From: an uncultured Planctomycetota bacterium
Lineage (GTDB): Bacteria; Planctomycetota; Phycisphaerae; UBA1845; UTPLA1
Reading direction: 5' to 3'
NCBI GenBank assembly: GCA_900696465.1
Contig: CAADGE010000030.1
Span: 124,001 to 188,000, forward strand
DNA length: 64,000 bases
A program made the translations under genes and the position numbers. The notes beneath the pieces were generated by a model. That model saw only the letters and a list, made by a program, of their open reading frames with translations, did not search any database and was not told the DNA's origin. Shown in pieces: positions 1 through 64,000 of the stretch. Every line of letters starts with the position of its first letter. Position 1 is the first letter of the stretch.

Positions 1-181
1 GTAGGTTGTCATCGGGTTTCGATCGGCGGCACTTCTTTGCACCTCAAAATTTCTTGGAAGATCCCCCTGCAATCGGGGTACATCATGGAGAGTACGGACG
101 CTCGGGCTCTGTCGAACCGAGGCCGATCTACCGAGGCATGGTATCTCCGGTGCGTTACACCGGAAGCGGAGGCATCTCGTC
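1..181. other. Intergenic sequence at left edge
   Basis: No gene is supported here. A plus-strand frame stays open across it but has no family signature and runs out of frame into the following lipoprotein gene. The only functional signal is a GGAGG ribosome-binding site at 168-172, which serves the gene starting at 182. Confidence 0.5.
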
Positions 182-892
182 ATGTGGCGCAAATTCGCTT
201 TTGTCGGTACGATGTGTCTGGCACTGGCAGCGACCGGTTGTCCGACAACGGTCACCGGGCTCGACCTGTCCGTGCGAGGGGCCCTGAATCTGGTGATCAG
301 CCGGATCAGCTCGTCGTCGATCGTATCGGCCCGGGCCACAGTCTGGGATAACGGCTCCTTTCTGTCGCTGATCACGCTCGACAGCGACCAGTTCTTCACG
401 GTCGACGGTTCTCGGCTCAATAGCGTGCCCTTCCTGAGCGGCGTGTACCTGACTCAGGTCGGCGTCGTCAATCCGCCAAACACTCATACCGTCGTGTTCA
501 ATAACAAGGGCGTCGTTATGAGCATGGCCGTGGCACTTCCGGATGACTTCACGGCGACCAATCCGCCGAATGGTTCCAATGTCAGTAAGAGCGGATTCAC
601 CGTTTCATGGTCGCCCTCGGGCGTGGCGAACACCCGCGTCGATATCGAGATCGAAGGCCTGGGACCGGACGGCAGTGACAGCGATACCGATCCCGATCAG
701 GTATCCAAGCTGCTGAGCAACCTGCCGGATACCGGATCGGCTAACGTGGGCACGGCCGATCTGAGCGGCTTCAACACCGGGGCGATCAAGCTGACCATCC
801 GCCGCTACCGTGAATTCAATCAGACGATCGGCCTTGCCGAGGGGACGATTCGCACCGAGGTCGTGCGGGAGATCGCACTCAACCTGCAATAG
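182..892 (+). CDS. Putative exported lipoprotein of unknown function
   Basis: A 236-residue protein with a basic N-terminus (MWRK), a hydrophobic stretch and a lipobox-like LAATGC ending at about residue 20. This predicts signal peptidase II processing and a membrane-anchored lipoprotein. GGAGG nine bases upstream fixes the start. The mature part is rich in Thr, Ser, Asp and Asn and looks all-beta. A segment near residues 120-150 (NPPNGSNVSKSGFTVSW) resembles an immunoglobulin- or fibronectin-like strand pattern, followed by an acidic DGSDSDTDPD stretch. I do not recognise a family. It stands alone on the plus strand, 109 bases before the acyltransferase gene, and could be co-transcribed with it. 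Confidence 0.75.
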   Translation: MWRKFAFVGTMCLALAATGCPTTVTGLDLSVRGALNLVISRISSSSIVSARATVWDNGSFLSLITLDSDQFFTVDGSRLNSVPFLSGVYLTQVGVVNPPNTHTVVFNNKGVVMSMAVALPDDFTATNPPNGSNVSKSGFTVSWSPSGVANTRVDIEIEGLGPDGSDSDTDPDQVSKLLSNLPDTGSANVGTADLSGFNTGAIKLTIRRYREFNQTIGLAEGTIRTEVVREIALNLQ

Positions 893-1001
893 CGACCGGG
901 CACGCGGCACATGAAGTCGATTTCCGTCGCTCGGAAAACGGGGACGAGGCGGCCTGAGAGGGGGCTACGACATTTGTCGAAATGCCCTATACTTACAGGC
1001 C

Positions 1002-2006
1002 ATGCCGAGCGAGGAACTGACCGTCGAGCTGCAGCGGTCCGCTGCCGAACCTCCCGCGAAGATTCCGCCGGAGTCGGAAGCCGGTACCGGCGCGCCACCG
1101 ATCGAGCGCAGCATTCCGTTGCTCACGCGGCTGCGAATCGGCTTTGTGCGGCACTTTCTCGTCGGCTACGCGCGGCTCTTCGGCCTGTCGGGGCTCTATC
1201 GACTCGGCCGACTCTTCGGCACATGCGAATACCTGGTAGACTATCGCCGCCGAGGTCGCGTGCATCGCAAGCTGTCATCGCTCTTCGGTGTAGAGATGTC
1301 GGCTACCGAGCGACGGCGACACGTCCGCCGCTATTTCATGCGGGTTCGCTGCGACAAGATGTTCTATACGATCATGGATCGCATCCCGCGCGGCAAGCTG
1401 CTCAATCGGATCAAGCTGAAGAACCGCCGCGTCGTCGATGATGCCCTGAGCCGCCGGAAAGGCGTTTATGTCGCACTGTGCCATTACGGCTCGCATCATG
1501 TCGCAGGGCTGATGATGGCGCTGCTGGGCTACAAGATCGCCGGAGTGCGCGATGCGAAGGAGAGCCATGTCCGCCGCTACATCTACCAGAAATATCGGGA
1601 GACCTGGCCGGAAGTGGCGGATATCAAGCTGGTTTTCACAGACACCTTCCCGCGCGTGCTCTATCGCCATCTGCAATCCAACGGCATCGTCGCCAGTCTG
1701 CTGGATGTTGACCGCCTACGCGGCGAGCACCTCAAGCGATATCCCGTGCAGTTCTTCGGGCAGGAGCGAGAGTTCCTCACCGGCCCCGTGCAGATGGCCC
1801 ATCGCTGCGGCGCGGCAATGATCCCCGGCTACATCGTGTCACGAAAGAACTTCTATTACCAATTGATCGGCGGCGAACCGCTCATCGACCCCGACACGGC
1901 CGCCGGCCTGACAGAGGATCAGGTCCTCGAAATCGTCATGCCCCGATACGCTGCGGGCGTCGAGGCCTTTGTCCGGGAACACCCCGATCACGTCATGAAC
2001 ATCTGA
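1002..2006 (+). CDS. LpxL/HtrB-like lysophospholipid (lipid A) acyltransferase family protein
   Basis: A 334-residue protein matching the HtrB/LpxL/LPLAT architecture, whose members acylate lipid A precursors or lysophospholipids at the inner membrane. Seen in the sequence: an amphipathic/hydrophobic N-terminal third, then YVALCHYGSHH around residues 156-166, a GxxxxSLLDVDR block near 225-240, and a C-terminal PRYAAGVEAFVREHPDH block typical of the family. The family motif is HX4(D/E). Here His161 is followed five residues later by His166, so the usual acidic partner is not at its expected place. That leaves activity or substrate uncertain. The long polar N-terminus (about 35 residues) is not conserved in the family. 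It is convergent with the BtpA-like gene, with 12 bases between stop codons. Confidence 0.8.
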   Translation: MPSEELTVELQRSAAEPPAKIPPESEAGTGAPPIERSIPLLTRLRIGFVRHFLVGYARLFGLSGLYRLGRLFGTCEYLVDYRRRGRVHRKLSSLFGVEMSATERRRHVRRYFMRVRCDKMFYTIMDRIPRGKLLNRIKLKNRRVVDDALSRRKGVYVALCHYGSHHVAGLMMALLGYKIAGVRDAKESHVRRYIYQKYRETWPEVADIKLVFTDTFPRVLYRHLQSNGIVASLLDVDRLRGEHLKRYPVQFFGQEREFLTGPVQMAHRCGAAMIPGYIVSRKNFYYQLIGGEPLIDPDTAAGLTEDQVLEIVMPRYAAGVEAFVREHPDHVMNI

Positions 2007-2018
2007 ACGCTCAACCGA

Positions 2019-2837
2019 TCAGCTTCCAGTCAGTGCACTGACCAGCTTGGCGATGCGTGCAGAATCGAGATCGCCGGCCCAGTGCCCGTCCTTCTTCAAA
2101 TAGCTCCCGACGATCAGCGCATCGGCATGCGGTGCCAGCGCCGAAATCCGCTCCGGGGTCACGCCGCTTCCGACGAAGACGGGCTCATCGACCGCATCGG
2201 CAACGGCGGCGACATCCTCCGGCTGTGTGGGCACCCCGGTCGCGGTGCCGGTCACGACAATGCCGTCGGCACCGGCGAAGATCGCGGCACGGGCCGACTC
2301 GGCCAGATCGATGTCGGCCGTGATCGCGTGCGACGAATGCTTTTTCTTCACGTCGGCGATGATGGCCACGTGCTCAGCGCCGATAGACCGGCGAAAACGC
2401 AACAGCGGACCGGCGTCGGCCTCGCTCATCAACCCTTCGTCGGCCACGTGTGAAAAGACGAACCCCTCGGCGCGGACGAACTGCAGCCCCGTGGAATGGG
2501 CGATCGAAAGCGCCTCAGCATTGGCACCTGCGAGTACCTGCATGCCCATCGGCAACGCGACCGCCTGGCGAACGGCGCAGGCGACGGCCGTCATGGCGGC
2601 GACGATCTCCGGACCGACGCGGCGATTGAGGTATGGCAAGTCGTGCATATTCTCCAGAAGAAGCGCGTCGGCCCCGTGATCGGCCAGAAGCTTTGCCTCG
2701 CCGACGGCGTGCTCGATGACCGCCCGGATTCCCTCACGGTGTCGCGGTGTGCCCGGCAGGGCGTGGACGTGGACCATGGCGACGAACGCCGGCCGGGAAA
2801 GATTCGCAAGGAAAGACAGACCGCTGGAAGTCATCAT
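2019..2837 (-). CDS. BtpA/SgcQ family TIM-barrel protein
   Basis: A 272-residue protein with the BtpA/SgcQ pattern: FVAMVHVHALPGTP near residue 17, GADALLLENMHDLPY near 60, a repeating beta/alpha layout, VRAEGFVFSHVADEG in the middle, and FVGSGVTPE...ADALIVGSYLKKDG near the end. BtpA was named for photosystem I biogenesis in cyanobacteria, but most relatives are in non-phototrophs and have no defined reaction; the fold is a phosphate-binding (beta/alpha)8 barrel. Two consecutive ATG codons begin the frame. GAGG is better spaced for the second (2834), so the protein may be one residue shorter. The gene is not in an obvious operon: RmuC, 57 bases further along, is on the same strand and lies upstream of it. 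Confidence 0.85.
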   Translation of the reverse strand: MMTSSGLSFLANLSRPAFVAMVHVHALPGTPRHREGIRAVIEHAVGEAKLLADHGADALLLENMHDLPYLNRRVGPEIVAAMTAVACAVRQAVALPMGMQVLAGANAEALSIAHSTGLQFVRAEGFVFSHVADEGLMSEADAGPLLRFRRSIGAEHVAIIADVKKKHSSHAITADIDLAESARAAIFAGADGIVVTGTATGVPTQPEDVAAVADAVDEPVFVGSGVTPERISALAPHADALIVGSYLKKDGHWAGDLDSARIAKLVSALTGS

Positions 2838-2894
2838 GTACCTCGCTCGCGTATGATTCGTCCGGAATGCTGCCGCAGCTTCGATGCAGCCGAT

Positions 2895-4211
2895 CTAGAC
2901 CGCCAGATCATTCTCAAACCCGGGCAGCGCGCGCATGTTCGCCTCTACCATCTGAAGATCGGGCAGCTCCTTGCTCGCATCCGCCGCGCCGAGTTCCTTG
3001 AGTCGCCGGGCGCTTGGTTCGGTTCTACTGCTCCAGTTGCCCACGGCTTTGTTGTAGGCCTCGACGGCCTTCTCCAGTGCCGTGCGGATGCCGTCAAGAT
3101 GTGAGACAAACGTGCAGAGCCGATCATAAAGCTCTCGCCCCGCCGCGGCGATTTTTTCAGCATTCTCCGCCACCTGCTGCTGCTGCCAGCCATGACGAAC
3201 GGCCTGCAGGAGCGCAATGAGCGTCGTCGGCGACGCCAGAAGCACGCCTTGATCCACTCCCGTCACCAGCAGATCACGATCCTGCGCCACGGCTGCCGAG
3301 AAAAACGACTCGCCGGGCATGAACATTACCACGAACTCGGGCGCCGGCGAGAACTGCCGCCAGTATTCCTTGCCGGCCAGATTCCGCATCGTCGTGCGCA
3401 CGCCGGAGACAAAACGATCCAGGTGCCGCTTGCGCTCGTCCTCGCTGGCGGCTTCGACCGCATCTAGGTAAGCCGACGTGCTCACCTTGGAATCGACGAC
3501 CAGACTCCGCCCGCCGGGCAGATGCACGACGAGATCAGGCCGCAGCCCGCCCTCGATGGACGACTGGGTCTCAAAATCGCAGTGTTCATTGAGCCCGCAG
3601 AGTTCGACAATGCGCTGCAGCGTGACTTCGCCCCATTTGCCCTTGGCGCCGCTCTGCCGAAGCGCGGCAACGAGCTGGCTCGTCTCACTGGAGAGTCGGT
3701 CGCTTCGCTGTTCGAGCGTCTCCAGTTTTTCCTTGAGACCGCCATAGGCCTTGTTTCGTGCTTCTTCGATCTCCTTGACGTGCTGCTCGTACCGCTCCAG
3801 TTGCTCGCGGATCGGCTTGAACTTCATCTCCGCCAGGGTGATGAACTGCTCGTTGTTGCTCTTAAGTGCAGCTGAAGAAAGCGCCGCAAACGCTTCACGG
3901 GCCTTCTCCTGCATCTGTTCGATCTGTCGTCGTTGCTCGGCGAAGTGTTCCCGGGCGGACTCCAGCCGTGCTCTGGACTCCGCCCCGGCGACTTTCTCCA
4001 CCTCCAGCGCGGCCCGCAGCTCGGCTAGCTCACGATCGCGCGAAGTAAGCTGCGTGCGAAGCTCGTGCAGAGTCGCCAGCGAACCGGCCAGTTCGTTTCG
4101 TGCCGCCGCGAGATCGGTCTCCATCCCACGACGGCCGCGAAGCATGCCCAGAGAGACGCCGGCTGCGATGCCGATCGCCATTCCCAGCAGTATCCACAGT
4201 GCCTCCGTCAT
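2895..4211 (-). CDS. rmuC: DNA recombination protein RmuC
   Basis: A 438-residue protein with the standard RmuC layout: an N-terminal membrane segment (ALWILLGMAIGIAAGVSLGML), a long charged coiled coil over about residues 30-150, and a C-terminal RmuC domain. The signature blocks LRQSGAKGKWGEVTLQRIVELCGL and LVVDSKVSTSAYLDA, plus PGESFFSAA and SPTTLIALLQAVRHGW, lie in the second half. RmuC limits inverted-repeat-stimulated rearrangement in E. coli and has a predicted nuclease-like fold. The Asp-Ser-Lys of VVDSKVS corresponds to the family core. Length is typical. It is upstream of and in line with the BtpA-like gene, 57 bases apart, so co-transcription is possible. Confidence 0.93.
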   Translation of the reverse strand: MTEALWILLGMAIGIAAGVSLGMLRGRRGMETDLAAARNELAGSLATLHELRTQLTSRDRELAELRAALEVEKVAGAESRARLESAREHFAEQRRQIEQMQEKAREAFAALSSAALKSNNEQFITLAEMKFKPIREQLERYEQHVKEIEEARNKAYGGLKEKLETLEQRSDRLSSETSQLVAALRQSGAKGKWGEVTLQRIVELCGLNEHCDFETQSSIEGGLRPDLVVHLPGGRSLVVDSKVSTSAYLDAVEAASEDERKRHLDRFVSGVRTTMRNLAGKEYWRQFSPAPEFVVMFMPGESFFSAAVAQDRDLLVTGVDQGVLLASPTTLIALLQAVRHGWQQQQVAENAEKIAAAGRELYDRLCTFVSHLDGIRTALEKAVEAYNKAVGNWSSRTEPSARRLKELGAADASKELPDLQMVEANMRALPGFENDLAV

Positions 4212-4331
4212 GGAGATCGCCCCTGGCCCGTATCCCGTGCCGACTTCGTTCTGGTCGATGAGTGTACCGACTTACGCCTCCGTTGACGACGGCTGCGGTG
4301 CCGCAGATGCCGATCCGTTACGATTCCACGA

Positions 4332-5885
4332 ATGCAACGGGCTACTCTGCCGACGGCGGACCTGGTTGTGCTTCTCGCGTATGTCACCGGCATCGCCCTT
4401 CTCGGGTGCTGGTTCCTGCGAACGAGCCGCACCAGCCGCGATTTCATGATCGCCGGCCTCGGTCTGCCCGGCTGGGTGGTCGGGCTTTCGATTTTCGCCA
4501 CCTTTCTGTCGAGCAATACGTTTCTCGGCGTACCAGGCAAGGCCTACGCCACGAACTGGAACGCCTTCGTATTCTCGCTCTCGCTGCCGGTCGCCGCGTG
4601 GATCGCCGTGCGCTACTTCGTGCCTTTCTATCGTCGCTGCGGGGAAGTCTCCGCCTATGCACATCTGGAGAAGCGCTTCGGTGCATGGGCGAGGATGTAC
4701 GCCATCATTTGCTATCTGCTCACCCAACTGGCGCGCATGGGCGCGATCCTGTTCGGTACGGCCCTCGCACTGCAGGCCCTGCTCGGCTGGCGCCTGCAGA
4801 CGATCATTCTGACCATCGGCATCGTGGCGACCCTCTACACCGTGCTCGGCGGTATCCGTGCCGTCATCTGGACCGACGTTGTGCAGGCCGTGGTGCTCAT
4901 CCTCGGCGCCGTGATTATCCTGTTAATGGTACTTCTCGGCATGCCCGGTGGACCGCGCGAGGTACTCGCCATCGCGTCGCAGCATGGCAAGCTCGGGCTG
5001 GGCGATTTTTCCACCCGCATAAGCTCGTCCACCTTCTGGGTCGTGCTGTTCTACGGACTCTTCGTGAATCTGACGAATTTCGGGATCGACCAGAACTACG
5101 TTCAGCGTTACCACACGGCGAACTCGGATCGGGCGGCTGCCAGATCAGTCTGGCTCGGCGCGCTGCTCTATGTGCCAATCTCCATGGCCTTCTTCCTGCT
5201 TGGAACTTCGCTCTTTAGCTATTACCGCACGAACGAATCGGCAATGAGCGACTTGAAAATGCGCATCGCGATGGAGAAGCCCGCTGATCCGGCTGTTCCC
5301 CTCGAAGCACGCATCGCACAACTGTCCGACGCGGAGGTCGGTGATCGGGTGTTGCCGCATTTTATGACCACGCGTCTTCCCAGTGGACTCGCCGGACTGG
5401 TGATAGCCGCCATCCTCGCGGCGGCGATGAGTTCGATCGACAGCTCGCTCAATTCCTCCGCCACGGTCTACCTGAGCGACATCCATCGAAGGTATTTGAA
5501 CCCCGGCGTCGATGAGCGCGGTGCGATGCGCGTACTCCACGGATTCACCGCGATCTGGGGTGCGGCCGGCACCGCGGCGGCGCTGGCCATGATCGGTGTG
5601 CAGAGCGTGCTGGATGCATGGTGGAAGCTGTCTGGCATTTTCGCCGGCGGAATGCTGGGACTGTTTCTACTTGGACGGCTCGCACCGCGCGCCGGCAGTC
5701 GCGCTGCGGGCGCAGGTGTCGTCTGTGGCGTCGGTGTCATTGCATGGATGACGCTCTCGCCCGGCTCACGACTGCCTGAGTCGCTGCAAAGCCCGTTTCA
5801 CTCGAGTTGGATTATCGTCGTGGGTACGCTGACGATTCTTTTGGTGGGCATGCTCGTGAGCAAGACAGCGACCCGGCAGCATTGA
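4332..5885 (+). CDS. Sodium:solute symporter (SSS family)
   Basis: A 517-residue polytopic membrane protein with about thirteen hydrophobic segments, as usual for the sodium:solute symporter (SSF) family. Visible marks are GLPGWVVGLSIFATFLSSNTFLGVPGKAYATNW near residues 45-75, TLYTVLGGIRAVIWTDVVQ near 175-195, and the AAAMSSIDSSLNS segment of TM8-9 near 360, which carries Ser/Asp residues of the sodium site. A long loop (about 290-345) contains an EKPADPAVPLEARI stretch. The substrate cannot be told from sequence. It is divergent from rmuC (120 bases apart) and convergent with pepF (23 bases between stops). Confidence 0.9.
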   Translation: MQRATLPTADLVVLLAYVTGIALLGCWFLRTSRTSRDFMIAGLGLPGWVVGLSIFATFLSSNTFLGVPGKAYATNWNAFVFSLSLPVAAWIAVRYFVPFYRRCGEVSAYAHLEKRFGAWARMYAIICYLLTQLARMGAILFGTALALQALLGWRLQTIILTIGIVATLYTVLGGIRAVIWTDVVQAVVLILGAVIILLMVLLGMPGGPREVLAIASQHGKLGLGDFSTRISSSTFWVVLFYGLFVNLTNFGIDQNYVQRYHTANSDRAAARSVWLGALLYVPISMAFFLLGTSLFSYYRTNESAMSDLKMRIAMEKPADPAVPLEARIAQLSDAEVGDRVLPHFMTTRLPSGLAGLVIAAILAAAMSSIDSSLNSSATVYLSDIHRRYLNPGVDERGAMRVLHGFTAIWGAAGTAAALAMIGVQSVLDAWWKLSGIFAGGMLGLFLLGRLAPRAGSRAAGAGVVCGVGVIAWMTLSPGSRLPESLQSPFHSSWIIVVGTLTILLVGMLVSKTATRQH

Positions 5886-5908
5886 TCGGGGTCAAGGATC
5901 AATTATCA

Positions 5909-7609
5909 CTACTTCGGCAACTCAGCGACCAGCGCCTCGATCATCGGCCTCAGGGTGTCCGCCGAAAAATCGAAGCGCACACCGGCGGCGGCGAAGAGTT
6001 CCGGCAATGGCCGCCGACCACCGAGCGAAAGCGCTCCGCGATACGCGCTCACCGCACTCGCGTAGTCCTTGCGCGAGTTGAGCCAGACGCCCAGCGCTCC
6101 AAGCTGGGCGATCCCGTACTCAACGTAATAGAACGGCACCGTGAACGGATGTCCCTTGCGGTGCCAGGCGTAGGCCAGTGCATCCTCGTAACCGGAAAAA
6201 TCGACCCAGCCGGCAAAGCGACGGTTCAGATCAAGCCAGGCGGCCTTTCGCTCCTCGCGCGTGTGATATGGATTCGTATAGGCCCAGTGCTGAAGCTGGT
6301 CGATCGTCGCCATGTACGGGAAGAACCGCACGATGCCGTCGAGATGCTCCTCCCAGGCGCGGGCCGCGTCGCCGGGCTGGTAGAACTCATCCAGGTGCGG
6401 CCCGGCAACCAGTTCCATGCCCATGGATGCCACTTCGGCGAACTCGATCGGCGGATCGCGCAGCGCCGCGATGGGCTCATTCGCCGCCGCGAAGACGTGG
6501 AAGGCGTGACCGCCCTCATGCAGCATCGTCTGGACATCGTCGTGCGTGCCGACGGAGTTCATGAAGATAAACGGCAGCCGGCGCCCCTTGTACTCCATCA
6601 TGTACCCGCCGGGGGCCTTGCCCTTGCGGCTTTCCAGGTCCAGCAGCCCCTCACGGCGCATCACGGCGAACTGCTCGCCGAACTCGGGAAGCACCCGGGC
6701 GAAGATCCGCCCGCAACCGTCGATCAACTGCGCCGCGCCCTCGAAGGGCCGCAGCGGCTCGCGTCCTTTGGGATCTACGGCCATGTCCCACGGCTTGAGC
6801 GAAGGCACACCCAATTGTGCTCGACGAACGTCGCCCAACTGCTTCGCGGCGGGTACAGCAATCGCCTCGATCGCCGCAGCGAAGGCCTTGCAGTCGGCCG
6901 GCCGGTAGTCGAAGCGTTCCAGCTCGCAGAATGCATAGTCGCGATAGCTGGTGAATCCGGCATTGGTGGCGATGCGATGGCGCACTTCGACCATCTGATC
7001 GTATAGCGTTTCGATCGCATCGCGCACCTCGGCCCAGCGGGCCGCCATCTTCTCCCACGCCTCCTGCCGGACGGCGCGATCAGTGCTTTCCAGATAGCGC
7101 CCCATCTGCTGCATGGTCTGCTCGCGGCCGTCGTGCTGGACGGTCAGGCCGCCGACGAGTTTCTGATACTGCTGCCGCAGTTTGTCGTCTTCGGTCTGAA
7201 GCGGGACGTTCTCATCGCGAAAGAGCGAGACGCTGTTCTCAATCTGGCGGATCAGGACGGCGTAGCGATCCTTAGGCAAAGCAGGACGATGTTCGCAATA
7301 CAGAAACTTGCGCTCCAGTTTGTTCGACCACACCTTGGCCGTCGGCTGGACGTTCTCGATGAAATCCAGATAACGCCGCTCACGAACGGTGTCATCCGTC
7401 TGACACGTCATCTCCACGTAGCGGACGCCGCCCTCCTCGTCGAGCCAGGCCTCCAGGTCCGACCAGTCCAGCAGCCATGCCTCCAGGGCCTCCCGGCTGC
7501 CCAGCGGGCGCGACTCGAGTTCGGCGTAGTGTTGTTCGACGACCGCGGGATCGCCCAGATCGGCCGAAGCGTCGACGAAGGTGCGCAGGGCGTGTTTCGA
7601 ACTGTTCAT
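5909..7609 (-). CDS. pepF: M3 family oligoendopeptidase F
   Basis: A zinc metallopeptidase of family M3 that degrades short peptides in the cytoplasm. The zinc motif is HEGGHAFH (HEXXH) in the C-terminal half, followed by the glutamate-bearing region EFAEVASMGMELVAG. YxPxxK-like and AWHRKGHPFTVPFYYVEYGIAQLGALG blocks near the C-terminus are typical of PepF. I chose the internal ATG at 7609 (protein MNSSKHAL..., 566 residues): GGGAG sits nine bases upstream, and the family normally begins there. An in-frame extension to 7690 would run through the terminator-like hairpin at 7684-7722, so it is unlikely. The gene follows the candidate structured RNA, whose terminator ends about 64 bases before the start codon. 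Confidence 0.92.
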   Translation of the reverse strand: MNSSKHALRTFVDASADLGDPAVVEQHYAELESRPLGSREALEAWLLDWSDLEAWLDEEGGVRYVEMTCQTDDTVRERRYLDFIENVQPTAKVWSNKLERKFLYCEHRPALPKDRYAVLIRQIENSVSLFRDENVPLQTEDDKLRQQYQKLVGGLTVQHDGREQTMQQMGRYLESTDRAVRQEAWEKMAARWAEVRDAIETLYDQMVEVRHRIATNAGFTSYRDYAFCELERFDYRPADCKAFAAAIEAIAVPAAKQLGDVRRAQLGVPSLKPWDMAVDPKGREPLRPFEGAAQLIDGCGRIFARVLPEFGEQFAVMRREGLLDLESRKGKAPGGYMMEYKGRRLPFIFMNSVGTHDDVQTMLHEGGHAFHVFAAANEPIAALRDPPIEFAEVASMGMELVAGPHLDEFYQPGDAARAWEEHLDGIVRFFPYMATIDQLQHWAYTNPYHTREERKAAWLDLNRRFAGWVDFSGYEDALAYAWHRKGHPFTVPFYYVEYGIAQLGALGVWLNSRKDYASAVSAYRGALSLGGRRPLPELFAAAGVRFDFSADTLRPMIEALVAELPK

Positions 7610-7671
7610 GCGTCGCTCCCGTGGCCGTGCTGCGTGCGGCTTCAGCAACGATAACGGGAAAACGATCCGCG

Positions 7672-7918
7672 TAAAAAAGGCGTGCGGCACCCTGTGGTAT
7701 TGGCGCGGTCAAAGGGTGCCGCAGCGAGTGGAAGACTGTATTGTCATGTGTCCCATCGACCGACCCTGTCGGTGATGATGAGCACACGGTGCATTTGATT
7801 TTATAGCCACTCACAGGCCGATTTCTCGGACCAATAAGAGGGCCATTCTTGCGGGTCCCGTTCCCACCCAAGGAAGGCGCGTTCCCCCGATCCGGAAGGG
7901 TCTATTCACCCATCCTGA
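7672..7918 (-). ncRNA. Candidate structured RNA (free-standing sRNA or attenuated pepF leader)
   Basis: A gene-free stretch between the HEXXH protease and pepF carries a near-consensus promoter (7925-7953), then about 245 bases with dense complementarity, then an intrinsic terminator (7673-7722). Read on the minus strand: CCGA-GAAA-TCGG with a GNRA loop (7818-7829); an eight-pair long-range helix GTGAGTGG (7807-7814) with CCACTCGC (7724-7731, one G-U pair); and inside it CATC+ACCGAC-AGG-GTCGGT+GATG (7754-7777, one bulge). The 5' part also has GGGT-GAATAG-ACCC. I could not match it to 6S, SRP RNA, tmRNA, RNase P RNA or a riboswitch I know. If the terminator works it is a ~245-nt RNA; otherwise it is a regulated leader of pepF. 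The remainder of the 7610-8010 gap shows nothing else. Confidence 0.5.
7673..7722 (-). terminator. Intrinsic terminator upstream of pepF
   Basis: Perfect ten-base arms GCGGCACCCT (7684-7693) and AGGGTGCCGC (7713-7722) are separated by 19 bases. On the minus strand the hairpin is followed after five bases by six T residues (7673-7678). This is the layout of a Rho-independent terminator and it precedes the pepF start by about 64 bases. Confidence 0.65.
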
Positions 7919-7924
7919 CCTAAC

Positions 7925-7953
7925 ATTATAAACTATGGAATTTTAGGCGTCAA
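7925..7953 (-). promoter_or_regulatory. Sigma-70-type promoter
   Basis: On the minus strand TTGACG (7953-7948) and TATAAT (7930-7925) are separated by exactly 17 bases in an A/T-rich spacer. That is five of six and six of six matches to the sigma-70 consensus. Transcription would begin near 7918 and enter the structured region upstream of pepF. Confidence 0.7.
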
Positions 7954-8010
7954 GGCGAAACCGTCCGGAATCCAGTGATTTTCAATCATCCGCAATGCGC
8001 CGCGTCTCTG

Positions 8011-8649
8011 TCAGGGCTGAAAGAGCCACAACTGTCGAGCTGGATAATCGTCGGTTGGCGATTGGACTGGAACGTTACCAGATGCGAGAGGACGGCTGCG
8101 TTCCGTCTGCTTAATGGGGGTGGCCATTGCTCTAACTGGCTTGGGTCTGAGTCGGGCGGCAGCCACAAAACCATCCAGATCCTGAAAATCCCACTCGCTG
8201 CGGGGTACGTCCCGACCTCGGACGTCCCGCACAACCGCGCCGAACTGCCCGACCAGCACCCGAGCGGCGAATCGATCGCAACGAGACTCCTTCTGTCGGC
8301 CGTTGCGTCGGGCCCGGCGGATCAGCCAGTGGTAAAACTCATGCAGGAAGATGAAAAGCACCAGTTCATAGGCGTCTGAAAGCTCGATCGTGTAAAGCTC
8401 GCGCCACCAGCTACGGGCGTCCGATCTTGCCCGGGCAATGTGGCTGCGGAGCAGATAGGGGTATCGGTTGTGCCGGCCGATATTTACATAAATGCGAGGC
8501 GGGACGTAGTGGCAACTCCCGGAGAAGTCAGCCCCGCGGGAGGGGCGGATGGCGACATCGAGTCCGTCGTGCGACCAGCCGTCGATGGCCTTCAGAAAGA
8601 GATCTTCGAGTCGGCCGGAATCAAGATGGGTGGTATTTCGAAGGTTCAC
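8011..8649 (-). CDS. HEXXH zinc metalloprotease-like protein with C-terminal putative sliding-clamp motif
   Basis: A 212-residue protein. LFIFLHEFYHWL places a zinc motif HEFYH at residues 103-107, and ESRCDRFAARVL follows at 121-132. The spacing and the ExxxDRFAxxxL pattern resemble ImmA/IrrE-type peptidases; the size also recalls SprT-like proteins, so the exact clan is open. The last residues are RQLWLFQP: QLWLF (206-210) fits the bacterial beta-clamp-binding consensus QLxLF, and the same kind of motif ends E. coli DNA polymerase II. This suggests a protease recruited to replication or repair sites, an inference only. The best start is the GTG at 8649, without a clear ribosome-binding site, 32 bases after kdsD, so it is probably the last gene of the envelope operon. 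Confidence 0.65.
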   Translation of the reverse strand: MNLRNTTHLDSGRLEDLFLKAIDGWSHDGLDVAIRPSRGADFSGSCHYVPPRIYVNIGRHNRYPYLLRSHIARARSDARSWWRELYTIELSDAYELVLFIFLHEFYHWLIRRARRNGRQKESRCDRFAARVLVGQFGAVVRDVRGRDVPRSEWDFQDLDGFVAAARLRPKPVRAMATPIKQTERSRPLASGNVPVQSPTDDYPARQLWLFQP

Positions 8650-8681
8650 GCGAGGGTCATTTTTCCCCGGTTGCAGGTCAA

Positions 8682-9677
8682 TTAACCCAAGCCAGCTCGG
8701 ACCAGGTCCTGAAGACGGATGATCCCCACCGGGACTGAACCATCCTCGGACAGAACGAGCACGGTAATTTCACTCTCCCGCATTCTTCGGAGACACTCGA
8801 CCGCCAGTATGTCCGGCTGGACGGTGGAGCATCGCACCGGCGTCTCTGACGGGTCGCGCCGGCTCAGACGCCAGGCCTCGTGGGCCGAGAGCTTGCCGGG
8901 GGTCTCGCAGCGGGTCAGCAGGCGGCGCAGGTCGCCATCGGTAAAGACGCCGATGAGCCGACGCTGATCATCCACGATGCAAGTCATCCCGAGACGTTTG
9001 CCGGTCATCTCCAGGAGCAGATCGTTAAAGGTCACCGACCCGCGGACGCAGGGCATCTCATCGCCGCCATGCATCAGGTCTGCGGCGCGCGTCAGCAGTC
9101 GGCGGCCCAGACTGCCGTCAGGGTGGTAGCGGGCAAACTGATCCTCCGAGAAACCTCGCATTTCGAGCAGGGCCATCGACAGGGCATCGCCAAGCGCGAG
9201 CATCAGGAGCGTGCTCGTCGTCGGTGCGAGGGCCAGCGGACCGGCCTCCGGTCGTGAAGGAATCGGCAGACAGACATCGGCCAGCTCGGCCAACGGTGAG
9301 CCGTCGGATTCGCACACGGCGACGACCCGCCCACCGATTCGACGAAAATGTCCGACGAAGCGCACCAGTTCTTCCGTATGGCCGCTCTTGGAAAGCGCGA
9401 GCAAGACGGACCCGCTCCCCACCGCGCCCAGATCACCATGAACACCCTCGACCGGGTGCATGAACATCGCCGGTGTACCGGTGCTGGCGAGCGTCGCCGC
9501 AATCTTACGGGCAATGATCCCGCTCTTGCCGATGCCGCTCACTACCACAGGATCGGTCGCGGCCAGGATGAGCGACACCGCGTCCTGAAAGGGCTGCCCG
9601 ATCGCGTTTGCCAGGGCGACAATCGCCTCGGCCTGCTCCTTGAGCATGCCTCGAGCCAGTTCGATCGGATCGCGCAC
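8682..9677 (-). CDS. kdsD: KpsF/GutQ (KdsD) family arabinose-5-phosphate isomerase
   Basis: Interconverts ribulose 5-phosphate and arabinose 5-phosphate, the first step toward Kdo for lipopolysaccharide or capsule. The N-terminal SIS domain shows VVSGIGKSG, TPAMFMHPVEGVHGDLG and LALSKSGHTEEL; PTTSTLLMLALGDALS follows. A C-terminal pair of CBS domains covers the last 120 residues (MHGGDEMPCV... and ...GIIRLQDLVRAGLG). The GTG at 9677 is preferred: GGAGG lies eight bases upstream and gives 331 residues, the usual length. An upstream TTG at 9779 would add 34 non-conserved residues. It lies in the exopolysaccharide/envelope operon downstream of the BY-kinase gene. Confidence 0.92.
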   Translation of the reverse strand: MRDPIELARGMLKEQAEAIVALANAIGQPFQDAVSLILAATDPVVVSGIGKSGIIARKIAATLASTGTPAMFMHPVEGVHGDLGAVGSGSVLLALSKSGHTEELVRFVGHFRRIGGRVVAVCESDGSPLAELADVCLPIPSRPEAGPLALAPTTSTLLMLALGDALSMALLEMRGFSEDQFARYHPDGSLGRRLLTRAADLMHGGDEMPCVRGSVTFNDLLLEMTGKRLGMTCIVDDQRRLIGVFTDGDLRRLLTRCETPGKLSAHEAWRLSRRDPSETPVRCSTVQPDILAVECLRRMRESEITVLVLSEDGSVPVGIIRLQDLVRAGLG

Positions 9678-9822
9678 GGAAGGATCCTCCGCCGATGCTG
9701 CGCCGTGATGATGGGAACCGGCAGACAGCCCGACGGCCGTAGGATAACCGCAGACGCTCGCCGAGTGGAGAGGAAGCAAACCCGTCGCATCGGGGGATGG
9801 ATCAGATGGCTGAGGTGGGAAG

Positions 9823-12450
9823 CTACTGCGGGCGATTCGGATCGTCGGAGGCGTCTTCGTCGCCGGTCAGATCGTCCTCGCTGATGATACGCTCGCCGCC
9901 AAGACTCTCGATCTCTGCGTCGAGATCCGTCCCAAGGTCGGTGACCGCGTCAGAGCCCGATTCGACGTCGGCAAAGGAGCCCGTAGGTGAGTCAGCGGCG
10001 GCCGATGTGATGGCCTCGCCGGTCTCGCTTTCGCTCGACGATGCCGTGGGGCCTTCCAGCTCGGCCGACGGGCCCTTCGCATCTTCGTCTTTGACTCCTT
10101 TCGCGGTCTTGGTGCCGTCGCCGCCTTCGAGCCGCTTGCGCTGTTCGCGATCCTCATCTTCCACCGGCTCGTGATAATCGTAGAACTCGCGATAGGCCTT
10201 GCGGAAGTAACCACCGGCACGCGTCTCCACGCGATTGAGCACCGCCCCGAAGATGCGCGCCCCGATGGCTTCAAGCTGTTGCTGCGTTCGTTGCAACGCG
10301 CCGCGCGATGTGGTTCGATACTGGCAGACCAGCAAAACGCCATCCACACCGCTGGACAGCACCATCGCATCGCTTACCAGCAGCACCGGAGGACCGTCGA
10401 AGATGATCTGGTCGTAGCGTGCCCGCGCATCGACAAGCATCTCCTGGAGGTAGTTGCTGCCGAGCAGTTCCGCGGGGTTCGGCGGGGCCGGACCGGTGCA
10501 AAGGACATCGAGCCCCGGCACCTGGGTTGAAATCACCACGTCATCCAGATGCGCCTGGCCGATGAGGATGTTCGACAATCCCACCGTGGCCGGAGCGCCC
10601 GGCGGCGCGCCTTGAGAACCAGTGATGGCGTCCGCCCCCAGAGGACTGGACGTGCTTGCAACGGCCTCGCCGAAGATCTTCGGCAGCGCGGGCCGTCGGA
10701 AATTCGCATCGACCAGCAGTACGCGACGACCGGTCAGGGCGATCGAAATCGCCAGGTTGACCGCCACGGTGGTTTTTCCATTTCCGCCGCTGGGACTGGT
10801 CACCAGCACGGTCGCCTGCTGCTCGGCCGGCGCGGAGAAGAACAGATTGGCGCGCAGATTCCGGAAGGATTCCGCCGTGATCGAATGCGGCGCATCGAGG
10901 GAGGCGGTTTCCACCCTCGCGATTTCAATTTCGTCGTCTTCGATGGTCGGTATGGTCGCGAGCACCGCGATCGCCTGGCGCTGCACATCACGCGGGGTGC
11001 GGACCGACTTATCGGCAATCTCCAGCAGCAGGGCGAAACCAACGGCGATGCCGAGGCCCAGGATCGTGCCCGCCGGAATCCAGATTTCATACTTCGGACT
11101 CGAACGACGCTTGGGTTCAATGGCCATCGACTGCACGCTGATCTGTACGGTGCGATCCTGTCGCAGGTACATCTTCATCAGCGTCTGCTGCTCGAGAAGC
11201 TGCTCGTAGTGAAGCTTGAGCGAGTCCACTTCCTCCTGCATGCGGAGATAGTTGTTGTATTTCTGATCCTTGTCCTGTTGTTCCGATCGGGCCTCGTGGA
11301 TACGCTCCTGCACGGCCAGAAGCTGCTGCTGGGCCTCGAGGTAGCTGCGCCGGGCCTGGTCAAGCTGCTCGGTCTGGTACTGAAGAATCCTGCGGGACCT
11401 TTCCTCGGAGGCCTTCTGAGCCGCCGCATCTGCTGCGTACTGAAGCTGTTTGACGATGCGGTGGTTCTCACCCAGCCGGGCCCTGGCCTGGCGCAATTGT
11501 TCGTCGGCCTGCTGATAACTCTGCTCGAGCATGGCCAAACGCGGATCTGCGGCTAAGAGCGCCTGCAACTGCGGCGTGATCGGCAGGTCCTCGGGTTTGA
11601 GGTTCTGCAGGTTCTCGAATTCAGCTTTCTTGCCCGCCCAGTCCATCTGCAACTCAGTTTCGACAGCCGTGAGCGTGAGCAGCTTGTCCTTCAGCTCATC
11701 GCGCGACGTGCCGAGCACTTCCTCGTTGGTGCGAAAGTTCTCGATTTCCTTCTGCTTTCCTTCGAGGAGGAGTTTGGCCCGGTTGAGCTCTTCGCTGAGA
11801 GACTCGTCCGCCTTGCGGATTCGGGACTTCTGCTGCTCTTCGATCATCGCGATGTACTTGTCCACGACTTCGTTGACCAGCGTGGGCACTTCGGTCTGTA
11901 TTCGCCATGTTGCGGAAACGGCGAGATAGTTTGAGTCGCGGATCGGTTCGGCGGTGAGGATGTCGCTGAGCAGGTCGCGCGGGGCCTCGTTGTATTTTGC
12001 CTCTTTCTCCTGTGCCTCCTTGAACCAGACGGTCGCACGTACGGCCGGCGCCTCAAGCGCCTTGTCGAGGACCGACGGCGTCTTGACGGCGATGGCCTGG
12101 TCCTGAAGCAGACGCAGGATTTCCTCTTCGCGCGCTTCCTGCGGGCGGAGTGGATCCATCGGATTGACAGGAGTGATCGATTGGACACGGATGTACGCCG
12201 TGGCGCGATACTTGGGGTAGTAGCGCACGGCCAGGTAGGTGCCGACGACGGTGCAGGCGATCAGAAACAGCCAGAGGAAAAGGATCAGAACGAGGCGCTG
12301 ACGGACGATGCGGAGAAAGTCCGACCCCGTCAGACCGCTTCCGGCGCCCCCGGGCGCCATCGGTCCGCGCGGAACGGGCACGGGGATCATCCCCCCGGGG
12401 ATCGGTCCCCCGGCGCCCATGTTCGGAGGAGCGGGTGTCAGCGTCGTCAT
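9823..12450 (-). CDS. Wzc-like polysaccharide co-polymerase with BY-kinase domain
   Basis: An 875-residue inner-membrane tyrosine autokinase controlling polysaccharide chain length and export. Order: Pro/Gly-rich start, TM1 (VLILFLWLFLIACTVVGTYL), Wzz-type periplasmic region with long coiled coils, TM2 (GTILGLGIAVGFALLLEI), then the kinase. Walker A is SPSGGNGKTT, Walker A' LLVDANFRRP, and Walker B IIFDGPPVLL. A tyrosine cluster YFRKAYREFYDYHEP is the expected autophosphorylation region. Unlike standard Wzc proteins it is not at the C-terminus: a 113-residue tail rich in Asp, Glu, Ser and Thr follows. It sits between the TPR protein and kdsD in the same direction. Confidence 0.92.
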   Translation of the reverse strand: MTTLTPAPPNMGAGGPIPGGMIPVPVPRGPMAPGGAGSGLTGSDFLRIVRQRLVLILFLWLFLIACTVVGTYLAVRYYPKYRATAYIRVQSITPVNPMDPLRPQEAREEEILRLLQDQAIAVKTPSVLDKALEAPAVRATVWFKEAQEKEAKYNEAPRDLLSDILTAEPIRDSNYLAVSATWRIQTEVPTLVNEVVDKYIAMIEEQQKSRIRKADESLSEELNRAKLLLEGKQKEIENFRTNEEVLGTSRDELKDKLLTLTAVETELQMDWAGKKAEFENLQNLKPEDLPITPQLQALLAADPRLAMLEQSYQQADEQLRQARARLGENHRIVKQLQYAADAAAQKASEERSRRILQYQTEQLDQARRSYLEAQQQLLAVQERIHEARSEQQDKDQKYNNYLRMQEEVDSLKLHYEQLLEQQTLMKMYLRQDRTVQISVQSMAIEPKRRSSPKYEIWIPAGTILGLGIAVGFALLLEIADKSVRTPRDVQRQAIAVLATIPTIEDDEIEIARVETASLDAPHSITAESFRNLRANLFFSAPAEQQATVLVTSPSGGNGKTTVAVNLAISIALTGRRVLLVDANFRRPALPKIFGEAVASTSSPLGADAITGSQGAPPGAPATVGLSNILIGQAHLDDVVISTQVPGLDVLCTGPAPPNPAELLGSNYLQEMLVDARARYDQIIFDGPPVLLVSDAMVLSSGVDGVLLVCQYRTTSRGALQRTQQQLEAIGARIFGAVLNRVETRAGGYFRKAYREFYDYHEPVEDEDREQRKRLEGGDGTKTAKGVKDEDAKGPSAELEGPTASSSESETGEAITSAAADSPTGSFADVESGSDAVTDLGTDLDAEIESLGGERIISEDDLTGDEDASDDPNRPQ

Positions 12451-12542
12451 TCGTCCCTACTAAATCCGGCCGCACGTCGTGTCCGCAGTCGCGCAGCACA
12501 ATCATGGCCGGTTTCCGAGGCCGTCCATGGCCCCGTACGGCC

Positions 12543-15500
12543 CTACTTGCCGGCAGACCGCGCCTCTTCGAGCGCCTTCTCTATATTCGACAAATACGGA
12601 TGAGGGCCTTGGGTCGCGATATTCTTTTCGGCGGCTCTTTTTGCCTCTAGGAGCCGCCTTTCGGCCTCTTCGTACTCTTTTCTGCGCAGGTGGAGCATCC
12701 CCAGGTGATATAGCGTCACCACGTGCTCCCGGTTCAATGTGAGACTGCGAAGGAAGACACCCAGGGCCTCCCCGGTTCGATTGTTGAGGGTCAGGGTCCA
12801 CCCGAGTGTGTCGAGAACATCCTGATTGTCCGGATCAGCCCGGCGGGCTCGCTGGGCATAAGGCAGTGCCTCCGCAGGACGATCCAGCTCTTCCGCCAGA
12901 AGTGCAGCTAAGTTGTTTAATGCCAGAGGATTATCAGGATCGTACTTCAGGGCTTCCTCATAGAACTGGCGGGCGGCCTCGTGCTCATTCAGACGCTGCT
13001 TCAACATGCCCTGGCCCAGCAAGCTGAAAATTGTGTCCTGATCGCGCGTCGCCAGACGAGCAATTTTTTCGCAGACGGCCAAGGCCTCGGGAATCTTGTC
13101 ATTGAGCTGCAGCAGGTGGACCAGCACTTTTTGCCGCTCGACATTTTCAGGTTCAGCGGTGGCTCGTTCCTGCTCGCGGGCCAGGGCTTTATCTTTGCCG
13201 AAGGCCTGAACGATTTCGAGGACAATTCCCGTGTAAAGGGCAAAGTTCTGTTCTGACGCCGACAGGGCGCGGTCATAGAACTCCGTCGCTTTGATGGGGT
13301 CACCCGTCTGCATGTAAGCCCACGCCACGTTGGCCAGCGCAGAGGGCATGGTGCTGAGCAGGCGTCCGGAAAGTTTCTCACCCGCATAGTCAATGATCAC
13401 TTTGGGCTGGTTGGCGATCCGACAGACGCGGAAGAGGGCTTCGACGGAATCGCGGCTGTAACGACTCAGCTCGGCGGCCTTCTGATAGGCCTGCACGGCG
13501 CGTTCGAGATTTTGTGCCTTCTCTGCAAGACGGCCCAGGAGCATCGGCCAGCGATGGTCGCGCGGCTGTCGTTGCATGTAGGTGTAGATCAGGGCCTCGG
13601 CATCCGGGTAGCGCGACGGTCCGATGCGAGAGTAAACATCCACCAGCGCCTCAGCGACGGTTGTTTCCTCCGGATGCTCGTCAAGGATGGATCGCAATTC
13701 GTTGACAGCGGAGTCGTTCCGGCCAATCTCCATAAGGGTGTCTGCCAGCGAGATGCGGTGCTGGAAGCTGAATGCATTGGGGCTGAAGGTTTTCGACTTG
13801 GTAAGATCGTCGATGGCCTTCTGCCAGCGACCCATCAGCCGGAACAGCTCACCGCGCTGCCAGAGAGCGACGGCGTTGTCCGGATTCTTCTCCAAGTGAG
13901 AATCGAAGGACTTCTTGGCCTGCTGCACGTCGCCGGCGATCCGGTGATAAGCACCTTCGTAGATCATGCCCTGCGGGTTCTCGGGGTATTTTTCGAGGAA
14001 CTTGTCGAGCTCCGTGCGGGCCTGATCCAGATCGCCGATCGCGAGGCACAGGGCGATCAGACGGGAGGATGAATCTTCAGCACCGATGTGGTCATTCGCC
14101 GCTTCCTGCAACTTCAAGGCGCGGCTGAAGTACTCCAGAGAATCCCGCAGTCGATTGGTGCGGGCGTAGTACTCGCCTGCCGTTTTGAGGATGTCCACCG
14201 AGGGATCGAGACTGACGGCCAGACGGTAGTGCCGATCGGCGGTGGCCAGAACTTTCTGACGCTCATAGAACCTGCCGAGATAGGAGGCGATCAAGGCCTT
14301 GCGAGACTTGTCCTCTTCTTTGGTCATCATGTCGACCAGGATCGCGTCGCCTTCGGCAGGTCGATTGACGTCTTCGCGGCCGAGAAATTCGGCAAGCTCA
14401 TAAACGACCTGCAAATCGTTCTTCGAAACTGCAACGGCTTGTTTGTAGACTTCGATGGCCTTTTCAAACTGACCGACTTCCGGCATGCCGTAGAGCCGCG
14501 CGAGAAGAATCAGGTTCTGCAGGTCGTTAGGATCCTGCTGTCGCAGCTTCTCCCGGCTGGCGATGCCCTCCTTCGGATTTTCCTTTTCCTGAAGGGTCTG
14601 AAGTTGCCGCTTCACGAAGGGATCCGTGGGCAGTGATCGTGCGGCAATTCGCAGGTACTTCTCAGCATCCTTCTCATTGCCCTCACGCAGGGCCATTTCG
14701 GCCATGGCGCGATTGGCGTAGCCGCTGGTCGGATCTCGCTTGAGGGCCTCTTGTAATACGTTCTTCGCCTCGGCAGGGCGATTGGCCCGCAGGTAGGCCT
14801 CGGCGAGCAGGGTCCAGGCGATCGCGTTCGTCGGATAGCGCTGAAGACCGGCGCGAATCTGCGTGATGGCGTCGTCGAACTTGCCCTGGGCCATTGCGAG
14901 ACGGCCGAGCGAGAGTGCACCCTCGGTGCCGTCAATGTTCAGTTCGCCCTGCCGCTTGGCGTACTTCTCGGCGCGCGGCCAATCCTCGCGCAGGACGGCG
15001 TTGCGGAACTGGCGCTCGACGACAGCCGGATTGTCCGGCTGGAGCTTCTCGGCAGCGTCGATGTGCTTCTGGGCCTCTTCGTAATCATCGCTCGAGAAGT
15101 AGTAATCAAACAGCGAAATGGAGCGGACCACGGGGTCCTTCTCTTCATTGAGAATCTCCAGGGCACGCTGCTTGCGGGCTGCGGTGTCGCCCTCGTCCAT
15201 GAGGTCGAGGTCCATCATCTTCAGGACCCGGTTGTCGGGCAGTCGGCTCAGGGCTGACTTCACCAGGGATCGGGCGTCGGCCAGCCGATTCGTGTCGCGG
15301 TAGAGCTTCGCCAAGGCGCGAAGCACGTTGACGTTGTCCGGCTCACTTGCCTGAAGCGCCTTGAGCTTTGCTTCCGCTTCGTCGTATTTCTCGCTCAGCA
15401 GGAGAATCTGGGCCATTCGCAATTCGTCTTCGGTCCCGGTGCCGCCGAGTCGCTTGCTCTCTTCCAGGGCCTGGTCGTACTGCTCAAGCTGGCGCAGGGC

Positions 15501-17099
15501 CTCGACACGCAGCCGAGCGGCAATGGGATTGTTGCGCAGGTAATCGCCGCGGGGCCCGAGGTCCGTCGGCTTGAGCAGGGCGAGGGCCTCGGTGGCCTTG
15601 TTCTCGCGCAGGTAGACTTGTGCCAGGCGCAGGATGAGGGGCGGCGCGTCGGGATTCAATGCAATTGCTTTTTTCAAAGCTCCTTCCGCCGCACCCCACT
15701 GCTGCTGCCGCGAATAAAGCTCGGCGAGAAGAACCTGAACGCCGATGTGCCCACGTGTGCCGGCCAGGCGCTCCGCGGCTTCGGCCTCGCGCGTGGCCTC
15801 GACCAGTTCATCGCGCGCCGCGTGCAGATTGGCGACGAGGAATTTGACTTCAAGCGAGCCGGGATCGACTTCCTGCTTGAGCTGGTTGACCCAGCCCTCG
15901 GCCTGGGCGATGGCCTCGTTCTTCTTGGCGTCCGAATCGGCCAGTTCGGCGTACGCCAAATCGGCGAGGAACAACTCGGTGAAGAAATTCACGCGGGCCA
16001 GATTGTTCATCATTTTGCGGAAGTGCGTTGTCCGCGGCACCGAAGCGAGGCCCTGCTTGTAAAGTTCGACCTCCTTCTGCTTGATCGCGGCGCGCTTCTG
16101 CGGATCGGACTCGGCCTCCTGCATGCGCTTGTAGACATTGCCCAGTTCGAGATAGACCTGGCCGGCGCCGGGATCAACCTGCAGGGCCTTGCGGAAGATC
16201 GATTCGGCCCGTGGAAGATCCTGAGGAACGAGATTGCCGAGCATCCCGGTGTAAATCTGAGCCAGCATGCGATGGGCGTCGACCGAGCCGCTCTCGTTCT
16301 GAACAAGCGCGTTGAGATCGGCGATGCCCTCATCGATCTTGTTAGACACAATCTTGAAAATGGCCTGCAACTGCAGCAACTGTGGCACGCGATCCGGCGC
16401 GGCGGCGCGACACTTTTCAAGGGTGGTCGCGACAAGCCCGTCACGAGCCCGGACGATCTCGTCGGCCTGATCGATTCGGCCGGCGGCGCGCTCGCGTTCG
16501 GCGTCGGCCCACCACTGGCGAGCGAGGATGTCCGCGGCCTTGGCATTGGTGGGGTCGAGTTCAAGGGCCTTCTTGAGGGCCGCCTCACCGAGTGCCTTGT
16601 AGCGATCGTTCTCTGCCTGAAGCTGCAGGTAGGCGGCGCCCATGGCGTGCTGCGCCAGCACCGAGCCGGGGTCCACTTCGGCAAGCTTCTTGGACTCGGT
16701 CAGCACGTTGTTCCAGTAGAGCTTCGAGTCGATCTTCTGAGCGATCTCGAACTCCAGGTCGGTGATCATCTCCAGGGCGGTGCGAAGGGTTGCATTGCGC
16801 ACCAGAGCGTTGCGGAGCAGCTCCCGGGCCATGGGAATCTTGCCCAGCTCGAGCTGACAGCGCGCCGCATGGACCAGATAGTCGGGGTTCTTGGAAGGAT
16901 CGCGCTGGTAGGCCCGGAAGTAGGTCTGGGCCGCCATCTCGTATTCCTTGTTTTCCTCGTGTTTCTCGGCATCCTTCGCGTAGATGGTGGGGTCCTGCCC
17001 GGGGAGGTTCGCCAACATGGCAAAGCCGATGACGGCGAGTGCCACCATAAAGACCAGTGTGAGAATGCCGACCAGGTTTCGATTAAGTTTCTTGGCCAT
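12543..17099 (-). CDS. Giant TPR-repeat protein of the exosortase locus
   Basis: A 1,518-residue protein with one N-terminal membrane anchor (NLVGILTLVFMVALAVIGFAML) and then TPR units over nearly the whole length. Repeats are recognisable by A/G-Y-A patterns such as NPDAPPLILRLAQVYLRE, NPDNAVALWQRGELFRLMG and DPDNPLALNNLAALLAEE. The topology places the repeats outside the membrane. Large TPR proteins (PrsT type) are common companions of exosortase and polysaccharide export genes, where they are thought to scaffold assembly. That role is an inference here. GGAAGG lies about nine bases before the ATG. The gene is between epsI-like and BY-kinase genes, about 100 bases from each. Long open frames on the opposite strand are coding shadows. 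Confidence 0.9.
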   Translation of the reverse strand: MAKKLNRNLVGILTLVFMVALAVIGFAMLANLPGQDPTIYAKDAEKHEENKEYEMAAQTYFRAYQRDPSKNPDYLVHAARCQLELGKIPMARELLRNALVRNATLRTALEMITDLEFEIAQKIDSKLYWNNVLTESKKLAEVDPGSVLAQHAMGAAYLQLQAENDRYKALGEAALKKALELDPTNAKAADILARQWWADAERERAAGRIDQADEIVRARDGLVATTLEKCRAAAPDRVPQLLQLQAIFKIVSNKIDEGIADLNALVQNESGSVDAHRMLAQIYTGMLGNLVPQDLPRAESIFRKALQVDPGAGQVYLELGNVYKRMQEAESDPQKRAAIKQKEVELYKQGLASVPRTTHFRKMMNNLARVNFFTELFLADLAYAELADSDAKKNEAIAQAEGWVNQLKQEVDPGSLEVKFLVANLHAARDELVEATREAEAAERLAGTRGHIGVQVLLAELYSRQQQWGAAEGALKKAIALNPDAPPLILRLAQVYLRENKATEALALLKPTDLGPRGDYLRNNPIAARLRVEALRQLEQYDQALEESKRLGGTGTEDELRMAQILLLSEKYDEAEAKLKALQASEPDNVNVLRALAKLYRDTNRLADARSLVKSALSRLPDNRVLKMMDLDLMDEGDTAARKQRALEILNEEKDPVVRSISLFDYYFSSDDYEEAQKHIDAAEKLQPDNPAVVERQFRNAVLREDWPRAEKYAKRQGELNIDGTEGALSLGRLAMAQGKFDDAITQIRAGLQRYPTNAIAWTLLAEAYLRANRPAEAKNVLQEALKRDPTSGYANRAMAEMALREGNEKDAEKYLRIAARSLPTDPFVKRQLQTLQEKENPKEGIASREKLRQQDPNDLQNLILLARLYGMPEVGQFEKAIEVYKQAVAVSKNDLQVVYELAEFLGREDVNRPAEGDAILVDMMTKEEDKSRKALIASYLGRFYERQKVLATADRHYRLAVSLDPSVDILKTAGEYYARTNRLRDSLEYFSRALKLQEAANDHIGAEDSSSRLIALCLAIGDLDQARTELDKFLEKYPENPQGMIYEGAYHRIAGDVQQAKKSFDSHLEKNPDNAVALWQRGELFRLMGRWQKAIDDLTKSKTFSPNAFSFQHRISLADTLMEIGRNDSAVNELRSILDEHPEETTVAEALVDVYSRIGPSRYPDAEALIYTYMQRQPRDHRWPMLLGRLAEKAQNLERAVQAYQKAAELSRYSRDSVEALFRVCRIANQPKVIIDYAGEKLSGRLLSTMPSALANVAWAYMQTGDPIKATEFYDRALSASEQNFALYTGIVLEIVQAFGKDKALAREQERATAEPENVERQKVLVHLLQLNDKIPEALAVCEKIARLATRDQDTIFSLLGQGMLKQRLNEHEAARQFYEEALKYDPDNPLALNNLAALLAEELDRPAEALPYAQRARRADPDNQDVLDTLGWTLTLNNRTGEALGVFLRSLTLNREHVVTLYHLGMLHLRRKEYEEAERRLLEAKRAAEKNIATQGPHPYLSNIEKALEEARSAGK

Positions 17100-17208
17100 C
17101 TTTCGTCGCCTTCCGTCTTGTCCAACTCAAAGGTGTTTCACGGACGCACCGCCGCGGCCGCGCTGCATTGCGCGCCGACCGGCGGTTCATCACCCCCATC
17201 GGGCCGGA

Positions 17209-18006
17209 TTATACCGGATCTTTGGCGGTCCGCAGGCCCGTCCGCGGGCCGCCGGACGAAGCAGCGTTGACCGGAGGGGGACCACCCTTTTCCCATCCAC
17301 GGAGCGGCCAGTGCGTCTCTACCAGTTCCGACAGGACGCGATCCAGCAGTTCGATCGCGCGTTCATCGATGTTCTTCTGGTCGGCATTGGAGGAACCGCG
17401 AACGGATATCTCGACCTTGGAATAGTAGAGATGCGTGTCCGACCAGTCCGCCATTCGCCGGCGCGCCGGGGTGCGGGTGGCATGAAAGTCACCGTTCACG
17501 GAAATCGTGTAGTACACGAAGATCAACTGGCTCATATCACGCGGCGGAAAGTAGGTTTGCCGTCGAATGGGAATCCGGCCGTCGAGACTTGGTAGTTCGA
17601 AGTAGACGACCTCATCGGAAACGAGGGTGAATGCTCCCTGAGTCATGCACTCTTCCGCGACATGCGGCACCTGATCAACAACCCCGGTGTAATAGGTCAC
17701 GGCGAGATTGATCTGCCGACCGCGGTACGGCGGCGTCGTCGGTTCCTTGAGTAGCCAGTTGAGATACTCACGGGTGCCGAGGTCCTCTTCCATCTCCGGC
17801 GGAAAACGCTCGGATGAAATCAGCGTGAACGGTTCGAGTCGACTGCGGTTGAAATCTTCCAGCGGCTTTCGAACCGGCAGGGGCTTCTTGATGATCTGCA
17901 ACCAGCCCTTCGATTGAGCGGCCTGCATCAATCCCGCGCTCGCGCCCAGGACGAGGATAGCCAGTGCCGCGTGCAGCTTATTCCATGCCAGTCCGGTGCC
18001 GTTCAT
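17209..18006 (-). CDS. EpsI-family exosortase-associated protein (DUF3485-like)
   Basis: A 265-residue protein with an N-terminal signal/anchor segment (LHAALAILVLGASAGLMQAA), followed by a mostly beta domain. INLAVTYYTG, VPHVAEECMTQGAFTLV and the FVYYTISVNGDF stretch match the EpsI/DUF3485 pattern found beside or fused to exosortases. Its job is not firmly established; it is tied to exosortase function and exopolysaccharide export. Its ATG overlaps the exosortase stop by four bases, indicating translational coupling. The last ~25 residues (WEKGGPPPVNAASSGGP) are low complexity. Confidence 0.85.
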   Translation of the reverse strand: MNGTGLAWNKLHAALAILVLGASAGLMQAAQSKGWLQIIKKPLPVRKPLEDFNRSRLEPFTLISSERFPPEMEEDLGTREYLNWLLKEPTTPPYRGRQINLAVTYYTGVVDQVPHVAEECMTQGAFTLVSDEVVYFELPSLDGRIPIRRQTYFPPRDMSQLIFVYYTISVNGDFHATRTPARRRMADWSDTHLYYSKVEISVRGSSNADQKNIDERAIELLDRVLSELVETHWPLRGWEKGGPPPVNAASSGGPRTGLRTAKDPV

Positions 18007-19007
18007 GAAACCGCTCCCGAAGGAAGGCCGTCAGTAGGAGCGTCATCTTTCGATTCGACGAAGAGGTGGTCCATCACCCAGAGGATCGCCATGTAGATGA
18101 CGAAACCGAGCCCGAACATAAGCAAACCGAGGACCGTGTGCGGGGTGCCGCTGGCCAGGTTGCCGTGTTCATACATCTGAAACGCTCCGGTGATGATCAC
18201 GCGCATCACGTTGCAGAACATCGCGACGGGAAAAACGCTGATGGCCATCGCGATTCGCTGCCATGCCGGACGGGGCGTGAAATAGGCCATGGCCAGTCCC
18301 AGCGCGGCAAATGCCATCAGCGAGCGCATGCCGCTGCAGGCCCCGGCGACGGTGAACATGCCGTCGTGGCCTCCCCGCATGTAATACGCAATGTTGATAC
18401 CCCCTTGTTCGACCTCCGCCCCGGGAAACATGTTCAATACCCAGGTAGCGGTCTTGGCGGCCATTTGCTGGAGGGGGTGGGTGACCGATTTATAGACCCG
18501 GTCAGGTGGGGGAATGGCCAGCACGAAAAAGAGGATGGGAAAGAGCGACAATTTCAGCGTCCGCCAACCACGCAGCAGGAGCACGAGGCCCATGACGACG
18601 ACCATCATGGACAGGTCCTGGGGATAACCGACCTTCGCGTAGAGGAAATAGGCGTAGGTCACGATGCCCAGCAGGATGAGAGCCAGACCCGCCAGCGAGC
18701 CGCGATGCTCGCCGGTCAGCAACTCGGCCTTCTTCGTGTTGAGCATGTACAGACAGAAGAACGGAATCAGGAATCCGTGCGACCAGTCGGGATTCTGCCA
18801 CATTCGATACAGGCGGTAAAACTGATTGTGATAAAGCCAGGCGAAGAGTCCGAAGAGGACCAGGATCAGCAGGATGCCCTGCCAGCCAAGGGCGTCGCGC
18901 CAGCGCGGAAGCTCGACTTCGACGCGTCGTCTTCGCGAGGACGCGTACACCGCTGGAGATTCTTCCGCAGTCTGTATGGACTGGATACCGCCCGATTCCA
19001 CGCTCAT
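18003..19007 (-). CDS. Exosortase (exosortase/archaeosortase family transpeptidase)
   Basis: A polytopic membrane cysteine transpeptidase that recognises C-terminal PEP-CTERM signals and processes or anchors the proteins. About eight hydrophobic segments are visible. The catalytic triad is in place: Cys in AGACSGMRS (residue 224), Arg in CNVMRV (269), and His in TPHTVLG (290). NPDWSHGFLIPFFCLYML near residue 72 is also a typical exosortase block. I start at the ATG at 19007; a GTG directly upstream would add one residue. The polar N-terminal 35 residues are variable in the family. Downstream it overlaps the EpsI-like gene, and a PEP-CTERM protein is encoded at 37271-37903. Confidence 0.93.
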   Translation of the reverse strand: MSVESGGIQSIQTAEESPAVYASSRRRRVEVELPRWRDALGWQGILLILVLFGLFAWLYHNQFYRLYRMWQNPDWSHGFLIPFFCLYMLNTKKAELLTGEHRGSLAGLALILLGIVTYAYFLYAKVGYPQDLSMMVVVMGLVLLLRGWRTLKLSLFPILFFVLAIPPPDRVYKSVTHPLQQMAAKTATWVLNMFPGAEVEQGGINIAYYMRGGHDGMFTVAGACSGMRSLMAFAALGLAMAYFTPRPAWQRIAMAISVFPVAMFCNVMRVIITGAFQMYEHGNLASGTPHTVLGLLMFGLGFVIYMAILWVMDHLFVESKDDAPTDGLPSGAVS

Positions 19008-19139
19008 CACCCTGTTTGATCCGCCTTCTGCGGAAACTCATCCGGCCGCTGCATCGCTCGGCGCCACTTCAGAACGGCACACTGCACGGCTCGGCCCATC
19101 CGCGCGTGCGCTGAAGCGCGTGTGACGATCGTCTCCCGA

Positions 19140-20750
19140 TCATCGCGAAAACTCTCGCAAAGGTAGTCCCTGCTGAGCGCGAACTGAATTATTGAACTGG
19201 CGCGTCGAGAGACGGGCCTGGAAGGTATCCACATCCGCGAAGTTCCGGTCATATACAAATCCGAGACCGTAGCTGAAACGGAAGGCGTTGCGCAACACCG
19301 CCAGGAACGGTGCCGCCGCCGTCGTGCCGACGTTCACGATGTCGTTGGGACGCAGGTAGAAATCGGGGGCATTGCCCGCGAAAATCGCATCCAGATCAAG
19401 CTGGATGATCTGCTCCTCGTCCTGACTGATTCGCCGGATCAGATCCGCACGGGATGGCCACGCCAGAGGCCCGAATCCGCCCGCCGAGGCAATCGCCTCT
19501 TTCACCGTCAACCGCCGGCCGGTGATATCATACGCCCCGGGCCGAGCGATGTTCCCCATCATGTAAAACTCACCCACCACGCCCGGTGGGATGCTGATCA
19601 GGTCGAATGGGCGTATCACGATATTGTATCGCGGATCGCCGGCGAGCAACTCCTTCGTCGGGACCTCAATAATCCGGATTGAGGAGGCCAGCTCCGCCCC
19701 TTCAACCCAGCTGGTTGGCTCACCCGGCGAGCTTGCAGGCACGGAATCGGGGGAGTCCGGGCCGCCAGAGGAGGGTTCGACCGGGGTGATCACCCAGCCC
19801 TTTTCAGCATCCCAGATAATCGACTGCTCCGGCTGGGTCGGACCGCGTTCGAGGATTTCCAGTTCGTCTATACCATTGGTGGCCGGCAACTCCAGAGCGT
19901 CGCCAACCGTTCGGGTCGTGGCAGCTTGCAAAGACGGCTCGCCGGGTGCTGATGCAGGAGTGGTCGCCGGTCCGGAGGATGCCCCTGCGGACGCATCCGA
20001 GAGTAGAAGCGGCGCGTCGCGATGGGCCGCCATGTTCGCCGGCTGGCTGTTCGGAGATATCGCAGGCATCTCAATCGGGGCCACGGCAGCGCCTTTGCGG
20101 AACACGTAAAGGCGCTGAATGATCGGCGAGATGCCGCCCGCATCCGCGAGGGCCTGAAGCAATCGATAGTCGGGATGCGGCACTTCATACGAACCGGCGC
20201 GGGGAACGCTGCCCATGATGGAGAAGCGCGTCGCACGCGTCGAGATCAGCGAGACCTGAACTTCCGGATCGGGCAGGATGTCCGCCTCGCGAAGCTGGGC
20301 CTTGAGTTCCATTTCCAGTTCGCTCAACGTGAACCCTGCAAGCCGTACGCGGCCGATCGTGGGCAGCGATTCAAAACCCGAAGTACTGACCAGCACCTGA
20401 ACAGTGGACGCCTGGCCGGGGACGAGCAGCTCAAAGATCGAGATGGAGAGGACATCGCCCGGCATAATGCGATGATCACGATACTCAACGACCAGGTCCT
20501 CAGGCCTTGGATCGTCAGCATCCTGAATGCCGACCGGTTCCTCAAGGATGGAAAGCGATGCCCGAATCTCGTTGCGCCGCGGCTTGAGGAACTGTCCCTG
20601 CTGCGTGGGGTCGAGCAGGCCGTTGAGCAGCCAGTTCGCGCTTTCGCCGCCGGGTTTGCAGCCGCCGGCCGCAGCAACGCAGAAGACGAAGCAGGCGATC
20701 GCGGTCAGCCGAATCAGATCCCTGACGTATGAGTGCCATAATTGTGACAC
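19140..20750 (-). CDS. Wza-like polysaccharide export lipoprotein with SLBB domains
   Basis: Outer-membrane-type polysaccharide exporter. A GTG at 20750 with GGAGAG seven bases upstream gives a 536-residue protein starting at a clear lipoprotein signal (hydrophobic run ending CVAAAGGC). Longer in-frame starts lack such support. The Poly_export domain contains YRDHRIMPGDVLSISIFE and continues through PTIGRVRLAGFTLSELE. A first SLBB domain has FSIMGSVPRAGSYEVP, and a second has FYMMGNIARPGAYDITGRRLTVKEAIASAGG. Between them lies a Pro/Ser/Ala-rich linker of about 120 residues, longer than usual. The C-terminus (PNDIVNVGTTAAAPFLAVLRN) fits the family. It appears to be the first gene of the minus-strand locus, 132 bases before the exosortase. 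Confidence 0.92.
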   Translation of the reverse strand: MSQLWHSYVRDLIRLTAIACFVFCVAAAGGCKPGGESANWLLNGLLDPTQQGQFLKPRRNEIRASLSILEEPVGIQDADDPRPEDLVVEYRDHRIMPGDVLSISIFELLVPGQASTVQVLVSTSGFESLPTIGRVRLAGFTLSELEMELKAQLREADILPDPEVQVSLISTRATRFSIMGSVPRAGSYEVPHPDYRLLQALADAGGISPIIQRLYVFRKGAAVAPIEMPAISPNSQPANMAAHRDAPLLLSDASAGASSGPATTPASAPGEPSLQAATTRTVGDALELPATNGIDELEILERGPTQPEQSIIWDAEKGWVITPVEPSSGGPDSPDSVPASSPGEPTSWVEGAELASSIRIIEVPTKELLAGDPRYNIVIRPFDLISIPPGVVGEFYMMGNIARPGAYDITGRRLTVKEAIASAGGFGPLAWPSRADLIRRISQDEEQIIQLDLDAIFAGNAPDFYLRPNDIVNVGTTAAAPFLAVLRNAFRFSYGLGFVYDRNFADVDTFQARLSTRQFNNSVRAQQGLPLREFSR

Positions 20751-21322
20751 AGTCGTCTCTCCAGATGGCCGCTGCGGGTTTCGAACGAGTTCAACACCTA
20801 CCGAAGCGGCGCGTGAGCCGGTGATCGGCGGCCGCTGTCTGGTGCTTTGCGATGTCGAACTCATGAACGGCACGCGTGCCACTCCTTCGCACTGAGCATG
20901 GACCGAAAAGCGGTCCGTCTCGATCGCTGTTATCGACACTTGCCGTGACGAATAAAAGCAAGAAGCGGCGGCGAATTTGACGACTGGCTCGGCGCATCCA
21001 CCGCCGCCTGGAGCGCAAACTTCTCATCTCGCGGCCGATAAATGCGCACCGAACCGATCGCCGGGGTGAAGTCGAAATCCAACAGCCAATCCGTCAATTC
21101 TGATACACGGGGCCGACGCCGGCTTCTCGTTTCAGCGACACGCGCAAGATCAGCCGATCTTCGAGTGCAATTCCACGCCTGCAAGGTTCAGTCTCCCTCG
21201 AAGCACCGCCGATAGCCATGATGGAAGTGCTCGCTTCGGCCATGTTTGCCGGTCGACGAAACACCTGCCCGGCACAAGCCAGAGCCGACCTGAAACCGCC
21301 GCAAGCCCGGAGAAAGCCCGAC
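20751..21322. other. Divergent intergenic region (wza-like / neuD-like)
   Basis: No gene is supported in these 572 bases. It must hold the promoter of the minus-strand exopolysaccharide locus and that of the plus-strand acyltransferase gene, but I see no convincing -35/-10 pair. Its only clear structural feature is the inverted repeat at 20900-20916. Confidence 0.5.
20900..20916. repeat. Inverted repeat, possible operator
   Basis: Perfect six-base arms GGACCG and CGGTCC are separated by AAAAG. The site is 150 bases upstream of the wza-like start codon in a divergent promoter region and has no T-run, so a protein-binding site is more likely than a terminator. Confidence 0.3.
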
Positions 21323-21997
21323 ATGGACATCATCATCCTTGGCGCCGGCGGTCATGGTCGGGTGGTGCTGGATATTGTGCGCCAGGCCCGGGTCGACAAG
21401 CCGGTCGGCTTCCTCGACAACAACCCGGCCCTGCATGGCCGCCGGATCGATGGCCTGCCGGTGCTCGGCGGCATTGAAAGTCTTCCGGAGGTCAAGTCGC
21501 ACGGCGTTCGTGGCGTGGTCATCGCCATCGGCGATAACGGCGTGCGGCGCAGTCTGGGCGATACGATCGAAGCAAGCGACCTGGAACTTGCCAGTGCCGT
21601 GCATCCGTCGGCGCAGCTCGCATCAAATGCCAGCATCGGCAAGGGTGTGGTCATCGCCGCCGGTGCGCTGGTCTGCGCCCACTGCCAGATCGGCGACTAC
21701 GCCATCCTCAATACGGGTTGCATCGTCGATCACGAGTCGATGATCGGCACCGGAGTGCACATCTGCCCCGGCGTTCGCCTGGCGGGCCATGTCGTCGTGG
21801 AGAGCGGGGCATTCGTCGGCATTGGTGCGACAGTCGTGCAGAATGTGCGAATTGGCTTTGAAGCCATTGTCGGAGCGGGGGCCGTGGTCACACGCGACGT
21901 CGAACCGATGACCACCGTGGTCGGCGTACCGGCCCGCGCGGTGAAGGACGCCCCCAGTGCCGCCGAGTTTGCATCACTCCTGGCTGCTTCGCGTTAG
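21323..21997 (+). CDS. NeuD/PglD-family sugar O- or N-acetyltransferase
   Basis: A 224-residue left-handed beta-helix acetyltransferase that modifies sugars for glycans or surface polysaccharides. The PglD-type N-terminal domain starts IILGAGGHGRVVLDIVRQA (nucleotide-sugar binding) and has VVIAIGDNGVRR. Hexapeptide repeats run from about residue 90 (SIGKGVVIAAGALVCAHCQIG) to VVGVPARAVK. His in IVDHESMIG corresponds to the catalytic histidine region of the family. The ATG at 21323 has GGAG nine bases upstream; an extension to 21218 is not conserved. It is adjacent to the exopolysaccharide locus and may act on its product. Its 3' end overlaps rsmE by 24 bases, convergently. Confidence 0.88.
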   Translation: MDIIILGAGGHGRVVLDIVRQARVDKPVGFLDNNPALHGRRIDGLPVLGGIESLPEVKSHGVRGVVIAIGDNGVRRSLGDTIEASDLELASAVHPSAQLASNASIGKGVVIAAGALVCAHCQIGDYAILNTGCIVDHESMIGTGVHICPGVRLAGHVVVESGAFVGIGATVVQNVRIGFEAIVGAGAVVTRDVEPMTTVVGVPARAVKDAPSAAEFASLLAASR

Positions 21998-22768
21998 CCC
22001 GCTTGATGATTTTACAAGCATTGATGTCGCCCAGATCGCAGCCGCGGCGATGGCAGCGGTTTCCGTGCGAAGTACGGACTCGGCAAGTCGAAATGCTCGC
22101 CCGCCGGACGATGCCAGGGCTTTTCTTTCGTGGTCGGTGAATCCCCCTTCCGGACCGATGAGAAGCAGCACTCTGCGCCTCTCGGACGGCTGACTGGAAA
22201 GGATGCCCGATTCTTTCAACAACTCCACCAGCGGTGAGCCGGTGGCGGTCGTATCTCCATAAAGAACCAAGGCGTGTGCAGCAAAATGTGCGGTCAGGTC
22301 ATTCAGTGGCCGTACCTCGTGTATCTGCATGGCCGTGATCTGCTGCGACTGCTTGGCGGCGGCAATGACCTTTCTTCGCCAGCGCTCGAGTTTGCCGCTC
22401 CCCGGGCGAACCTGGCTTCGCTCGCACGCCAACGGGATCAATTCACTCACGCCCAGTTCGGCGCATTTCTCGATCATCCAGTCGGCGCGCTCGCCCTTCG
22501 GCGGACTGACGGCCAGGATCAAGATGCAATCTTGCGCAACGGGCCTGCTCCGTCGATCGAGCACCTCCGCTTCGAATTCGTCGCGTCCGATCGTGACAAT
22601 CCGCCCATGGGCCTCCGCGCCGGCGCCGTCGAACAGCACGACCGAATCGCCAACACTCAGGCGCAAGACTCTTAAGGCATGTCGGGCTTCCTCGCCCTCA
22701 ACCCGGACGCGGAAATCCGAAAGATCGGTGACGTGAAATCTGCGAATGGCCACCGGCGCATGATCCAT
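21974..22768 (-). CDS. rsmE: 16S rRNA m3U1498 methyltransferase RsmE
   Basis: SAM-dependent methyltransferase of the SPOUT (knotted) class that modifies U1498 of 16S rRNA. Seen: N-terminal PUA-like domain (RRFHV...GEEARHALRVLRLSVGDSVVLFDG), AVSPPKGERADWMIEKCAELGV in the middle, and the knot residues LLIGPEGGFTDHE and FRLAESVLRTETAAIAA near the C-terminus. 264 residues is typical, slightly extended at the C-terminus, where the frame overlaps the convergent neuD-like gene. Confidence 0.95.
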   Translation of the reverse strand: MDHAPVAIRRFHVTDLSDFRVRVEGEEARHALRVLRLSVGDSVVLFDGAGAEAHGRIVTIGRDEFEAEVLDRRSRPVAQDCILILAVSPPKGERADWMIEKCAELGVSELIPLACERSQVRPGSGKLERWRRKVIAAAKQSQQITAMQIHEVRPLNDLTAHFAAHALVLYGDTTATGSPLVELLKESGILSSQPSERRRVLLLIGPEGGFTDHERKALASSGGRAFRLAESVLRTETAAIAAAAIWATSMLVKSSSGLTRSSQE

Positions 22769-22905
22769 GCGAAGCAGGCGTCGGGCAAGGTGCGCCGAAC
22801 CCGACAGCGGATGGCGCGTCAGGAGTTCTCACTTTGAACCCCGCGCAGGGCCGATAAAGAAATCGTTCCTCAGGAGAGACGCGCAAAAACTGCGCGCCGA
22901 AGCAG

Positions 22906-23727
22906 ATGAGCGAAGAAGGAAACAACCTGCCGCCCGACGAGGCCCCGCTGGCTCTGGGCAAGGAGGAGGTCGAACGCCTGCTGCAGGAGGCGGAGTCTCT
23001 CGTGTCGGAAATTGCCGGCACGGTGGGCCTGCATGAGGAGTTCTCCGCCAATTCGGAAGGCAAGCCGCAGCCCACGCCCGAGGAACTCGACGCGCTCAGC
23101 GCCGTCGAAATGGCCGAGGTGCAGGTCGAACAGATCGAACAAGCAATCGGCGACGACGAGCCGCCCGTGTTCGACCATCACGCCTCTGCTGCTGACGACA
23201 GAAGCACGACTGATATTGAACGACCTGTTTCAGCGACAGCACAGCTCGACGCCAGGCGAATCCTGCCTGACGAAGGGACGCCGCCGGTCGCTCCTCGTAC
23301 GGATTCGCCCTTAAAGGAGAAACCCCCCGCTCAATTCGCTCCCGGCGTTGCCACACTGACCGCACCGGAAGCCAAGGCGCCGTTGACGACGGAGCCCGCC
23401 ACGGTCGGCACGATGATATCGGCGCATGCCACGCAGGAGGTTGTTGCGGCAACTACAGACGCGCGCGCGACTCCAAAGGCCAGACCACTGCTGCTGCGGG
23501 TGATCTTTCTGCCGATCCTGATCGTTCGAAACATCGTCGTGGCCATTGTCAACAATTTCGTGCGACTGCTTTTGCTGCTCGATCGCCCGTTTGCAGGATT
23601 GTCGCCGACGGCGCGGATGGTGCTGGGGATGATCGGCCTGATCTCGCTGCTGATGGGCATAGCGGCATTCGTCCTCCCCGGACTGGGCGCGCGCAATCCG
23701 TACGAGAAGATGGAACTCTTCCCATGA
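22906..23727 (+). CDS. Membrane protein with long disordered N-terminus, unknown function
   Basis: A 273-residue protein. Residues 1-185 are rich in Glu, Ala, Pro, Thr and Asp and look disordered, apart from a short helical segment KEEVERLLQEAESLVSEIAGTVG near 20-45. Two hydrophobic segments follow: LLLRVIFLPILIVRNIVVAIVNNFVRLLLLL and MVLGMIGLISLLMGIAAFVLPGL. The acidic stretch is predicted cytoplasmic and the protein ends soon after the second segment. No family is recognised. It is divergent from rsmE and convergent with the DUF1571 gene (25 bases). Confidence 0.7.
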   Translation: MSEEGNNLPPDEAPLALGKEEVERLLQEAESLVSEIAGTVGLHEEFSANSEGKPQPTPEELDALSAVEMAEVQVEQIEQAIGDDEPPVFDHHASAADDRSTTDIERPVSATAQLDARRILPDEGTPPVAPRTDSPLKEKPPAQFAPGVATLTAPEAKAPLTTEPATVGTMISAHATQEVVAATTDARATPKARPLLLRVIFLPILIVRNIVVAIVNNFVRLLLLLDRPFAGLSPTARMVLGMIGLISLLMGIAAFVLPGLGARNPYEKMELFP

Positions 23728-23752
23728 TCAAGCGCCAAACGTTGAATCGGGA

Positions 23753-24637
23753 TTACATGCCGTAGGTGACTGGGTCGAAGTCTGCGTCGGTCAGGTCGGC
23801 CTGGAAGCGGATGTTCCGGTACTCGTACTTGGCCAGCAGACTCTTGGAATCACGCGACTCGTCGGCATAGCAATACACGGCGACGGGGACGTGATACTCC
23901 TTGTCGATGAAGATTTCAGCGACGCGATCCGGGTAGAAGCTGCCTTCGCCGGTGTACGGGAGCGTGCGACGAATGACCCAGACGGGCCGGCCGTCAAACC
24001 GCGACTCGCCACAGTACTCGAGCTTGAGATCGCCCTTTTCCTTAGCGATGTCACAGTATCGAATGAGCAGATCGAGCGCCTTGCCGAAACCGAATTCATC
24101 GATGTAGCGACGCGACGTCTTCTTGGCCAGCTTGCCGTGGATCGGCTGCTTGATGCTCTTCAGCAGGATTCGCGCCACCGGACCGGGCTGGCACAGAGCA
24201 AGATCGCGCTCCTGTGGCGAGGCGTCGGGATCGATCCAGCGATCCTTGACGTAGATCACGCGCTCGGCCAAGCCGGGGTTTCGCCGCCAGTGAAAGACGA
24301 CGCTGTAAGGTTCGACGCGATGCAGGACGTCGATCTCCTGCTCCTCACTCATGCCGGACGGTAGAAGCTCCTGTTTGACCAGCGTACACCGATAATTGGA
24401 AACCTGTCGGCCGTGTCGCTGCCGGGCCTCGATCAGGGCCTGATGCGGATCGGTGCGAATGAGTTTCTCGAAGGGATCCTGCGCAACCATGGCCGCCATC
24501 ACGAGCGGGGCGCGCGGATGCAGAACGACTTCGTTTTCGTCACTCAGGGCAAACTGGAGATAAAGGAAGCCGGCCAGAACGATGCCGACCACAAGCTGAA
24601 TTCTTCGCTGAGTAAACTGTTTGGGATCTCTCGGCAT
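23753..24637 (-). CDS. DUF1571 family exported protein
   Basis: A 294-residue protein with an N-terminal signal/anchor (IQLVVGIVLAGFLYLQFAL). The body resembles the DUF1571 family, common in Planctomycetota and of unknown function: VSNYRCTLVKQELLPSGMSEEQEI, VEPYSVVFHWRRNPG, RVIYVKDRW, and a C-terminal EIFIDKEYHVPVAVYCYA...YEYRNIRF block. The fold is probably LolA/outer-membrane-lipoprotein-sorting-like beta structure. The gene is preceded by a 406-base leader with several potential hairpins. Confidence 0.82.
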   Translation of the reverse strand: MPRDPKQFTQRRIQLVVGIVLAGFLYLQFALSDENEVVLHPRAPLVMAAMVAQDPFEKLIRTDPHQALIEARQRHGRQVSNYRCTLVKQELLPSGMSEEQEIDVLHRVEPYSVVFHWRRNPGLAERVIYVKDRWIDPDASPQERDLALCQPGPVARILLKSIKQPIHGKLAKKTSRRYIDEFGFGKALDLLIRYCDIAKEKGDLKLEYCGESRFDGRPVWVIRRTLPYTGEGSFYPDRVAEIFIDKEYHVPVAVYCYADESRDSKSLLAKYEYRNIRFQADLTDADFDPVTYGM

Positions 24638-25043
24638 CTGCAGGGTTATCCTTCGCTACCGCAGGGCGGTATCCAAATCCCTCTATCTCGACTCAGGGAT
24701 CTGATACCCACCTCAATTAGCGGTGGCTACCTATCTTTCATCGGTCCCGGTTCAAACGGGCGTTAGCCAAGTTCGCCTGTTTCCAGGCATAAACACGCGG
24801 AATACCTCAACCAGGCGGGACTCGTACGGTTTGCTCCAACCTTGTCCGCAAATGGGTACCGCGCCTTGACCCTCGCCCACCGGAATCCGGCGGCGAATAA
24901 CGGACCTCTTCATCCAAAAGCGTACTCTCTGCAATCAGCTTCGTCAACCAGCCGTAAGTATATACACGCAAGAATCTTGTGCGTCCGAAAATCTCATAAA
25001 ACGCGGCGCGTTCTCAGGTTATCGCACGCGATCAGCACCAAAC
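24638..25043 (-). other. Gene-free leader region with multiple potential RNA hairpins
   Basis: No coding sequence is supported between nadD and the DUF1571 gene. On the minus strand several perfect stems cluster close to the DUF1571 start: GCCTG-GAAA-CAGGC with a GNRA loop (24775-24788), CCCG-7-CGGG (24746-24760), CCACC-9-GGTGG (24708-24726), and a two-part stem GGTATC/ATCCCT with AGGGAT/GATACC (24668-24708). A weak promoter, TTGACG-17-TACGCT, spans 24947-24919. Several stems are short enough to arise by chance, so the structured-leader reading is tentative. Confidence 0.35.
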
Positions 25044-25664
25044 TCATGGAATCTGATAGAGACGTTGCGTAGCGATATAGGACGCAACGCCCTCCGGTAC
25101 GAGGTATCGGATCGAAAGACCACTGCGTACCCGAGCGCGGATATCCGTCGCGCTGATGTCGATCCTCGGCGTTTCCAGGCAATCTTCGAGCAATTGTCGT
25201 GCCGAAGCAGAACCGATCGCCACATTCAGTTGAGCAGGATCGGGCCGGGTCCACCCCGGACGCGCTGCCGTCACGATGCGGACGACCTTCACGAGTTCGG
25301 CTACCCGATACCAGGATGGCAATTCCGGCAGCGAATCGGCCCCGATGAACCAGAAAAGCTCAACCTGTGGTCCGAGCTGCTGACGAAACTGCGTCACGGT
25401 ATCGAAGGTGTAGCTCGGTCCCGCGCGATGAAGCTCCGCATCGGAGACTTCGAACAACGGATCACCCTGCACGGCGAGCCGAGCCATTTCAAGACGGTGC
25501 CTCGCATCGGTCAGTTCCGATTTCTGCTTGTGCGGCGGAAGCATTGCCGGAATGAGAACGACGCGATTCAGCGAAAGCTGCTCGGCAAGACTGCGCGCCG
25601 AGATCAAGTGACCGAAGTGGATCGGATCGAAACTTCCGCCGTAGAGACCGATGCGCTGGGCCAT
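25044..25664 (-). CDS. nadD: Nicotinate-nucleotide adenylyltransferase
   Basis: Converts nicotinate mononucleotide and ATP to deamido-NAD in NAD biosynthesis. The N-terminal IGLYGGSFDPIHFGHL carries the GxFxPxHxGH nucleotidyltransferase motif. FWFIGADSLPELPSWY lies in the middle. The C-terminal ISATDIRARVRSGLSIRYLVPEGVASYI holds the SxTxxR motif. I start at the ATG at 25664 (206 residues), the family's usual beginning; a longer frame would overlap the upstream lipoprotein gene. It follows that gene by 17 bases on the same strand, so the two are likely co-transcribed. Confidence 0.95.
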   Translation of the reverse strand: MAQRIGLYGGSFDPIHFGHLISARSLAEQLSLNRVVLIPAMLPPHKQKSELTDARHRLEMARLAVQGDPLFEVSDAELHRAGPSYTFDTVTQFRQQLGPQVELFWFIGADSLPELPSWYRVAELVKVVRIVTAARPGWTRPDPAQLNVAIGSASARQLLEDCLETPRIDISATDIRARVRSGLSIRYLVPEGVASYIATQRLYQIP

Positions 25665-25681
25665 GGCTCGTGGTGCGCCGT

Positions 25682-26491
25682 TCACGGCTCGCGGGCCGCG
25701 TCGGGTATCGTCGCCTTGGTGACGGTTTCCGATGAAGGATGCACGGCCTGCGCCGCTGCAGCGGGCTTCCACGTGATTTCCATCGTGACGTCGGTCACCT
25801 CGACGGATACGGCCACAGCCCCGCCTTGTTCGGAGTTCACCTCGGCCCGACCGGCGATGATCAGGTAATAGCCGCGGCCGTGCTCAAAGCGGGCATCGAA
25901 GATCAGTTCCTGCTCCTTGCCGTGATACTTCGGGCCGAGGGCCATGCTGGAGGCCAGCAGGTTTTGATTCTTCAGCTCGATGCCGAACGTGTCCTTGATG
26001 AAGAAGCGCAGGTTGCTCGATGCGGTCGTGTTTTCTTCAGCAGCGCCGGGGGCGGATTGCTTGATCTCGTTCGTCTCGGCTACCTTCAGACGCAGCTTAA
26101 TGGTCGCCTCCAGAGGACGATCGGTCTTGTTGTCAAAGCTGTAACCCAGCTGAAACTCGCCCCAGGCGCCCCCATCGGGCTCACACTCGGCACGACAGAC
26201 CGCGCCGCCGGCGCCGATTCTCCGGGCTTCTCCGCGACCCTGACCGGACTGACCTGAACGAAACGAGGCGAAGTTGAACTCCGCCGATGCCGGAATGCTG
26301 AGCGATCCCCGTGCCGCGACGGCCGGATCTATATCTTGCCGAAGGGCTTCCGGAAGGCGGACATCGCCGCCGGCACCCGCACCGCCGCCACCGCATCCGG
26401 CTGCTGCTCCGGAAAGCAGCATCGCCATCGAAAGGGCGGAAAAAACCGATCCTCGCCGCATTTCATTCGTCACGAAGTCTTTAAGTGTCAT
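25682..26491 (-). CDS. Putative lipoprotein, unknown function
   Basis: A 269-residue protein with a signal sequence ending in a lipobox-like LLSGAAAGC and then a glycine run. The start may be the ATG at 26491 or an internal ATG at 26464, which leaves a classical MRRG n-region; neither has a clear ribosome-binding site. The mature protein contains SFDNKTDRPLEATIKLRLKVAE, FIKDTFGIELKNQNL, and YHGKEQELIFDARFEHGRGYYLIIAGRAEV. This looks like a beta-sandwich. It ends in a Thr/Ala/Pro-rich tail. No family is recognised. It precedes nadD in an apparent two-gene unit and is divergent from pckA. Confidence 0.75.
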   Translation of the reverse strand: MTLKDFVTNEMRRGSVFSALSMAMLLSGAAAGCGGGGAGAGGDVRLPEALRQDIDPAVAARGSLSIPASAEFNFASFRSGQSGQGRGEARRIGAGGAVCRAECEPDGGAWGEFQLGYSFDNKTDRPLEATIKLRLKVAETNEIKQSAPGAAEENTTASSNLRFFIKDTFGIELKNQNLLASSMALGPKYHGKEQELIFDARFEHGRGYYLIIAGRAEVNSEQGGAVAVSVEVTDVTMEITWKPAAAAQAVHPSSETVTKATIPDAAREP

Positions 26492-26707
26492 GGTGCCGGT
26501 AAACTTACGACGCTGCGGCTGCCCTGTAAAGACGGGGATCATTGCAATATGCCGAAGCGGTCGAAACCCGTCAGTGAGGGGGTTGCTTGCCGGATCAGTG
26601 TTGGAAGGCGACAATCCGCCCCCTGTTGAAGAGTGACAGAGCCCCGGCCACGCCTGGCAACGCTGATCGCGAAGTGACCGTGGGAAGCCGCATCGAGGTT
26701 TGACTTC

Positions 26708-28294
26708 ATGATCAAAAGCAACCACGGTCTGGAAAGCCACGGGCTTGTTCCGGTCAAGCCGGTTCACTGGAACCTCTCGGTCGCCGAGCTGGTCGAGCAG
26801 GCGCTGGCCCGCAAAGAAGGTCAACTGACCAACTTCGGGGCCTTGGCAGCACTGACCGGCAAGCGGACCGGCCGATCACCCAATGATAAATTCGTCGTGC
26901 GCGACGCATCGACGGAATCGACGGTGGCCTGGGGGAAGACCAATCAGCCCATGAAGCCGGAGACCTTCGACGCTCTGCACCGGCTGACGGCGGATCATCT
27001 CAATCAGCGGGAACTCTTCGTCATCGACGCTTTTGCCGGTGCCGATGCGAGCTACGGCATGCCCATTCGCGTGGTCACACCAAAGGCCTGGCACGGTTTG
27101 TTTGCCCGGCAACTCTTTCGGCGACCTAGTGCCGAAGAGATGGCACGAAGCACGCCGGAGTTTGTCATCCTCGGCGCTCCAGACTGCCACGCAGACCCGG
27201 CCCGTCACGGAACCGTCAGCGAGGCCTACGTCGTCGTCAACTTTACCAGAAAGATGGTGCTGATCGGCGGGACGCATTACGCCGGCGAGATCAAGAAATC
27301 AATCTTCACAATCCTCAACCATCTGCTGCCGGATAGAAGCGTCTTTCCGATGCACTGCTCGGCGAACGTCGGCGAGGCCGGCGACGTGGCCCTGTTCTTC
27401 GGGCTTTCCGGCACCGGCAAGACGACGCTCAGCACCGATCCGCAACGGCGTCTGATCGGCGATGATGAACACGGCTGGAGCGATCGCGGTGTTTTCAATT
27501 TTGAAGGCGGCTGCTACGCGAAGTGCATCCGCCTGTCGCGGGAGCGCGAGCCGGAAATCTACAACGCACTGCGCTTCGGCGCAGTGCTGGAAAACGTCGT
27601 CGTCCACCCCGAAAGCCGGATGGTCGATTTTGACAGCGACCGTTACACCGAGAACACCCGGGCGGCCTACCCGCTCGACCACATTGAGAACGCCATCCCC
27701 GAGGGACTGGTTCACAGCCATCCCAAGGCGATCATCTTCCTGACGTGCGATGCCTTCGGCATCCTTCCGCCGATCTCGCGGCTGACCACCGAGCAGGCCA
27801 TGTACCATTTCCTTTCTGGCTACACCGCCAAGCTGGCAGGCACCGAGGCGGGCGTCGGCAGCGAGCCGCAGGCCACCTTCAGCACCGGTTTCGGCCAGCC
27901 GTTTCTGACGCGCAGCCCGATGGTCTATGCGAAGATGCTGGCCGACAAGATCGCCCAGCATCACTCGACCTGTTACCTGGTGAACACGGGATGGACCGGC
28001 GGCAGCTTCGGAACGGGACACCGCATGCGGCTCAGCGCGACGCGGGCGATGATCACCGCGGCGCTGCGCGGCGAACTGCGGGAAGTTCCTACGAAGGCCG
28101 ACCCCTTTTTCGATCTTCGAATCCCCACGCGCGTGCCGGGCGTGCCGGAGGAACTGCTCGATCCGAAACGATCCTGGAAAGACGGCGCGGCCTACGATGC
28201 CAAGGCGCGTCACCTTGCGGAGCTGTTCGTCAAGAACTTTGAGAAGTTTCCTGATGTCACGGCCGAGGTGAAAGCGGCCGGGCCACGGGTTTAG
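26708..28294 (+). CDS. pckA: Phosphoenolpyruvate carboxykinase (ATP)
   Basis: Catalyses ATP-dependent decarboxylation of oxaloacetate to phosphoenolpyruvate, the entry step of gluconeogenesis. The 528-residue protein shows the N-terminal GKRTGRSPNDKFVV block, LIGGTHYAGEIKKSIFTILNHLLP, the kinase-1a loop FFGLSGTGKTTLS, and GDDEHGWSDRGVFNFEGGCYAKCI (kinase-2/metal region). Further on are NTGWTGGSFGTGHRM and a standard C-terminal ARHLAELFVKNFEKF. Length and motifs match the ATP-type enzyme. It is monocistronic as far as can be seen. Confidence 0.96.
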   Translation: MIKSNHGLESHGLVPVKPVHWNLSVAELVEQALARKEGQLTNFGALAALTGKRTGRSPNDKFVVRDASTESTVAWGKTNQPMKPETFDALHRLTADHLNQRELFVIDAFAGADASYGMPIRVVTPKAWHGLFARQLFRRPSAEEMARSTPEFVILGAPDCHADPARHGTVSEAYVVVNFTRKMVLIGGTHYAGEIKKSIFTILNHLLPDRSVFPMHCSANVGEAGDVALFFGLSGTGKTTLSTDPQRRLIGDDEHGWSDRGVFNFEGGCYAKCIRLSREREPEIYNALRFGAVLENVVVHPESRMVDFDSDRYTENTRAAYPLDHIENAIPEGLVHSHPKAIIFLTCDAFGILPPISRLTTEQAMYHFLSGYTAKLAGTEAGVGSEPQATFSTGFGQPFLTRSPMVYAKMLADKIAQHHSTCYLVNTGWTGGSFGTGHRMRLSATRAMITAALRGELREVPTKADPFFDLRIPTRVPGVPEELLDPKRSWKDGAAYDAKARHLAELFVKNFEKFPDVTAEVKAAGPRV

Positions 28295-28370
28295 AAACGA
28301 AGAAAACGGCCGAAGCACTGGTTAAATTGCGCATCTCGCGGCAATGCGAGTGGCCATTCTCCACCTTGCG

Positions 28371-30206
28371 CTAATCCAATGCGGCGGAGTCCTGGACCGC
28401 GAGTCGACGCGGCGCCGGCTCGATCACCATCAGCATACCGCCGCGGGCCTGCACAAAGCTCTCCAGCCACTTCGGCTTGTAGCGCGGGGCGATCTGCACG
28501 GCGTTGACCGTCGGTGCATTGGTCAGATCGGCCGCACCCAGCGGCAGCAGATCATCCGTCACCAGTTTCGGGCCGGCATAGAGCCAGATCGTATTCGGTT
28601 GCGCCTGCATCGCCGCCTGCATCGCCTGTGGCACGGCGCCGCGCGCCGACGGGCGGATGCCGCGCACGTGATCGTAGGCCCGTATCTTGTTGTCGCTCGT
28701 GGCCGGCACCGTCTCACCAATGGCAGGCCAGGCGGCGATCCCTTCGATCGTGCAGGCGAGCACGGCAAAGTGCTGTCGTTCCTCCAACCGATGAATCTGC
28801 TCGACCAGATGATCCGTCAGCAGCGCATGATCCGCACCGGCGCCGGTCGGTGACAGGACAAGAAACACCACGCGCTGCCCGGTCATCTCCATTTCCAGCA
28901 GGACCTCGCGCTTCTGCCCGCCAGGCGGGACAAGCACACTGGTACGACCCGCATAGGTGCCGGGAATGCGCCCTTCAATCTGCACTCGCTGGCCGGCGTA
29001 TTCCGGTCCGAAACGAACCTGCGCCGGAGACGCGCCGTACGACTTGCCCGCGACGAGAACCTCCGCGCCAGGAGGATCGGTCTGAACGATGAGTTCGCAT
29101 TGCGGACGGCTTAGTGCCAGACGGGCCACAATCGGCTGACCGTCGCCGACTTCCGGAAGCTGCAACCGGTGCGTGGCGGGCTCGTAGCCGGCGAGGGCGG
29201 CTACGATCTGAATCTCGCTTCCTCGCTGTTCCGCAGAAATGGGAAGGTCCACCGGTGTCGTGCCACCGGCACGGCCGTCCACGGTGACGATTGCGCCCGG
29301 CGGCTGTGTCTCGACGCGGACGAGCAGACCGGCCGGCTTGAGGTCGAAGTTCAGTTCGAGGCGATTGCCTTTGGCCGGCGGCCGAATCGGTTGTTCGACG
29401 GCCTCGTAGCCGTCGTGTCGAACGGCCAGACGGGACGATTCCCACGAGAGCAAAGTGAGATCGAGCGGGGTCGTGCCTTTGAACTGTTCGTCGATCCAGA
29501 CCTTGGCATTGGGCGGCTCGCTGCGAATCGCCACTTCGATCGGCTTTTGAACCAGCTCGATGCTGATGTCATCGACACCTCCCAGCGCGGAGAGCGGCCG
29601 ACGCACCTCGTGATAGCCCTCGGCGGCGACATTCAGCCATTTCAGTTCGTCCGGTTCTCCGGGAAGCGTCAACTGAAACTGCCCGTTGTCGTTCTCGGGC
29701 TGGATCGGCTGGCCGTCGAGCGTCACTTCCGCCCAGGCGGGCTTAACGGTCAGTCGGATCGGCAGACTGCCGGTGCGCTCGCCGGAGGAAATCGCCAGTG
29801 CAGGAGCCGGGCCTCGCTTCGAGATGAAGTAACCGGTCGCGGCGAACGTCAACAGAAGACCCACTCCCACGCCGATTGCCAGATCGCGCCTTCGCCGACT
29901 CGATCGCGCAATGGACTCTCCATCGATCGTAGAGGCAGGCGTCACCAGAGCCGGACGAACCGGCAGTGAGGCGGACCGCCCCGCCGCTGGCGCAGGCGGC
30001 GCGGGCCTGGGCACCGGTCTGCGATGCGGAAAACGCGGCGATTGAGCGGCAGCTGTCGGCGGCGCCGGAGGTACATGGCGCGAACCCGTGCGGATCTGCT
30101 CGCGGGCATCATGTCGTCGGCAGGCACAACAAATGCCTTCAATGATCGAAATGGCGTCGTCGGATTCGAGGTCCCGACCGCAACGTTCACACAAAAGCGG
30201 GTTCAT
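28371..30206 (-). CDS. Membrane-anchored PEGA-repeat protein with zinc ribbon
   Basis: With the ATG at 30206 the protein has 611 residues. It starts with a short zinc ribbon (CERCGRDL near residue 6 and CCACRR near 28), then a Pro/Arg-rich linker and one membrane segment (LAIGVGVGLLLTFAATGYFI near 110). An outer region follows with about four PEGA-type repeats: VKPAWAEVTLDGQPI, SEPPNAKVWIDEQFKGTTPLDL, TQPPGAIVTVDGRAGGTTPVDL, and TDPPGAEVLVAGKSYGASP. The C-terminal ~170 residues (VVFLVLSPTGAGADHALLTDHLV...) look like a Rossmann-type or VWA-like domain without a visible MIDAS. PEGA modules are usually wall or surface associated. The function is unknown. Convergent with pckA. Confidence 0.8.
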   Translation of the reverse strand: MNPLLCERCGRDLESDDAISIIEGICCACRRHDAREQIRTGSRHVPPAPPTAAAQSPRFPHRRPVPRPAPPAPAAGRSASLPVRPALVTPASTIDGESIARSSRRRRDLAIGVGVGLLLTFAATGYFISKRGPAPALAISSGERTGSLPIRLTVKPAWAEVTLDGQPIQPENDNGQFQLTLPGEPDELKWLNVAAEGYHEVRRPLSALGGVDDISIELVQKPIEVAIRSEPPNAKVWIDEQFKGTTPLDLTLLSWESSRLAVRHDGYEAVEQPIRPPAKGNRLELNFDLKPAGLLVRVETQPPGAIVTVDGRAGGTTPVDLPISAEQRGSEIQIVAALAGYEPATHRLQLPEVGDGQPIVARLALSRPQCELIVQTDPPGAEVLVAGKSYGASPAQVRFGPEYAGQRVQIEGRIPGTYAGRTSVLVPPGGQKREVLLEMEMTGQRVVFLVLSPTGAGADHALLTDHLVEQIHRLEERQHFAVLACTIEGIAAWPAIGETVPATSDNKIRAYDHVRGIRPSARGAVPQAMQAAMQAQPNTIWLYAGPKLVTDDLLPLGAADLTNAPTVNAVQIAPRYKPKWLESFVQARGGMLMVIEPAPRRLAVQDSAALD

Positions 30207-30632
30207 CGGCGAGTCCGTGACTACAGAGCGATTCTGTCTGTCCGCGGCCGGCCATAGCCGAGCGAAGTACGACCCGCTGGTGCGCGTGTCCATCGCCCGG
30301 TCAGCAGGGCCAGTGCGCGGAACTTCCCTTCCTGAATACATCGACCAAAGGCGTCCCATAACTGTAGCCCGCCTGCAACGGATGCCTCTCATAACCACGG
30401 AATTGGCATACAGTTATCACGTCACAAAACAAGAATCAGCGGTCGTCTCGTGAAAATACGCACAAGACAGGTGGCGACACGCCTTCCGGGTGCGATGACT
30501 GATCCATCGCGCGGATATCGAGCATCTGTGCAATGAGCACGGCGAGCCGTTTGAGGGGACCTATGCGGGGCATACGAGGGTGGGCAACAGGATTAAGATA
30601 GTGTTGCAACAGGAGACCGACGCGGAAGGAAC
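30207..30632. other. Divergent intergenic region
   Basis: Nothing coding is supported in these 426 bases between the PEGA-repeat gene and the FHA-GAF-SpoIIE gene. Both promoters should lie here, but I see no near-consensus sigma-70 pair and no strong hairpin. GGAAGGA just before 30633 is the ribosome-binding site of the plus-strand gene. Confidence 0.45.
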
Positions 30633-32288
30633 ATGCAGCAACTACATATTCAGCATCCGGATGGCCGGCGCAGCACGATGGAGCTGACCGGCGAGGAGTG
30701 GTTGATCGGCCGTGACGCTTCTTGCGAAGTGACACTCGACGATGCCGCGACGAGCCGTCGGCATGCGCGCCTCTATCGTGACGCTGAGGGTCGCTACTGG
30801 GTGCAGGACCTCCAAAGCAAAAACGGAACGCTGCTCAATGAACGTGCTGTGACTTCGGCGCCAGTTCACTCGGGCGATGAGATCGTCATCGGAAGCTGCA
30901 CGCTTCGATTAAGCATTCCGGCCGAGCCATCGATCGTCCTGAGCGATGCGGACACGACAACCACGAATGCCACGACCAATTCCTGGGGACGGCACCAGCG
31001 CGTCAACCTCGCGCAGCGCCGGCTCGAAACACTTTACGAGCTGAACGAACGACTGACCGGATTGTTCAATCGGGATGATCTGCTCTCCGAACTGCTGGAT
31101 ATCTGCATCGAGCATTTGCGGTTTGAGCGTGCCGGTGTGGCGGTCTGGTCAGGCGAGGGCGAGGCCGGGGCGACGCCCGCCAGTCGGCAGCAGCAGCCGC
31201 AATGGGTAAAGATTCGCAACGCCGGCGGCGACGATAAGACGGAAATCCGCCTCTCACGGAGCATCATCGATCGCGCCCTGCATCAAGGAGAGCGTATTCT
31301 GATTACGGATACGGCGGGCGAAAACTTCGACCCCACTGCCAGCATGATCGCCAGCCGCATCCGCTCGGCGATGTGCGTGCCGATGGAGTACCACGGGAAA
31401 GTGCGCGGCGTCATCTACGGCGACCGAATTTCGAGCACCGGCGGCTATGTCAAGGAGGACATTGATTACTTCGCCGCACTGGGCCGACTCGGCGCGATGG
31501 GCCTGGCCAATGTCCAGCTTGTCGCGGAGATGCAGCAAAGAGAACGTATCGAGGTCCAGTTGCAACTGGCCCGGCAGATTCAGTCGCAGCTCTTTCCGGC
31601 TGAGCCGCTTCGCCTCGACGGCCTGCTGATCGACGCGCTCAACGACCCCGGGCAGCGCATTTCCGGCGATTATTACGATTACTTTACGCGACGTGACGGG
31701 CTGGTCACCCTCATCATTGCCGACGTGGCGGGAAAGGGTCTGCCCGCCGCGATCCTCATGGCCAATCTCCAGGCAGCCGTGCATGTCACGCTGGCCGAGG
31801 AAACCGATCTGTCCAGGGTGGCCGACATCCTCAACAAGCTCGTCTGTCGCAATGCGCGGGATACCAAGTTCATTACCGGGATTTTCGGCCTGCTGGATCC
31901 GAAGGCGCGGACGTTCACGTTCGTGAATGCCGGACATCCGGGACCGTACCTGCTGCATCCGGAAGGCCATGCAAACGGCCGAGTCGAGAAGGTGAACCTC
32001 GAAGGTACACTTCCGCTGGGAGTCGAATCCGACGAGCGATACGCGATGCACACGCTAATGCTCGGCGATGCGCCGGTGACGCTCTTCCTCTATACCGATG
32101 GCGTGTCAGAGGCAGAGAACCCGCAAAACGAGTTTTATGGTGATGCCCGTCTGGCGGATGCCCTGTCTGCCGGCGTGGATGAGCCGCCGGGCGAGCTGGT
32201 GGCGCGCGTCCGCCGCTCGATCAAGCAGTTTGCCCGCAGTTACCCGCAGACGGATGACATTACGCTCGTCGCAGTGCGGCTGATGTGA
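30633..32288 (+). CDS. FHA-GAF-SpoIIE type PP2C serine phosphatase
   Basis: A 551-residue signalling protein with three domains. An FHA domain (about 1-98; LIGRDASCEVTL, TSRRHARLY, SKNGTLLNE) binds phosphothreonine. A GAF domain (about 135-300) covers LYELNERLTGLFNRDDLLSELLDICIEHL to GLANVQLVAEM. The SpoIIE/RsbU PP2C domain (about 320-551) has ISGDYYDYF, TLIIADVAGKGLPAAILMANLQAAV, FTFVNAGHPGPYLL, FLYTDGVSEAENP and a final YPQTDDITLVAVRL. The metal-binding Asp residues of GD, ADVAGKG and TDG are present. Such proteins control partner-switching (anti-sigma antagonist) pathways; no STAS or RsbW-like partner is in the window. It faces the sigma-factor gene. Confidence 0.93.
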   Translation: MQQLHIQHPDGRRSTMELTGEEWLIGRDASCEVTLDDAATSRRHARLYRDAEGRYWVQDLQSKNGTLLNERAVTSAPVHSGDEIVIGSCTLRLSIPAEPSIVLSDADTTTTNATTNSWGRHQRVNLAQRRLETLYELNERLTGLFNRDDLLSELLDICIEHLRFERAGVAVWSGEGEAGATPASRQQQPQWVKIRNAGGDDKTEIRLSRSIIDRALHQGERILITDTAGENFDPTASMIASRIRSAMCVPMEYHGKVRGVIYGDRISSTGGYVKEDIDYFAALGRLGAMGLANVQLVAEMQQRERIEVQLQLARQIQSQLFPAEPLRLDGLLIDALNDPGQRISGDYYDYFTRRDGLVTLIIADVAGKGLPAAILMANLQAAVHVTLAEETDLSRVADILNKLVCRNARDTKFITGIFGLLDPKARTFTFVNAGHPGPYLLHPEGHANGRVEKVNLEGTLPLGVESDERYAMHTLMLGDAPVTLFLYTDGVSEAENPQNEFYGDARLADALSAGVDEPPGELVARVRRSIKQFARSYPQTDDITLVAVRLM

Positions 32289-32368
32289 GGCACAGATCGC
32301 ACGGCTGCCAGGTCGGCGGAAATCACATTAATAGGTATGTAGTTGGTTAGAAGCAGGACTGGCGAATA

Positions 32369-34075
32369 TCAACCCGCGAGCAGTTCGACACCGCGGTCAC
32401 CGAGGCCGGCCCGCAGCTTGGCCAGGGCCTTAAGTTCGATCTGGCGGACACGTTCCTTCGACAGGCCCAGCTCGCGGCCGATTTCGTCGAGTGTCTGCCC
32501 GGAATCAGCATTTCCAAGACCGAAATGACGCTCGACGATCACCCGCTCGCGCTCGTCGAGCAGTCGCAGGGTTCGAGCGATCGCTTCTTTCGCGACGGCC
32601 GCTGCATCTTCGCCGCCGGCATCGTTGGTACGGGCATCACCGGTCGAAACGAGCAGTTCCTCGCAGCCGGTCTGGAAGCGGTCGGCCCGGCTGATCTCCT
32701 CGGGCACACTGCGGGCAAAACTTCGCGTGATCGCCCACGTGGCATAAGTGGAGAAGCGGAAGCCGCGGGCAAAATCAAACTTGTCCACGGCCCGCATGAG
32801 TGCCATGTTGCCGTCACTGATCAGCTCGAAAAAGTTGAGCGATGGATGACCGAACAGGTGTCGCTTGGCGATGGAAACCACCAGTCGCAGATTGGCCTGG
32901 ATGATCCGGTTGCGCAGTTGTCCGGCTTCGTGCAGTCGGGACTCGACCGCGGCCACGTCGTCCTCGGTCGCGGCGTCGAGTTTTGCGACCAGCGCCCGTC
33001 GCAGCGCTTCGGCCTGGTGCAGGGCAAGGTTCATTCGCGCAAAGAGACGGGCTTCTTCCTCCCGTGAGAGCAGAGGCGTGCGATACAGCGCCTGCAGGTA
33101 GGGCGGCAGGTCGCTCGGCGTGCGCTTAAGAAGTTCATCCGGCGCATCCCTGCTCGCACCACGGCCGGATGCGACCGGAGTCGCCTCACGGCTGAATCGC
33201 GCCTCAGCATCCGGCGCGTCGAAGGTCGGATTGGGAATGTACTCAATGGGAGTTTCGGCCAGTCGCAGGGCCCGACCGCGCACCAGCAGGGCACGAATCT
33301 CCGGCTCACGCCGATTGAACTGCCGGGCCAGCTCACGGCTGGTCGCTCCGGCTTCAAAGGCCTCCAGCACGAGGGTCGCCTCGTCGATTTCGCGGGCCTG
33401 CTCGGCGCGATCGAACAGGGCCTCCTCGGGATGATCGCGGTCAAAGCGACGCAGGGTATAGCGGATCGTCTCGACGGCGCGGCCGGTCGCCTCGGCGATG
33501 GCCAGCGTCGCCGCGTGCAGTGAACACCGCTCACGGGCGACCAGCACCCGAGCCCGCTCGATGATGTCGCCCTTCTCCGACTCGCTCATGACACAGAAAG
33601 CTGTGCCCCGGCGAACCAGCTCGAGGTTCTTCGTGACGAACTGTTCCACGGCGCGGCCGGTGAAGGCCAGTCGCGCCTTGCCATCGGGCAGGATGTACCA
33701 CGCTCCCGCAAGGCCGCGCTGTCGCCAGCGTGAGATCGTCTTGGTGGATACCCGGAAACGGCCGGCGAGCGACTCCGCATCGTAAAGCCGACCCTGTGCC
33801 GCATCGGCAGGCAGCGGACTGGATGCCGTCAGCACATCCATCAACTCGACGAGATCGGCTTTCAGGTCCTTTCCGGAGAGCAGGGCGTCTTCACCGCGAC
33901 GCGGGCGATAGCCGGTCACATGGAAGCAGACGAAGGAGTAAGGGTACTCCCGATCGGATTCGGTCAGGTCGATGGCCCGAAGGATGCCGGAGAGCTGCCG
34001 CAGGCGATGGCGCGCGGGCGACATCGTCAACTCGTGGGCGAGTTGCCTGATTTCGCTGCAGCGGAAGGTCTTCAC
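32369..34075 (-). CDS. Sigma-70 family factor with N-terminal helix-turn-helix extension
   Basis: A 568-residue protein. The C-terminal 240 residues are sigma-70: LSREEEARLFARMN (region 1.2-like), NLRLVVSIAKRHLF...FFELISDGNMALMRAVDKFDFARGFRFSTYATWAITRSFAR (region 2), and DERERVIVERHFGL...QTLDEIGRELGLSKERVRQIELKALAKLR (region 4). Between regions 2 and 4 only a short, unconserved linker is seen, so region 3 appears reduced. The first ~320 residues are extra. Residues 98-147 (ESLAGRFRVSTKTISRWRQRG...) form an excisionase/MerR-like helix-turn-helix, and 160-285 hold two more HTH-like stretches (e.g. EAGATSRELARQFNRREPEIRALL). Such extended sigma factors occur in Planctomycetota. A good promoter lies at 34272-34300. 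Confidence 0.9.
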   Translation of the reverse strand: MKTFRCSEIRQLAHELTMSPARHRLRQLSGILRAIDLTESDREYPYSFVCFHVTGYRPRRGEDALLSGKDLKADLVELMDVLTASSPLPADAAQGRLYDAESLAGRFRVSTKTISRWRQRGLAGAWYILPDGKARLAFTGRAVEQFVTKNLELVRRGTAFCVMSESEKGDIIERARVLVARERCSLHAATLAIAEATGRAVETIRYTLRRFDRDHPEEALFDRAEQAREIDEATLVLEAFEAGATSRELARQFNRREPEIRALLVRGRALRLAETPIEYIPNPTFDAPDAEARFSREATPVASGRGASRDAPDELLKRTPSDLPPYLQALYRTPLLSREEEARLFARMNLALHQAEALRRALVAKLDAATEDDVAAVESRLHEAGQLRNRIIQANLRLVVSIAKRHLFGHPSLNFFELISDGNMALMRAVDKFDFARGFRFSTYATWAITRSFARSVPEEISRADRFQTGCEELLVSTGDARTNDAGGEDAAAVAKEAIARTLRLLDERERVIVERHFGLGNADSGQTLDEIGRELGLSKERVRQIELKALAKLRAGLGDRGVELLAG

Positions 34076-34094
34076 GGCAGGGCTCCGATTATCG

Positions 34095-34117
34095 TTCTCC
34101 GGTCATGCACCGGAGAA
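34095..34117. repeat. Inverted repeat in leader of the sigma-factor gene
   Basis: Perfect nine-base arms TTCTCCGGT and ACCGGAGAA flank CATGC, ending 20 bases before the sigma-factor start codon. There is no T-run, so it is not a terminator. As DNA it could be an operator, perhaps for the HTH part of the adjacent protein; as RNA it could affect ribosome access. Confidence 0.45.
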
Positions 34118-34271
34118 TGCGAGGATACTTATGCGGCGTGAAGTCGAGACGCACCTTGCGGATCCGTCCGGCGGGGCGTTCAACTTGCTGCGCGGCGGGC
34201 CAGCCATGGGAGAGACGCCCCTGCGGCAGGACTGGGGCGCGTACGGACAGACCGCTTCGCTCTCAATCTAT

Positions 34272-34300
34272 ATTATCGAAACCGTACCGGCAAAAGTCAA
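34272..34300 (-). promoter_or_regulatory. Sigma-70-type promoter of the sigma-factor gene
   Basis: On the minus strand TTGACT (34300-34295) and GATAAT (34277-34272) are 17 bases apart, five of six matches each. It predicts a leader of about 190 bases ahead of the start at 34075. The rest of the 34076-34416 gap shows only the inverted repeat at 34095-34117 and the GAGGAG ribosome-binding site of the divergent plus-strand gene. Confidence 0.6.
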
Positions 34301-34416
34301 TCCTGAGCCCCAAAATGAGGTTTCCATGCCCTTCCAGCAGCGGATTCAGGGCATGAGAATGCTGTTCGGCCCATCAAATTCTCAGATCCCGTTAAGGGGG
34401 CCGAGGAGCGTCGACC

Positions 34417-35448
34417 ATGAAATGCCATGCCCGCTTCGCGCTGTTGTCTGTGTATTGCCTGTCAAACTTGTCCGCTGCGGCGGCCGACGAGCCGGCCCGG
34501 CGGGTATTCCGCAGTTCCGAGTTCACAAGGCCGGTCAGTACATACTCGATCGTCGCGCGTGACCCCTCGACCGGCGAGATGGGCGTCGCCGTACAGTCCC
34601 ACTGGTTCTCCGTCGGGCCGATCGTGCCATGGGCGGAAGCAGGTGTCGGTGCCGTGGCAACGCAGTCACTGGTCGATCCGGCATACGGACCACTGGGTCT
34701 GGACATGATGCGCATGGGCCGCAGCGCGCCGGACGCGCTGGCGTCGATCCTCGCGGGCGACCAGGGGCGCGAAGTGCGGCAGGTGGCGATGATCGACGCG
34801 AGCGGCAAAGTCGCGGCGCACACCGGCGCGAAGTGCATCCAGCCGGCGGGACACGTCGTGGATGGCGAGGCGCAGTTTTCCGTGCAGGCGAATCTCATGG
34901 CGAATGATCGCGTTTGGCAGGCGATGGCGAAGGCATATCGCGAGGCGAAGGGCGATCTGGCGGATCGAATGATCGCAGCGTTGGAGGCAGCGGAAAACGA
35001 AGGCGGCGACATCCGCGGTCGGCAGTCGGCGGCAATTTTAATCGTGGCGGCGCATCCGAGCGGCAAGCCGTGGATCGATCGCCGTTTTGATCTGCGGGTG
35101 GAGGATCATCCCGATCCGGTGAAGGAACTCAGGCGGCTTGTACAGCTTCAGCGGGCGTATCTGCACATGAACGCCGGCGACGCGGCGGTAGAGAAGGGCG
35201 ACCACGCCGCGGCTGCGAAAGAGTTCGAAACTGCGCGGCGGCTTGCACCACACATTGTGGAGATTCCCTTCTGGCAGGCGGTGACGATGGTGAACGCGGG
35301 AAAGCTCGACGAGGCGCTGCCTATCTTCAAGGAGGTCTTTGTAAAGGAGCCGGTGTGGGTTGAGTTGATCCCGCGGCTTGTGCATAGCGAATTACTGCCC
35401 AATGATCCGGAACTCATTCAGAGGATACGCGCGTGTGCGGCGAAGTGA
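34417..35448 (+). CDS. DUF1028 family protein with C-terminal TPR-like region
   Basis: A 343-residue protein with a signal peptide (MKCHARFALLSVYCLSNLSAAAA). The DUF1028 domain covers about residues 38-250: TYSIVARDPSTGEMGVAVQSHWFSVGPIVPWAEAGVGAVATQSLVDPAYG, then HTGAKCIQPAGHVVDGEAQFSVQANLMAN, and GGDIRGRQSAAILIV. The fold is related to Ntn hydrolases but the reaction is unknown. Residues 255-343 form two or three TPR-like helices (AYLHMNAGDAAVEKGDHAAAAKEFETA). GAGGAG precedes the ATG. The next small gene starts about 18 bases after the stop. Confidence 0.88.
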   Translation: MKCHARFALLSVYCLSNLSAAAADEPARRVFRSSEFTRPVSTYSIVARDPSTGEMGVAVQSHWFSVGPIVPWAEAGVGAVATQSLVDPAYGPLGLDMMRMGRSAPDALASILAGDQGREVRQVAMIDASGKVAAHTGAKCIQPAGHVVDGEAQFSVQANLMANDRVWQAMAKAYREAKGDLADRMIAALEAAENEGGDIRGRQSAAILIVAAHPSGKPWIDRRFDLRVEDHPDPVKELRRLVQLQRAYLHMNAGDAAVEKGDHAAAAKEFETARRLAPHIVEIPFWQAVTMVNAGKLDEALPIFKEVFVKEPVWVELIPRLVHSELLPNDPELIQRIRACAAK

Positions 35449-35466
35449 CGCTTGACGGTGTTTACG

Positions 35467-35781
35467 ATGACCAAATGGGGCGACAACGCACTGTATCGCG
35501 GAGTGCTGGCGGGGTTCATTACGCTGGGGCTGGGCTCCTGCGTCGCGAGCCCGATTCTGATCATGGTATCTGGACAAACCATCGACCCGCCAATGATCAC
35601 GGCGGGCGTTTGGATTGCTGCGATCACGTTGGGCGTCCTGATCGGTTACCTCAGCCGACGCGCTGATCAGCCGGCGCAGTGGGTCGCCGAAGGCAAATGT
35701 GCGGCGTGCGGTTATGATCTGACGGGCAATGTATCAGGTACTTGCCCGGAGTGCGGGACAAAACTGAAAAAAGGCGTCTGA
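35467..35781 (+). CDS. Small two-TM protein with C-terminal zinc ribbon
   Basis: A 104-residue protein with two hydrophobic segments ([21 protein letters not shown] and [20 protein letters not shown]) and a C-terminal zinc ribbon, [11 protein letters not shown]...CPECGTKL. This exact ribbon style is very common at the ends of small membrane proteins of Planctomycetota; its role is unknown. I start at the ATG at 35467. GTG at 35458 or TTG at 35452 are possible alternatives; none has a clear ribosome-binding site, so coupling to the DUF1028 gene is likely. Confidence 0.72.
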
Positions 35782-35855
35782 CTCCGGCAGCTTGCAATCC
35801 ACCGGCTTACGTACTCTTGAACAAGAAGCACGAAGCACTGGCGATAGACCACACC

Positions 35856-36275
35856 ATGCATTCTTTCCGTAAAGAACTGTGGTTCGAAACGAAGACCCGC
35901 CGGGCGTACATCAACATCACGCAGCAGGTGGAGGGCGCCCTGGCGGAAAGCGGCATCCGCGAGGGGCTCTGCCTGGTGAACGCGATGCATATCTCCGCGA
36001 GCGTCTTTATCAACGACGATGAGTCGGGCCTTCACGCCGACTTCGAGCGCTGGCTGGAGGGTCTCGCGCCACATGCACCGACGAGCCAGTATCGCCACAA
36101 CGACACCGGCGAGGACAACGCCGACGCCCATCTGAAGCGCACGATCATGGGCCGCGAGGTCGTCGTCGCCGTAACGAACGGCAAACTCGACTTTGGTCCG
36201 TGGGAGCAGATCTTCTACGGTGAATTCGACGGCCGCCGAAAAAAGCGTGTGCTGGTGAAGATCATCGGCCAGTAG
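35856..36275 (+). CDS. yjbQ: YjbQ/UPF0047 family protein
   Basis: A 139-residue protein of the UPF0047/YjbQ family, some members of which have weak thiamine-phosphate synthase activity. Family features seen: [78 protein letters not shown], and a C-terminal [28 protein letters not shown]. The conserved His residues (MH, RHND, DAH) form the presumed metal or active site. The ATG at 35856 gives the normal length; a longer frame would overlap the zinc-ribbon gene. Confidence 0.92.
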
Positions 36276-36376
36276 CGGCCGGCGCTCTTTGCACGCGACT
36301 TCGATCCGCCCACCACGACGCTGGATCCGAAGCCAACTCAGGACAGCCATAGCACGGCGATCTCAACAGGGACACC

Positions 36377-36393
36377 ATGGGCAAAACGCCCAT
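36377..36393. terminator. Possible bidirectional terminator hairpin
   Basis: Perfect arms ATGGGC and GCCCAT surround AAAAC in the gap between the convergent yjbQ and dockerin-protein genes. On the plus strand a TTTT lies eleven bases beyond the stem, so termination is plausible but weak. Confidence 0.3.
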
Positions 36394-36416
36394 ACCACCC
36401 TTTTCGAGAAAGCTTC

Positions 36417-37130
36417 TTACTCTTCCAGCAGCATCTCCACAAACTCAGCCACGTCGTCGATTGTTGCGTAGCCGTCGTGGTTGATGTCCGCGCGGCAGCG
36501 GTCTTCCGGTGACTTCGACGACGGATCAAGGACGGTGTCGATGAATGCGGCGATGTCCATCGCGTTAATCTCGCCGTCTTCGTTCGTATCTCCGCGGATG
36601 CAGTCCACGATGGCGAAGTAGAAAGTAAACGGCGCGCTCTCGGTGTATCCCGTGGAGCCGGTGTCCACCAGCTTGAACGTCGCCCGCCAGAGGACTTTGA
36701 GCGGGTCGAACTGCGCGTGATCGGAATTGACCAACCAGGTCAGGTGAGCGTGCAGATTGCTGCCGCCGAGCAAGGCGCGCTGGCCAGGGTTCTCGATTAT
36801 CTGGAGCGAGCTGGTTATTGCCTGAAAGGCGGGATCGACCTGCACGACTTCCAGCCGTACCTGCACACCGGATTGAAGCGGATTCAGATCATTGACCGGA
36901 TCCGCTGTGACGACACGGTCAAACCCAGGATTGTTGTCCGACCAGCCGTTGAACAGCCCGCTCACGGCGGGCAGGAGCACGATGTTGTCATCCGGTATGA
37001 ATCCGCCGATCTTGAGCTGGCCAGCGGAGCTTCGGCCGACAAAAACATCGCCGGCATGTTGCGCAAAAGCTGGCGCACCGTAGAGCGCCATCGACATGAG
37101 CGTGAAGCGCATCACAAATTGCTTGTACAT
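36417..37130 (-). CDS. Secreted protein with dockerin-like C-terminal domain
   Basis: A 237-residue exported protein (signal peptide ending near APAFAQ, residue 24). AGGA lies about nine bases before the ATG at 37130. The body is a beta domain: HAGDVFVGRSSAGQL, LLPAVSGLFNGWSDNNPGF, VRLEVVQVDPAFQAI, and WRATFKLVDTGSTGY. The last 60 residues hold two EF-hand-like dockerin repeats, GDTNEDGEINAMDIAAFI (180-197) and ADINHDGYATIDDVAEFVEML (214-234). The body is clearly paralogous to the next gene upstream (37271-37903), which has a PEP-CTERM tail instead. No cohesin gene is visible in the window, so the dockerin partner is unknown. Confidence 0.85.
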   Translation of the reverse strand: MYKQFVMRFTLMSMALYGAPAFAQHAGDVFVGRSSAGQLKIGGFIPDDNIVLLPAVSGLFNGWSDNNPGFDRVVTADPVNDLNPLQSGVQVRLEVVQVDPAFQAITSSLQIIENPGQRALLGGSNLHAHLTWLVNSDHAQFDPLKVLWRATFKLVDTGSTGYTESAPFTFYFAIVDCIRGDTNEDGEINAMDIAAFIDTVLDPSSKSPEDRCRADINHDGYATIDDVAEFVEMLLEE

Positions 37131-37270
37131 GAGATTGGATCCTGTTGGTGAAAGTTCATGGTTCGCACATGCAAAAAGAGAGTAGCCGGCCGCGGCGCGT
37201 GTGCCGCGGCCGGACGTCCCCCAGGCCACTGGGGCCTGTAGGACGATGCTTCTCTCCCCTTCGATTCGAC

Positions 37271-37903
37271 TCAGTGTGAAGTTAGATGGTCGGGACATCG
37301 GGCATGTCTGCGACGGCGTAGCAGCGCGATTGCACCAACGGCAACTAGACCGAGCGAGCCGGGCTCCGGCGTAAAGGTGACCGTAATCGGATCGCTCGGC
37401 GCGTAGCCGGTCGATCCGGTGTCGAGCAGGCGAAATGTCGCGCTCCACTTCGTCTGCCCCGGTGGGGCGACGAAGCCTGCGTCGGTGGAATCGATGTGCC
37501 AGAAGGGGTGGGCGTCGAACGGTGCGGCGCCGATGTTCCACAAGTCGCCGGGATTGGCCAGGAAGCCGGCAAAACCAGGCCGCCAGGCCTTCAGGGCATC
37601 ATCGAACGCGATCACCTCGAGCATGATGTTGGCCCCGGCGCCGAGCGTGAAGATGTCCTCATCGGGCTCATCCTTGTCGATGCTCAGAAATCCGGGCTCG
37701 TCGCCGAGGAAACCGAAGAGCAGGCCGCTGACAGCCGGCAATGCAACATGCTCGTCGTCGTCGAATTCGATCACCAGCTGACCGGTGGCGGAGACACCGA
37801 CGATGATGTCGCCCTCGTGCGCCGGATCGGCAAATACTGTCGCCGGAAAAACAGACAAAAGTGCGCAGACCAAAACCGCTTGAACATTCAAGAACCATCG
37901 CAT
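37271..37903 (-). CDS. PEP-CTERM sorting-signal protein
   Basis: A 210-residue exported protein with an N-terminal signal (LNVQAVLVCALLSVFPATVFA) and a C-terminal PEP-CTERM signal: PEP at 179-181, a hydrophobic stretch (SLGLVAVGAIALL), and a basic RRRRHAR run. Eight more residues follow. It is a likely substrate of the exosortase at 18003-19007. The body shares HEGDIIVGVSATGQL, ALPAVSGLLFGF, IMLEVIAFDDALKAW, and WSATFRLLDTGSTGY with the adjacent dockerin protein. AAGGAA is eight bases before the ATG at 37903. It lies between the pseudopilin and dockerin genes on the same strand. Confidence 0.9.
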   Translation of the reverse strand: MRWFLNVQAVLVCALLSVFPATVFADPAHEGDIIVGVSATGQLVIEFDDDEHVALPAVSGLLFGFLGDEPGFLSIDKDEPDEDIFTLGAGANIMLEVIAFDDALKAWRPGFAGFLANPGDLWNIGAAPFDAHPFWHIDSTDAGFVAPPGQTKWSATFRLLDTGSTGYAPSDPITVTFTPEPGSLGLVAVGAIALLRRRRHARCPDHLTSH

Positions 37904-37962
37904 GGTTATCAATTCCTTCTTTCCAGAGGTCATTGAGTCACAACATCCTCGACTGCGCTGTT

Positions 37963-38676
37963 TCACCAGGCGAAGTCAGGATCGTACTTGTTGTGATTCC
38001 ATGCGATCTTCGGGAAGCTGCTGGCGGACAGATTGATCGAATAAGTTTCCTCAAAGCGTTGCGGCTCGGCATGGCCGTCTACAAAGCCGTAGTTGGCGCG
38101 GCCCAGGTGTCGCTCGTACTGCACCTCGCGGGCTGCAAGCATCCGCGGATTGACGAACCACGTTTCCGGATGAACGTGATCGGTCGCCGCGAAATCACCC
38201 TGCTCCGCGAGCTCCACCCAGAAAATCGTGGCGGAGGGTCGCTTGATCCGGGTCAGGACGTTGTATTCTTCCCGACCCTCGATCATGCCGACCATGTAGT
38301 AATTCGTCGCGAAACTGGCGCGTCGAAGCTGGTCCGTCCCCGGCACCGGTGTCGTCCAATAAGGACTGCGATCATCCGGGCAACGAGTCACGGCCAGTGC
38401 GCCGTACTCCCGTGAGAGGGAGTTCGCCCACGCACTGCCTTCGTCGACGCTGCCGCCGTGGGACAGGCCCACAGACGGCAAACGCCCTTCGTTGGCATCC
38501 GCATACATGTGCACCGCCTCGCTCATCGTGTGCAGGTTGGAAAGGCACACCGCCGAACGGGCAATCTGCCTGGCCCGCGACAAGGCGGGCAGAAGTATGC
38601 TGATAAGCAGAGCAATGACAGACATCACCAGCAGCAGCTCAATGAGACTAAAGCCGCGCCGATTGTTGCGCTTCAT
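37963..38676 (-). CDS. Type II secretion/pseudopilin-like protein with FVDGH tail
   Basis: A 237-residue protein with a type IV prepilin leader, MKRNNRRGFSLIELLLVMSV, cut after Gly8 by prepilin peptidase. The hydrophobic helix then anchors the pseudopilin. The globular part contains LSNLHTMSEAVHMYADANEGRLPSV and ends with NYGFVDGHAEPQRFEE, a variant of the H-X9-DG tail found in numerous Planctomycetota pseudopilins. AGGAA precedes the ATG at 38676. It is the first gene of a three-gene minus-strand run with the PEP-CTERM and dockerin proteins; the gap to the next gene is 59 bases. Confidence 0.9.
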   Translation of the reverse strand: MKRNNRRGFSLIELLLVMSVIALLISILLPALSRARQIARSAVCLSNLHTMSEAVHMYADANEGRLPSVGLSHGGSVDEGSAWANSLSREYGALAVTRCPDDRSPYWTTPVPGTDQLRRASFATNYYMVGMIEGREEYNVLTRIKRPSATIFWVELAEQGDFAATDHVHPETWFVNPRMLAAREVQYERHLGRANYGFVDGHAEPQRFEETYSINLSASSFPKIAWNHNKYDPDFAW

Positions 38677-38795
38677 GGATTCCGATTCCTGACCTTTCGC
38701 ATCGGCGCAGAGCAGCACGCTGATGGAAAGGATCTGTCTACTAATAATGCTTCCTGCGGATGCTCCGCGAGGAGGATCCGACGAAAATCGCAGGA

Positions 38796-38818
38796 ATCAA
38801 CGTAAAAGTAACGTTGAT
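38796..38818. repeat. Inverted repeat, probable operator
   Basis: Perfect eight-base arms ATCAACGT and ACGTTGAT are separated by AAAAGTA. The site is about 120 bases upstream of the pseudopilin start and on the promoter side of the three-gene run. The symmetric 23-base layout is typical of a dimeric regulator's binding site. The regulator is unknown. Confidence 0.5.
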
Positions 38819-38922
38819 CGGGGTACGGTCGAAAATCGCCCGCTTTTCATGTGCATACAGCACTCGCGCGCAGCAACTCGCCAAAGTGCGTGTGGCGTTT
38901 CTTCGACCGAGGAACGGTGATA

Positions 38923-39207
38923 TCAATGAAAGGGAGGAGCGCGGGAAGCGGCGCTGCGCGGACGACCGCAGGACCGGGGCATGACCCGAATCGTGCGATG
39001 CGCTCGGCGGGAGGTTGTCTCGTGCAGCCAGATGCCGAACGCAGCCAGAATAAGCCCTGCCGCCGCGGCCAACAGCCAATGGCAAACCTGGCAGTCGGCA
39101 GCGCCGAGTTCGTGGCCCTCCTCATGGCAGTGCAGCGCCAGGGCGGCGCCGGTGGCCACGAAGAGCACGGTCAGGGCAAGCAGAATTCTGACGGCACGAT
39201 CGGTCAT
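38923..39207 (-). CDS. Small Cys/His-rich membrane protein, unknown function
   Basis: A 94-residue protein with AGGAAG ahead of the ATG at 39207. Two hydrophobic segments (ILLALTVLFVATGAALAL and HWLLAAAAGLILAAFGIWL) flank a short extracytoplasmic loop, HCHEEGHELGAADCQVCHW, which has two Cys/His pairs. The loop could bind a metal. The C-terminus is Arg-rich. It resembles small DUF2946-type metal-associated membrane proteins only loosely, so no family is assigned. Confidence 0.6.
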   Translation of the reverse strand: MTDRAVRILLALTVLFVATGAALALHCHEEGHELGAADCQVCHWLLAAAAGLILAAFGIWLHETTSRRAHRTIRVMPRSCGRPRSAASRAPPFH

Positions 39208-39304
39208 CGGTCTTCCTGAAGGGAGGCGCATGGCTCCCTTCTACAACCCAGAATCGCGTAAATTGTAAGGTCGGCAAACGGTGAGTCAAGCAGGAAATCC
39301 GCAA

Positions 39305-40168
39305 ATGACCGATTTCGTGACATCCCGCCTGCCCGTCGTGATTCTTGCCTGCGGGCGATTCTCGCCAGCGCAGGTTCGGATCGAGGAAGATTCCGCGTCT
39401 CGACCGACGACCGATGCGCTGGAGGCGGCGATCGCCCGGGAGTGGAACCGGCAGGTTGAATCCGCACGGGGGACCGAGCGTGTACTCTTCGACGGCGCAC
39501 TGCTTCGGTATGTTCGCCATGCGATCGTGCCCGGGGCGGATGGTGATACGTTTGTAATGACCGTCGGCCCCACCTGCTATCGCGATTTTGTCGGCACGAA
39601 TCTCTACAACAAGCATCGGCTCGAAGAATTCGGCTGGGAACGATTCGCCAACCCGGTCGGCACGACGGCGACGTTGCTGACGCGCGACGGTCGAATCAGC
39701 TACGGCCGGCGATCCACGCGGGTGTCCTATCACGCCGGACATGTTCACACGTTCGGCGGAGCGCTGGAGCCGGCGGACCGAGCGGCAGACGGCACGATCG
39801 ACGTCTTTGCGAGCGTGGCCCGCGAACTGGAAGAAGAACTCGGCCTGCGGCGCGACGAGCTGCACGATCTCGTCTGCGTCGGCATGATCCGTGATCGGGA
39901 GATTCATCAACCTGAGATGCTCTTCGAAGCGCGGCTCGAAATGACGGCCGAAGAGCTTCGTCGCCGCTGGCAGCAAGCCGAAGCAAAAGATGAACATGAT
40001 GATCTGGTGTCACTCTCCGACGCGCCCGACGCCATCGTGTCGTTTATCACGTCCTGCGGTCCCATAGCGCCGGTCGCCGTCGGCGCATTGCTGGTACACG
40101 GCCGTCTGAACTGGGGCGATGACTGGCTGCGTCGAGCGGCGGAGATGCTTTTAAGCCGTCTGCCGTGA
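39305..40168 (+). CDS. Nudix-fold hydrolase-like protein
   Basis: A 287-residue protein. FGGALEPADRAADGTIDVFASVARELEEELGL (about residues 150-182) contains the REUXEEXGU core of the Nudix box, with a longer insertion between the Gly and Glu parts than in the canonical box. The N-terminal part (FDGALLRYVRHAIVPGADGDTFVMTVGPTCYRDFVGTN) resembles the N-terminal region of plant-type and bacterial Nudix proteins acting on nucleoside diphosphate derivatives. Substrate unknown. ATG at 39305 is used; a GTG at 39281 would add eight residues. No operon partner: divergent from the small membrane protein. Confidence 0.72.
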   Translation: MTDFVTSRLPVVILACGRFSPAQVRIEEDSASRPTTDALEAAIAREWNRQVESARGTERVLFDGALLRYVRHAIVPGADGDTFVMTVGPTCYRDFVGTNLYNKHRLEEFGWERFANPVGTTATLLTRDGRISYGRRSTRVSYHAGHVHTFGGALEPADRAADGTIDVFASVARELEEELGLRRDELHDLVCVGMIRDREIHQPEMLFEARLEMTAEELRRRWQQAEAKDEHDDLVSLSDAPDAIVSFITSCGPIAPVAVGALLVHGRLNWGDDWLRRAAEMLLSRLP

Positions 40169-40304
40169 TACGAAGTCGTTGCCGTTCCAGGCGCGCCGTC
40201 GCAATCCGTCGGCATGGCCTCGAATAATAAATCGATGTGAGTTTTCTAACGCGGTAAGCGGCGGAATTGTGGAAGCGCCGCGGGTGCGTTACTTTAGTCC
40301 GTAC

Positions 40305-41363
40305 ATGGCAATGACTTTTTCCGACATCGTGAAAGCCTTTGGCTACACCCTCAGTCTTCCGGAGCGGCTGGTGCGGTCGCTGGCCGCGGCCGTCGGCGGG
40401 GCAAGCAAACTGCTCACCGATACGCTGGTGCCTGAACCGTTGCGCAAGACGACGGCCTACACGGCCATCGTCGGCAACACGCAGCGATTTGTCATCGAAA
40501 AGGTCGCCGAGGTGCAGGGGGCGTATCCCGCCGAGCAGCAGGCCGCCCTGCCGGAGAACTTCATCGCCCGCGCGGCTGCGGGAAATGCGATCAACGCGGC
40601 GGGGCTGTTCGCGGTTCACCTTTCGCCGATGTGGGCCTTCGCCTTCATCAGCGACATCGCCAACGGCTCGAAGGTCTATCTCAGTCGCCTCGTCAAAGAG
40701 ATGAAGGAAAGCGGCGTTATCGCCCCGGAGACGGAGATCAAGCAGATCGACGACCTACTCGAAGCGCTCGGCAAGGCGGGCAAGGACACGGCGCAGGTCT
40801 TTGACCTTCCCCCGGTGGATGTCGACTCGCTCAAGAAGCTGCGCGACGACTTGACGAATGGGTATTCCAATGTCTTCAAGTGTTCGACGGGCCTGCTGCC
40901 GCGCGTGGATAATCTGTGGGAGAAGGTCGAATCCGTTGCCCGGCGCGACGGCGTTGCGGTCGAGTCCGTCGTCGGACTGATGACGCTGGACCTGGAGAAG
41001 ACCGCGGGCAAGGCGGTGGGCGCGGCCTTCGCAGTGGGCAACGCGACGGCGGACGTGCTCTCCGAGACGATCTTTCAATCCTACGGCGAGACGCTGGCGC
41101 GGATTCAGCAGCAGGGTGCGATCGAATGTCTCGAAGAAGCGAGCAAGCCGTTTCTCGACGCCATCGGCGCGCAGATGTCGAGCAGCAAGCAGACGTGGAC
41201 GGAGTGGGCGCTGGCCAAGCTCATCAGCCCGTTTCCGGGACAACATGCCTCTGAAACGGCACTTGCGGAGCACACACAACCCACGATGCCGATCCCATCC
41301 CCTGATCCGCTTCCGGGCACACTGCCGGACTCAACAAAACAAACGCCTGAATCACATCGATAA
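40305..41363 (+). CDS. Conserved-looking protein of unknown function
   Basis: A 352-residue protein that is mostly alpha-helical. It begins MAMTFSDIVKAFGYTLSLPERLVRSLAAAVGG. A hydrophobic stretch lies in the middle (AAAGNAINAAGLFAVHLSPMWAFAFISDIANG), and a second helical half (GLMTLDLEKTAGKAVGAAFAVGNATADVL) follows. It ends in a Pro/Thr/Ser-rich tail of about 40 residues. Gly/Ala-rich helices suggest membrane or lipid contact; there is some likeness in style to EcsC-type proteins, but no motif that I can assign. There is no signal peptide. Confidence 0.65.
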   Translation: MAMTFSDIVKAFGYTLSLPERLVRSLAAAVGGASKLLTDTLVPEPLRKTTAYTAIVGNTQRFVIEKVAEVQGAYPAEQQAALPENFIARAAAGNAINAAGLFAVHLSPMWAFAFISDIANGSKVYLSRLVKEMKESGVIAPETEIKQIDDLLEALGKAGKDTAQVFDLPPVDVDSLKKLRDDLTNGYSNVFKCSTGLLPRVDNLWEKVESVARRDGVAVESVVGLMTLDLEKTAGKAVGAAFAVGNATADVLSETIFQSYGETLARIQQQGAIECLEEASKPFLDAIGAQMSSSKQTWTEWALAKLISPFPGQHASETALAEHTQPTMPIPSPDPLPGTLPDSTKQTPESHR

Positions 41364-41582
41364 AAAGTATCATCGCAAGAATCTCGCATGACGCGAATTT
41401 GATACTATGCGATTCTTCTTATCAGGTATTGGCTGGCGCAGCTCCTTGTGTCGGCAGTCAGTTAAGATTTCCTGAGTTTAGTCATTTGACAAAGCGGAGG
41501 GGGGGTATCATAGCTCCTAATTGAGATGTCATCGGCTGATGCCTTCGATTACAATCACATCATTCTGAAATTGGAGAACGTC

Positions 41583-42470
41583 ATGTCGAAGACCGTTCGA
41601 GGATTAATTGCGGTCACTCTACTGATCCATTTATGGCCTGTTTCTCAGCGACTTTTCGCCGATCCCGTGCCCGCCCAAACCGTTTTGATTTACTGTGATT
41701 CTTCACCCGGTGCAGCCGCGTTCGCGGCAATATGGCAGGCCACGCTCAGCGCGGAATCGAGTGAATGGCACACTGCGTTATCTGCTGAGAGTTTTGCGAC
41801 ACAGCTGGGCGGCGGGAACTGGAATCAAGTTGTCGTCCTGGCGAAGTACTCGTCAGAAACCCCTGCTTACGCGGGCGCGCTAAGCGCTTATGCTCAGGCA
41901 CACTCCGAGAAAACCATCAACCTATGGTTCTGGCACGACAACGGTGAGCAATACGGCACGGATAAGGCGGTCCTCGGAACGACCGCGATGTGCACTTGGC
42001 GCCACGGCAGAACGACTACGGCCTACGCGTCTGTGGGACATGGCAGCGGCGACCATGCGAGCGCAGCAACGATCGATGGATTCCAGTTTCCTGCATTTCA
42101 GGGCATTCAGACCGTTGCGTTGACCACATGGAAGTCATTTACACTTTCGGACCCATCAAATGGCTCCCCCAAGTTCATTATCGTCTACGACCCTTGTAAC
42201 TTGATCGACTTGACCGAGTACATACTGGCCGTACAAACATGTAAGAACAATCGTAACGAGCACGAAGACATTTGTGATGAGATGTATGGACCCGGCAACG
42301 AAGGCCCCGGCGATCCTCCTGCATTCCTGGAATGCATGCAAGAGGCGAGCAAGAACTTTAGTAACTGTATCAAGCAGGCTTATTCTCTGTGGAGCATCAG
42401 GGTGAAGCGATGTCAGCGACACTTGGAAGAGGCGACTTCACAGCCGGCAGACGACCCCGGCGGCGGATGA
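41583..42470 (+). CDS. Secreted protein with Cys-rich C-terminal helical domain, unknown function
   Basis: A 295-residue protein with GGAG six bases before the ATG and a signal peptide (GLIAVTLLIHLWPVSQRLFA). The first domain starts TVLIYCDSSPGAAAFAAIWQATLSAES and contains LWFWHDNGEQYGTDKAVLGTTAMCTWRHG; it looks like an alpha/beta fold. The last ~80 residues are helical with regularly placed Cys (CKNNRNEHEDICDEMYG, FLECMQEASKNFSNCIKQAY, RVKRCQRHLEEA), suggesting disulfide-linked helices. Base composition here and upstream is more A/T-rich than in neighbours. TTGACA at 41486-41491 is followed after 16 bases by TCATAG, a weak promoter. Confidence 0.7.
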   Translation: MSKTVRGLIAVTLLIHLWPVSQRLFADPVPAQTVLIYCDSSPGAAAFAAIWQATLSAESSEWHTALSAESFATQLGGGNWNQVVVLAKYSSETPAYAGALSAYAQAHSEKTINLWFWHDNGEQYGTDKAVLGTTAMCTWRHGRTTTAYASVGHGSGDHASAATIDGFQFPAFQGIQTVALTTWKSFTLSDPSNGSPKFIIVYDPCNLIDLTEYILAVQTCKNNRNEHEDICDEMYGPGNEGPGDPPAFLECMQEASKNFSNCIKQAYSLWSIRVKRCQRHLEEATSQPADDPGGG

Positions 42471-42572
42471 TTCATCGCACCGCATGGCCCTCTGCGACAT
42501 GAGACACAAAGAGGCAGCCAGGAAGCCGCCCACGGAGTTGATGCTACAACTAGGTATACCCCTTCATCTCGA

Positions 42573-43904
42573 TCAGGCCTGACCCGACTTTGCACGCTGC
42601 GCCCACTCAGCCAGTCTCGTCATGCCTTCGAGTACGTTACCGCAGCAGGTCTGGATGAGCTCTTCCGGCAGTTCCTGGTCAAGCGGAATTGTCTCGCTGG
42701 CGGCCAGGGCCTTCGTGCCGTCGAAGTCAACATACGCCAGCCGCGCCGTCAACTCCGAGCGCGACTGACCGAACGACACGCCCGGCAGGATGGCCACGCC
42801 GGCTTCAGCGAGCAGTCGGTCACAAAGCGTCCTTCCGTCCTTGATGCCGCGGGCGGCCATCGCATCTCTTAGCGGCGTGAAATCAAGAAACAGATAGAAG
42901 CTGCCGACCGGATCGTGCAGCCGGATGCCGCCCTGCCGCAGAATTGCCACGCTGCGCTTCGCTATCGCCTCGAGCACGCGGCGGGCATGCCACAGATATC
43001 GCTCGATCTCGACGCCGCAGTGAAACGCCTGAATCGCGGCGTACTGGATCGGCGCACTGACCGACGTGTACGTCTCGCTGGCCACGGCGGACATGGCATC
43101 GACCAGCCAGTCGAGGTCTTTCGGAAAGGTAAACGTGCCCAGCCGCCAGCCGCCGGCGCCGCACCACTTGGAAAGGCCGGAACTGACGATCGTCCCCTCG
43201 GGGTAGAAGCGGGCGATGGAAACGTGCTCGCCTTTGAAGTGCAGTTGGCCGTATATTTCGTCGGAGAGAAGGATGACGCCGTACTTGCGTGCCACTTCGG
43301 CGATCTGCTTGAGTTCATCCACGCTGTAGGTCGTGCCCGTCGGATTGCTGGGATAGTTGAGCACCATGAGGCGCGGGCGGTGGTCGTCGCCGACAAGGTC
43401 GAGCGAGCGCTGAAACTGCTCGGCGGTGATCTTCCAGCCAGATTCGTAAGTGGTATGAATCAGACTGATGCGGCGGCCGATGATCCGGGCCTGCGGCCAG
43501 TAGGAAACCCAGCACGGCGGCGTGAGCAGGATTTCGCCGTAGTAGACGATCTGCAGCAGGAACATCAGCTCTTTCGAGCCGGGGCCGACCAGAACGCCGT
43601 CGGAGTGCGTGTCGATCTGATCCTTCTTGCGATGGTACTCCGCGACGGCGTCGCGCAATGCGGGAAGGCCCTTCACAGGGAGATAGTCTTTCTCTGGCGC
43701 CGCCAGCCGCAGGGCTTCGACGATCGTCGTCGGCACCGGAAACGGCGACTGCCCCAGACCGAAGTCGTAGACACTGCGCCCCTGACGGCGCAGCTCTCGA
43801 CATTTGTCCTTGATGGCCAGCGTCGGCGACTGGCCCATGCCGCGGATGTTGAGGTTGAGACTGACGGGCTTGGGGGCGTTCATATTCCGGGTCTTGATGG
43901 ACAT
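42573..43904 (-). CDS. PLP-dependent class I/II aminotransferase
   Basis: A 443-residue fold-type I aminotransferase. YDFGLGQSPFPVP and LPVKGLPALRDAVAEYH are the N-terminal blocks, LVGPGSKELMFLL binds the cofactor phosphate, and LNYPSNPTGTTYSVDEL holds the Asn pairing with PLP. ILLSDEIYGQLHF holds the Asp/Tyr pair, and SSGLSKWCGAGGWRLGTF contains the Schiff-base Lys (about residue 246) and the phosphate Arg. Substrate is not evident; LNIRGMGQSPTLAI is unusual at the start. ATG at 43904 or 43883 is possible. It is the third gene after the KamA-family and hemerythrin genes, same strand, 100 bases behind the latter. Confidence 0.88.
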   Translation of the reverse strand: MSIKTRNMNAPKPVSLNLNIRGMGQSPTLAIKDKCRELRRQGRSVYDFGLGQSPFPVPTTIVEALRLAAPEKDYLPVKGLPALRDAVAEYHRKKDQIDTHSDGVLVGPGSKELMFLLQIVYYGEILLTPPCWVSYWPQARIIGRRISLIHTTYESGWKITAEQFQRSLDLVGDDHRPRLMVLNYPSNPTGTTYSVDELKQIAEVARKYGVILLSDEIYGQLHFKGEHVSIARFYPEGTIVSSGLSKWCGAGGWRLGTFTFPKDLDWLVDAMSAVASETYTSVSAPIQYAAIQAFHCGVEIERYLWHARRVLEAIAKRSVAILRQGGIRLHDPVGSFYLFLDFTPLRDAMAARGIKDGRTLCDRLLAEAGVAILPGVSFGQSRSELTARLAYVDFDGTKALAASETIPLDQELPEELIQTCCGNVLEGMTRLAEWAQRAKSGQA

Positions 43905-44004
43905 GATATCGGTGCCGAGAGCTGTTAGCCAGTGGCCGTTAAATAGGGCCTGCGGGTACTGACGAACAGCCACTTGTTAACAACTAATGGCTGTTGATCT
44001 CCTA

Positions 44005-44457
44005 TCAATCCCCGGTCCCCAGGTCCTCCGTGAAGGTGTAGAGCACGAGGTGCTCCTCCTGTTCCTTGTGGTGCTCGACGTAGGCGAGAAACATCCCGAT
44101 TCGAGCGATCGAATGGCGGATGAGCAGACTGTCTGCCGGTTGGAGTTCCGCGAGGGCGGCGTCGATCTGGTCGGCAAGCCGCTCCATTTCGTTGTGCTCA
44201 TGATGCAGGGAATCGATCTGCGGGGCGAGCGTCGGCCGTCGCTTGAGCACGCCTTTCATATAACCGCCGCTCTCCTCGAGGGCCATGTGTTTCTTCAAAT
44301 GCTGCTTGAGTTCATTGAAGCGCTCGCGCAGCTCGGGCAGCCAGCCGGCGCGGCCGGCCACCGGCGGGACCGCAAGCAGCTTGCGCAGCGCGTAAACCTG
44401 TTCCTGTACAATCGCGTGCTCTTCCGACAGCCAGTGTGCGATCTCGCGCGGGGACAT
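44005..44457 (-). CDS. Hemerythrin-domain protein
   Basis: A 150-residue four-helix protein with the His/Glu pattern of hemerythrin-like (HHE) domains: HWLSEEH near residue 8, HLKKHMALEESGGY near 53, SLHHEHNEMERL near 84, and VEHHKEQEEHLVLY near 126. These can form a di-iron site for O2 or NO sensing or for scavenging. A perfect AAGGAGGTGA ribosome-binding site lies just before the ATG, predicting strong translation. It lies 107 bases behind the KamA-family gene on the same strand, so it may protect or report on that oxygen-sensitive enzyme (inference). Confidence 0.85.
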   Translation of the reverse strand: MSPREIAHWLSEEHAIVQEQVYALRKLLAVPPVAGRAGWLPELRERFNELKQHLKKHMALEESGGYMKGVLKRRPTLAPQIDSLHHEHNEMERLADQIDAALAELQPADSLLIRHSIARIGMFLAYVEHHKEQEEHLVLYTFTEDLGTGD

Positions 44458-44564
44458 GCGTCACCTCCTTGCAGCAAAACGATGATCGTGCGCGACTAAA
44501 ACCGATGGACTGCAATCCCTCGGCTCCTTGAAGCAGGTCGGATGCCTCCCACCATCCTACGTCA

Positions 44565-45755
44565 TCAATCCGGGCCGTAGGTGTAATCGAACTTCGCCGA
44601 CGGTGAGAACCTCGGCGACTCGCCCACGTCTACCGGCTCGAGCTGATCCAGCCAGAAGGCGTCGTCATTACGTTTGTAAACCATGAAGCGGCCGCGCAGT
44701 GCAGCGTCTTTGGCGCGATGATAGCGCAGGTAGATGTGCTTCGCGTCGACCCCGAGAATCTCGATCTTGCCCGTTTCGTGAGACATGGAGTACCGCGGAC
44801 GCCGCGCCAGGCCGGAGCCGTAGCGCAGGGCCTCACGGAAAATCTCCCAGCCGCGCACGATCGGCACTTCGTACGGCTCGTTGCCGGCCGTCGGCCGCCC
44901 CTGAAAGAGGTAGTACGGCGGACAACCCATCCACGAGAGTTGCCGGAACATCGTCGACAGCACCTTCGGATCGTCGTTGATGCCCTTGATGAGCGGGCAT
45001 TGATTGACGCAGATCACGCCGCTTTTGATGAAACAGTCGATGCCTTCGACGGCCGGATCGGTCAGCTCCCGGGGATGGTCAAAATGCGCCATGAGGTAAA
45101 TCCGCCGGCGCGGCTCGGAATACTTTCGCAGGGCATCCTGCAATGCTTCGTCGTTCAGAATTCGCCAGGGATCGAAGGCCGGCATCTTTGAGCCGATGCG
45201 GATGATCTTCACGTGCGGGATGGCGCGAATCTTTTCCAGGATTTCCGTAATTCGCCGCGTACTCATCAAGAGCGGGTCGCCCCCGGTGAGCAGGACATTG
45301 GTCACTTCCGGATGCTCCGCGATGTAGCGAAGACCCTCAGAGACGTCGTTCGTCACTTCGTCGTTCTCATCCATGAAAAGCCGCTTGCGGAAACAGTAGC
45401 GGCAGTAGGCCCCGCACACCTCGTTGCACAGCAGGAGCACGGTCTCCGGATACTTGTGCTGTACGCCCTTTGCAACGGTGACGGCGGCCTCATTGCTGGC
45501 ATCGAGCTGGCCCCAGTCACTCAACTCCTCCACGCGGGGAATGATGAGTTGCTTGATCGGATCGGCCGGGTCCTCCCAGTTGATGAGGCCGAGGTAGTAA
45601 TCGTTCGCCCGGAAGACGTACTTCTCGGCGACTTTCTTGAGCTTTTCGCGCTCGTCGGGCGGAATGTTTGGAATCTTGTCGAGGTCTTTGACGTACTTGA
45701 CACGCCGGGGCGCGCCGGCCGCCTGATCGACCTGGGGTAGGGTGATGGTGCTCAT
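44565..45755 (-). CDS. KamA-family radical SAM protein (lysine 2,3-aminomutase-like)
   Basis: A 396-residue radical SAM protein with CGAYCRYC (Cys114, 118, 121) for the [4Fe-4S] cluster, LLTGGDPLLMS as the SAM-binding GGD motif, and the KamA blocks IIRIGSKMPAFDP, LMAHFDHPRELTDP and VCVNQCPLIKGIND. Family members are lysine or glutamate 2,3-aminomutases and the EF-P modifier EpmB. These carry a PLP-binding Lys in a GGGGK-type loop near the C-terminus. Here the matching region reads YGSGLARRPRYSMSHETGKIEI with no Lys at that point, and the zinc-binding Cys cluster is also absent. The reaction may therefore differ. GGAG precedes the ATG; a promoter and palindrome lie upstream. Confidence 0.82.
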   Translation of the reverse strand: MSTITLPQVDQAAGAPRRVKYVKDLDKIPNIPPDEREKLKKVAEKYVFRANDYYLGLINWEDPADPIKQLIIPRVEELSDWGQLDASNEAAVTVAKGVQHKYPETVLLLCNEVCGAYCRYCFRKRLFMDENDEVTNDVSEGLRYIAEHPEVTNVLLTGGDPLLMSTRRITEILEKIRAIPHVKIIRIGSKMPAFDPWRILNDEALQDALRKYSEPRRRIYLMAHFDHPRELTDPAVEGIDCFIKSGVICVNQCPLIKGINDDPKVLSTMFRQLSWMGCPPYYLFQGRPTAGNEPYEVPIVRGWEIFREALRYGSGLARRPRYSMSHETGKIEILGVDAKHIYLRYHRAKDAALRGRFMVYKRNDDAFWLDQLEPVDVGESPRFSPSAKFDYTYGPD

Positions 45756-45897
45756 GGTCCGTCTCCGGTGTTCGGGCCAAAGTTACCAACCGCCGCGAGG
45801 GCGAAACGTCCGTGCCTCCTGTGGGTGCGCCACGTGATGATGGTGCCGCAAGAATCGTGTCGGGCATCCGCCGCCGGCGTAAGAACTGCCGTGCGCG

Positions 45898-45913
45898 GCG
45901 AATCTGGATTCGC
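45898..45913. repeat. Palindrome, probable operator of the KamA unit
   Basis: Arms GCGAATC and GATTCGC around TG form a 16-base palindrome. It begins nine bases downstream of the predicted -10 box (45922-45927), covering the expected transcription start. This is a classic repressor position. Confidence 0.45.
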
Positions 45914-45921
45914 TTAATCAA

Positions 45922-45950
45922 ATTGTAGCGCAGGAGACCGGATCGGGCAA
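45922..45950 (-). promoter_or_regulatory. Predicted promoter of the KamA-hemerythrin-aminotransferase unit
   Basis: Minus strand TTGCCC (45950-45945) and TACAAT (45927-45922) with a 17-base spacer: four of six and five of six consensus matches. It would give a leader of about 160 bases before the KamA-family start. Confidence 0.5.
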
Positions 45951-45976
45951 TGAAAAACCGCCGACACGCCGACGAT

Positions 45977-47032
45977 TCATCCGCACGACTGCGCGGGCGC
46001 TTCGAGGAGGTCCTTCGAGGGAGTGGCGCAGACAAATTGATCGGGCGTGTCCGAATCCGGCGGCCCGCCGCGCTCGCGATCGGTGTCGACTGCCTGCTCG
46101 GAAAGCGAAACGGGTTCGGCGCGAGACTGTGCCGACGTGATGAACGCCACCGCCGCAACGATCACCGCCGTGGCGAGAAAGGTCCGGCTGCTGAGTCCTT
46201 CCCGTCCAAACGCCCAGCCGAGAAAGACGGCGACGACCGGGTTCACGTAGGCATAGGTCGCCACGCGCGACGGCGTGCTGACCTGCATCAGCCACATGTA
46301 TGCGGTGAAGCCGATGATCGAACCAAATAAGATCAGGTAAAGAAGCGACATCGCGGACTTGATCGATACCGCCGGCAGGTTCAGCATCGCCCACTCACCG
46401 GCGATCGTGCCGCTGACCAGGTGCAGAATGCCTGCGGAGATCATCTGCATCGACGCCGTGAGATACGGCGATGACGGCTTTGCCGCGCGACGCGAAAAGA
46501 GCGAGCCGGCGCTCCAGACGAAACACGCGAGTATCAGTACCACGGCCCCGGTAAGATCGACGCGCGATTCACCCGCGAGATTTTCCGGGCCGGTCAGAAT
46601 GCCCACGCCGATCAGACCCAGCACCAAACCGGCGATGACCATCGGCGTCGGCCGCGTGCCGCGCGGACGGATCCATTCAAGCAACACCATGCAGATCGGT
46701 ACGACAGCGACCAGCAGCGCGGTCAGCCCACTGGGCACGCGTGTCTGGGCCCAGACGACGCACCCGTTGGCGATGTAGAGCAACGCGCCGCCGACGATGG
46801 CCGCATCGCGCCACTGACGCAGGGTCGGACGCGTCGCACGCGGCCGCGCCCACACATAAAGCGCCGTGCCGGCGAGAATGAACCGCACACCGGGCAGCAG
46901 AAAGACCGTCGGCAGCGTCTCAAGACAGAACTTGATGCCGAGATACGTCGAGCCCCAGATCAGGTAAACCGAGAGATAAGCAAGGATGATCTTGTAGAGC
47001 GGAGGATCGTTTGACGAATGCTGTCCGACCAT
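45977..47032 (-). CDS. EamA-family (DMT superfamily) transporter
   Basis: A 351-residue membrane protein with ten hydrophobic segments and two EamA repeats. Landmarks are YLIWGSTYLGIKFCLETLP near residue 22, GCVVWAQTRVPSGLTALLVAVVPICMVLLEW near 100, FVWSAGSLFSRR near 180, and STPSRVATYAYVNPVVAVFLGWAFGREGLS near 260. These match the YedA/PecM-like branch of drug/metabolite exporters. The last 45 residues are a polar tail without known function. Substrate unknown. It is upstream of the KamA unit on the same strand but separated by its own promoter. Confidence 0.92.
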   Translation of the reverse strand: MVGQHSSNDPPLYKIILAYLSVYLIWGSTYLGIKFCLETLPTVFLLPGVRFILAGTALYVWARPRATRPTLRQWRDAAIVGGALLYIANGCVVWAQTRVPSGLTALLVAVVPICMVLLEWIRPRGTRPTPMVIAGLVLGLIGVGILTGPENLAGESRVDLTGAVVLILACFVWSAGSLFSRRAAKPSSPYLTASMQMISAGILHLVSGTIAGEWAMLNLPAVSIKSAMSLLYLILFGSIIGFTAYMWLMQVSTPSRVATYAYVNPVVAVFLGWAFGREGLSSRTFLATAVIVAAVAFITSAQSRAEPVSLSEQAVDTDRERGGPPDSDTPDQFVCATPSKDLLEAPAQSCG

Positions 47033-47167
47033 TCAGGCGTCTTTCCCGGGCAGCCGCCGTCTGGCGCGTCCAACAGACGCGAACAGTCTCAACAGGCGGT
47101 GCGGTGACTGATTCCGATGTACTACGAACGCGGCATACGCCGGTTCAGAAACAACTTCGGAATGTAG

Positions 47168-48289
47168 TCAGCCGACCGGCTCCCGGCCACGATCCGTCGG
47201 GTAACTCAGCGGATTGGACCCGACCCGTGTTGCCTGTTCCAGTTCCAGGAAGTACTGCTTTCGCCAGAGGCCGCCGCCGTAGCCGCCCAGCTTGCCGTCC
47301 TTGTTCACCACGCGATGACAAGGAATAACGATGGCAATGCGGTTGGCCCCGTTGGCCGTCCCCACGGCTCGCTGTGCGCCGGGCCTGCCTGCTCGCCGTG
47401 CCAGGGTTTCGTAGGAAATCGTTTGCCCGTAGGGGATCTTCAGCAGCTCGCTCCAGACGCGCATCTGAAAGGGCGTCCCGGGATAGATCAGCGGCACGCT
47501 GAAATTGCGGAGCCGACGGTCGAAATAGCGATCCAGCTCCGATCGCAGTCGGTCCAGCAGCCGATGCCGCCCCGGCACCACCGCGCAGCCAAGCCGCCGC
47601 TGAACAGCTTCGATCTGCTTCTGAAGAGCGCGCCGCTCGCAGAACTCCAGAAGGCAGACACCCTTGTCCGTCGCACCGGCCAGAAGCGGGCCGACCGGAC
47701 TTTCAAACATCGCTGTGACCACGTGCTCCGCCGCGCGACTCTTGCCGGGCGGCTTGCCGAACACCCGTGCAAAGGCATCGCGGAAGCCGCTTTCCGACTG
47801 ATAGCCGGTGTCCAGGGCGACATGTGACAAGCGGCCGCCTTCGCGGATGTTCGCCAGCGCCTCGCCGAGACGCCGTGCCCGACTGTAGGCCTGAAATGTC
47901 ATGCCGTAATGCGACTGGAAGTATCGACGTGCCCGCGCAGGATCGATGGTCATCTTTCGAAGCTCGGTGTCCGACACGCGATCGTCTGGAGATCGTTCGA
48001 CTCGATCGAGCAGCCGGCGCACCCAGTCCGGAGGTCGACCATTGGTGTCCAGCGGGCGACACCGCTTGCAGGGCCGATAGCCGGCGAACAGGGCGTCACG
48101 GCCAGCCCGATAGTATTCCACATTGCGGGCCAGCGGTTTTCGCGCCGGGCACGACGGCCTGCAGAAGACGCCGGTCGTGCGCACGGCGACCACGAAAATG
48201 CCGTCGTACGCGGCATCCCGCCGCTCGACGGCGTGATACATTTCCCGATTCGATGGCCGCTTCCCGCGGGTGGTGCTGATCGCATTCAT
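47168..48289 (-). CDS. ada: Bifunctional transcriptional regulator / O6-methylguanine-DNA methyltransferase Ada
   Basis: A 373-residue adaptive-response protein. The N-terminal Ada domain has the zinc cysteines VFCRPSCPAR (Cys43, Cys47) and YRPCKRC (Cys74, Cys77); one Cys accepts a methyl group from DNA phosphotriesters and switches the protein to an activator. An AraC-type HTH follows (ARRYFQSHYGMTFQAYSRARRLGEALANIREG). The C-terminal O6-MGMT domain has the acceptor Cys324 in VIPCHRVV and GGYGGGLWRKQYFLELE. GGGGAAG precedes the ATG. I see no clear Ada box upstream. It lies downstream of an intrinsic terminator and is therefore a separate unit. Confidence 0.95.
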   Translation of the reverse strand: MNAISTTRGKRPSNREMYHAVERRDAAYDGIFVVAVRTTGVFCRPSCPARKPLARNVEYYRAGRDALFAGYRPCKRCRPLDTNGRPPDWVRRLLDRVERSPDDRVSDTELRKMTIDPARARRYFQSHYGMTFQAYSRARRLGEALANIREGGRLSHVALDTGYQSESGFRDAFARVFGKPPGKSRAAEHVVTAMFESPVGPLLAGATDKGVCLLEFCERRALQKQIEAVQRRLGCAVVPGRHRLLDRLRSELDRYFDRRLRNFSVPLIYPGTPFQMRVWSELLKIPYGQTISYETLARRAGRPGAQRAVGTANGANRIAIVIPCHRVVNKDGKLGGYGGGLWRKQYFLELEQATRVGSNPLSYPTDRGREPVG

Positions 48290-48395
48290 CTATTGCTTCC
48301 CCGAAATCTTCAGGAAAGCTTACGAGCCGGCCGGTGCGGCCGCCACCGATTCCTGAGCGCGGAATTCAAATCGCCAAAACCGCATCGCACGCATG

Positions 48396-48427
48396 AAAAA
48401 GCCCGGAGCAGGCCTGCCCCGGGCTTT
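48396..48427 (-). terminator. Intrinsic terminator of the TetR-headed unit
   Basis: On the minus strand the arms AAAGCCCGG and CCGGGCTTT (48427-48419 and 48406-48398) form a nine-pair stem, with GGCAGGCCTGCT-type sequence in the loop, and T residues continue to 48396. It lies 143 bases beyond the VOC gene stop and before ada. Confidence 0.75.
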
Positions 48428-48570
48428 GGTGCGAGTCATCGACGTGAAACGGTGGTAAGAGAATCGGTGTCGATCGTCGGTGTCATTCATCGCCGACGAT
48501 CTTCAACCGAGCGATTCCGCAGCATCTTGCCGCTGCTGCATCCTGGTGCTGCGCAGCACAACGAAGCAGA

Positions 48571-49047
48571 TCAGCCGCCACAGCCGCCGGCAAACGCCTT
48601 GGCCGCTCGCTTGGCGCACTCCTCGGGCGAGACATCCTCGATGTGCGTGGCAACCGACCAGTTATGGCCGAATGGATCCTCAAGCTTGCCGTAACGGTCA
48701 CCCCAAAACATGTCGGTCGGCGGCATCGTCGCCTTGGCACCCGCCGCAACGGCCTGGTTGTAGACCTTGTCCGCATCGTTGACATAAAGGTGGATCGTTA
48801 CGGACGAACCCTTGAGTGTCTGCGGCCCGACGCAGCCGTACTCCGGAAACTCATCCGCCAGCATGACGTGGGAATTGCCGATCTTGATCTCGGCGTGCAT
48901 AACGGTCTTGCCGTCCGGGCCGGGCATTCGGCAGATTTCCTCGGCGCCGAAGGCCTTCTTGTAGAAGTCGATCGCTTTCGCGGCATCTTTGATGATGAGA
49001 TGCGGCGTGACACTGCTGAAGCCCTCTGGAATCGGTTTAACGGCCAT
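48571..49047 (-). CDS. VOC (glyoxalase/PhnB-like) family protein
   Basis: A 158-residue protein of the vicinal-oxygen-chelate superfamily, PhnB/YdcJ-like branch: VTPHLIIKDAAKAIDFYKKAFGAEEICRMPGPDGKTVMHAEIKIGNSHVMLAD, VTIHLYVNDADKVYNQAVAAGAKATMPPTDMFWGDRYGKLEDPFGHNWSVATH. Two beta-alpha-beta-beta-beta modules are visible. PhnB-like members often lack glyoxalase activity and bind small ligands. The C-terminal GGCGG is unusual. It is the last gene of the minus-strand unit headed by TetR, 78 bases behind the DUF1579 gene. Confidence 0.9.
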   Translation of the reverse strand: MAVKPIPEGFSSVTPHLIIKDAAKAIDFYKKAFGAEEICRMPGPDGKTVMHAEIKIGNSHVMLADEFPEYGCVGPQTLKGSSVTIHLYVNDADKVYNQAVAAGAKATMPPTDMFWGDRYGKLEDPFGHNWSVATHIEDVSPEECAKRAAKAFAGGCGG

Positions 49048-49125
49048 GTCGTCTCCCTTGTGTGATTGGTTTTCTCATTGTACTACGGTTCCGGGCTTCC
49101 ATGCCGACGCTTCTTCTTCCTGTCG

Positions 49126-49791
49126 CTACTTCTTTCGCTTGTACGTGATCTCGATGACCTTGTAATTATCGCCCGCGTGCAGGTCGAAAATCTCGAACAC
49201 ATGCGTGTTCTCATCCTGTATGGTTGTCACATACTTTACCGTCCGCCCGATGACGTTCAGCATCGCCTCGTCCATCTCGCCGTAATAGCGAAACACCTTG
49301 CCCGACGGATCGGCGCTGCCCGTCATGGTCAGCATGTTTGTCTGCATGTTCGACGTCCACGAGGACTGGTACATGTTTCGATGTTTGTCGTACCCGGTCA
49401 TGCCGATGCCTTCGTACGGCTGGAGCTGCATCTGGCCGGTCATGTCGGGCAGCGGCATCTGACCCTTGTGCTCCTCCATGAGGAAACGCTTGCCGAGGAC
49501 CCACTTCACGGTCGTTATGCCCTTGGTCTCCGACGGTGGAGTGCCGGGGCCACCCATCCAGATCTTCATCGTCGTCTCCCATGTGCCGACGAAATGCTCG
49601 AGGGCCTGATGTTGCTTGCCGGGCTTCATGGAATCCATCCACTTCTGCATGCTCTCCATCATGGCCTTCATCTGGTCGGCATCCATGCCGCCCGGCGGCT
49701 GGCCCTTCTTGTCGTCGGACAACGCACGCGATGATGCAAGAAACAAGGCAGCGCACAGGAACACGACAGCGCATCGCCACTTCGTCGACAT
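49126..49791 (-). CDS. Exported DUF1579 family protein
   Basis: A 221-residue protein with a signal peptide (WRCAVVFLCAALFLASSRALS), then a Met-rich helical segment (MDADQMKAMMESMQKWMDSMKPG), and a DUF1579 domain: FVGTWETTMKIWMGGPGTPP, VLGKRFLMEEHKGQM, YEGIGMTGYDKHRNMYQSSWTSNMQ, and HVFEIFDLHAGDNYKVIEITYKRK. DUF1579 has a lipocalin-like beta-barrel flavour and unknown function. The C-terminal region of the SRPBCC protein in the same unit has a similar layout. Confidence 0.88.
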   Translation of the reverse strand: MSTKWRCAVVFLCAALFLASSRALSDDKKGQPPGGMDADQMKAMMESMQKWMDSMKPGKQHQALEHFVGTWETTMKIWMGGPGTPPSETKGITTVKWVLGKRFLMEEHKGQMPLPDMTGQMQLQPYEGIGMTGYDKHRNMYQSSWTSNMQTNMLTMTGSADPSGKVFRYYGEMDEAMLNVIGRTVKYVTTIQDENTHVFEIFDLHAGDNYKVIEITYKRKK

Positions 49792-49896
49792 GGTCGAACT
49801 CCCTTCAGAATCAGTGACTATTCAGACCCGAAACAGCGTTATTGTAACAGGTTCACCGACCACAAACACAGGCCATTTTCGATGTGCCGTTTCGTT

Positions 49897-50274
49897 CTAG
49901 GCAGCAGCCGGGTTGCTGCCGGCCAGGGCATACAAGCCGACGCCGCCGATGCCTCCGGCTAACGCCGATCCCGCCGTGCCGAAGGCCAGAACCCCCGCCG
50001 GCACGTCGCCCAGCGCCACGGAAAGAGCGATACCGAGGAAGGCACAGAGCCCGCCGACCATCGCACCGCCGACAAAGCCGCCACCCTTTGAGCGGGCCGC
50101 CTTCGTTGCCCACAGCGCCCCGAAAACGAGCGAGATGGACATGCCGCCGATGGCAAAGACGTTTTCCCGGATGAAGGCGTTGTAATGACCCGCGACCACC
50201 ATTGCTATCTGAAACACGGTACCCAGCGCGGCCATGGCAAGGTACGCATTCGCTGCGTGCTTCTGTTGATTCAC
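49897..50274 (-). CDS. Small four-TM protein, unknown function
   Basis: A GTG at 50274 with GGAGA seven bases upstream gives 125 residues; an ATG frame from 50298 is less well supported. Four hydrophobic segments are visible: YLAMAALGTVFQIAMVV, VFAIGGMSISLVFGALWAT, FVGGAMVGGLCAFLGIALSVAL, and AGVLAFGTAGSALAGGIGGVGLYALAG. It is Gly/Ala-rich. No family is recognised. It is located 39 bases behind the SRPBCC gene in the TetR-headed unit, so it might be the membrane partner of the exported proteins. Confidence 0.75.
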   Translation of the reverse strand: MNQQKHAANAYLAMAALGTVFQIAMVVAGHYNAFIRENVFAIGGMSISLVFGALWATKAARSKGGGFVGGAMVGGLCAFLGIALSVALGDVPAGVLAFGTAGSALAGGIGGVGLYALAGSNPAAA

Positions 50275-50313
50275 GATGATTCTCCATTCCGAGCGCAACG
50301 AAGCGCTCGCTTA

Positions 50314-52455
50314 TCAATATCCAGAAACTCGAACCTCAGTACGCTTGGGATTCCACCCGGTATCAGTCCGGGCACTCACATCCTTGATTCGCTCGTAGGT
50401 CGCTTGCTTCGATTGGACCCATTCGAAATCCTTCTTTGTGAAGACGGTCCAGACGTATGTGTCCTGGTCGGTGAAGTCCATTGTCTGATAGTGCTCAACG
50501 ACTTTGTCCCCCGTGTAGGACTTCCAGGTGTACTTGACGATGTTACCTGTGACATCGAAAACGCCATCGTACATCGCATCCCAAGCCGAAAAGCACAAGC
50601 CGATGATCTGCTTCTTCCCCGGGTGCCAGGCAAAAAACGACTCGTACACGAGCTGTTCATCGCCTTCTTTAACCACGTAGGATCGGCACTTGATGATCTT
50701 GCCGCGCAGGCCCCATTCAAAGACGACTTTTGCGTGAAACTCGCCGCCGTCGGATTCCCTGCTGACCGATTTCCAGGTGCCGATCACTCGCGCGAGCGGC
50801 GAGAGATGGGTCACATCGGTGGCATCATCCACGGCGGTTCGATAGACGTCGTCTTCGACGGACGGCTTCCTGCGCTGGGAACCCGCCGCCTGTTTCGCAA
50901 ACTTCTCGGCGAGCTGGCGGAGCGTCCAATCATTCCCCTGCTCGAAGAACGACCGCATTTTCCGCGATTCCTCGTCGTCGCCGTAACCCAGACCAATCGT
51001 CACGATCCGGGTGCGGTCCGTGCCGATGGGCTCGAAATGGATGACCGACCACGTATTCTCGATCGCCGTCTTGAAGGGAAAATTCGCCGGCGGCTTCGTC
51101 GCCTTGAGCGAGAGCATCCGCAATGGCTCGTAGGAAAGAATCGTGTTCTCGATCGTGTTTTCGTCTCCGAGGACTCCCTTGGGATCGTAATGCGTGCGCA
51201 TCAGCCCACCAACACGCAGGTCGATCTCCGCATGCGGCACCATCCACGACTCGATACCTTCCTTGGTGGTGAAGGCCGCCCACACGTCCGCGACCGGAGC
51301 GCTGATGACCCCCTCATGCCGAAGCACGTCGCCCGTCTTTGATGGACGCTCCTTCGACTGGCTGTCCCGCTTCGCCGTTTCTGCGGCCGCCGTACGATCT
51401 GAGCCGGACAACACGGCATGCACGTGATTCAGAAACTGTGGATTCGCCTTGAGAAAATAATCGTATGCGTCATCCCATTCTTTTTCGCCCGGTCGCCAGC
51501 CGAGAACGGTAAGTCGCAGCTTTGTCTTGCCGTCATCCGTCGGTTCGAAGAAGTAGGCGCCCCATGTGCCGCCCTTGCGGACGTTGGGAAACTTCTCAGG
51601 CGCACTGCCGCTCATCGACAGCATTTCGTTCGGAACGAAGGCCAGCACCCGATTCGGCGCACCGAGCCAGAAGCAATACGCCCCGCCGGGCTTCAATTCG
51701 ACGGTCGGTTCCTTGCTGCCGATCTTTTGAAAACCCTCCGCCGTCGAGAGGAGCTTCCAGACTTCCTCCACGGTCGCCGGGAGGATCATTTCAAATGACT
51801 GATGCTTGAACGGTGACTCCGTTGCCGTCACGTTGACATGACCATCCTCCCAGCTCCGGCGCTTCGGCTCGACCGTGGCCGATATGGTTGCAGATTTTTC
51901 CATCCGCTCCTGCAGGAGACTCATGACTTTCGTCCACGCCTTGTCGAAGTATTCGTAGCCCCGGTCCCAGTCTTCACCTTCCTGCCAGCCGAGCTGCGCG
52001 AACCGCACGCGTACATGGCCATCCTGTGCCTCGTCAAACTGAAGCACGACCTGCGTCTTTGCGCCACTGGCGCGCAGACGCTCCACGGCCGGCGGGAAGT
52101 TCCATTCGAACGCAAGCATGCGATATGGAATGTAGGAGAGCACTTTGCAGCCCTCGCTGCCGCGTCGACCCTGGGCATCCGGCTCGGACATCCGCATGAA
52201 AAGCTCATACGGACCGCCGATTTCAAGTCTGATGTTGGACTCCGGCGAGAAGAACGAGGCGATCCCCTCGCTCGTCGTCCAGCATCGCCAGACTTCTTCG
52301 AGCGGACCTTTGACAATGACTTGTTTTCGCAGGATTCGCCCGGCACCGTCGTTCGCAGTCTTCGATGTCTGTTCGTCCACTGCTGCGAAGACGCTGCTCG
52401 CCACCAATAGGCAGACCATCGCCGCCCAGTCGGCCCTTCTCAATCGACCCATCAT
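50314..52455 (-). CDS. Exported protein with three SRPBCC/AHSA1 domains and a C-terminal lipocalin-like domain
   Basis: A 713-residue protein. An N-terminal signal peptide (WAAMVCLLVASSVFAAV) directs export. Three SRPBCC (AHSA1-type) domains follow. The first is about 44-190 (VIVKGPLEEVWRCWTTSEGIASFFSPESNIRLEIGGPYELFM). The second is about 218-350 (MILPATVEEVWKLLSTAEGFQKIG...LKPGGAYCFWLG). The third is about 385-530 (GVISAPVADVWAAFTTKEGIESWMVPHAEIDLRVGGLMRTHY). Residues ~555-690 (LARVIGTWKSVSRESDGGEF...TDQDTYVWTVFTKKDFEW) form a DUF1579-like barrel. Each SRPBCC domain is a hydrophobic-ligand cavity. A secreted triple fusion is unusual. The ATG overlaps the tetR stop by four bases. Confidence 0.88.
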   Translation of the reverse strand: MMGRLRRADWAAMVCLLVASSVFAAVDEQTSKTANDGAGRILRKQVIVKGPLEEVWRCWTTSEGIASFFSPESNIRLEIGGPYELFMRMSEPDAQGRRGSEGCKVLSYIPYRMLAFEWNFPPAVERLRASGAKTQVVLQFDEAQDGHVRVRFAQLGWQEGEDWDRGYEYFDKAWTKVMSLLQERMEKSATISATVEPKRRSWEDGHVNVTATESPFKHQSFEMILPATVEEVWKLLSTAEGFQKIGSKEPTVELKPGGAYCFWLGAPNRVLAFVPNEMLSMSGSAPEKFPNVRKGGTWGAYFFEPTDDGKTKLRLTVLGWRPGEKEWDDAYDYFLKANPQFLNHVHAVLSGSDRTAAAETAKRDSQSKERPSKTGDVLRHEGVISAPVADVWAAFTTKEGIESWMVPHAEIDLRVGGLMRTHYDPKGVLGDENTIENTILSYEPLRMLSLKATKPPANFPFKTAIENTWSVIHFEPIGTDRTRIVTIGLGYGDDEESRKMRSFFEQGNDWTLRQLAEKFAKQAAGSQRRKPSVEDDVYRTAVDDATDVTHLSPLARVIGTWKSVSRESDGGEFHAKVVFEWGLRGKIIKCRSYVVKEGDEQLVYESFFAWHPGKKQIIGLCFSAWDAMYDGVFDVTGNIVKYTWKSYTGDKVVEHYQTMDFTDQDTYVWTVFTKKDFEWVQSKQATYERIKDVSARTDTGWNPKRTEVRVSGY

Positions 52456-53123
52456 GATTCTGCTCCAGTCTTGTGGCTCGGCAGATCGCCGGGCCGTGTA
52501 TCCTGCCGAACGCCCCCCGCCTCACGGCGGCGCTGCGCCAGCAATCGATCGAAGTAATCCCGAAGCTGCGCGACACCGTCGTCGTATGGACCGATGTCAC
52601 GATGTCCCCGGGCCTGCATGATCCCCCCCTCCATGACCGTCAGCACAAAGCGCGACAACCGGGCGCGGTCCACGTCCGCAGGTAATCGATCCGCAGCAGC
52701 ATCGAGGCATGATTCAATGGCCCTGCACCAGTTCGCGAAATTCAGCGCGATCTTCTCGCGCACTTCGGGTTTCGTATCGCCAAGTTCCAGAGCGAGATTC
52801 CCGATCGGACATCCCAGCTTGCAGCCCGTTTGCATCAGCATCTGCCGGTATCCCGCGAGCACACTGAAGACCCGTTCGATCGGGTCATCCGTCTTGCGAA
52901 AGGCCGGCTCCATGACCGCGGGCCAGAGAAGTCCCACATACGCATCCAGCACGGCGAGCAGCAGGTCATCCTTGGACTTGAAGAAGTAATAGAGACTGCC
53001 GCTGTTGACCCCGGCCTTCCGGAAGATTTCCGCAAGGGAGGTGGCGTGGAATCCCTGCACATGAAAGAGCTCCCTTGCCGCCTCAACGATCTTTTCCCTG
53101 GTATCTGATTTCACTGGCATCAT
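52452..53123 (-). CDS. TetR-family transcriptional regulator
   Basis: A 223-residue repressor. The HTH lies in residues 8-55: KIVEAARELFHVQGFHATSLAEIFRKAGVNSGSLYYFFKSKDDLLLAVLDAY. The C-terminal ligand domain has CKLGCPIGNLALELGDTKPEVREKI, typical of the TetR_C branch near YxaF/LmrA-like proteins, where a Cys-rich CKLGCPIGN patch is frequent. Two ATG codons open the frame without a clear ribosome-binding site. It overlaps the SRPBCC gene by four bases and lies directly behind an operator-like repeat overlapping the promoter, so autoregulation of the unit is very likely. Confidence 0.93.
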   Translation of the reverse strand: MMPVKSDTREKIVEAARELFHVQGFHATSLAEIFRKAGVNSGSLYYFFKSKDDLLLAVLDAYVGLLWPAVMEPAFRKTDDPIERVFSVLAGYRQMLMQTGCKLGCPIGNLALELGDTKPEVREKIALNFANWCRAIESCLDAAADRLPADVDRARLSRFVLTVMEGGIMQARGHRDIGPYDDGVAQLRDYFDRLLAQRRREAGGVRQDTRPGDLPSHKTGAES

Positions 53124-53136
53124 CTAGCCACGATGT

Positions 53137-53158
53137 ATTAGTTAGTCGTTCAACTAAT
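53137..53158. promoter_or_regulatory. TetR-type operator
   Basis: Arms ATTAGTT and AACTAAT are perfect inverted repeats with an eight-base spacer (53144-53151), 22 bases in all. The repeat overlaps the predicted -10 box and transcription start of the tetR unit and ends 14 bases before the tetR start codon. Confidence 0.75.
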
Positions 53159-53184
53159 ATAGCACGTTCAATGTCCATTGTCAA
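53156..53184 (-). promoter_or_regulatory. Sigma-70-type promoter of the tetR unit
   Basis: Minus strand TTGACA (53184-53179) and TATATT (53161-53156) with a 17-base spacer: six of six and five of six matches. The transcript would begin near 53149, inside the operator repeat. Confidence 0.8.
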
Positions 53185-53325
53185 CCGTAGCGAAAAACTT
53201 TTTTGAATCCCTTTAACTGCCTTATTCTCAGGATGCAGTCGTCGAACAGGTGCCCGATCTCACCGGATTGGGATATGCTAACCATGGGTCACGTAGCAGT
53301 CCTGACCCCCTACGGAGGTACTGCC

Positions 53326-53760
53326 ATGGCTTACACCGTCAAACAAGTAGATGTCTGGGCCGCTGACATCCAGAACAAGCCGGGAATGCTGGCCCGCGTG
53401 CTGGAGGCCCTGACCATCGCGGGAGCACAACTGGAATTCATGATCGCCAGGAAGGCGACCGACCGGACTTCGCGCGTCTTTGTCGCTCCGCTTACGACCG
53501 CTAAACAGAAAAAGGCGGCAACGGACGTGGGCCTCGTCAAGGCCGCCGGCCTTCATGCAGTGCGGATTGAAGGACCGGACCGAGCGGGCCTCGGCGCGGA
53601 GATTACAAGGGCCGTCGCCGCCAAGGGCATCAACCTGCGCGGCGCCTCCGCGGCGGCCGTCGGTAAGAAGGCGCTTTTCTATCTGGCCGTCTCCTCGGCG
53701 GCGGATCAGAAGGCCGCGATCGCTGCGGTCAAGCGTGCTCTCGGTCGAAGTGGGCGCTGA
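53326..53760 (+). CDS. Double ACT-domain protein
   Basis: A 144-residue protein with GGAGGT seven bases before the ATG. The first ACT-like domain (VDVWAADIQNKPGMLARVLEALTIAGAQLEFMIARK) and the second (VRIEGPDRAGLGAEITRAVAAKGINLRGASAAAV) both show the beta-alpha-beta pattern with a Gly at the first loop. No enzyme domain is attached. Stand-alone double-ACT proteins are usually small-molecule (often amino acid) sensors or regulatory subunits. Divergent from the TetR-headed unit, it may be bound by the same regulator, but this is only a guess. Confidence 0.82.
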   Translation: MAYTVKQVDVWAADIQNKPGMLARVLEALTIAGAQLEFMIARKATDRTSRVFVAPLTTAKQKKAATDVGLVKAAGLHAVRIEGPDRAGLGAEITRAVAAKGINLRGASAAAVGKKALFYLAVSSAADQKAAIAAVKRALGRSGR

Positions 53761-53862
53761 TCAAACCACTGACAGACGCGCGGCAACGGCCGACGCCTCC
53801 ACCCTCACATGGCAACCTCTTCTTTTTCACTTTGCCTGCCGGATCCAGCCTCCGGCACCGGG

Positions 53863-55512
53863 ATGAATGCACTCGCAGAATATGTGCGCCGAGTATTGAT
53901 CTGCCTGTTGCTGCTTCCTTTCTCGGCGTCCGGGTGCGCGAGACCGGCGCCGCATTATTTCCCACCCGCTCCAATTTCAGTCGATCGGATGAGCGACGGA
54001 TCAGAAGACTGGCACTACGACCTGAACGGCGATGGTCGGCCTGACTACTGCGAACGACGATCGGCTGCCGGCCGCGTCATTCTGCTGCGCTTCGATCCGA
54101 ATGCGGACGGCAATTACGCGGAGCAAGTCGATCGGCTTCTGTCGAAAGATGAAGTCGCCGATCGCCGGGATCGCCATCTGGTGGTCATGCTCGACAGCAT
54201 CCCCCACCACATGGTGCAGGAACTCTGGCACCAGGGGCGCTTTCGATATTTCCCTCCGCCCAGTGCATTGATCAGTCCGTTTCCGGTTATGACGGATCTG
54301 TCCTTTGCCGAGTTCTTCGGCATCTCCCCGTCGCCGGGAGTGGAATCGGAGTATTACGACGGCACCACGCTGACCGATGGATATGCCACTTATGCCCGGG
54401 AAGGCAATGCGCCGTGGATCATGCATGTTGATTACTACCTGCAATTTCTCGCGCATTCCGTGGCCTATCTCAATCCGCATCGCTGGTACGAACACGAGTT
54501 AGGTAAAATCCAGCGACACTTTTACCGAAGTGGCAAGGACTACTTCATCGGCTATGTGGTCACCACTTCAGGACTGGGTGCGTGGGAAGGGCGCAACGGA
54601 CATCAGTCGGCGCTCGTGCGCCTTGATCGCTTCTGCCAGCATGTCATGCACCGGCTTCGCGGGCGCGTACAGATCACGCTGCTCTCGGATCACGGACACA
54701 ATCTCGTCAACAGCCGACGCATCCCGCTGAGCAAAATGCTGGCCCGCTTCGGATACCGTGTGACCAGTCGCATCTCAGGCCCGATGGATGTGGTCGTGCC
54801 CGAGTTCGGTGTTGTGACCTGTGCGGCGATCTACACGCAACGCGCCGCCGATGTGGCCCGCGACGTGATCGGTATCGACGGAATTGAACAGACGCTGTAC
54901 GTCGATTCGAGCGGTGATGTGGTCGTGCAGGATCTCGAGGGTGTGGCGCGTATCCGTGCCATCGTCGAATCGGCTGCCGAATCCGAAACAACACCCTCCG
55001 AGCGACCGATCGCAACACGATTGCGTTATCAATGTGAACGCGGCGATCCCTTCAAATTGCTTCCTGTCATCGACGAGCTTCGCCGAAGCGGGCAGGTCGA
55101 CGCCGATGGCTTTATCGACGATCGTGCCCTGTTCGAGGCCACCCGCAAACACATCTACCCCGATGCAATCTATCGAAGCTGGCGGGCCTTTCACGGGTTG
55201 ATGGTGCACACGCCCGATGTGCTGGTCAGCGTGAAGGATGGCTGGCATTGCGGTAGCGCGCTGATGAGCTGGATCTGCGATCTTCAGGCGGCACACGGGA
55301 ACCTCGGACGGCTCTCCAGTTACGGGTTCGTGATGACCACCATGGGCGAACTGCCCGATATTGTGCGGATGGAGGATCTGCGGCAGGAACTTATGCAGCT
55401 GGGGGTACCGTTATCCACAGCGAGTACAAAGGAATCGTCAGTCGTTTCGGGCATGTCGGCGATTGGCCCGCTGGCCCCAACGCTGGCTGACAGCGTAGTC
55501 GAGGAGCAGTGA
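53863..55512 (+). CDS. Alkaline-phosphatase-superfamily-like lipoprotein
   Basis: A 549-residue protein from the ATG at 53863. A signal sequence ends in a lipobox-like PFSASGC. A short EF-hand-like segment, HYDLNGDGRPDYCERR, follows, as in other planctomycete lipoproteins. The body has LVVMLDSIPHHMVQELW, where an Asp-Ser pair sits at the metal/nucleophile position of the alkaline phosphatase superfamily, then PVMTDLSFAEFFG and the metal motif ITLLSDHGHNLV. A second half includes VLVSVKDGWHCGS. Substrate unknown; perhaps a phosphodiester or sulfate ester. The 3' end overlaps the convergent SDR gene by 75 bases. Confidence 0.72.
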   Translation: MNALAEYVRRVLICLLLLPFSASGCARPAPHYFPPAPISVDRMSDGSEDWHYDLNGDGRPDYCERRSAAGRVILLRFDPNADGNYAEQVDRLLSKDEVADRRDRHLVVMLDSIPHHMVQELWHQGRFRYFPPPSALISPFPVMTDLSFAEFFGISPSPGVESEYYDGTTLTDGYATYAREGNAPWIMHVDYYLQFLAHSVAYLNPHRWYEHELGKIQRHFYRSGKDYFIGYVVTTSGLGAWEGRNGHQSALVRLDRFCQHVMHRLRGRVQITLLSDHGHNLVNSRRIPLSKMLARFGYRVTSRISGPMDVVVPEFGVVTCAAIYTQRAADVARDVIGIDGIEQTLYVDSSGDVVVQDLEGVARIRAIVESAAESETTPSERPIATRLRYQCERGDPFKLLPVIDELRRSGQVDADGFIDDRALFEATRKHIYPDAIYRSWRAFHGLMVHTPDVLVSVKDGWHCGSALMSWICDLQAAHGNLGRLSSYGFVMTTMGELPDIVRMEDLRQELMQLGVPLSTASTKESSVVSGMSAIGPLAPTLADSVVEEQ

Positions 55513-56577
55513 CAGGCGTTGCGGCGTCAGAGACGGGTATTCAAGCCCAAGCGACTGCCGCACGGCGCGGGTATTCGCCTCGTCGAAAAGCGGCTGATGA
55601 TGGATGCGGGGCATCAGCAGGTCGTACTTTTCCCACATGAGGGATTCGGCCTCGGTCTTGTCGGAGGGAAGAGAATCTGCATCGACGAAGTGTCCGCCGT
55701 GAATGTGAAAGTACCCCTCCAGAAACTGCTTAAACGCATCCCAGGTTGGAGGTTTGGGGTCGGTCAGGTGATAGATGCGGCCGTGCAGATCGGGATTGAG
55801 GATGATTTCTGCGATCATTCGCGCCGCATAATCGACGGGTACGAGATTCTGAATCTGTTCGTCCGGGCGACCAGGGATCCGCAGCGGGATGTAAGTGCCG
55901 TCGCCGTTTGAGTTACTGCCGCATTCGGCCTTCATCAAGCTGACAAACCGGGCAAACTGATAAAAGCCGCCAAACTGGGTCGTGTAGCCGGTCGTCGAGT
56001 CTCCGATGATAAAACTCGGTCGGGTCACAGTCAGGGTGTTGCCGTTGGCACGAGACCACTGCGCCAGCATTTCTTCCGCCTGCCATTTGGTTTCCTCGTA
56101 CTCGGTCTGAAAACTTGCAGGCCGCGGGTGGTGCACTTCGCGGATGACATCTCGATGCGATCCACAGACGTAGGCCGTGCTGACCGAGTGAATCCGCGTG
56201 ACGTGATGCCGATCGGCCCACTCCAGCAGGGTTCGCGTACCCTCGACGTTGGTTTTGTAGGGTTCGCCATTGCCGTTGGAGAAAAGTTGTAGACTTGCCG
56301 CACAGGCCAGGATGTCATCCGTCGGTCCCCATTCGCCGTCGGGAAGGTTCTCCGGCAGGGCGCCCTCACGAAGAATCAGACGCCCGGCGGTTACATGTTC
56401 ATCGAGTTCAACTCCGAGCGGGCGCATCAGCCCGGCGAGGCGACGCCGGGAATCCTGGAGGGGTGACCGGAGCAGGGCAACCACGCGCCGACCACGCTGG
56501 AGCAACTCGCGAAGGACAAACTGCCCAAGAAAGCCCGTCGCGCCGGTCATCAGTGTCGTCGGTTGGTGTGGTGTCAT
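55438..56577 (-). CDS. Thioester-reductase-like SDR (NAD-binding_4) protein
   Basis: A 379-residue extended SDR with the Rossmann motif LMTGATGFLGQFVLRELLQRGRRVVALLRS. IHSVSTAYVCGSHRD and YEETKWQAEEMLAQW carry the catalytic S-Y-K set, with K in TKWQAE. TRPSFIIGDSTTGYT and NLVPVDYAARMIAEIILNPDLHGRIYHLTDPKP are typical of the thioester-reductase/male-sterility (NAD-binding_4) branch that reduces acyl-thioesters. No carrier or adenylation domain is attached. GAGG lies five to six bases before the ATG at 56577. Divergent from the alpha/beta hydrolase gene. Confidence 0.86.
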   Translation of the reverse strand: MTPHQPTTLMTGATGFLGQFVLRELLQRGRRVVALLRSPLQDSRRRLAGLMRPLGVELDEHVTAGRLILREGALPENLPDGEWGPTDDILACAASLQLFSNGNGEPYKTNVEGTRTLLEWADRHHVTRIHSVSTAYVCGSHRDVIREVHHPRPASFQTEYEETKWQAEEMLAQWSRANGNTLTVTRPSFIIGDSTTGYTTQFGGFYQFARFVSLMKAECGSNSNGDGTYIPLRIPGRPDEQIQNLVPVDYAARMIAEIILNPDLHGRIYHLTDPKPPTWDAFKQFLEGYFHIHGGHFVDADSLPSDKTEAESLMWEKYDLLMPRIHHQPLFDEANTRAVRQSLGLEYPSLTPQRLSLLLDYAVSQRWGQRANRRHARND

Positions 56578-56946
56578 TCCTTCCTCAATAGATGCCGCCC
56601 TGGCGTCTTCGCGCCAGGAAATCCAATCTGTAAACCTTGCAGGTGCTGCGGCGAGTGCGTCCACGCCGGAATCGGACCGGTCGTCCCAAAACCGGGCGAC
56701 AGCGGACGCAACATCTTGCGGGGTCGGCAGGGGTTACGCAAGTCTTTTTCTCTACAGAGTTAGGCGACCGTCCGAGAACTGGCCGGAGACAAATTATGCG
56801 TTTTTTTCTCGCATTTGTCGAGCGAAAAGCCGCCGCCCCAATCTCGCCTTAATGGTTGCGGCGTCGGAGGTTTGGCGTCTTTCAGCCCGCAGGATAGTAG
56901 ACGGCGCTTGACGCCGATCAAGTACCGCGAGAATCATGTCACCCAC
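56578..56946. other. Divergent intergenic region
   Basis: No gene is supported in these 369 bases between the SDR and hydrolase genes. It includes T-rich patches near 56740 and 56800 but no near-consensus promoter and no strong inverted repeat. A plus-strand frame reaching back to 56815 is less likely than the ATG at 56947. Confidence 0.45.
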
Positions 56947-58281
56947 ATGATCCGTGGCCCGTTCACAGAACGATCCTTTCCCTTGCTGCCGGAAGAGATC
57001 ATCCGCGTGCCGACGGCTGGTCTGCCAGGCATCACATGCTCGACGCGCGCCTGGCTGCGGGAGGTCCACGGTCAGCTTCAAACGCTCCTGCCGGAAGGAC
57101 CGGCGACTTTGCTGACGGAGGATCTTGTCCATGCAAACGGCGAGGCGGCCGATGTCTTCGCGCATTTTGGCATCCGTCCCGAGCAGCTACCCAGTCTTCG
57201 TCACAACTGGCAGGGCCTGGCCCATACCGCCCAGGCCTCCGGAGCGAACTCCGAGGAGGAGAAGCCAACGCCGCCATGGCCGGGCTTTGAAGATATCTGG
57301 ATCCCGATCGGAGACAACGTGGAGTTGTGCGGGCGGATCCGTTATGCACGTCGCGAGGGTGAGGTGATCAATACCGACTGCATCGTCATTCTCCCCGGCA
57401 TCCTCGGCGATAACAATGTCCTGCGCACACGCGACCTCGCGCAGGGGCTGGTCGCCTCGGGCTTTCATGCAATGGCCCTCGAACTTCGTGGACACGGCGA
57501 AACGGCACGAGGCCGACCGGAAATCCATTACAACTTCGGAACCCTGGAAACATTCGATCTGCTCGCGGTCTCGCGTTGGCTCGAAGCTCAACCGCACGTC
57601 CGCAGGACCGGTCTTGTCGGTTTCTGCTGGGGGGCTAATCACGCCCTCGCAGCGGCCTGGCTTGACGGCTGTCGGCGGGATCATCCCAGCATCAGCCCGA
57701 GACTGGCGCCGCATGTCTGGCATAACCGTGCGGAGAGTGGTCCACCTGCCCACCACGACGGAACGACAGTAGCCCTGCGCCACTGGAATGCGGGCATACT
57801 CGCCTTCTCACCGGTGTTGCGTTTTGAGGAACTGCTCGAACTCCTTGAACGGCGATGGTCGCGTTTCCGACATCCGGTGCTCGCAGGATTGCAAACGACG
57901 ATCCTCAATCGCATGAAACGACGCGGCTACCCCGAGCCATCCGGCAGTCTGATGCAACTCATCCGCGCGGAGTTCGCCCGTTCCCCGCTGATCTATGCCG
58001 AAGCGATCGACGACGGTCTACAGATGCTGCGCTTCCTGCCGTACCGCGGGCTACCGGACCACGCCAAGCTGCAAAGTGCCCGCGTGCCTGTGCTCATTGT
58101 GCACGGCGCCAACGATCCGATGGCCCGATCCCAGGACGTGGCCGACCTGATCGCGCGAACGACAAACCCGATGGTCGCGGCGATGGTCCTCCCCGGCGGC
58201 GGCCATGTCGGTTTTGCAGCATACGCGAAGGCGTACTATTACAGTCTGGTGATCAATTTCTTCGCCGGCGCTGCGAATTAA
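56947..58281 (+). CDS. Alpha/beta hydrolase with cysteine nucleophile (YheT-like)
   Basis: A 444-residue alpha/beta-fold hydrolase. The lid-side N-terminal 110 residues are not conserved. Fold landmarks are CIVILPGILGDNNVLRTRDLAQGLVASGFHAMALELRGHGET (oxyanion and strand 3-4 region), the nucleophile elbow LVGFCWGANHALAAAW, PVLIVHGANDPMA (Asp), and LPGGGHVGFA (His). The elbow is GxCxG: Cys227 replaces the usual Ser, as in dienelactone hydrolases. The layout recalls the YheT-type hydrolases. A stretch after the elbow (about residues 245-280) looks like an insertion. Its stop codon overlaps the convergent S8 protease gene by four bases. Confidence 0.85.
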   Translation: MIRGPFTERSFPLLPEEIIRVPTAGLPGITCSTRAWLREVHGQLQTLLPEGPATLLTEDLVHANGEAADVFAHFGIRPEQLPSLRHNWQGLAHTAQASGANSEEEKPTPPWPGFEDIWIPIGDNVELCGRIRYARREGEVINTDCIVILPGILGDNNVLRTRDLAQGLVASGFHAMALELRGHGETARGRPEIHYNFGTLETFDLLAVSRWLEAQPHVRRTGLVGFCWGANHALAAAWLDGCRRDHPSISPRLAPHVWHNRAESGPPAHHDGTTVALRHWNAGILAFSPVLRFEELLELLERRWSRFRHPVLAGLQTTILNRMKRRGYPEPSGSLMQLIRAEFARSPLIYAEAIDDGLQMLRFLPYRGLPDHAKLQSARVPVLIVHGANDPMARSQDVADLIARTTNPMVAAMVLPGGGHVGFAAYAKAYYYSLVINFFAGAAN

Positions 58282-61200
58282 GGGCCGATCAGTGCCGCAA
58301 CGAAACCGGGAATGTCGCCGACATCAATTACGCCGCTGTCGTCAAAATCCACCTTGCAGCGATAGTAGTTGTCGGTCGAACCGCTCATGACAAGCTGGAT
58401 GAATGGCTTGATGTCCAACGCGTCCGCTCCGGTCGGCCACACCAGATCACCATCCGGCGGTCCACTGCAAGCAACCGTAAGCGTGACAACGGTGGAAGAA
58501 ATCGTGGAGAACGTATTTACCTCTCCGCACGGACTCTGGATCACCACATGATACGTGCCGCTGTCCGCAGGCCCGATGTTCGAGATGTTCAGAGTCGCAC
58601 CCTCGCCCAGCAAAGACTGTGTTTCAATCGAGTAACTCCCCCCGCCGGGCGCCGGTCCGTCCACGATGGGAATGTTTCCGTTTCGGTACCAGTTCATCTG
58701 GTAGGGCCCGCCACCCTCCAACTCGAAATGCAGCACCGCGAGCGCGCCGGGCGTTGGCGAATACGAGCAGCAGAGATTGGTTCTGAATGCGAGCGGCGCG
58801 TTGGCCCGCAGCTCCCAGGTCTCGTTGCGATAGTCGCCCTGCGCGCCGGCGTCGCCACCGAAGACTACATGCGTGCCGCGCAACAAGTCATAGGCCATGG
58901 CGTGATCCGTCAACGGCCGCGGCTTGAACATATCAACTGACGGTGTATCGTGTGCGGAAAGATGCCACTCCCAGGTTCCCGGGAAACTGAAAATCAGCTC
59001 GTACACATCGTTGAGCCGGCCCGTCAGCCCGTCGCCTCCGAAGACGGTGAACCGCCTTCGATCGGGACGATAGATCATCGTATGACCCTTGCGGGCGGGC
59101 GGCATCGTCGGCCACACGATCGGACCCGATCCGAAGACAATGTCACGCGCCTCGTTCGACAACCCGCCTGCCGTCTCGCCGCCGAAGACCACGACGGTAC
59201 CGGCCGTGGCCGCCATGGTGTGACCTGCACGCGGACCGGGCAGGTTCGGTAACGTCGCCGGCGCCCACGTATGAGGTCCCCACGAAGTCCAGTCGAGTTG
59301 CCACGGGCTGCTGATCAGATTGCCCACGGCATTCCGCCCGCCGAAGAGCACGAGGCCGAGTCCGATGCCTTTGGAGGAACACATGGCCGCATCGTAGCGC
59401 GGCTGTGGCATGCCCGGCCCGGCAGGAAAAGCAAGCGACCAGCTTGTACCGTCCCATTTCCAGGTGTCACCGAAGACCGTGGAGTTATCTCGACCGCCAA
59501 AAAGATAGACGCCCTGAATGGTGTGCGTGAAGGTGCGCGGACCTGCCCAGGTCATGCAGTGCCCGCGACGCGGCGACGGCCGCGGCGCACCGATGGGCAA
59601 CTCCACCAGTGTCCATTTCTCGCCGTCCCACAGCCAGGTGTCGTTTCGCAGTTCGCCATCAAAGCCGCCGAAGAGGACGACCTGGTGACGAATCTCATCG
59701 TAGGCCATGGCGGCATCCACCCGGGCACTGGGTTTGAAATGTGTGTAGGGGCAGGGCGGCTCCGGAAGTTTCCATTCGCTGGCCGGCGCGCAGGGCGCCT
59801 GCTGCGAAAGCGTATTGAGAATCAGTGAGCCGTTGCCTGTCGCGCCGCTCTTACCACCAATGCGCAAGAAGTACGTCGTGTTGGGCTCTGCCCGAAAGAC
59901 GACTCGTGAATCCGTGCCCCCGCACGTGCTCGAATCGTCGTCGCAGGCCAGCTCGACCAGCGCATGGCAGTTGCCACGATAGACCGCAAGCTGTGTGTCG
60001 AAACTGGAGCCGCAGATGTAGGCCTCCACGAGACTTCCCGCAGGGCCGTGAAGGTACTGGTACCAGACATCAGCTTCCCGCGCGCATCCGGCCATCCCAC
60101 CTCTGCCATTGGCGGCGCAGAAATTCTCAAAGTAATTCGAGCCCTGTGACATGAACTGTGGTGGAGACTCACAAAGGTCGTTGCCCGGTGCGGGCTGACA
60201 GCCGCTCCACCCTCTGGCCCGTATCATCTGTCGCAGATCCGGCAGGCCGCCGATGTTCTCCGAGATCGGCGTCTTATCGCGCTGTTGCGGTGTCGCGGTC
60301 TCCGAGAGCAGTCTGCGCACTTCCAGAGGATCCAGACGCTGGCCGGTTTGCAGCACTGACGTGGCCTGCAGCAGTGCCGCTGCGCCGGCTGCAATCGGAG
60401 AGGCGCTGGAGGTGCCGCTGAAGCTGTGGGTGTAGTCCAGATCGATTCCGAAACCCGGATCGTTGTACAAGTTGCCGTAACCAGTGGTATAGACCGCTTC
60501 GCCCCAGCCCTGAACATTGACCCGTGAACCGAAGTTCGATCCCCAGAAGCCGGGCATCTTGATACGCGAGCGCGGGGCCTGCGAATTGCCGAAACCGGCC
60601 GCGGCGGCACCGGCGCCGACGATGATCGCGCCGGAGTCGAACGAGTTGTAGGGCATCGGCAGAGGATAAAACGGACCATTGCAGCCGAAGAACTGTGGAT
60701 CATCCAGATTGACACCTCCGGCCGCGTCCGCATTTCCGGCAGCTTCGATAACCACAAGCTGTTTTGAGAAGACGGCGTATTGAATCGCCGCGTGCACCGC
60801 CGGCATCCACTCGCAGGGCACGTACGGGCCGGTACCGTTGATGTAATCGTAGAAAGACTGCTGTTCGAGCAGCACGATGTCGCCTGGGGAAAGTGCCGGA
60901 TAGACCGCCGTCAGCAGGATCGCATTGGCCAGGTCGTAACCAAAGGACATGTTCGGTAGCTGATGATACACACCGGCGAAGTGCAGCGAGACGTCGGACG
61001 CGATGCCGGTGATGCCCCAACCATTGTTCATCGCCGCAAGCTGGCCCATGACTGCCGTGCCATGCGCGGGATCCGCCAGCGGCGGATGCGGCGGCGGGAG
61101 CCAGTTGTTGGCATTGCCGACGGGGGGAAGATCCTGATGGTTCGCATTGAAGCTGTATTCGATGTTGACGATTTGGATGCCAAGCCCCCGAGTGCCAATG

Positions 61201-61778
61201 ACATTCCAGATGTATTCGGCATCGACACCGGTGGCGGCAAGTTGCAGATAGCCCTGATTCGGTTGGTAGCTCGGCGGAAAAGGCGGCGGCGCGGGTACGG
61301 CGGCGGGCTCCGCCAGTTCCACGATGTCGAGTGCATTCAGCGCGTCGACCAGATTTGAGACATCTGCCTCTTCGGGAAGCGTCAGTGTAAACCAGACGGT
61401 CAGGTCGGGCAGATCGCGATTCGAAACCGCCTTTGCATGCTGTCGCATCTGACGCAGTTTGTCATCCGTCGCGCTGAAGCGTGGTCCCCACTTGCCGCTT
61501 TTGACCGACGCCAGCACGGCCTGCGCCGGCGCGAGTGTCCCGGTGCCGACATCGACCAGCTTGTCGGCCTTGACCTTGATGGGCAGGTCATCCTTGAACT
61601 TGACGTGAACAAGGTTTGTGCGGCGCTGGTAGCGACCTTCGAGCTTTTCGGGCTTTTGATAGTGCGTGCGTTGCTCGTTGGGTGTCTGTGAACCGGCCGC
61701 GAAGGCCTCCGGAACGCAAAGCCACAGGACGTATGCCAGCGCACCAAGTCCGCGGCGAAGTCCTGGCCCTGAGTTCAT
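58278..61778 (-). CDS. Secreted S8 (subtilisin-like) protease with kelch repeats, Ig-like and dockerin-like domains
   Basis: A 1,166-residue secreted protein. Signal peptide at 1-28; an inhibitor-like propeptide; then the S8 domain at about 180-520 with IVNIEYSFNANHQDL, AHGTAVMG (His239), EAAGN (Asn349) and FSGTSSASP (Ser457). The catalytic Asp position is Glu207. Downstream are a PPC-like beta domain (ADVWYQYLHGPAGSLVEAYICGSSFDTQLAVYRGNC, ~570-670), a run of kelch-type repeats (~690-1000; MAYDEIRHQVVLFGGFDG, GVYLFGGRDN, GLGLVLFGGRN, TVVVFGGET, RFTVFGGDG, GTHVVFGGDAG), an Ig-like domain (~1020-1110), and a degenerate dockerin-like tail (KVDFDDSGVIDVGDIPGFV). GAGGG precedes the ATG. Confidence 0.9.
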   Translation of the reverse strand: MNSGPGLRRGLGALAYVLWLCVPEAFAAGSQTPNEQRTHYQKPEKLEGRYQRRTNLVHVKFKDDLPIKVKADKLVDVGTGTLAPAQAVLASVKSGKWGPRFSATDDKLRQMRQHAKAVSNRDLPDLTVWFTLTLPEEADVSNLVDALNALDIVELAEPAAVPAPPPFPPSYQPNQGYLQLAATGVDAEYIWNVIGTRGLGIQIVNIEYSFNANHQDLPPVGNANNWLPPPHPPLADPAHGTAVMGQLAAMNNGWGITGIASDVSLHFAGVYHQLPNMSFGYDLANAILLTAVYPALSPGDIVLLEQQSFYDYINGTGPYVPCEWMPAVHAAIQYAVFSKQLVVIEAAGNADAAGGVNLDDPQFFGCNGPFYPLPMPYNSFDSGAIIVGAGAAAAGFGNSQAPRSRIKMPGFWGSNFGSRVNVQGWGEAVYTTGYGNLYNDPGFGIDLDYTHSFSGTSSASPIAAGAAALLQATSVLQTGQRLDPLEVRRLLSETATPQQRDKTPISENIGGLPDLRQMIRARGWSGCQPAPGNDLCESPPQFMSQGSNYFENFCAANGRGGMAGCAREADVWYQYLHGPAGSLVEAYICGSSFDTQLAVYRGNCHALVELACDDDSSTCGGTDSRVVFRAEPNTTYFLRIGGKSGATGNGSLILNTLSQQAPCAPASEWKLPEPPCPYTHFKPSARVDAAMAYDEIRHQVVLFGGFDGELRNDTWLWDGEKWTLVELPIGAPRPSPRRGHCMTWAGPRTFTHTIQGVYLFGGRDNSTVFGDTWKWDGTSWSLAFPAGPGMPQPRYDAAMCSSKGIGLGLVLFGGRNAVGNLISSPWQLDWTSWGPHTWAPATLPNLPGPRAGHTMAATAGTVVVFGGETAGGLSNEARDIVFGSGPIVWPTMPPARKGHTMIYRPDRRRFTVFGGDGLTGRLNDVYELIFSFPGTWEWHLSAHDTPSVDMFKPRPLTDHAMAYDLLRGTHVVFGGDAGAQGDYRNETWELRANAPLAFRTNLCCSYSPTPGALAVLHFELEGGGPYQMNWYRNGNIPIVDGPAPGGGSYSIETQSLLGEGATLNISNIGPADSGTYHVVIQSPCGEVNTFSTISSTVVTLTVACSGPPDGDLVWPTGADALDIKPFIQLVMSGSTDNYYRCKVDFDDSGVIDVGDIPGFVAALIGP

Positions 61779-62101
61779 CGCTAAACCCTCGACGGATTTC
61801 CGTGTTCACGTCGCCGTTATTGAATGGCACGGGGCGACGATCAACCAGACACACCGGCACTGAAGATAAGAACCATGCTACCGACCGGGAGCGGCTGATT
61901 CAAGACATACTGGCTCAAAGTTGAGGACAGAAAACGGTGGGTCGCATGCTCAACACACGCATCATGGATGTAAATAGCGTGGCACTGGTCGGATAGATAC
62001 GAGCGGCTGCAGACGCATCATTGCCTGACTTACAGCGCGGCGGAGTTGATTCCATGCGAAAACGATTGTGTGCATCATGTCGGATCAAAAAAATGATTCA
62101 C
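61779..62101. other. Intergenic region between S8 protease and tRNA-Val
   Basis: No gene is supported. On the minus strand a T-run (62083-62091 region) follows the tRNA by about a dozen bases and may help end its transcript, but the flanking stem is only four pairs. No clear promoter for the protease gene is seen. Confidence 0.4.
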
Positions 62102-62174
62102 TGGGCGATACAGGACTCGAACCTGTAACCCCCTCGGTGTAAACGAGGTGCTCTGCCAATTGAGCTAATCGCCC
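62102..62174 (-). tRNA. tRNA-Val (anticodon TAC)
   Basis: A 73-base tRNA that folds fully: acceptor GGGCGAT/ATCGCCC with discriminator A, D-stem GCTC/GAGC, anticodon stem CCTCG/CGAGG around loop TTTACAC, and T-stem ACAGG/CCTGT around TTCGAAC. The anticodon TAC reads GUA and GUG valine codons. CCA is not encoded. Confidence 0.97.
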
Positions 62175-62386
62175 GGTGCCTGGTGCGACGGTTCACGCAG
62201 GGTCATGGCAACATCGTATCCGATTTGCAGGTGCTCGACCATTGGGACCAGCGAGCGCCTGAAGCTCGGCAAAGCCGCCCAAAGTCGCTGCCATGCCACC
62301 CGCCTGACGGGTATCGGAGCCGGGCCAAGCCGCGGCCATGTCGCCGACCGACCGCATTCCGCAGCTCGCGATCCACCTTCTTCCCA

Positions 62387-63886
62387 TCAATCCGCCGGGA
62401 CGCATCGTCCCTCGGCCCAGGCGCGAAGGGCGAGCATCTTCTCCGCCATAGTGACCGACAGCGGAGGCGACTGTTTCAGGGTTGAAAGCAGCCGCTCCGT
62501 GGTCAGGTCCGCACCCGCCGCGAAGGCGTCGTGAAGCGAAGAGATGATCGCCTGTTCGATCTCGGCGCCGCTGAAACCCTCGCAGGCCTTCGAGAGTTGA
62601 TCCAGATCGAAGGTCGCCGGGCCGCGACCGCGACGGGCGATGTGAATGCGGAGAATTTCCCTGCGGGTGGCCGCGCATGGCAGGTCCACGAAGAAGACTT
62701 CATCGAAGCGTCCCTTGCGGAGCATCTCCGGCGGCAGGGCCTCAATGTCGTTGGCCGTGGCGACCAGAAAGACCGGTGCGGTGTGTTCCTGCATCCAGGT
62801 CAGCAATGTTCCGAACATGCGTTGGGAGAGTCCGCCGTCGGTGCTGCGGCTTGCGGCTGAGGCGAAGGCCTTCTCGATCTCGTCGATCCACAGGATCACC
62901 GGAGCCATCATCTCGGTCTGCTGGAGCGCGTCGCGAAGGCGGCGCTCTGATTCACCGACGTAGCGATCGTAGAGGGCGCCGACATCCATCCGAAGCAAGG
63001 GACGCTGCCAGGCCGTGGCGATGGCCTTGGCGCAGAAACTCTTTCCGGCACCCTGCACACCGAGCATCAGCACGCCGCGCGGTGCCGTGATGCCGAACTT
63101 TGCCGCCTCTTCCGACAATGAATGCCGACGCGAAAGCAGCCACGATTTAAGCCGCTTCATGCCGCCGATCTGATCGAGGTTCGCGAGCGTCTCGACGTAT
63201 TCAAGCAGACCGCCGCGATGAATGATCTGCCGCTTACGGGCCATGACCGTGTTCAGATCTTCCTCGTCGAACTTGCGATCATCGACGACGGCCTCGGTGA
63301 TGATCTGCCGGACCTGCCGGCGCGAGAGTCCGGCCAGATTGCGAATGATCGTCTGGTAGGCGCCTTTGCTGAGATTCGCGTCAATCCTCCCCTCGCGATG
63401 CAACCCTTTGAGCGTGTCGCGAATGACGACCTCGAGTTCCTTCTCATCGGGAAGAGAAAGGTCCAGTCGCAGGGCCTGCGTGGCCAGCGCCGGCGGCAAC
63501 TCGTCCTGATGATCTATCAGGATCAAGTGGCTGGAGGATTCCCGGCAGTGTCGCACGAGGTCGCGGCAGGCGCGGAGCGTGCGCTCGTCACGCAGATGCC
63601 CGGACAGGTCCAGAAGAACGTTGATGGAGATGTCCGCCTGTCGGGTCATGTAGTAGAGCGCCGCGGCGGGGTGCTCGGTGTCCGGCACGGGCGCCACGCC
63701 GGCAACGAGACCGTCGCGCACACCGCCGACGATCGACCAGAGCCGCAGTGCGTAGGGCATGCGCAGGACCACGTCGCGCACCAGTTCAAGGGCTTCGTCT
63801 TCCTCGAGGGTGGGCATGAAGATGAACGGATAGCGTGCCCGCAAAAGCTGTTCGAGGCGGTGCAGATCATTGGGGCGATTCGGCAT
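62387..63886 (-). CDS. Ycf46-like AAA+ ATPase
   Basis: A 499-residue protein. The N-terminal 230 residues resemble the Ycf46/STAND-like head with LYYMTRQADISINVLLDLSGHL and LILIDHQDELPP. The AAA+ module begins around 240: Walker A GVQGAGKSF (276-284), Walker B ILWIDEIEKAF (331-341), sensor-1 VFLVATANDIEALPPEMLRKGRFDEVFFVDLP with the arginine finger region, and C-terminal lid SKACEGFSGAEIEQAIISSL. Ycf46 is a poorly characterised chloroplast/cyanobacterial ATPase family that also occurs in Planctomycetota. Monocistronic; a terminator of the gene to its right lies 17 bases upstream of the start. Confidence 0.9.
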   Translation of the reverse strand: MPNRPNDLHRLEQLLRARYPFIFMPTLEEDEALELVRDVVLRMPYALRLWSIVGGVRDGLVAGVAPVPDTEHPAAALYYMTRQADISINVLLDLSGHLRDERTLRACRDLVRHCRESSSHLILIDHQDELPPALATQALRLDLSLPDEKELEVVIRDTLKGLHREGRIDANLSKGAYQTIIRNLAGLSRRQVRQIITEAVVDDRKFDEEDLNTVMARKRQIIHRGGLLEYVETLANLDQIGGMKRLKSWLLSRRHSLSEEAAKFGITAPRGVLMLGVQGAGKSFCAKAIATAWQRPLLRMDVGALYDRYVGESERRLRDALQQTEMMAPVILWIDEIEKAFASAASRSTDGGLSQRMFGTLLTWMQEHTAPVFLVATANDIEALPPEMLRKGRFDEVFFVDLPCAATRREILRIHIARRGRGPATFDLDQLSKACEGFSGAEIEQAIISSLHDAFAAGADLTTERLLSTLKQSPPLSVTMAEKMLALRAWAEGRCVPAD

Positions 63887-63902
63887 GTTTTCATTGAAAC
63901 AA

Positions 63903-63934
63903 CGAAGCCCACGGATTGCAATCCATGGGCTTCG
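63903..63934 (-). terminator. Terminator-like palindrome
   Basis: A nearly perfect 32-base palindrome: the 16-base half starting CGAAGCCCACGGATTG pairs with the half ending ATCCATGGGCTTCG, with one mismatch and almost no loop. On the minus strand TTGTTTC follows. It probably ends the transcript of the gene whose stop is at 63969, though the T-run is short. Confidence 0.5.
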
Positions 63935-63968
63935 AAGACGCGCGTGCGGATGACCGGGGATTCCCGGA

Positions 63969-64000
63969 TTACTGCCGCTTGCTCGTACCCTTGCCTTCCA
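63969..64000 (-). CDS. C-terminal end of a gene running off the right edge
   Basis: A minus-strand frame reads EGKGTSKRQ and stops with TAA at 63971-63969. It continues beyond the window. The basic tail and the terminator-like palindrome 35 bases downstream make it plausible as a gene end, but ten residues cannot identify a family. Confidence 0.35.
   Translation of the reverse strand, partial: EGKGTSKRQ

Follow-up and report, generated by a model that had tools for sequence, protein, structure and literature searches.

We propose that a short gene in the 64,000-nucleotide stretch of planctomycete DNA analysed here (the window) encodes a cytosolic zinc metalloprotease that is tethered to the sliding clamp. 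According to this model, a compact, basic HExxH+E core would be followed by a floppy linker and a terminal QLxLF-type clamp-binding peptide. The tail peptide would dock in the pocket of DnaN, and the protease would thereby ride the sliding clamp, at replication forks or behind them, and there cut proteins stuck on or crosslinked to DNA, like eukaryotic SPRTN and FAM111A. The parts of this model are not equally firm. The core is very probably proteolytic, and binding to DnaN is quite likely. We consider a clamp-tethered protease, whatever its substrate, to be the probable identity of the protein. Clearance of DNA-bound proteins is the role favoured by analogy with SPRTN and FAM111A, and it is put forward tentatively. 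The complete scenario is a possibility on the doubtful side: a clamp-tethered protease clearing DNA-stuck proteins, evolved independently of SPRTN and FAM111A, ancestral in its order and, in some lineages, encoded immediately after xerD, with the covalent intermediate that XerD forms with DNA as a conceivable substrate. The family itself is undescribed and unnamed, and is found across one planctomycete order.

Table 1. Position of the protease gene, its parts and its upstream neighbour in the window.
Feature	Positions	Strand	Remarks
Metalloprotease gene	8011..8649	minus	212 aa, GTG start
Folded core, residues 1-165	8155..8649	minus	near-gapless across 42 homologues; AlphaFold pLDDT 89-99
HEFYH zinc-binding motif, residues 103-107	8329..8343	minus	HExxH in 77/77 members holding the region
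KESRCDR, residues 120-126	8272..8292	minus	KESRCDRFA = residues 120-128
Predicted disordered linker, residues 166-204	8038..8154	minus	low pLDDT; linker identity near shuffled level
QLWLF candidate clamp-binding motif, residues 206-210 (Q206-F210)	8020..8034	minus	2 residues before the C-terminus
KpsF/GutQ-family sugar-phosphate isomerase gene	8682..9779	minus	upstream of the protease; linkage in family f1 only

Most homologues align from the same first residue as the window's protein. In the 42 aligned members the core spans 165 residues, with a few extra N-terminal residues in three of them, and 23 of its columns are invariant, including C46, N56, H103, E104, H107, K120, E121, C124, D125 and R126. 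The AlphaFold model gives high pLDDT for each ten-residue block up to residue 160, and 52-62 per block from residue 171 onward. The original prediction, made from the sequence of the window, had pointed to a HEFYH zinc motif, an ExxxDRFA motif and a C-terminal RQLWLFQP, and all three hold, on a strand that the prediction left unstated and that is the minus strand. The first lies where Table 1 places it; the second reads E-S-R-C-D-R-F-A, with its E and D in 77/77 members and its C in 76/77; the third forms the final eight residues of the protein and, as shown below, is not due to chance. Taken together, HExxH-x13-E-xx-C-D-[RK]-[FY]-A is found in 76 of the 77 loci holding this region (the odd one carries Ser at the Cys position), and a FSGxCxY-type motif is found in 76/76 loci that hold its region. 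From the alignment with M78 peptidases, E121 is likely the third zinc ligand. There are 78 loci in all, four duplicates (L031-L034) being left uncounted.

The tail that follows the core varies from 7 to 73 residues across members, and it is there that the candidate motif recurs. A stop codon closes 76 of the 78 loci, which thus have complete tails (the open-ended L099 and L107 were left out). QL.LF occurs in 19/76 of these tails, against a mean of 0.03 and a maximum of 1 in 1000 composition shuffles, and Q..LF in 37/76 (mean 0.33 and maximum 2 in 1000 shuffles). Since the patterns looser than QL.LF were devised after viewing the homologues, the published clamp-motif definition (PMC11139829), either Q-phi-x-[LM]-[FL] or Q-phi-x-[LM]-x-[FL], serves as an independent check. 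It fits 23/74 tails (2000 shuffles: mean 0.73, maximum 6), and a looser pattern fits 40/74 (mean 1.7, maximum 7); for these two counts and for the tree described below, L088 and L097, whose cores are incomplete, were also left out. Hexameric variants such as QLWLDF, QLLLPF and QMRLPL are present as well. In 19/35 Q..LF tails, exactly two residues separate the motif from the C-terminus.

Synonymous codons are varied among the 37 Q..LF motifs: Gln is encoded by CAG in 22 and CAA in 15, Phe by TTT in 19 and TTC in 18, and the Leu at position 4 by all six codons. The peptide is thus preserved as its coding sequence drifts, and it looks selected. The linker behaves differently from the core. Over 592 pairs of members carrying Q..LF, whose cores share at most 80% identity, the linkers are 41% identical, compared with 39% when the letters are shuffled, and the cores average 54%. 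The motif identity of 83% in these pairs was not used as evidence, as it is inflated by the choice of members by Q..LF, three of the four scored positions being fixed in advance by that choice. Alignment of the homologues, which the original prediction had proposed as a check, is therefore largely favourable, the C-terminal QLxLF recurring after a non-conserved linker.

As a background, we used 317 proteins called from about 460 kb of the window's own genome, a set that does not contain the protease itself. QL.LF is absent anywhere in these proteins, and neither Q..LF nor the published motif lies within the last 15 residues of any of the 317. Elsewhere both are met by chance: Q..LF anywhere in 15/317, and the published motif anywhere in 37/317 and in the last 50 residues of 3/317. 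Only position and strict form thus distinguish the protease from other proteins. Among 299 open reading frames (ORFs) from 20 neighbourhoods and the window, chosen longest-first and including the protease for only 11 of the 21 sources, four have QL.LF within their last 40 residues, and all four are the protease.

We found matches to the family in 42 of 61 genomes (the window's genome and 60 relatives) and relatives in 77 of the 114 genomes of its order. In a sample of 392 genomes of the phylum, the only matches were in the window's own genome and, marginally, in G231; the latter (41 positions, E 8e-4) is taken as chance, since its frame is without HExxH and a longer ORF runs opposite to it on the other strand. 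All four named records with a match are Planctomycetota MAGs, one of them titled Phycisphaerales. Viral contigs, plasmids and phages gave no relative of the protease at the sensitivities used. The midpoint-rooted core tree has 38 weak branches among its 71 inner ones; on it, the taxonomic families require 7 changes for 8 groups, the minimum possible, as expected for vertical inheritance. Given the lack of viral, plasmid and phage relatives at these sensitivities and the agreement of the core tree with taxonomic families, we rejected a mobile origin.

The window's protein reaches no Pfam or NCBIfam cut-off: the one Pfam row, DUF4344, is sub-threshold at E 0.2 and 11.8 bits (cut-off 29.6), and NCBIfam returned no row. 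DUF4344 (PF14247) is the best weak Pfam match of the family, matching 19/42 cores at E values up to 1 (the lowest being 0.0014), but the window's core taken by itself reaches 12.5 bits and stays below the same cut-off. PF06114 (M78, the ImmA/IrrE family) gave no row for the protease at E up to 10, its curated cut-off not being reached, and it matched 3/42 cores at E up to 1, with a best value of 0.014. SprT-like Pfam families matched neither the protease at E up to 10 nor any of the 42 cores at E up to 1. We also compared profiles, using profiles built from planctomycete zincins (28 of 30 loci for M78, 28 of 32 for SprT). The core matched M78 with a probability of 90.5 over 36 columns, a value that was 90.0 when the M78 rows were preselected by motif and 90.5 in the rerun without preselection. 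It matched DUF4344 with 82.7 over 70 columns, from only three DUF4344 sequences, and SprT with 55.7 over 72 columns, compared with 67.7 for an M78 versus SprT control.

Structure comparison does not single out a family either. In the PDB, Foldseek found nothing at E up to 0.001, and the top VIA-align match is 1oz9 (Z 8.1), which we take to be AQ_1354, a YbeY relative; further down are E. coli YbeY (6.7), SPRTN (6.5), Wss1 (6.3) and IrrE (5.4, with 21% identity over 80 residues). With middling Z values on one side and an empty Foldseek search on the other, the fold names no family. Assignment to SprT/SPRTN was rejected, there being no Pfam match and a profile match weaker than the M78-SprT control; assignment to M78 or DUF4344 was rejected as well, the protease being below both cut-offs. 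We read these proteins as a separate zincin family with a probable IrrE-type active site. The family is also basic, with a mean pI of 10.1 (range 7.3-11.3) over 74 members and a core net charge of +4.9 per 100 residues, compared with -0.3 in the 317 background proteins, 5% of which reach +4.9. Such a charge is compatible with association with nucleic acids but is no proof of it.

The resemblance to IrrE bears on what the protease could cut. IrrE cuts DdrO, and a clamp-tethered signalling protease of ImmA/IrrE type would likewise cut one regulator when replication is disturbed, a reading that overlaps with the one we prefer and that we regard as unlikely. The active-site pattern of M78, HExxH followed by E-xx-[AC][ND]-xFA, is indeed present in the protease, its M78 profile match is above those of DUF4344 and SprT, and IrrE is among the structural rows. 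However, this profile match spans the catalytic motif only, no PF06114 row was obtained, and no regulator gene recurs in the loci examined, where the recurring neighbours are a kdsD-like gene in family f1 and xerD in families f2 and f8. To our knowledge, no clamp motif is known in ImmA/IrrE proteins. The alternative offered with the original prediction, an ImmA/IrrE-like protease in which the pentapeptide is chance, is thus borne out for its active site but not for its pentapeptide.

In f1, the window's own family, the KpsF/GutQ-family (kdsD-like) isomerase lies upstream of the protease on the same strand in 12/16 loci, and this linked isomerase adjoins polysaccharide-type genes rather than a replication gene. 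Such genes occupy positions 9823-17099 of the window, upstream of the isomerase and the protease; they include a Wzc-like-looking ATPase and a 1518-residue TPR protein, and the same order is found in several f1 genomes. In other families the upstream neighbour on the same strand is xerD, in 23/29 f8 loci (e.g. L122, L123, L124 and L126) and in both f2 loci, which belong to one genome. The XerD cut-off was passed by 3/3 neighbours tested. Neither the isomerase nor xerD was seen beside the 27 f4 loci. As many loci have flanks of only 0.6-1.5 kb, all these linkage counts are lower bounds, and a missing neighbour says little. In two f4 genomes, ORFs near the protease, at L119:8389-9726 and L120:11420-12808, match each other but nothing in Pfam, and are perhaps not genuine genes. 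Among the neighbours, only xerD speaks for a DNA role, which its linkage fits, and that linkage is confined to f2 and f8. It would also suit a clamp-tethered protease with a regulatory role in place of lesion repair, one trimming or turning over clamp clients or a partner recombinase such as XerD. This second reading, which also overlaps with ours, draws on the recurrent xerD neighbours and on their passing the XerD cut-off, but xerD was not seen flanking the f1 and f4 loci (with flanks that are often short), and we hold it to be rather improbable.

The preferred reading, a protease brought to the clamp to clear proteins from DNA, has two parallels in Eukaryotes. SPRTN, like the window's protein, is a HExxH metalloprotease whose C-terminal part holds a peptide for the sliding clamp, in its case a PIP box that binds PCNA (PMC7782752); the protease studied here has a bacterial clamp motif where SPRTN has its PIP box. 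By VIA-align the protease superposes on SPRTN (6mdx) with an rmsd of 2.9 over 94 residues; unrelated zincins attain as much in the same output, and the Z of 6.5 lies below that of the top match and in the range that the program labels a common arrangement. The protease core is without any invariant His beyond H103 and H107, whereas in SprT a third His is used. The parallel with SPRTN drawn in the original prediction therefore stands for the recurring clamp motif and the largely kept pocket of the clamp, but not, by sequence, for a SprT-like domain. FAM111A, also a protease with a PCNA-binding PIP box, is proposed to remove fork obstacles, but it is a serine protease (PMC7782752). SPRTN can be recruited to forks without its PIP box (PMC7782752), so the clamp motif here need not be the sole targeting device either. 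As for SprT-like proteins, matches were obtained in 66/149 genomes of the phylum compared with 4/26 near relatives; all four SprT-bearing near relatives also carry the protease, and six protease-less relatives are without SprT too, which allows no conclusion on a functional replacement of SprT.

Among bacterial clamp clients, Pol II, Pol IV, Pol III alpha and Hda use a five- or six-residue motif, in several cases located in a disordered end (PMC11139829). The QLWLF of the protease matches the published motif, but the clients named there are not proteases, and the word protease is absent from the main text of that review (PMC11139829). RecBCD was newly reported as a clamp client through QVEMEF (PMC13254535), so the list of clamp clients is still growing. 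In the open-licence literature, which holds no preprints and few subscription journals, no bacterial protease is named as a clamp client among the matches listed. If binding to DnaN proves true, this would be, as far as those open-licence matches go, the first sliding-clamp client described among bacterial proteases. It would also offer a ubiquitin-free bacterial model for confining a protease to replication forks, and would point to more than one origin of clamp-tethered proteases.

A clamp with a largely matching pocket is available in these genomes. DnaN was found in 11/11 genomes searched. With 10 of 12 DnaN loci compared (L144 and L151 were left out), 11 of the 18 pocket residues listed in PMC11139829 are equal to those of E. 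coli K-12 in 10/10 DnaN rows: R152, T172, G174, R176, L177, P242, V247, N320, V360, M362 and P363. The others differ (L155I, H175R, R246D/E, Y323F, M364V and R365N/S) or, at V344, are variable. One genome (G002) has two matches to the C-terminal domain of DnaN (L153 and L155), perhaps from two clamp genes. The replicative polymerase also carries motifs of this kind. Indeed, Q..[LM]F is present in the best DnaE locus of 14/16 genomes, at 918-997 of the open frame, the exceptions being L161, which was read in an antisense frame, and L170, in which no motif was found. These motifs are of GQ[LM]xMF type, GQLSMF in the window's own genome. Four further DnaE-like loci have Q..LF in two cases (L172 and L173) and none in the other two. 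Among 16 IMS_C (Y-family) loci, of which at least L130 was read in a wrong frame, only L128 has a QLSLF near its C-terminal end, and that of the window's genome has none. Near the protease gene of another genome (G490), the N-terminus of an ORF at L127:3950-7636 resembles, by eye, an error-prone DnaE2-type polymerase.

With a pocket that is largely kept and clamp-type motifs in DnaE, the DnaN pocket here probably takes such peptides. That the tail would instead bind another partner, its likeness to the clamp motif being coincidental, seems to us improbable. Position 2 is Gly in 9/35 Q..LF motifs, which places these outside the published definition as coded; against this, pentameric and hexameric clamp variants are both present, mostly near the C-terminus and in a predicted disordered tail, and the DnaE proteins of the same genomes carry related motifs. 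A selected QLxLF that ends a disordered tail, together with a largely matching DnaN pocket, makes clamp tethering the best explanation.

Homologues with the protease core but lacking the C-terminal motif, which had been named beforehand as evidence against a clamp-binding tail, do exist: even under the loose pattern, 34/74 members have no motif (27 with other tails and 7 with short tails), yet QL.LF recurs far beyond its shuffled expectation. An ordinary zincin with a chance pentapeptide, as the motif-less members might suggest, is hardly credible given the shuffle counts, the codon diversity and the lack of QL.LF in the background proteins. On the core tree, the presence or absence of the motif amounts to 22 changes. 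The deepest split of the midpoint-rooted tree has motif-bearing members on either side, which favours, without proving, that the motif is ancestral, on a tree that cannot tell gain from loss; we read the motif-less members as losses or alterations, which would have happened often. Their largest block is f4, where QL.LF- or Q..LF-type patterns are present in 12/27 members and missing in 15/27. Another conserved motif, IPVxI (e.g. IPVTIRG), is found in 17/27 f4 tails, as in L028, L035 and L071, instead of or beside the clamp motif. Near misses among the motif-less tails are DQLTFPG, QLLFRF, QQLLSF and TGMLPF. Finally, in L020, which has a short tail, a QLQLF soon followed by a stop codon lies just downstream in another frame, the result of either a frameshift or an assembly error.
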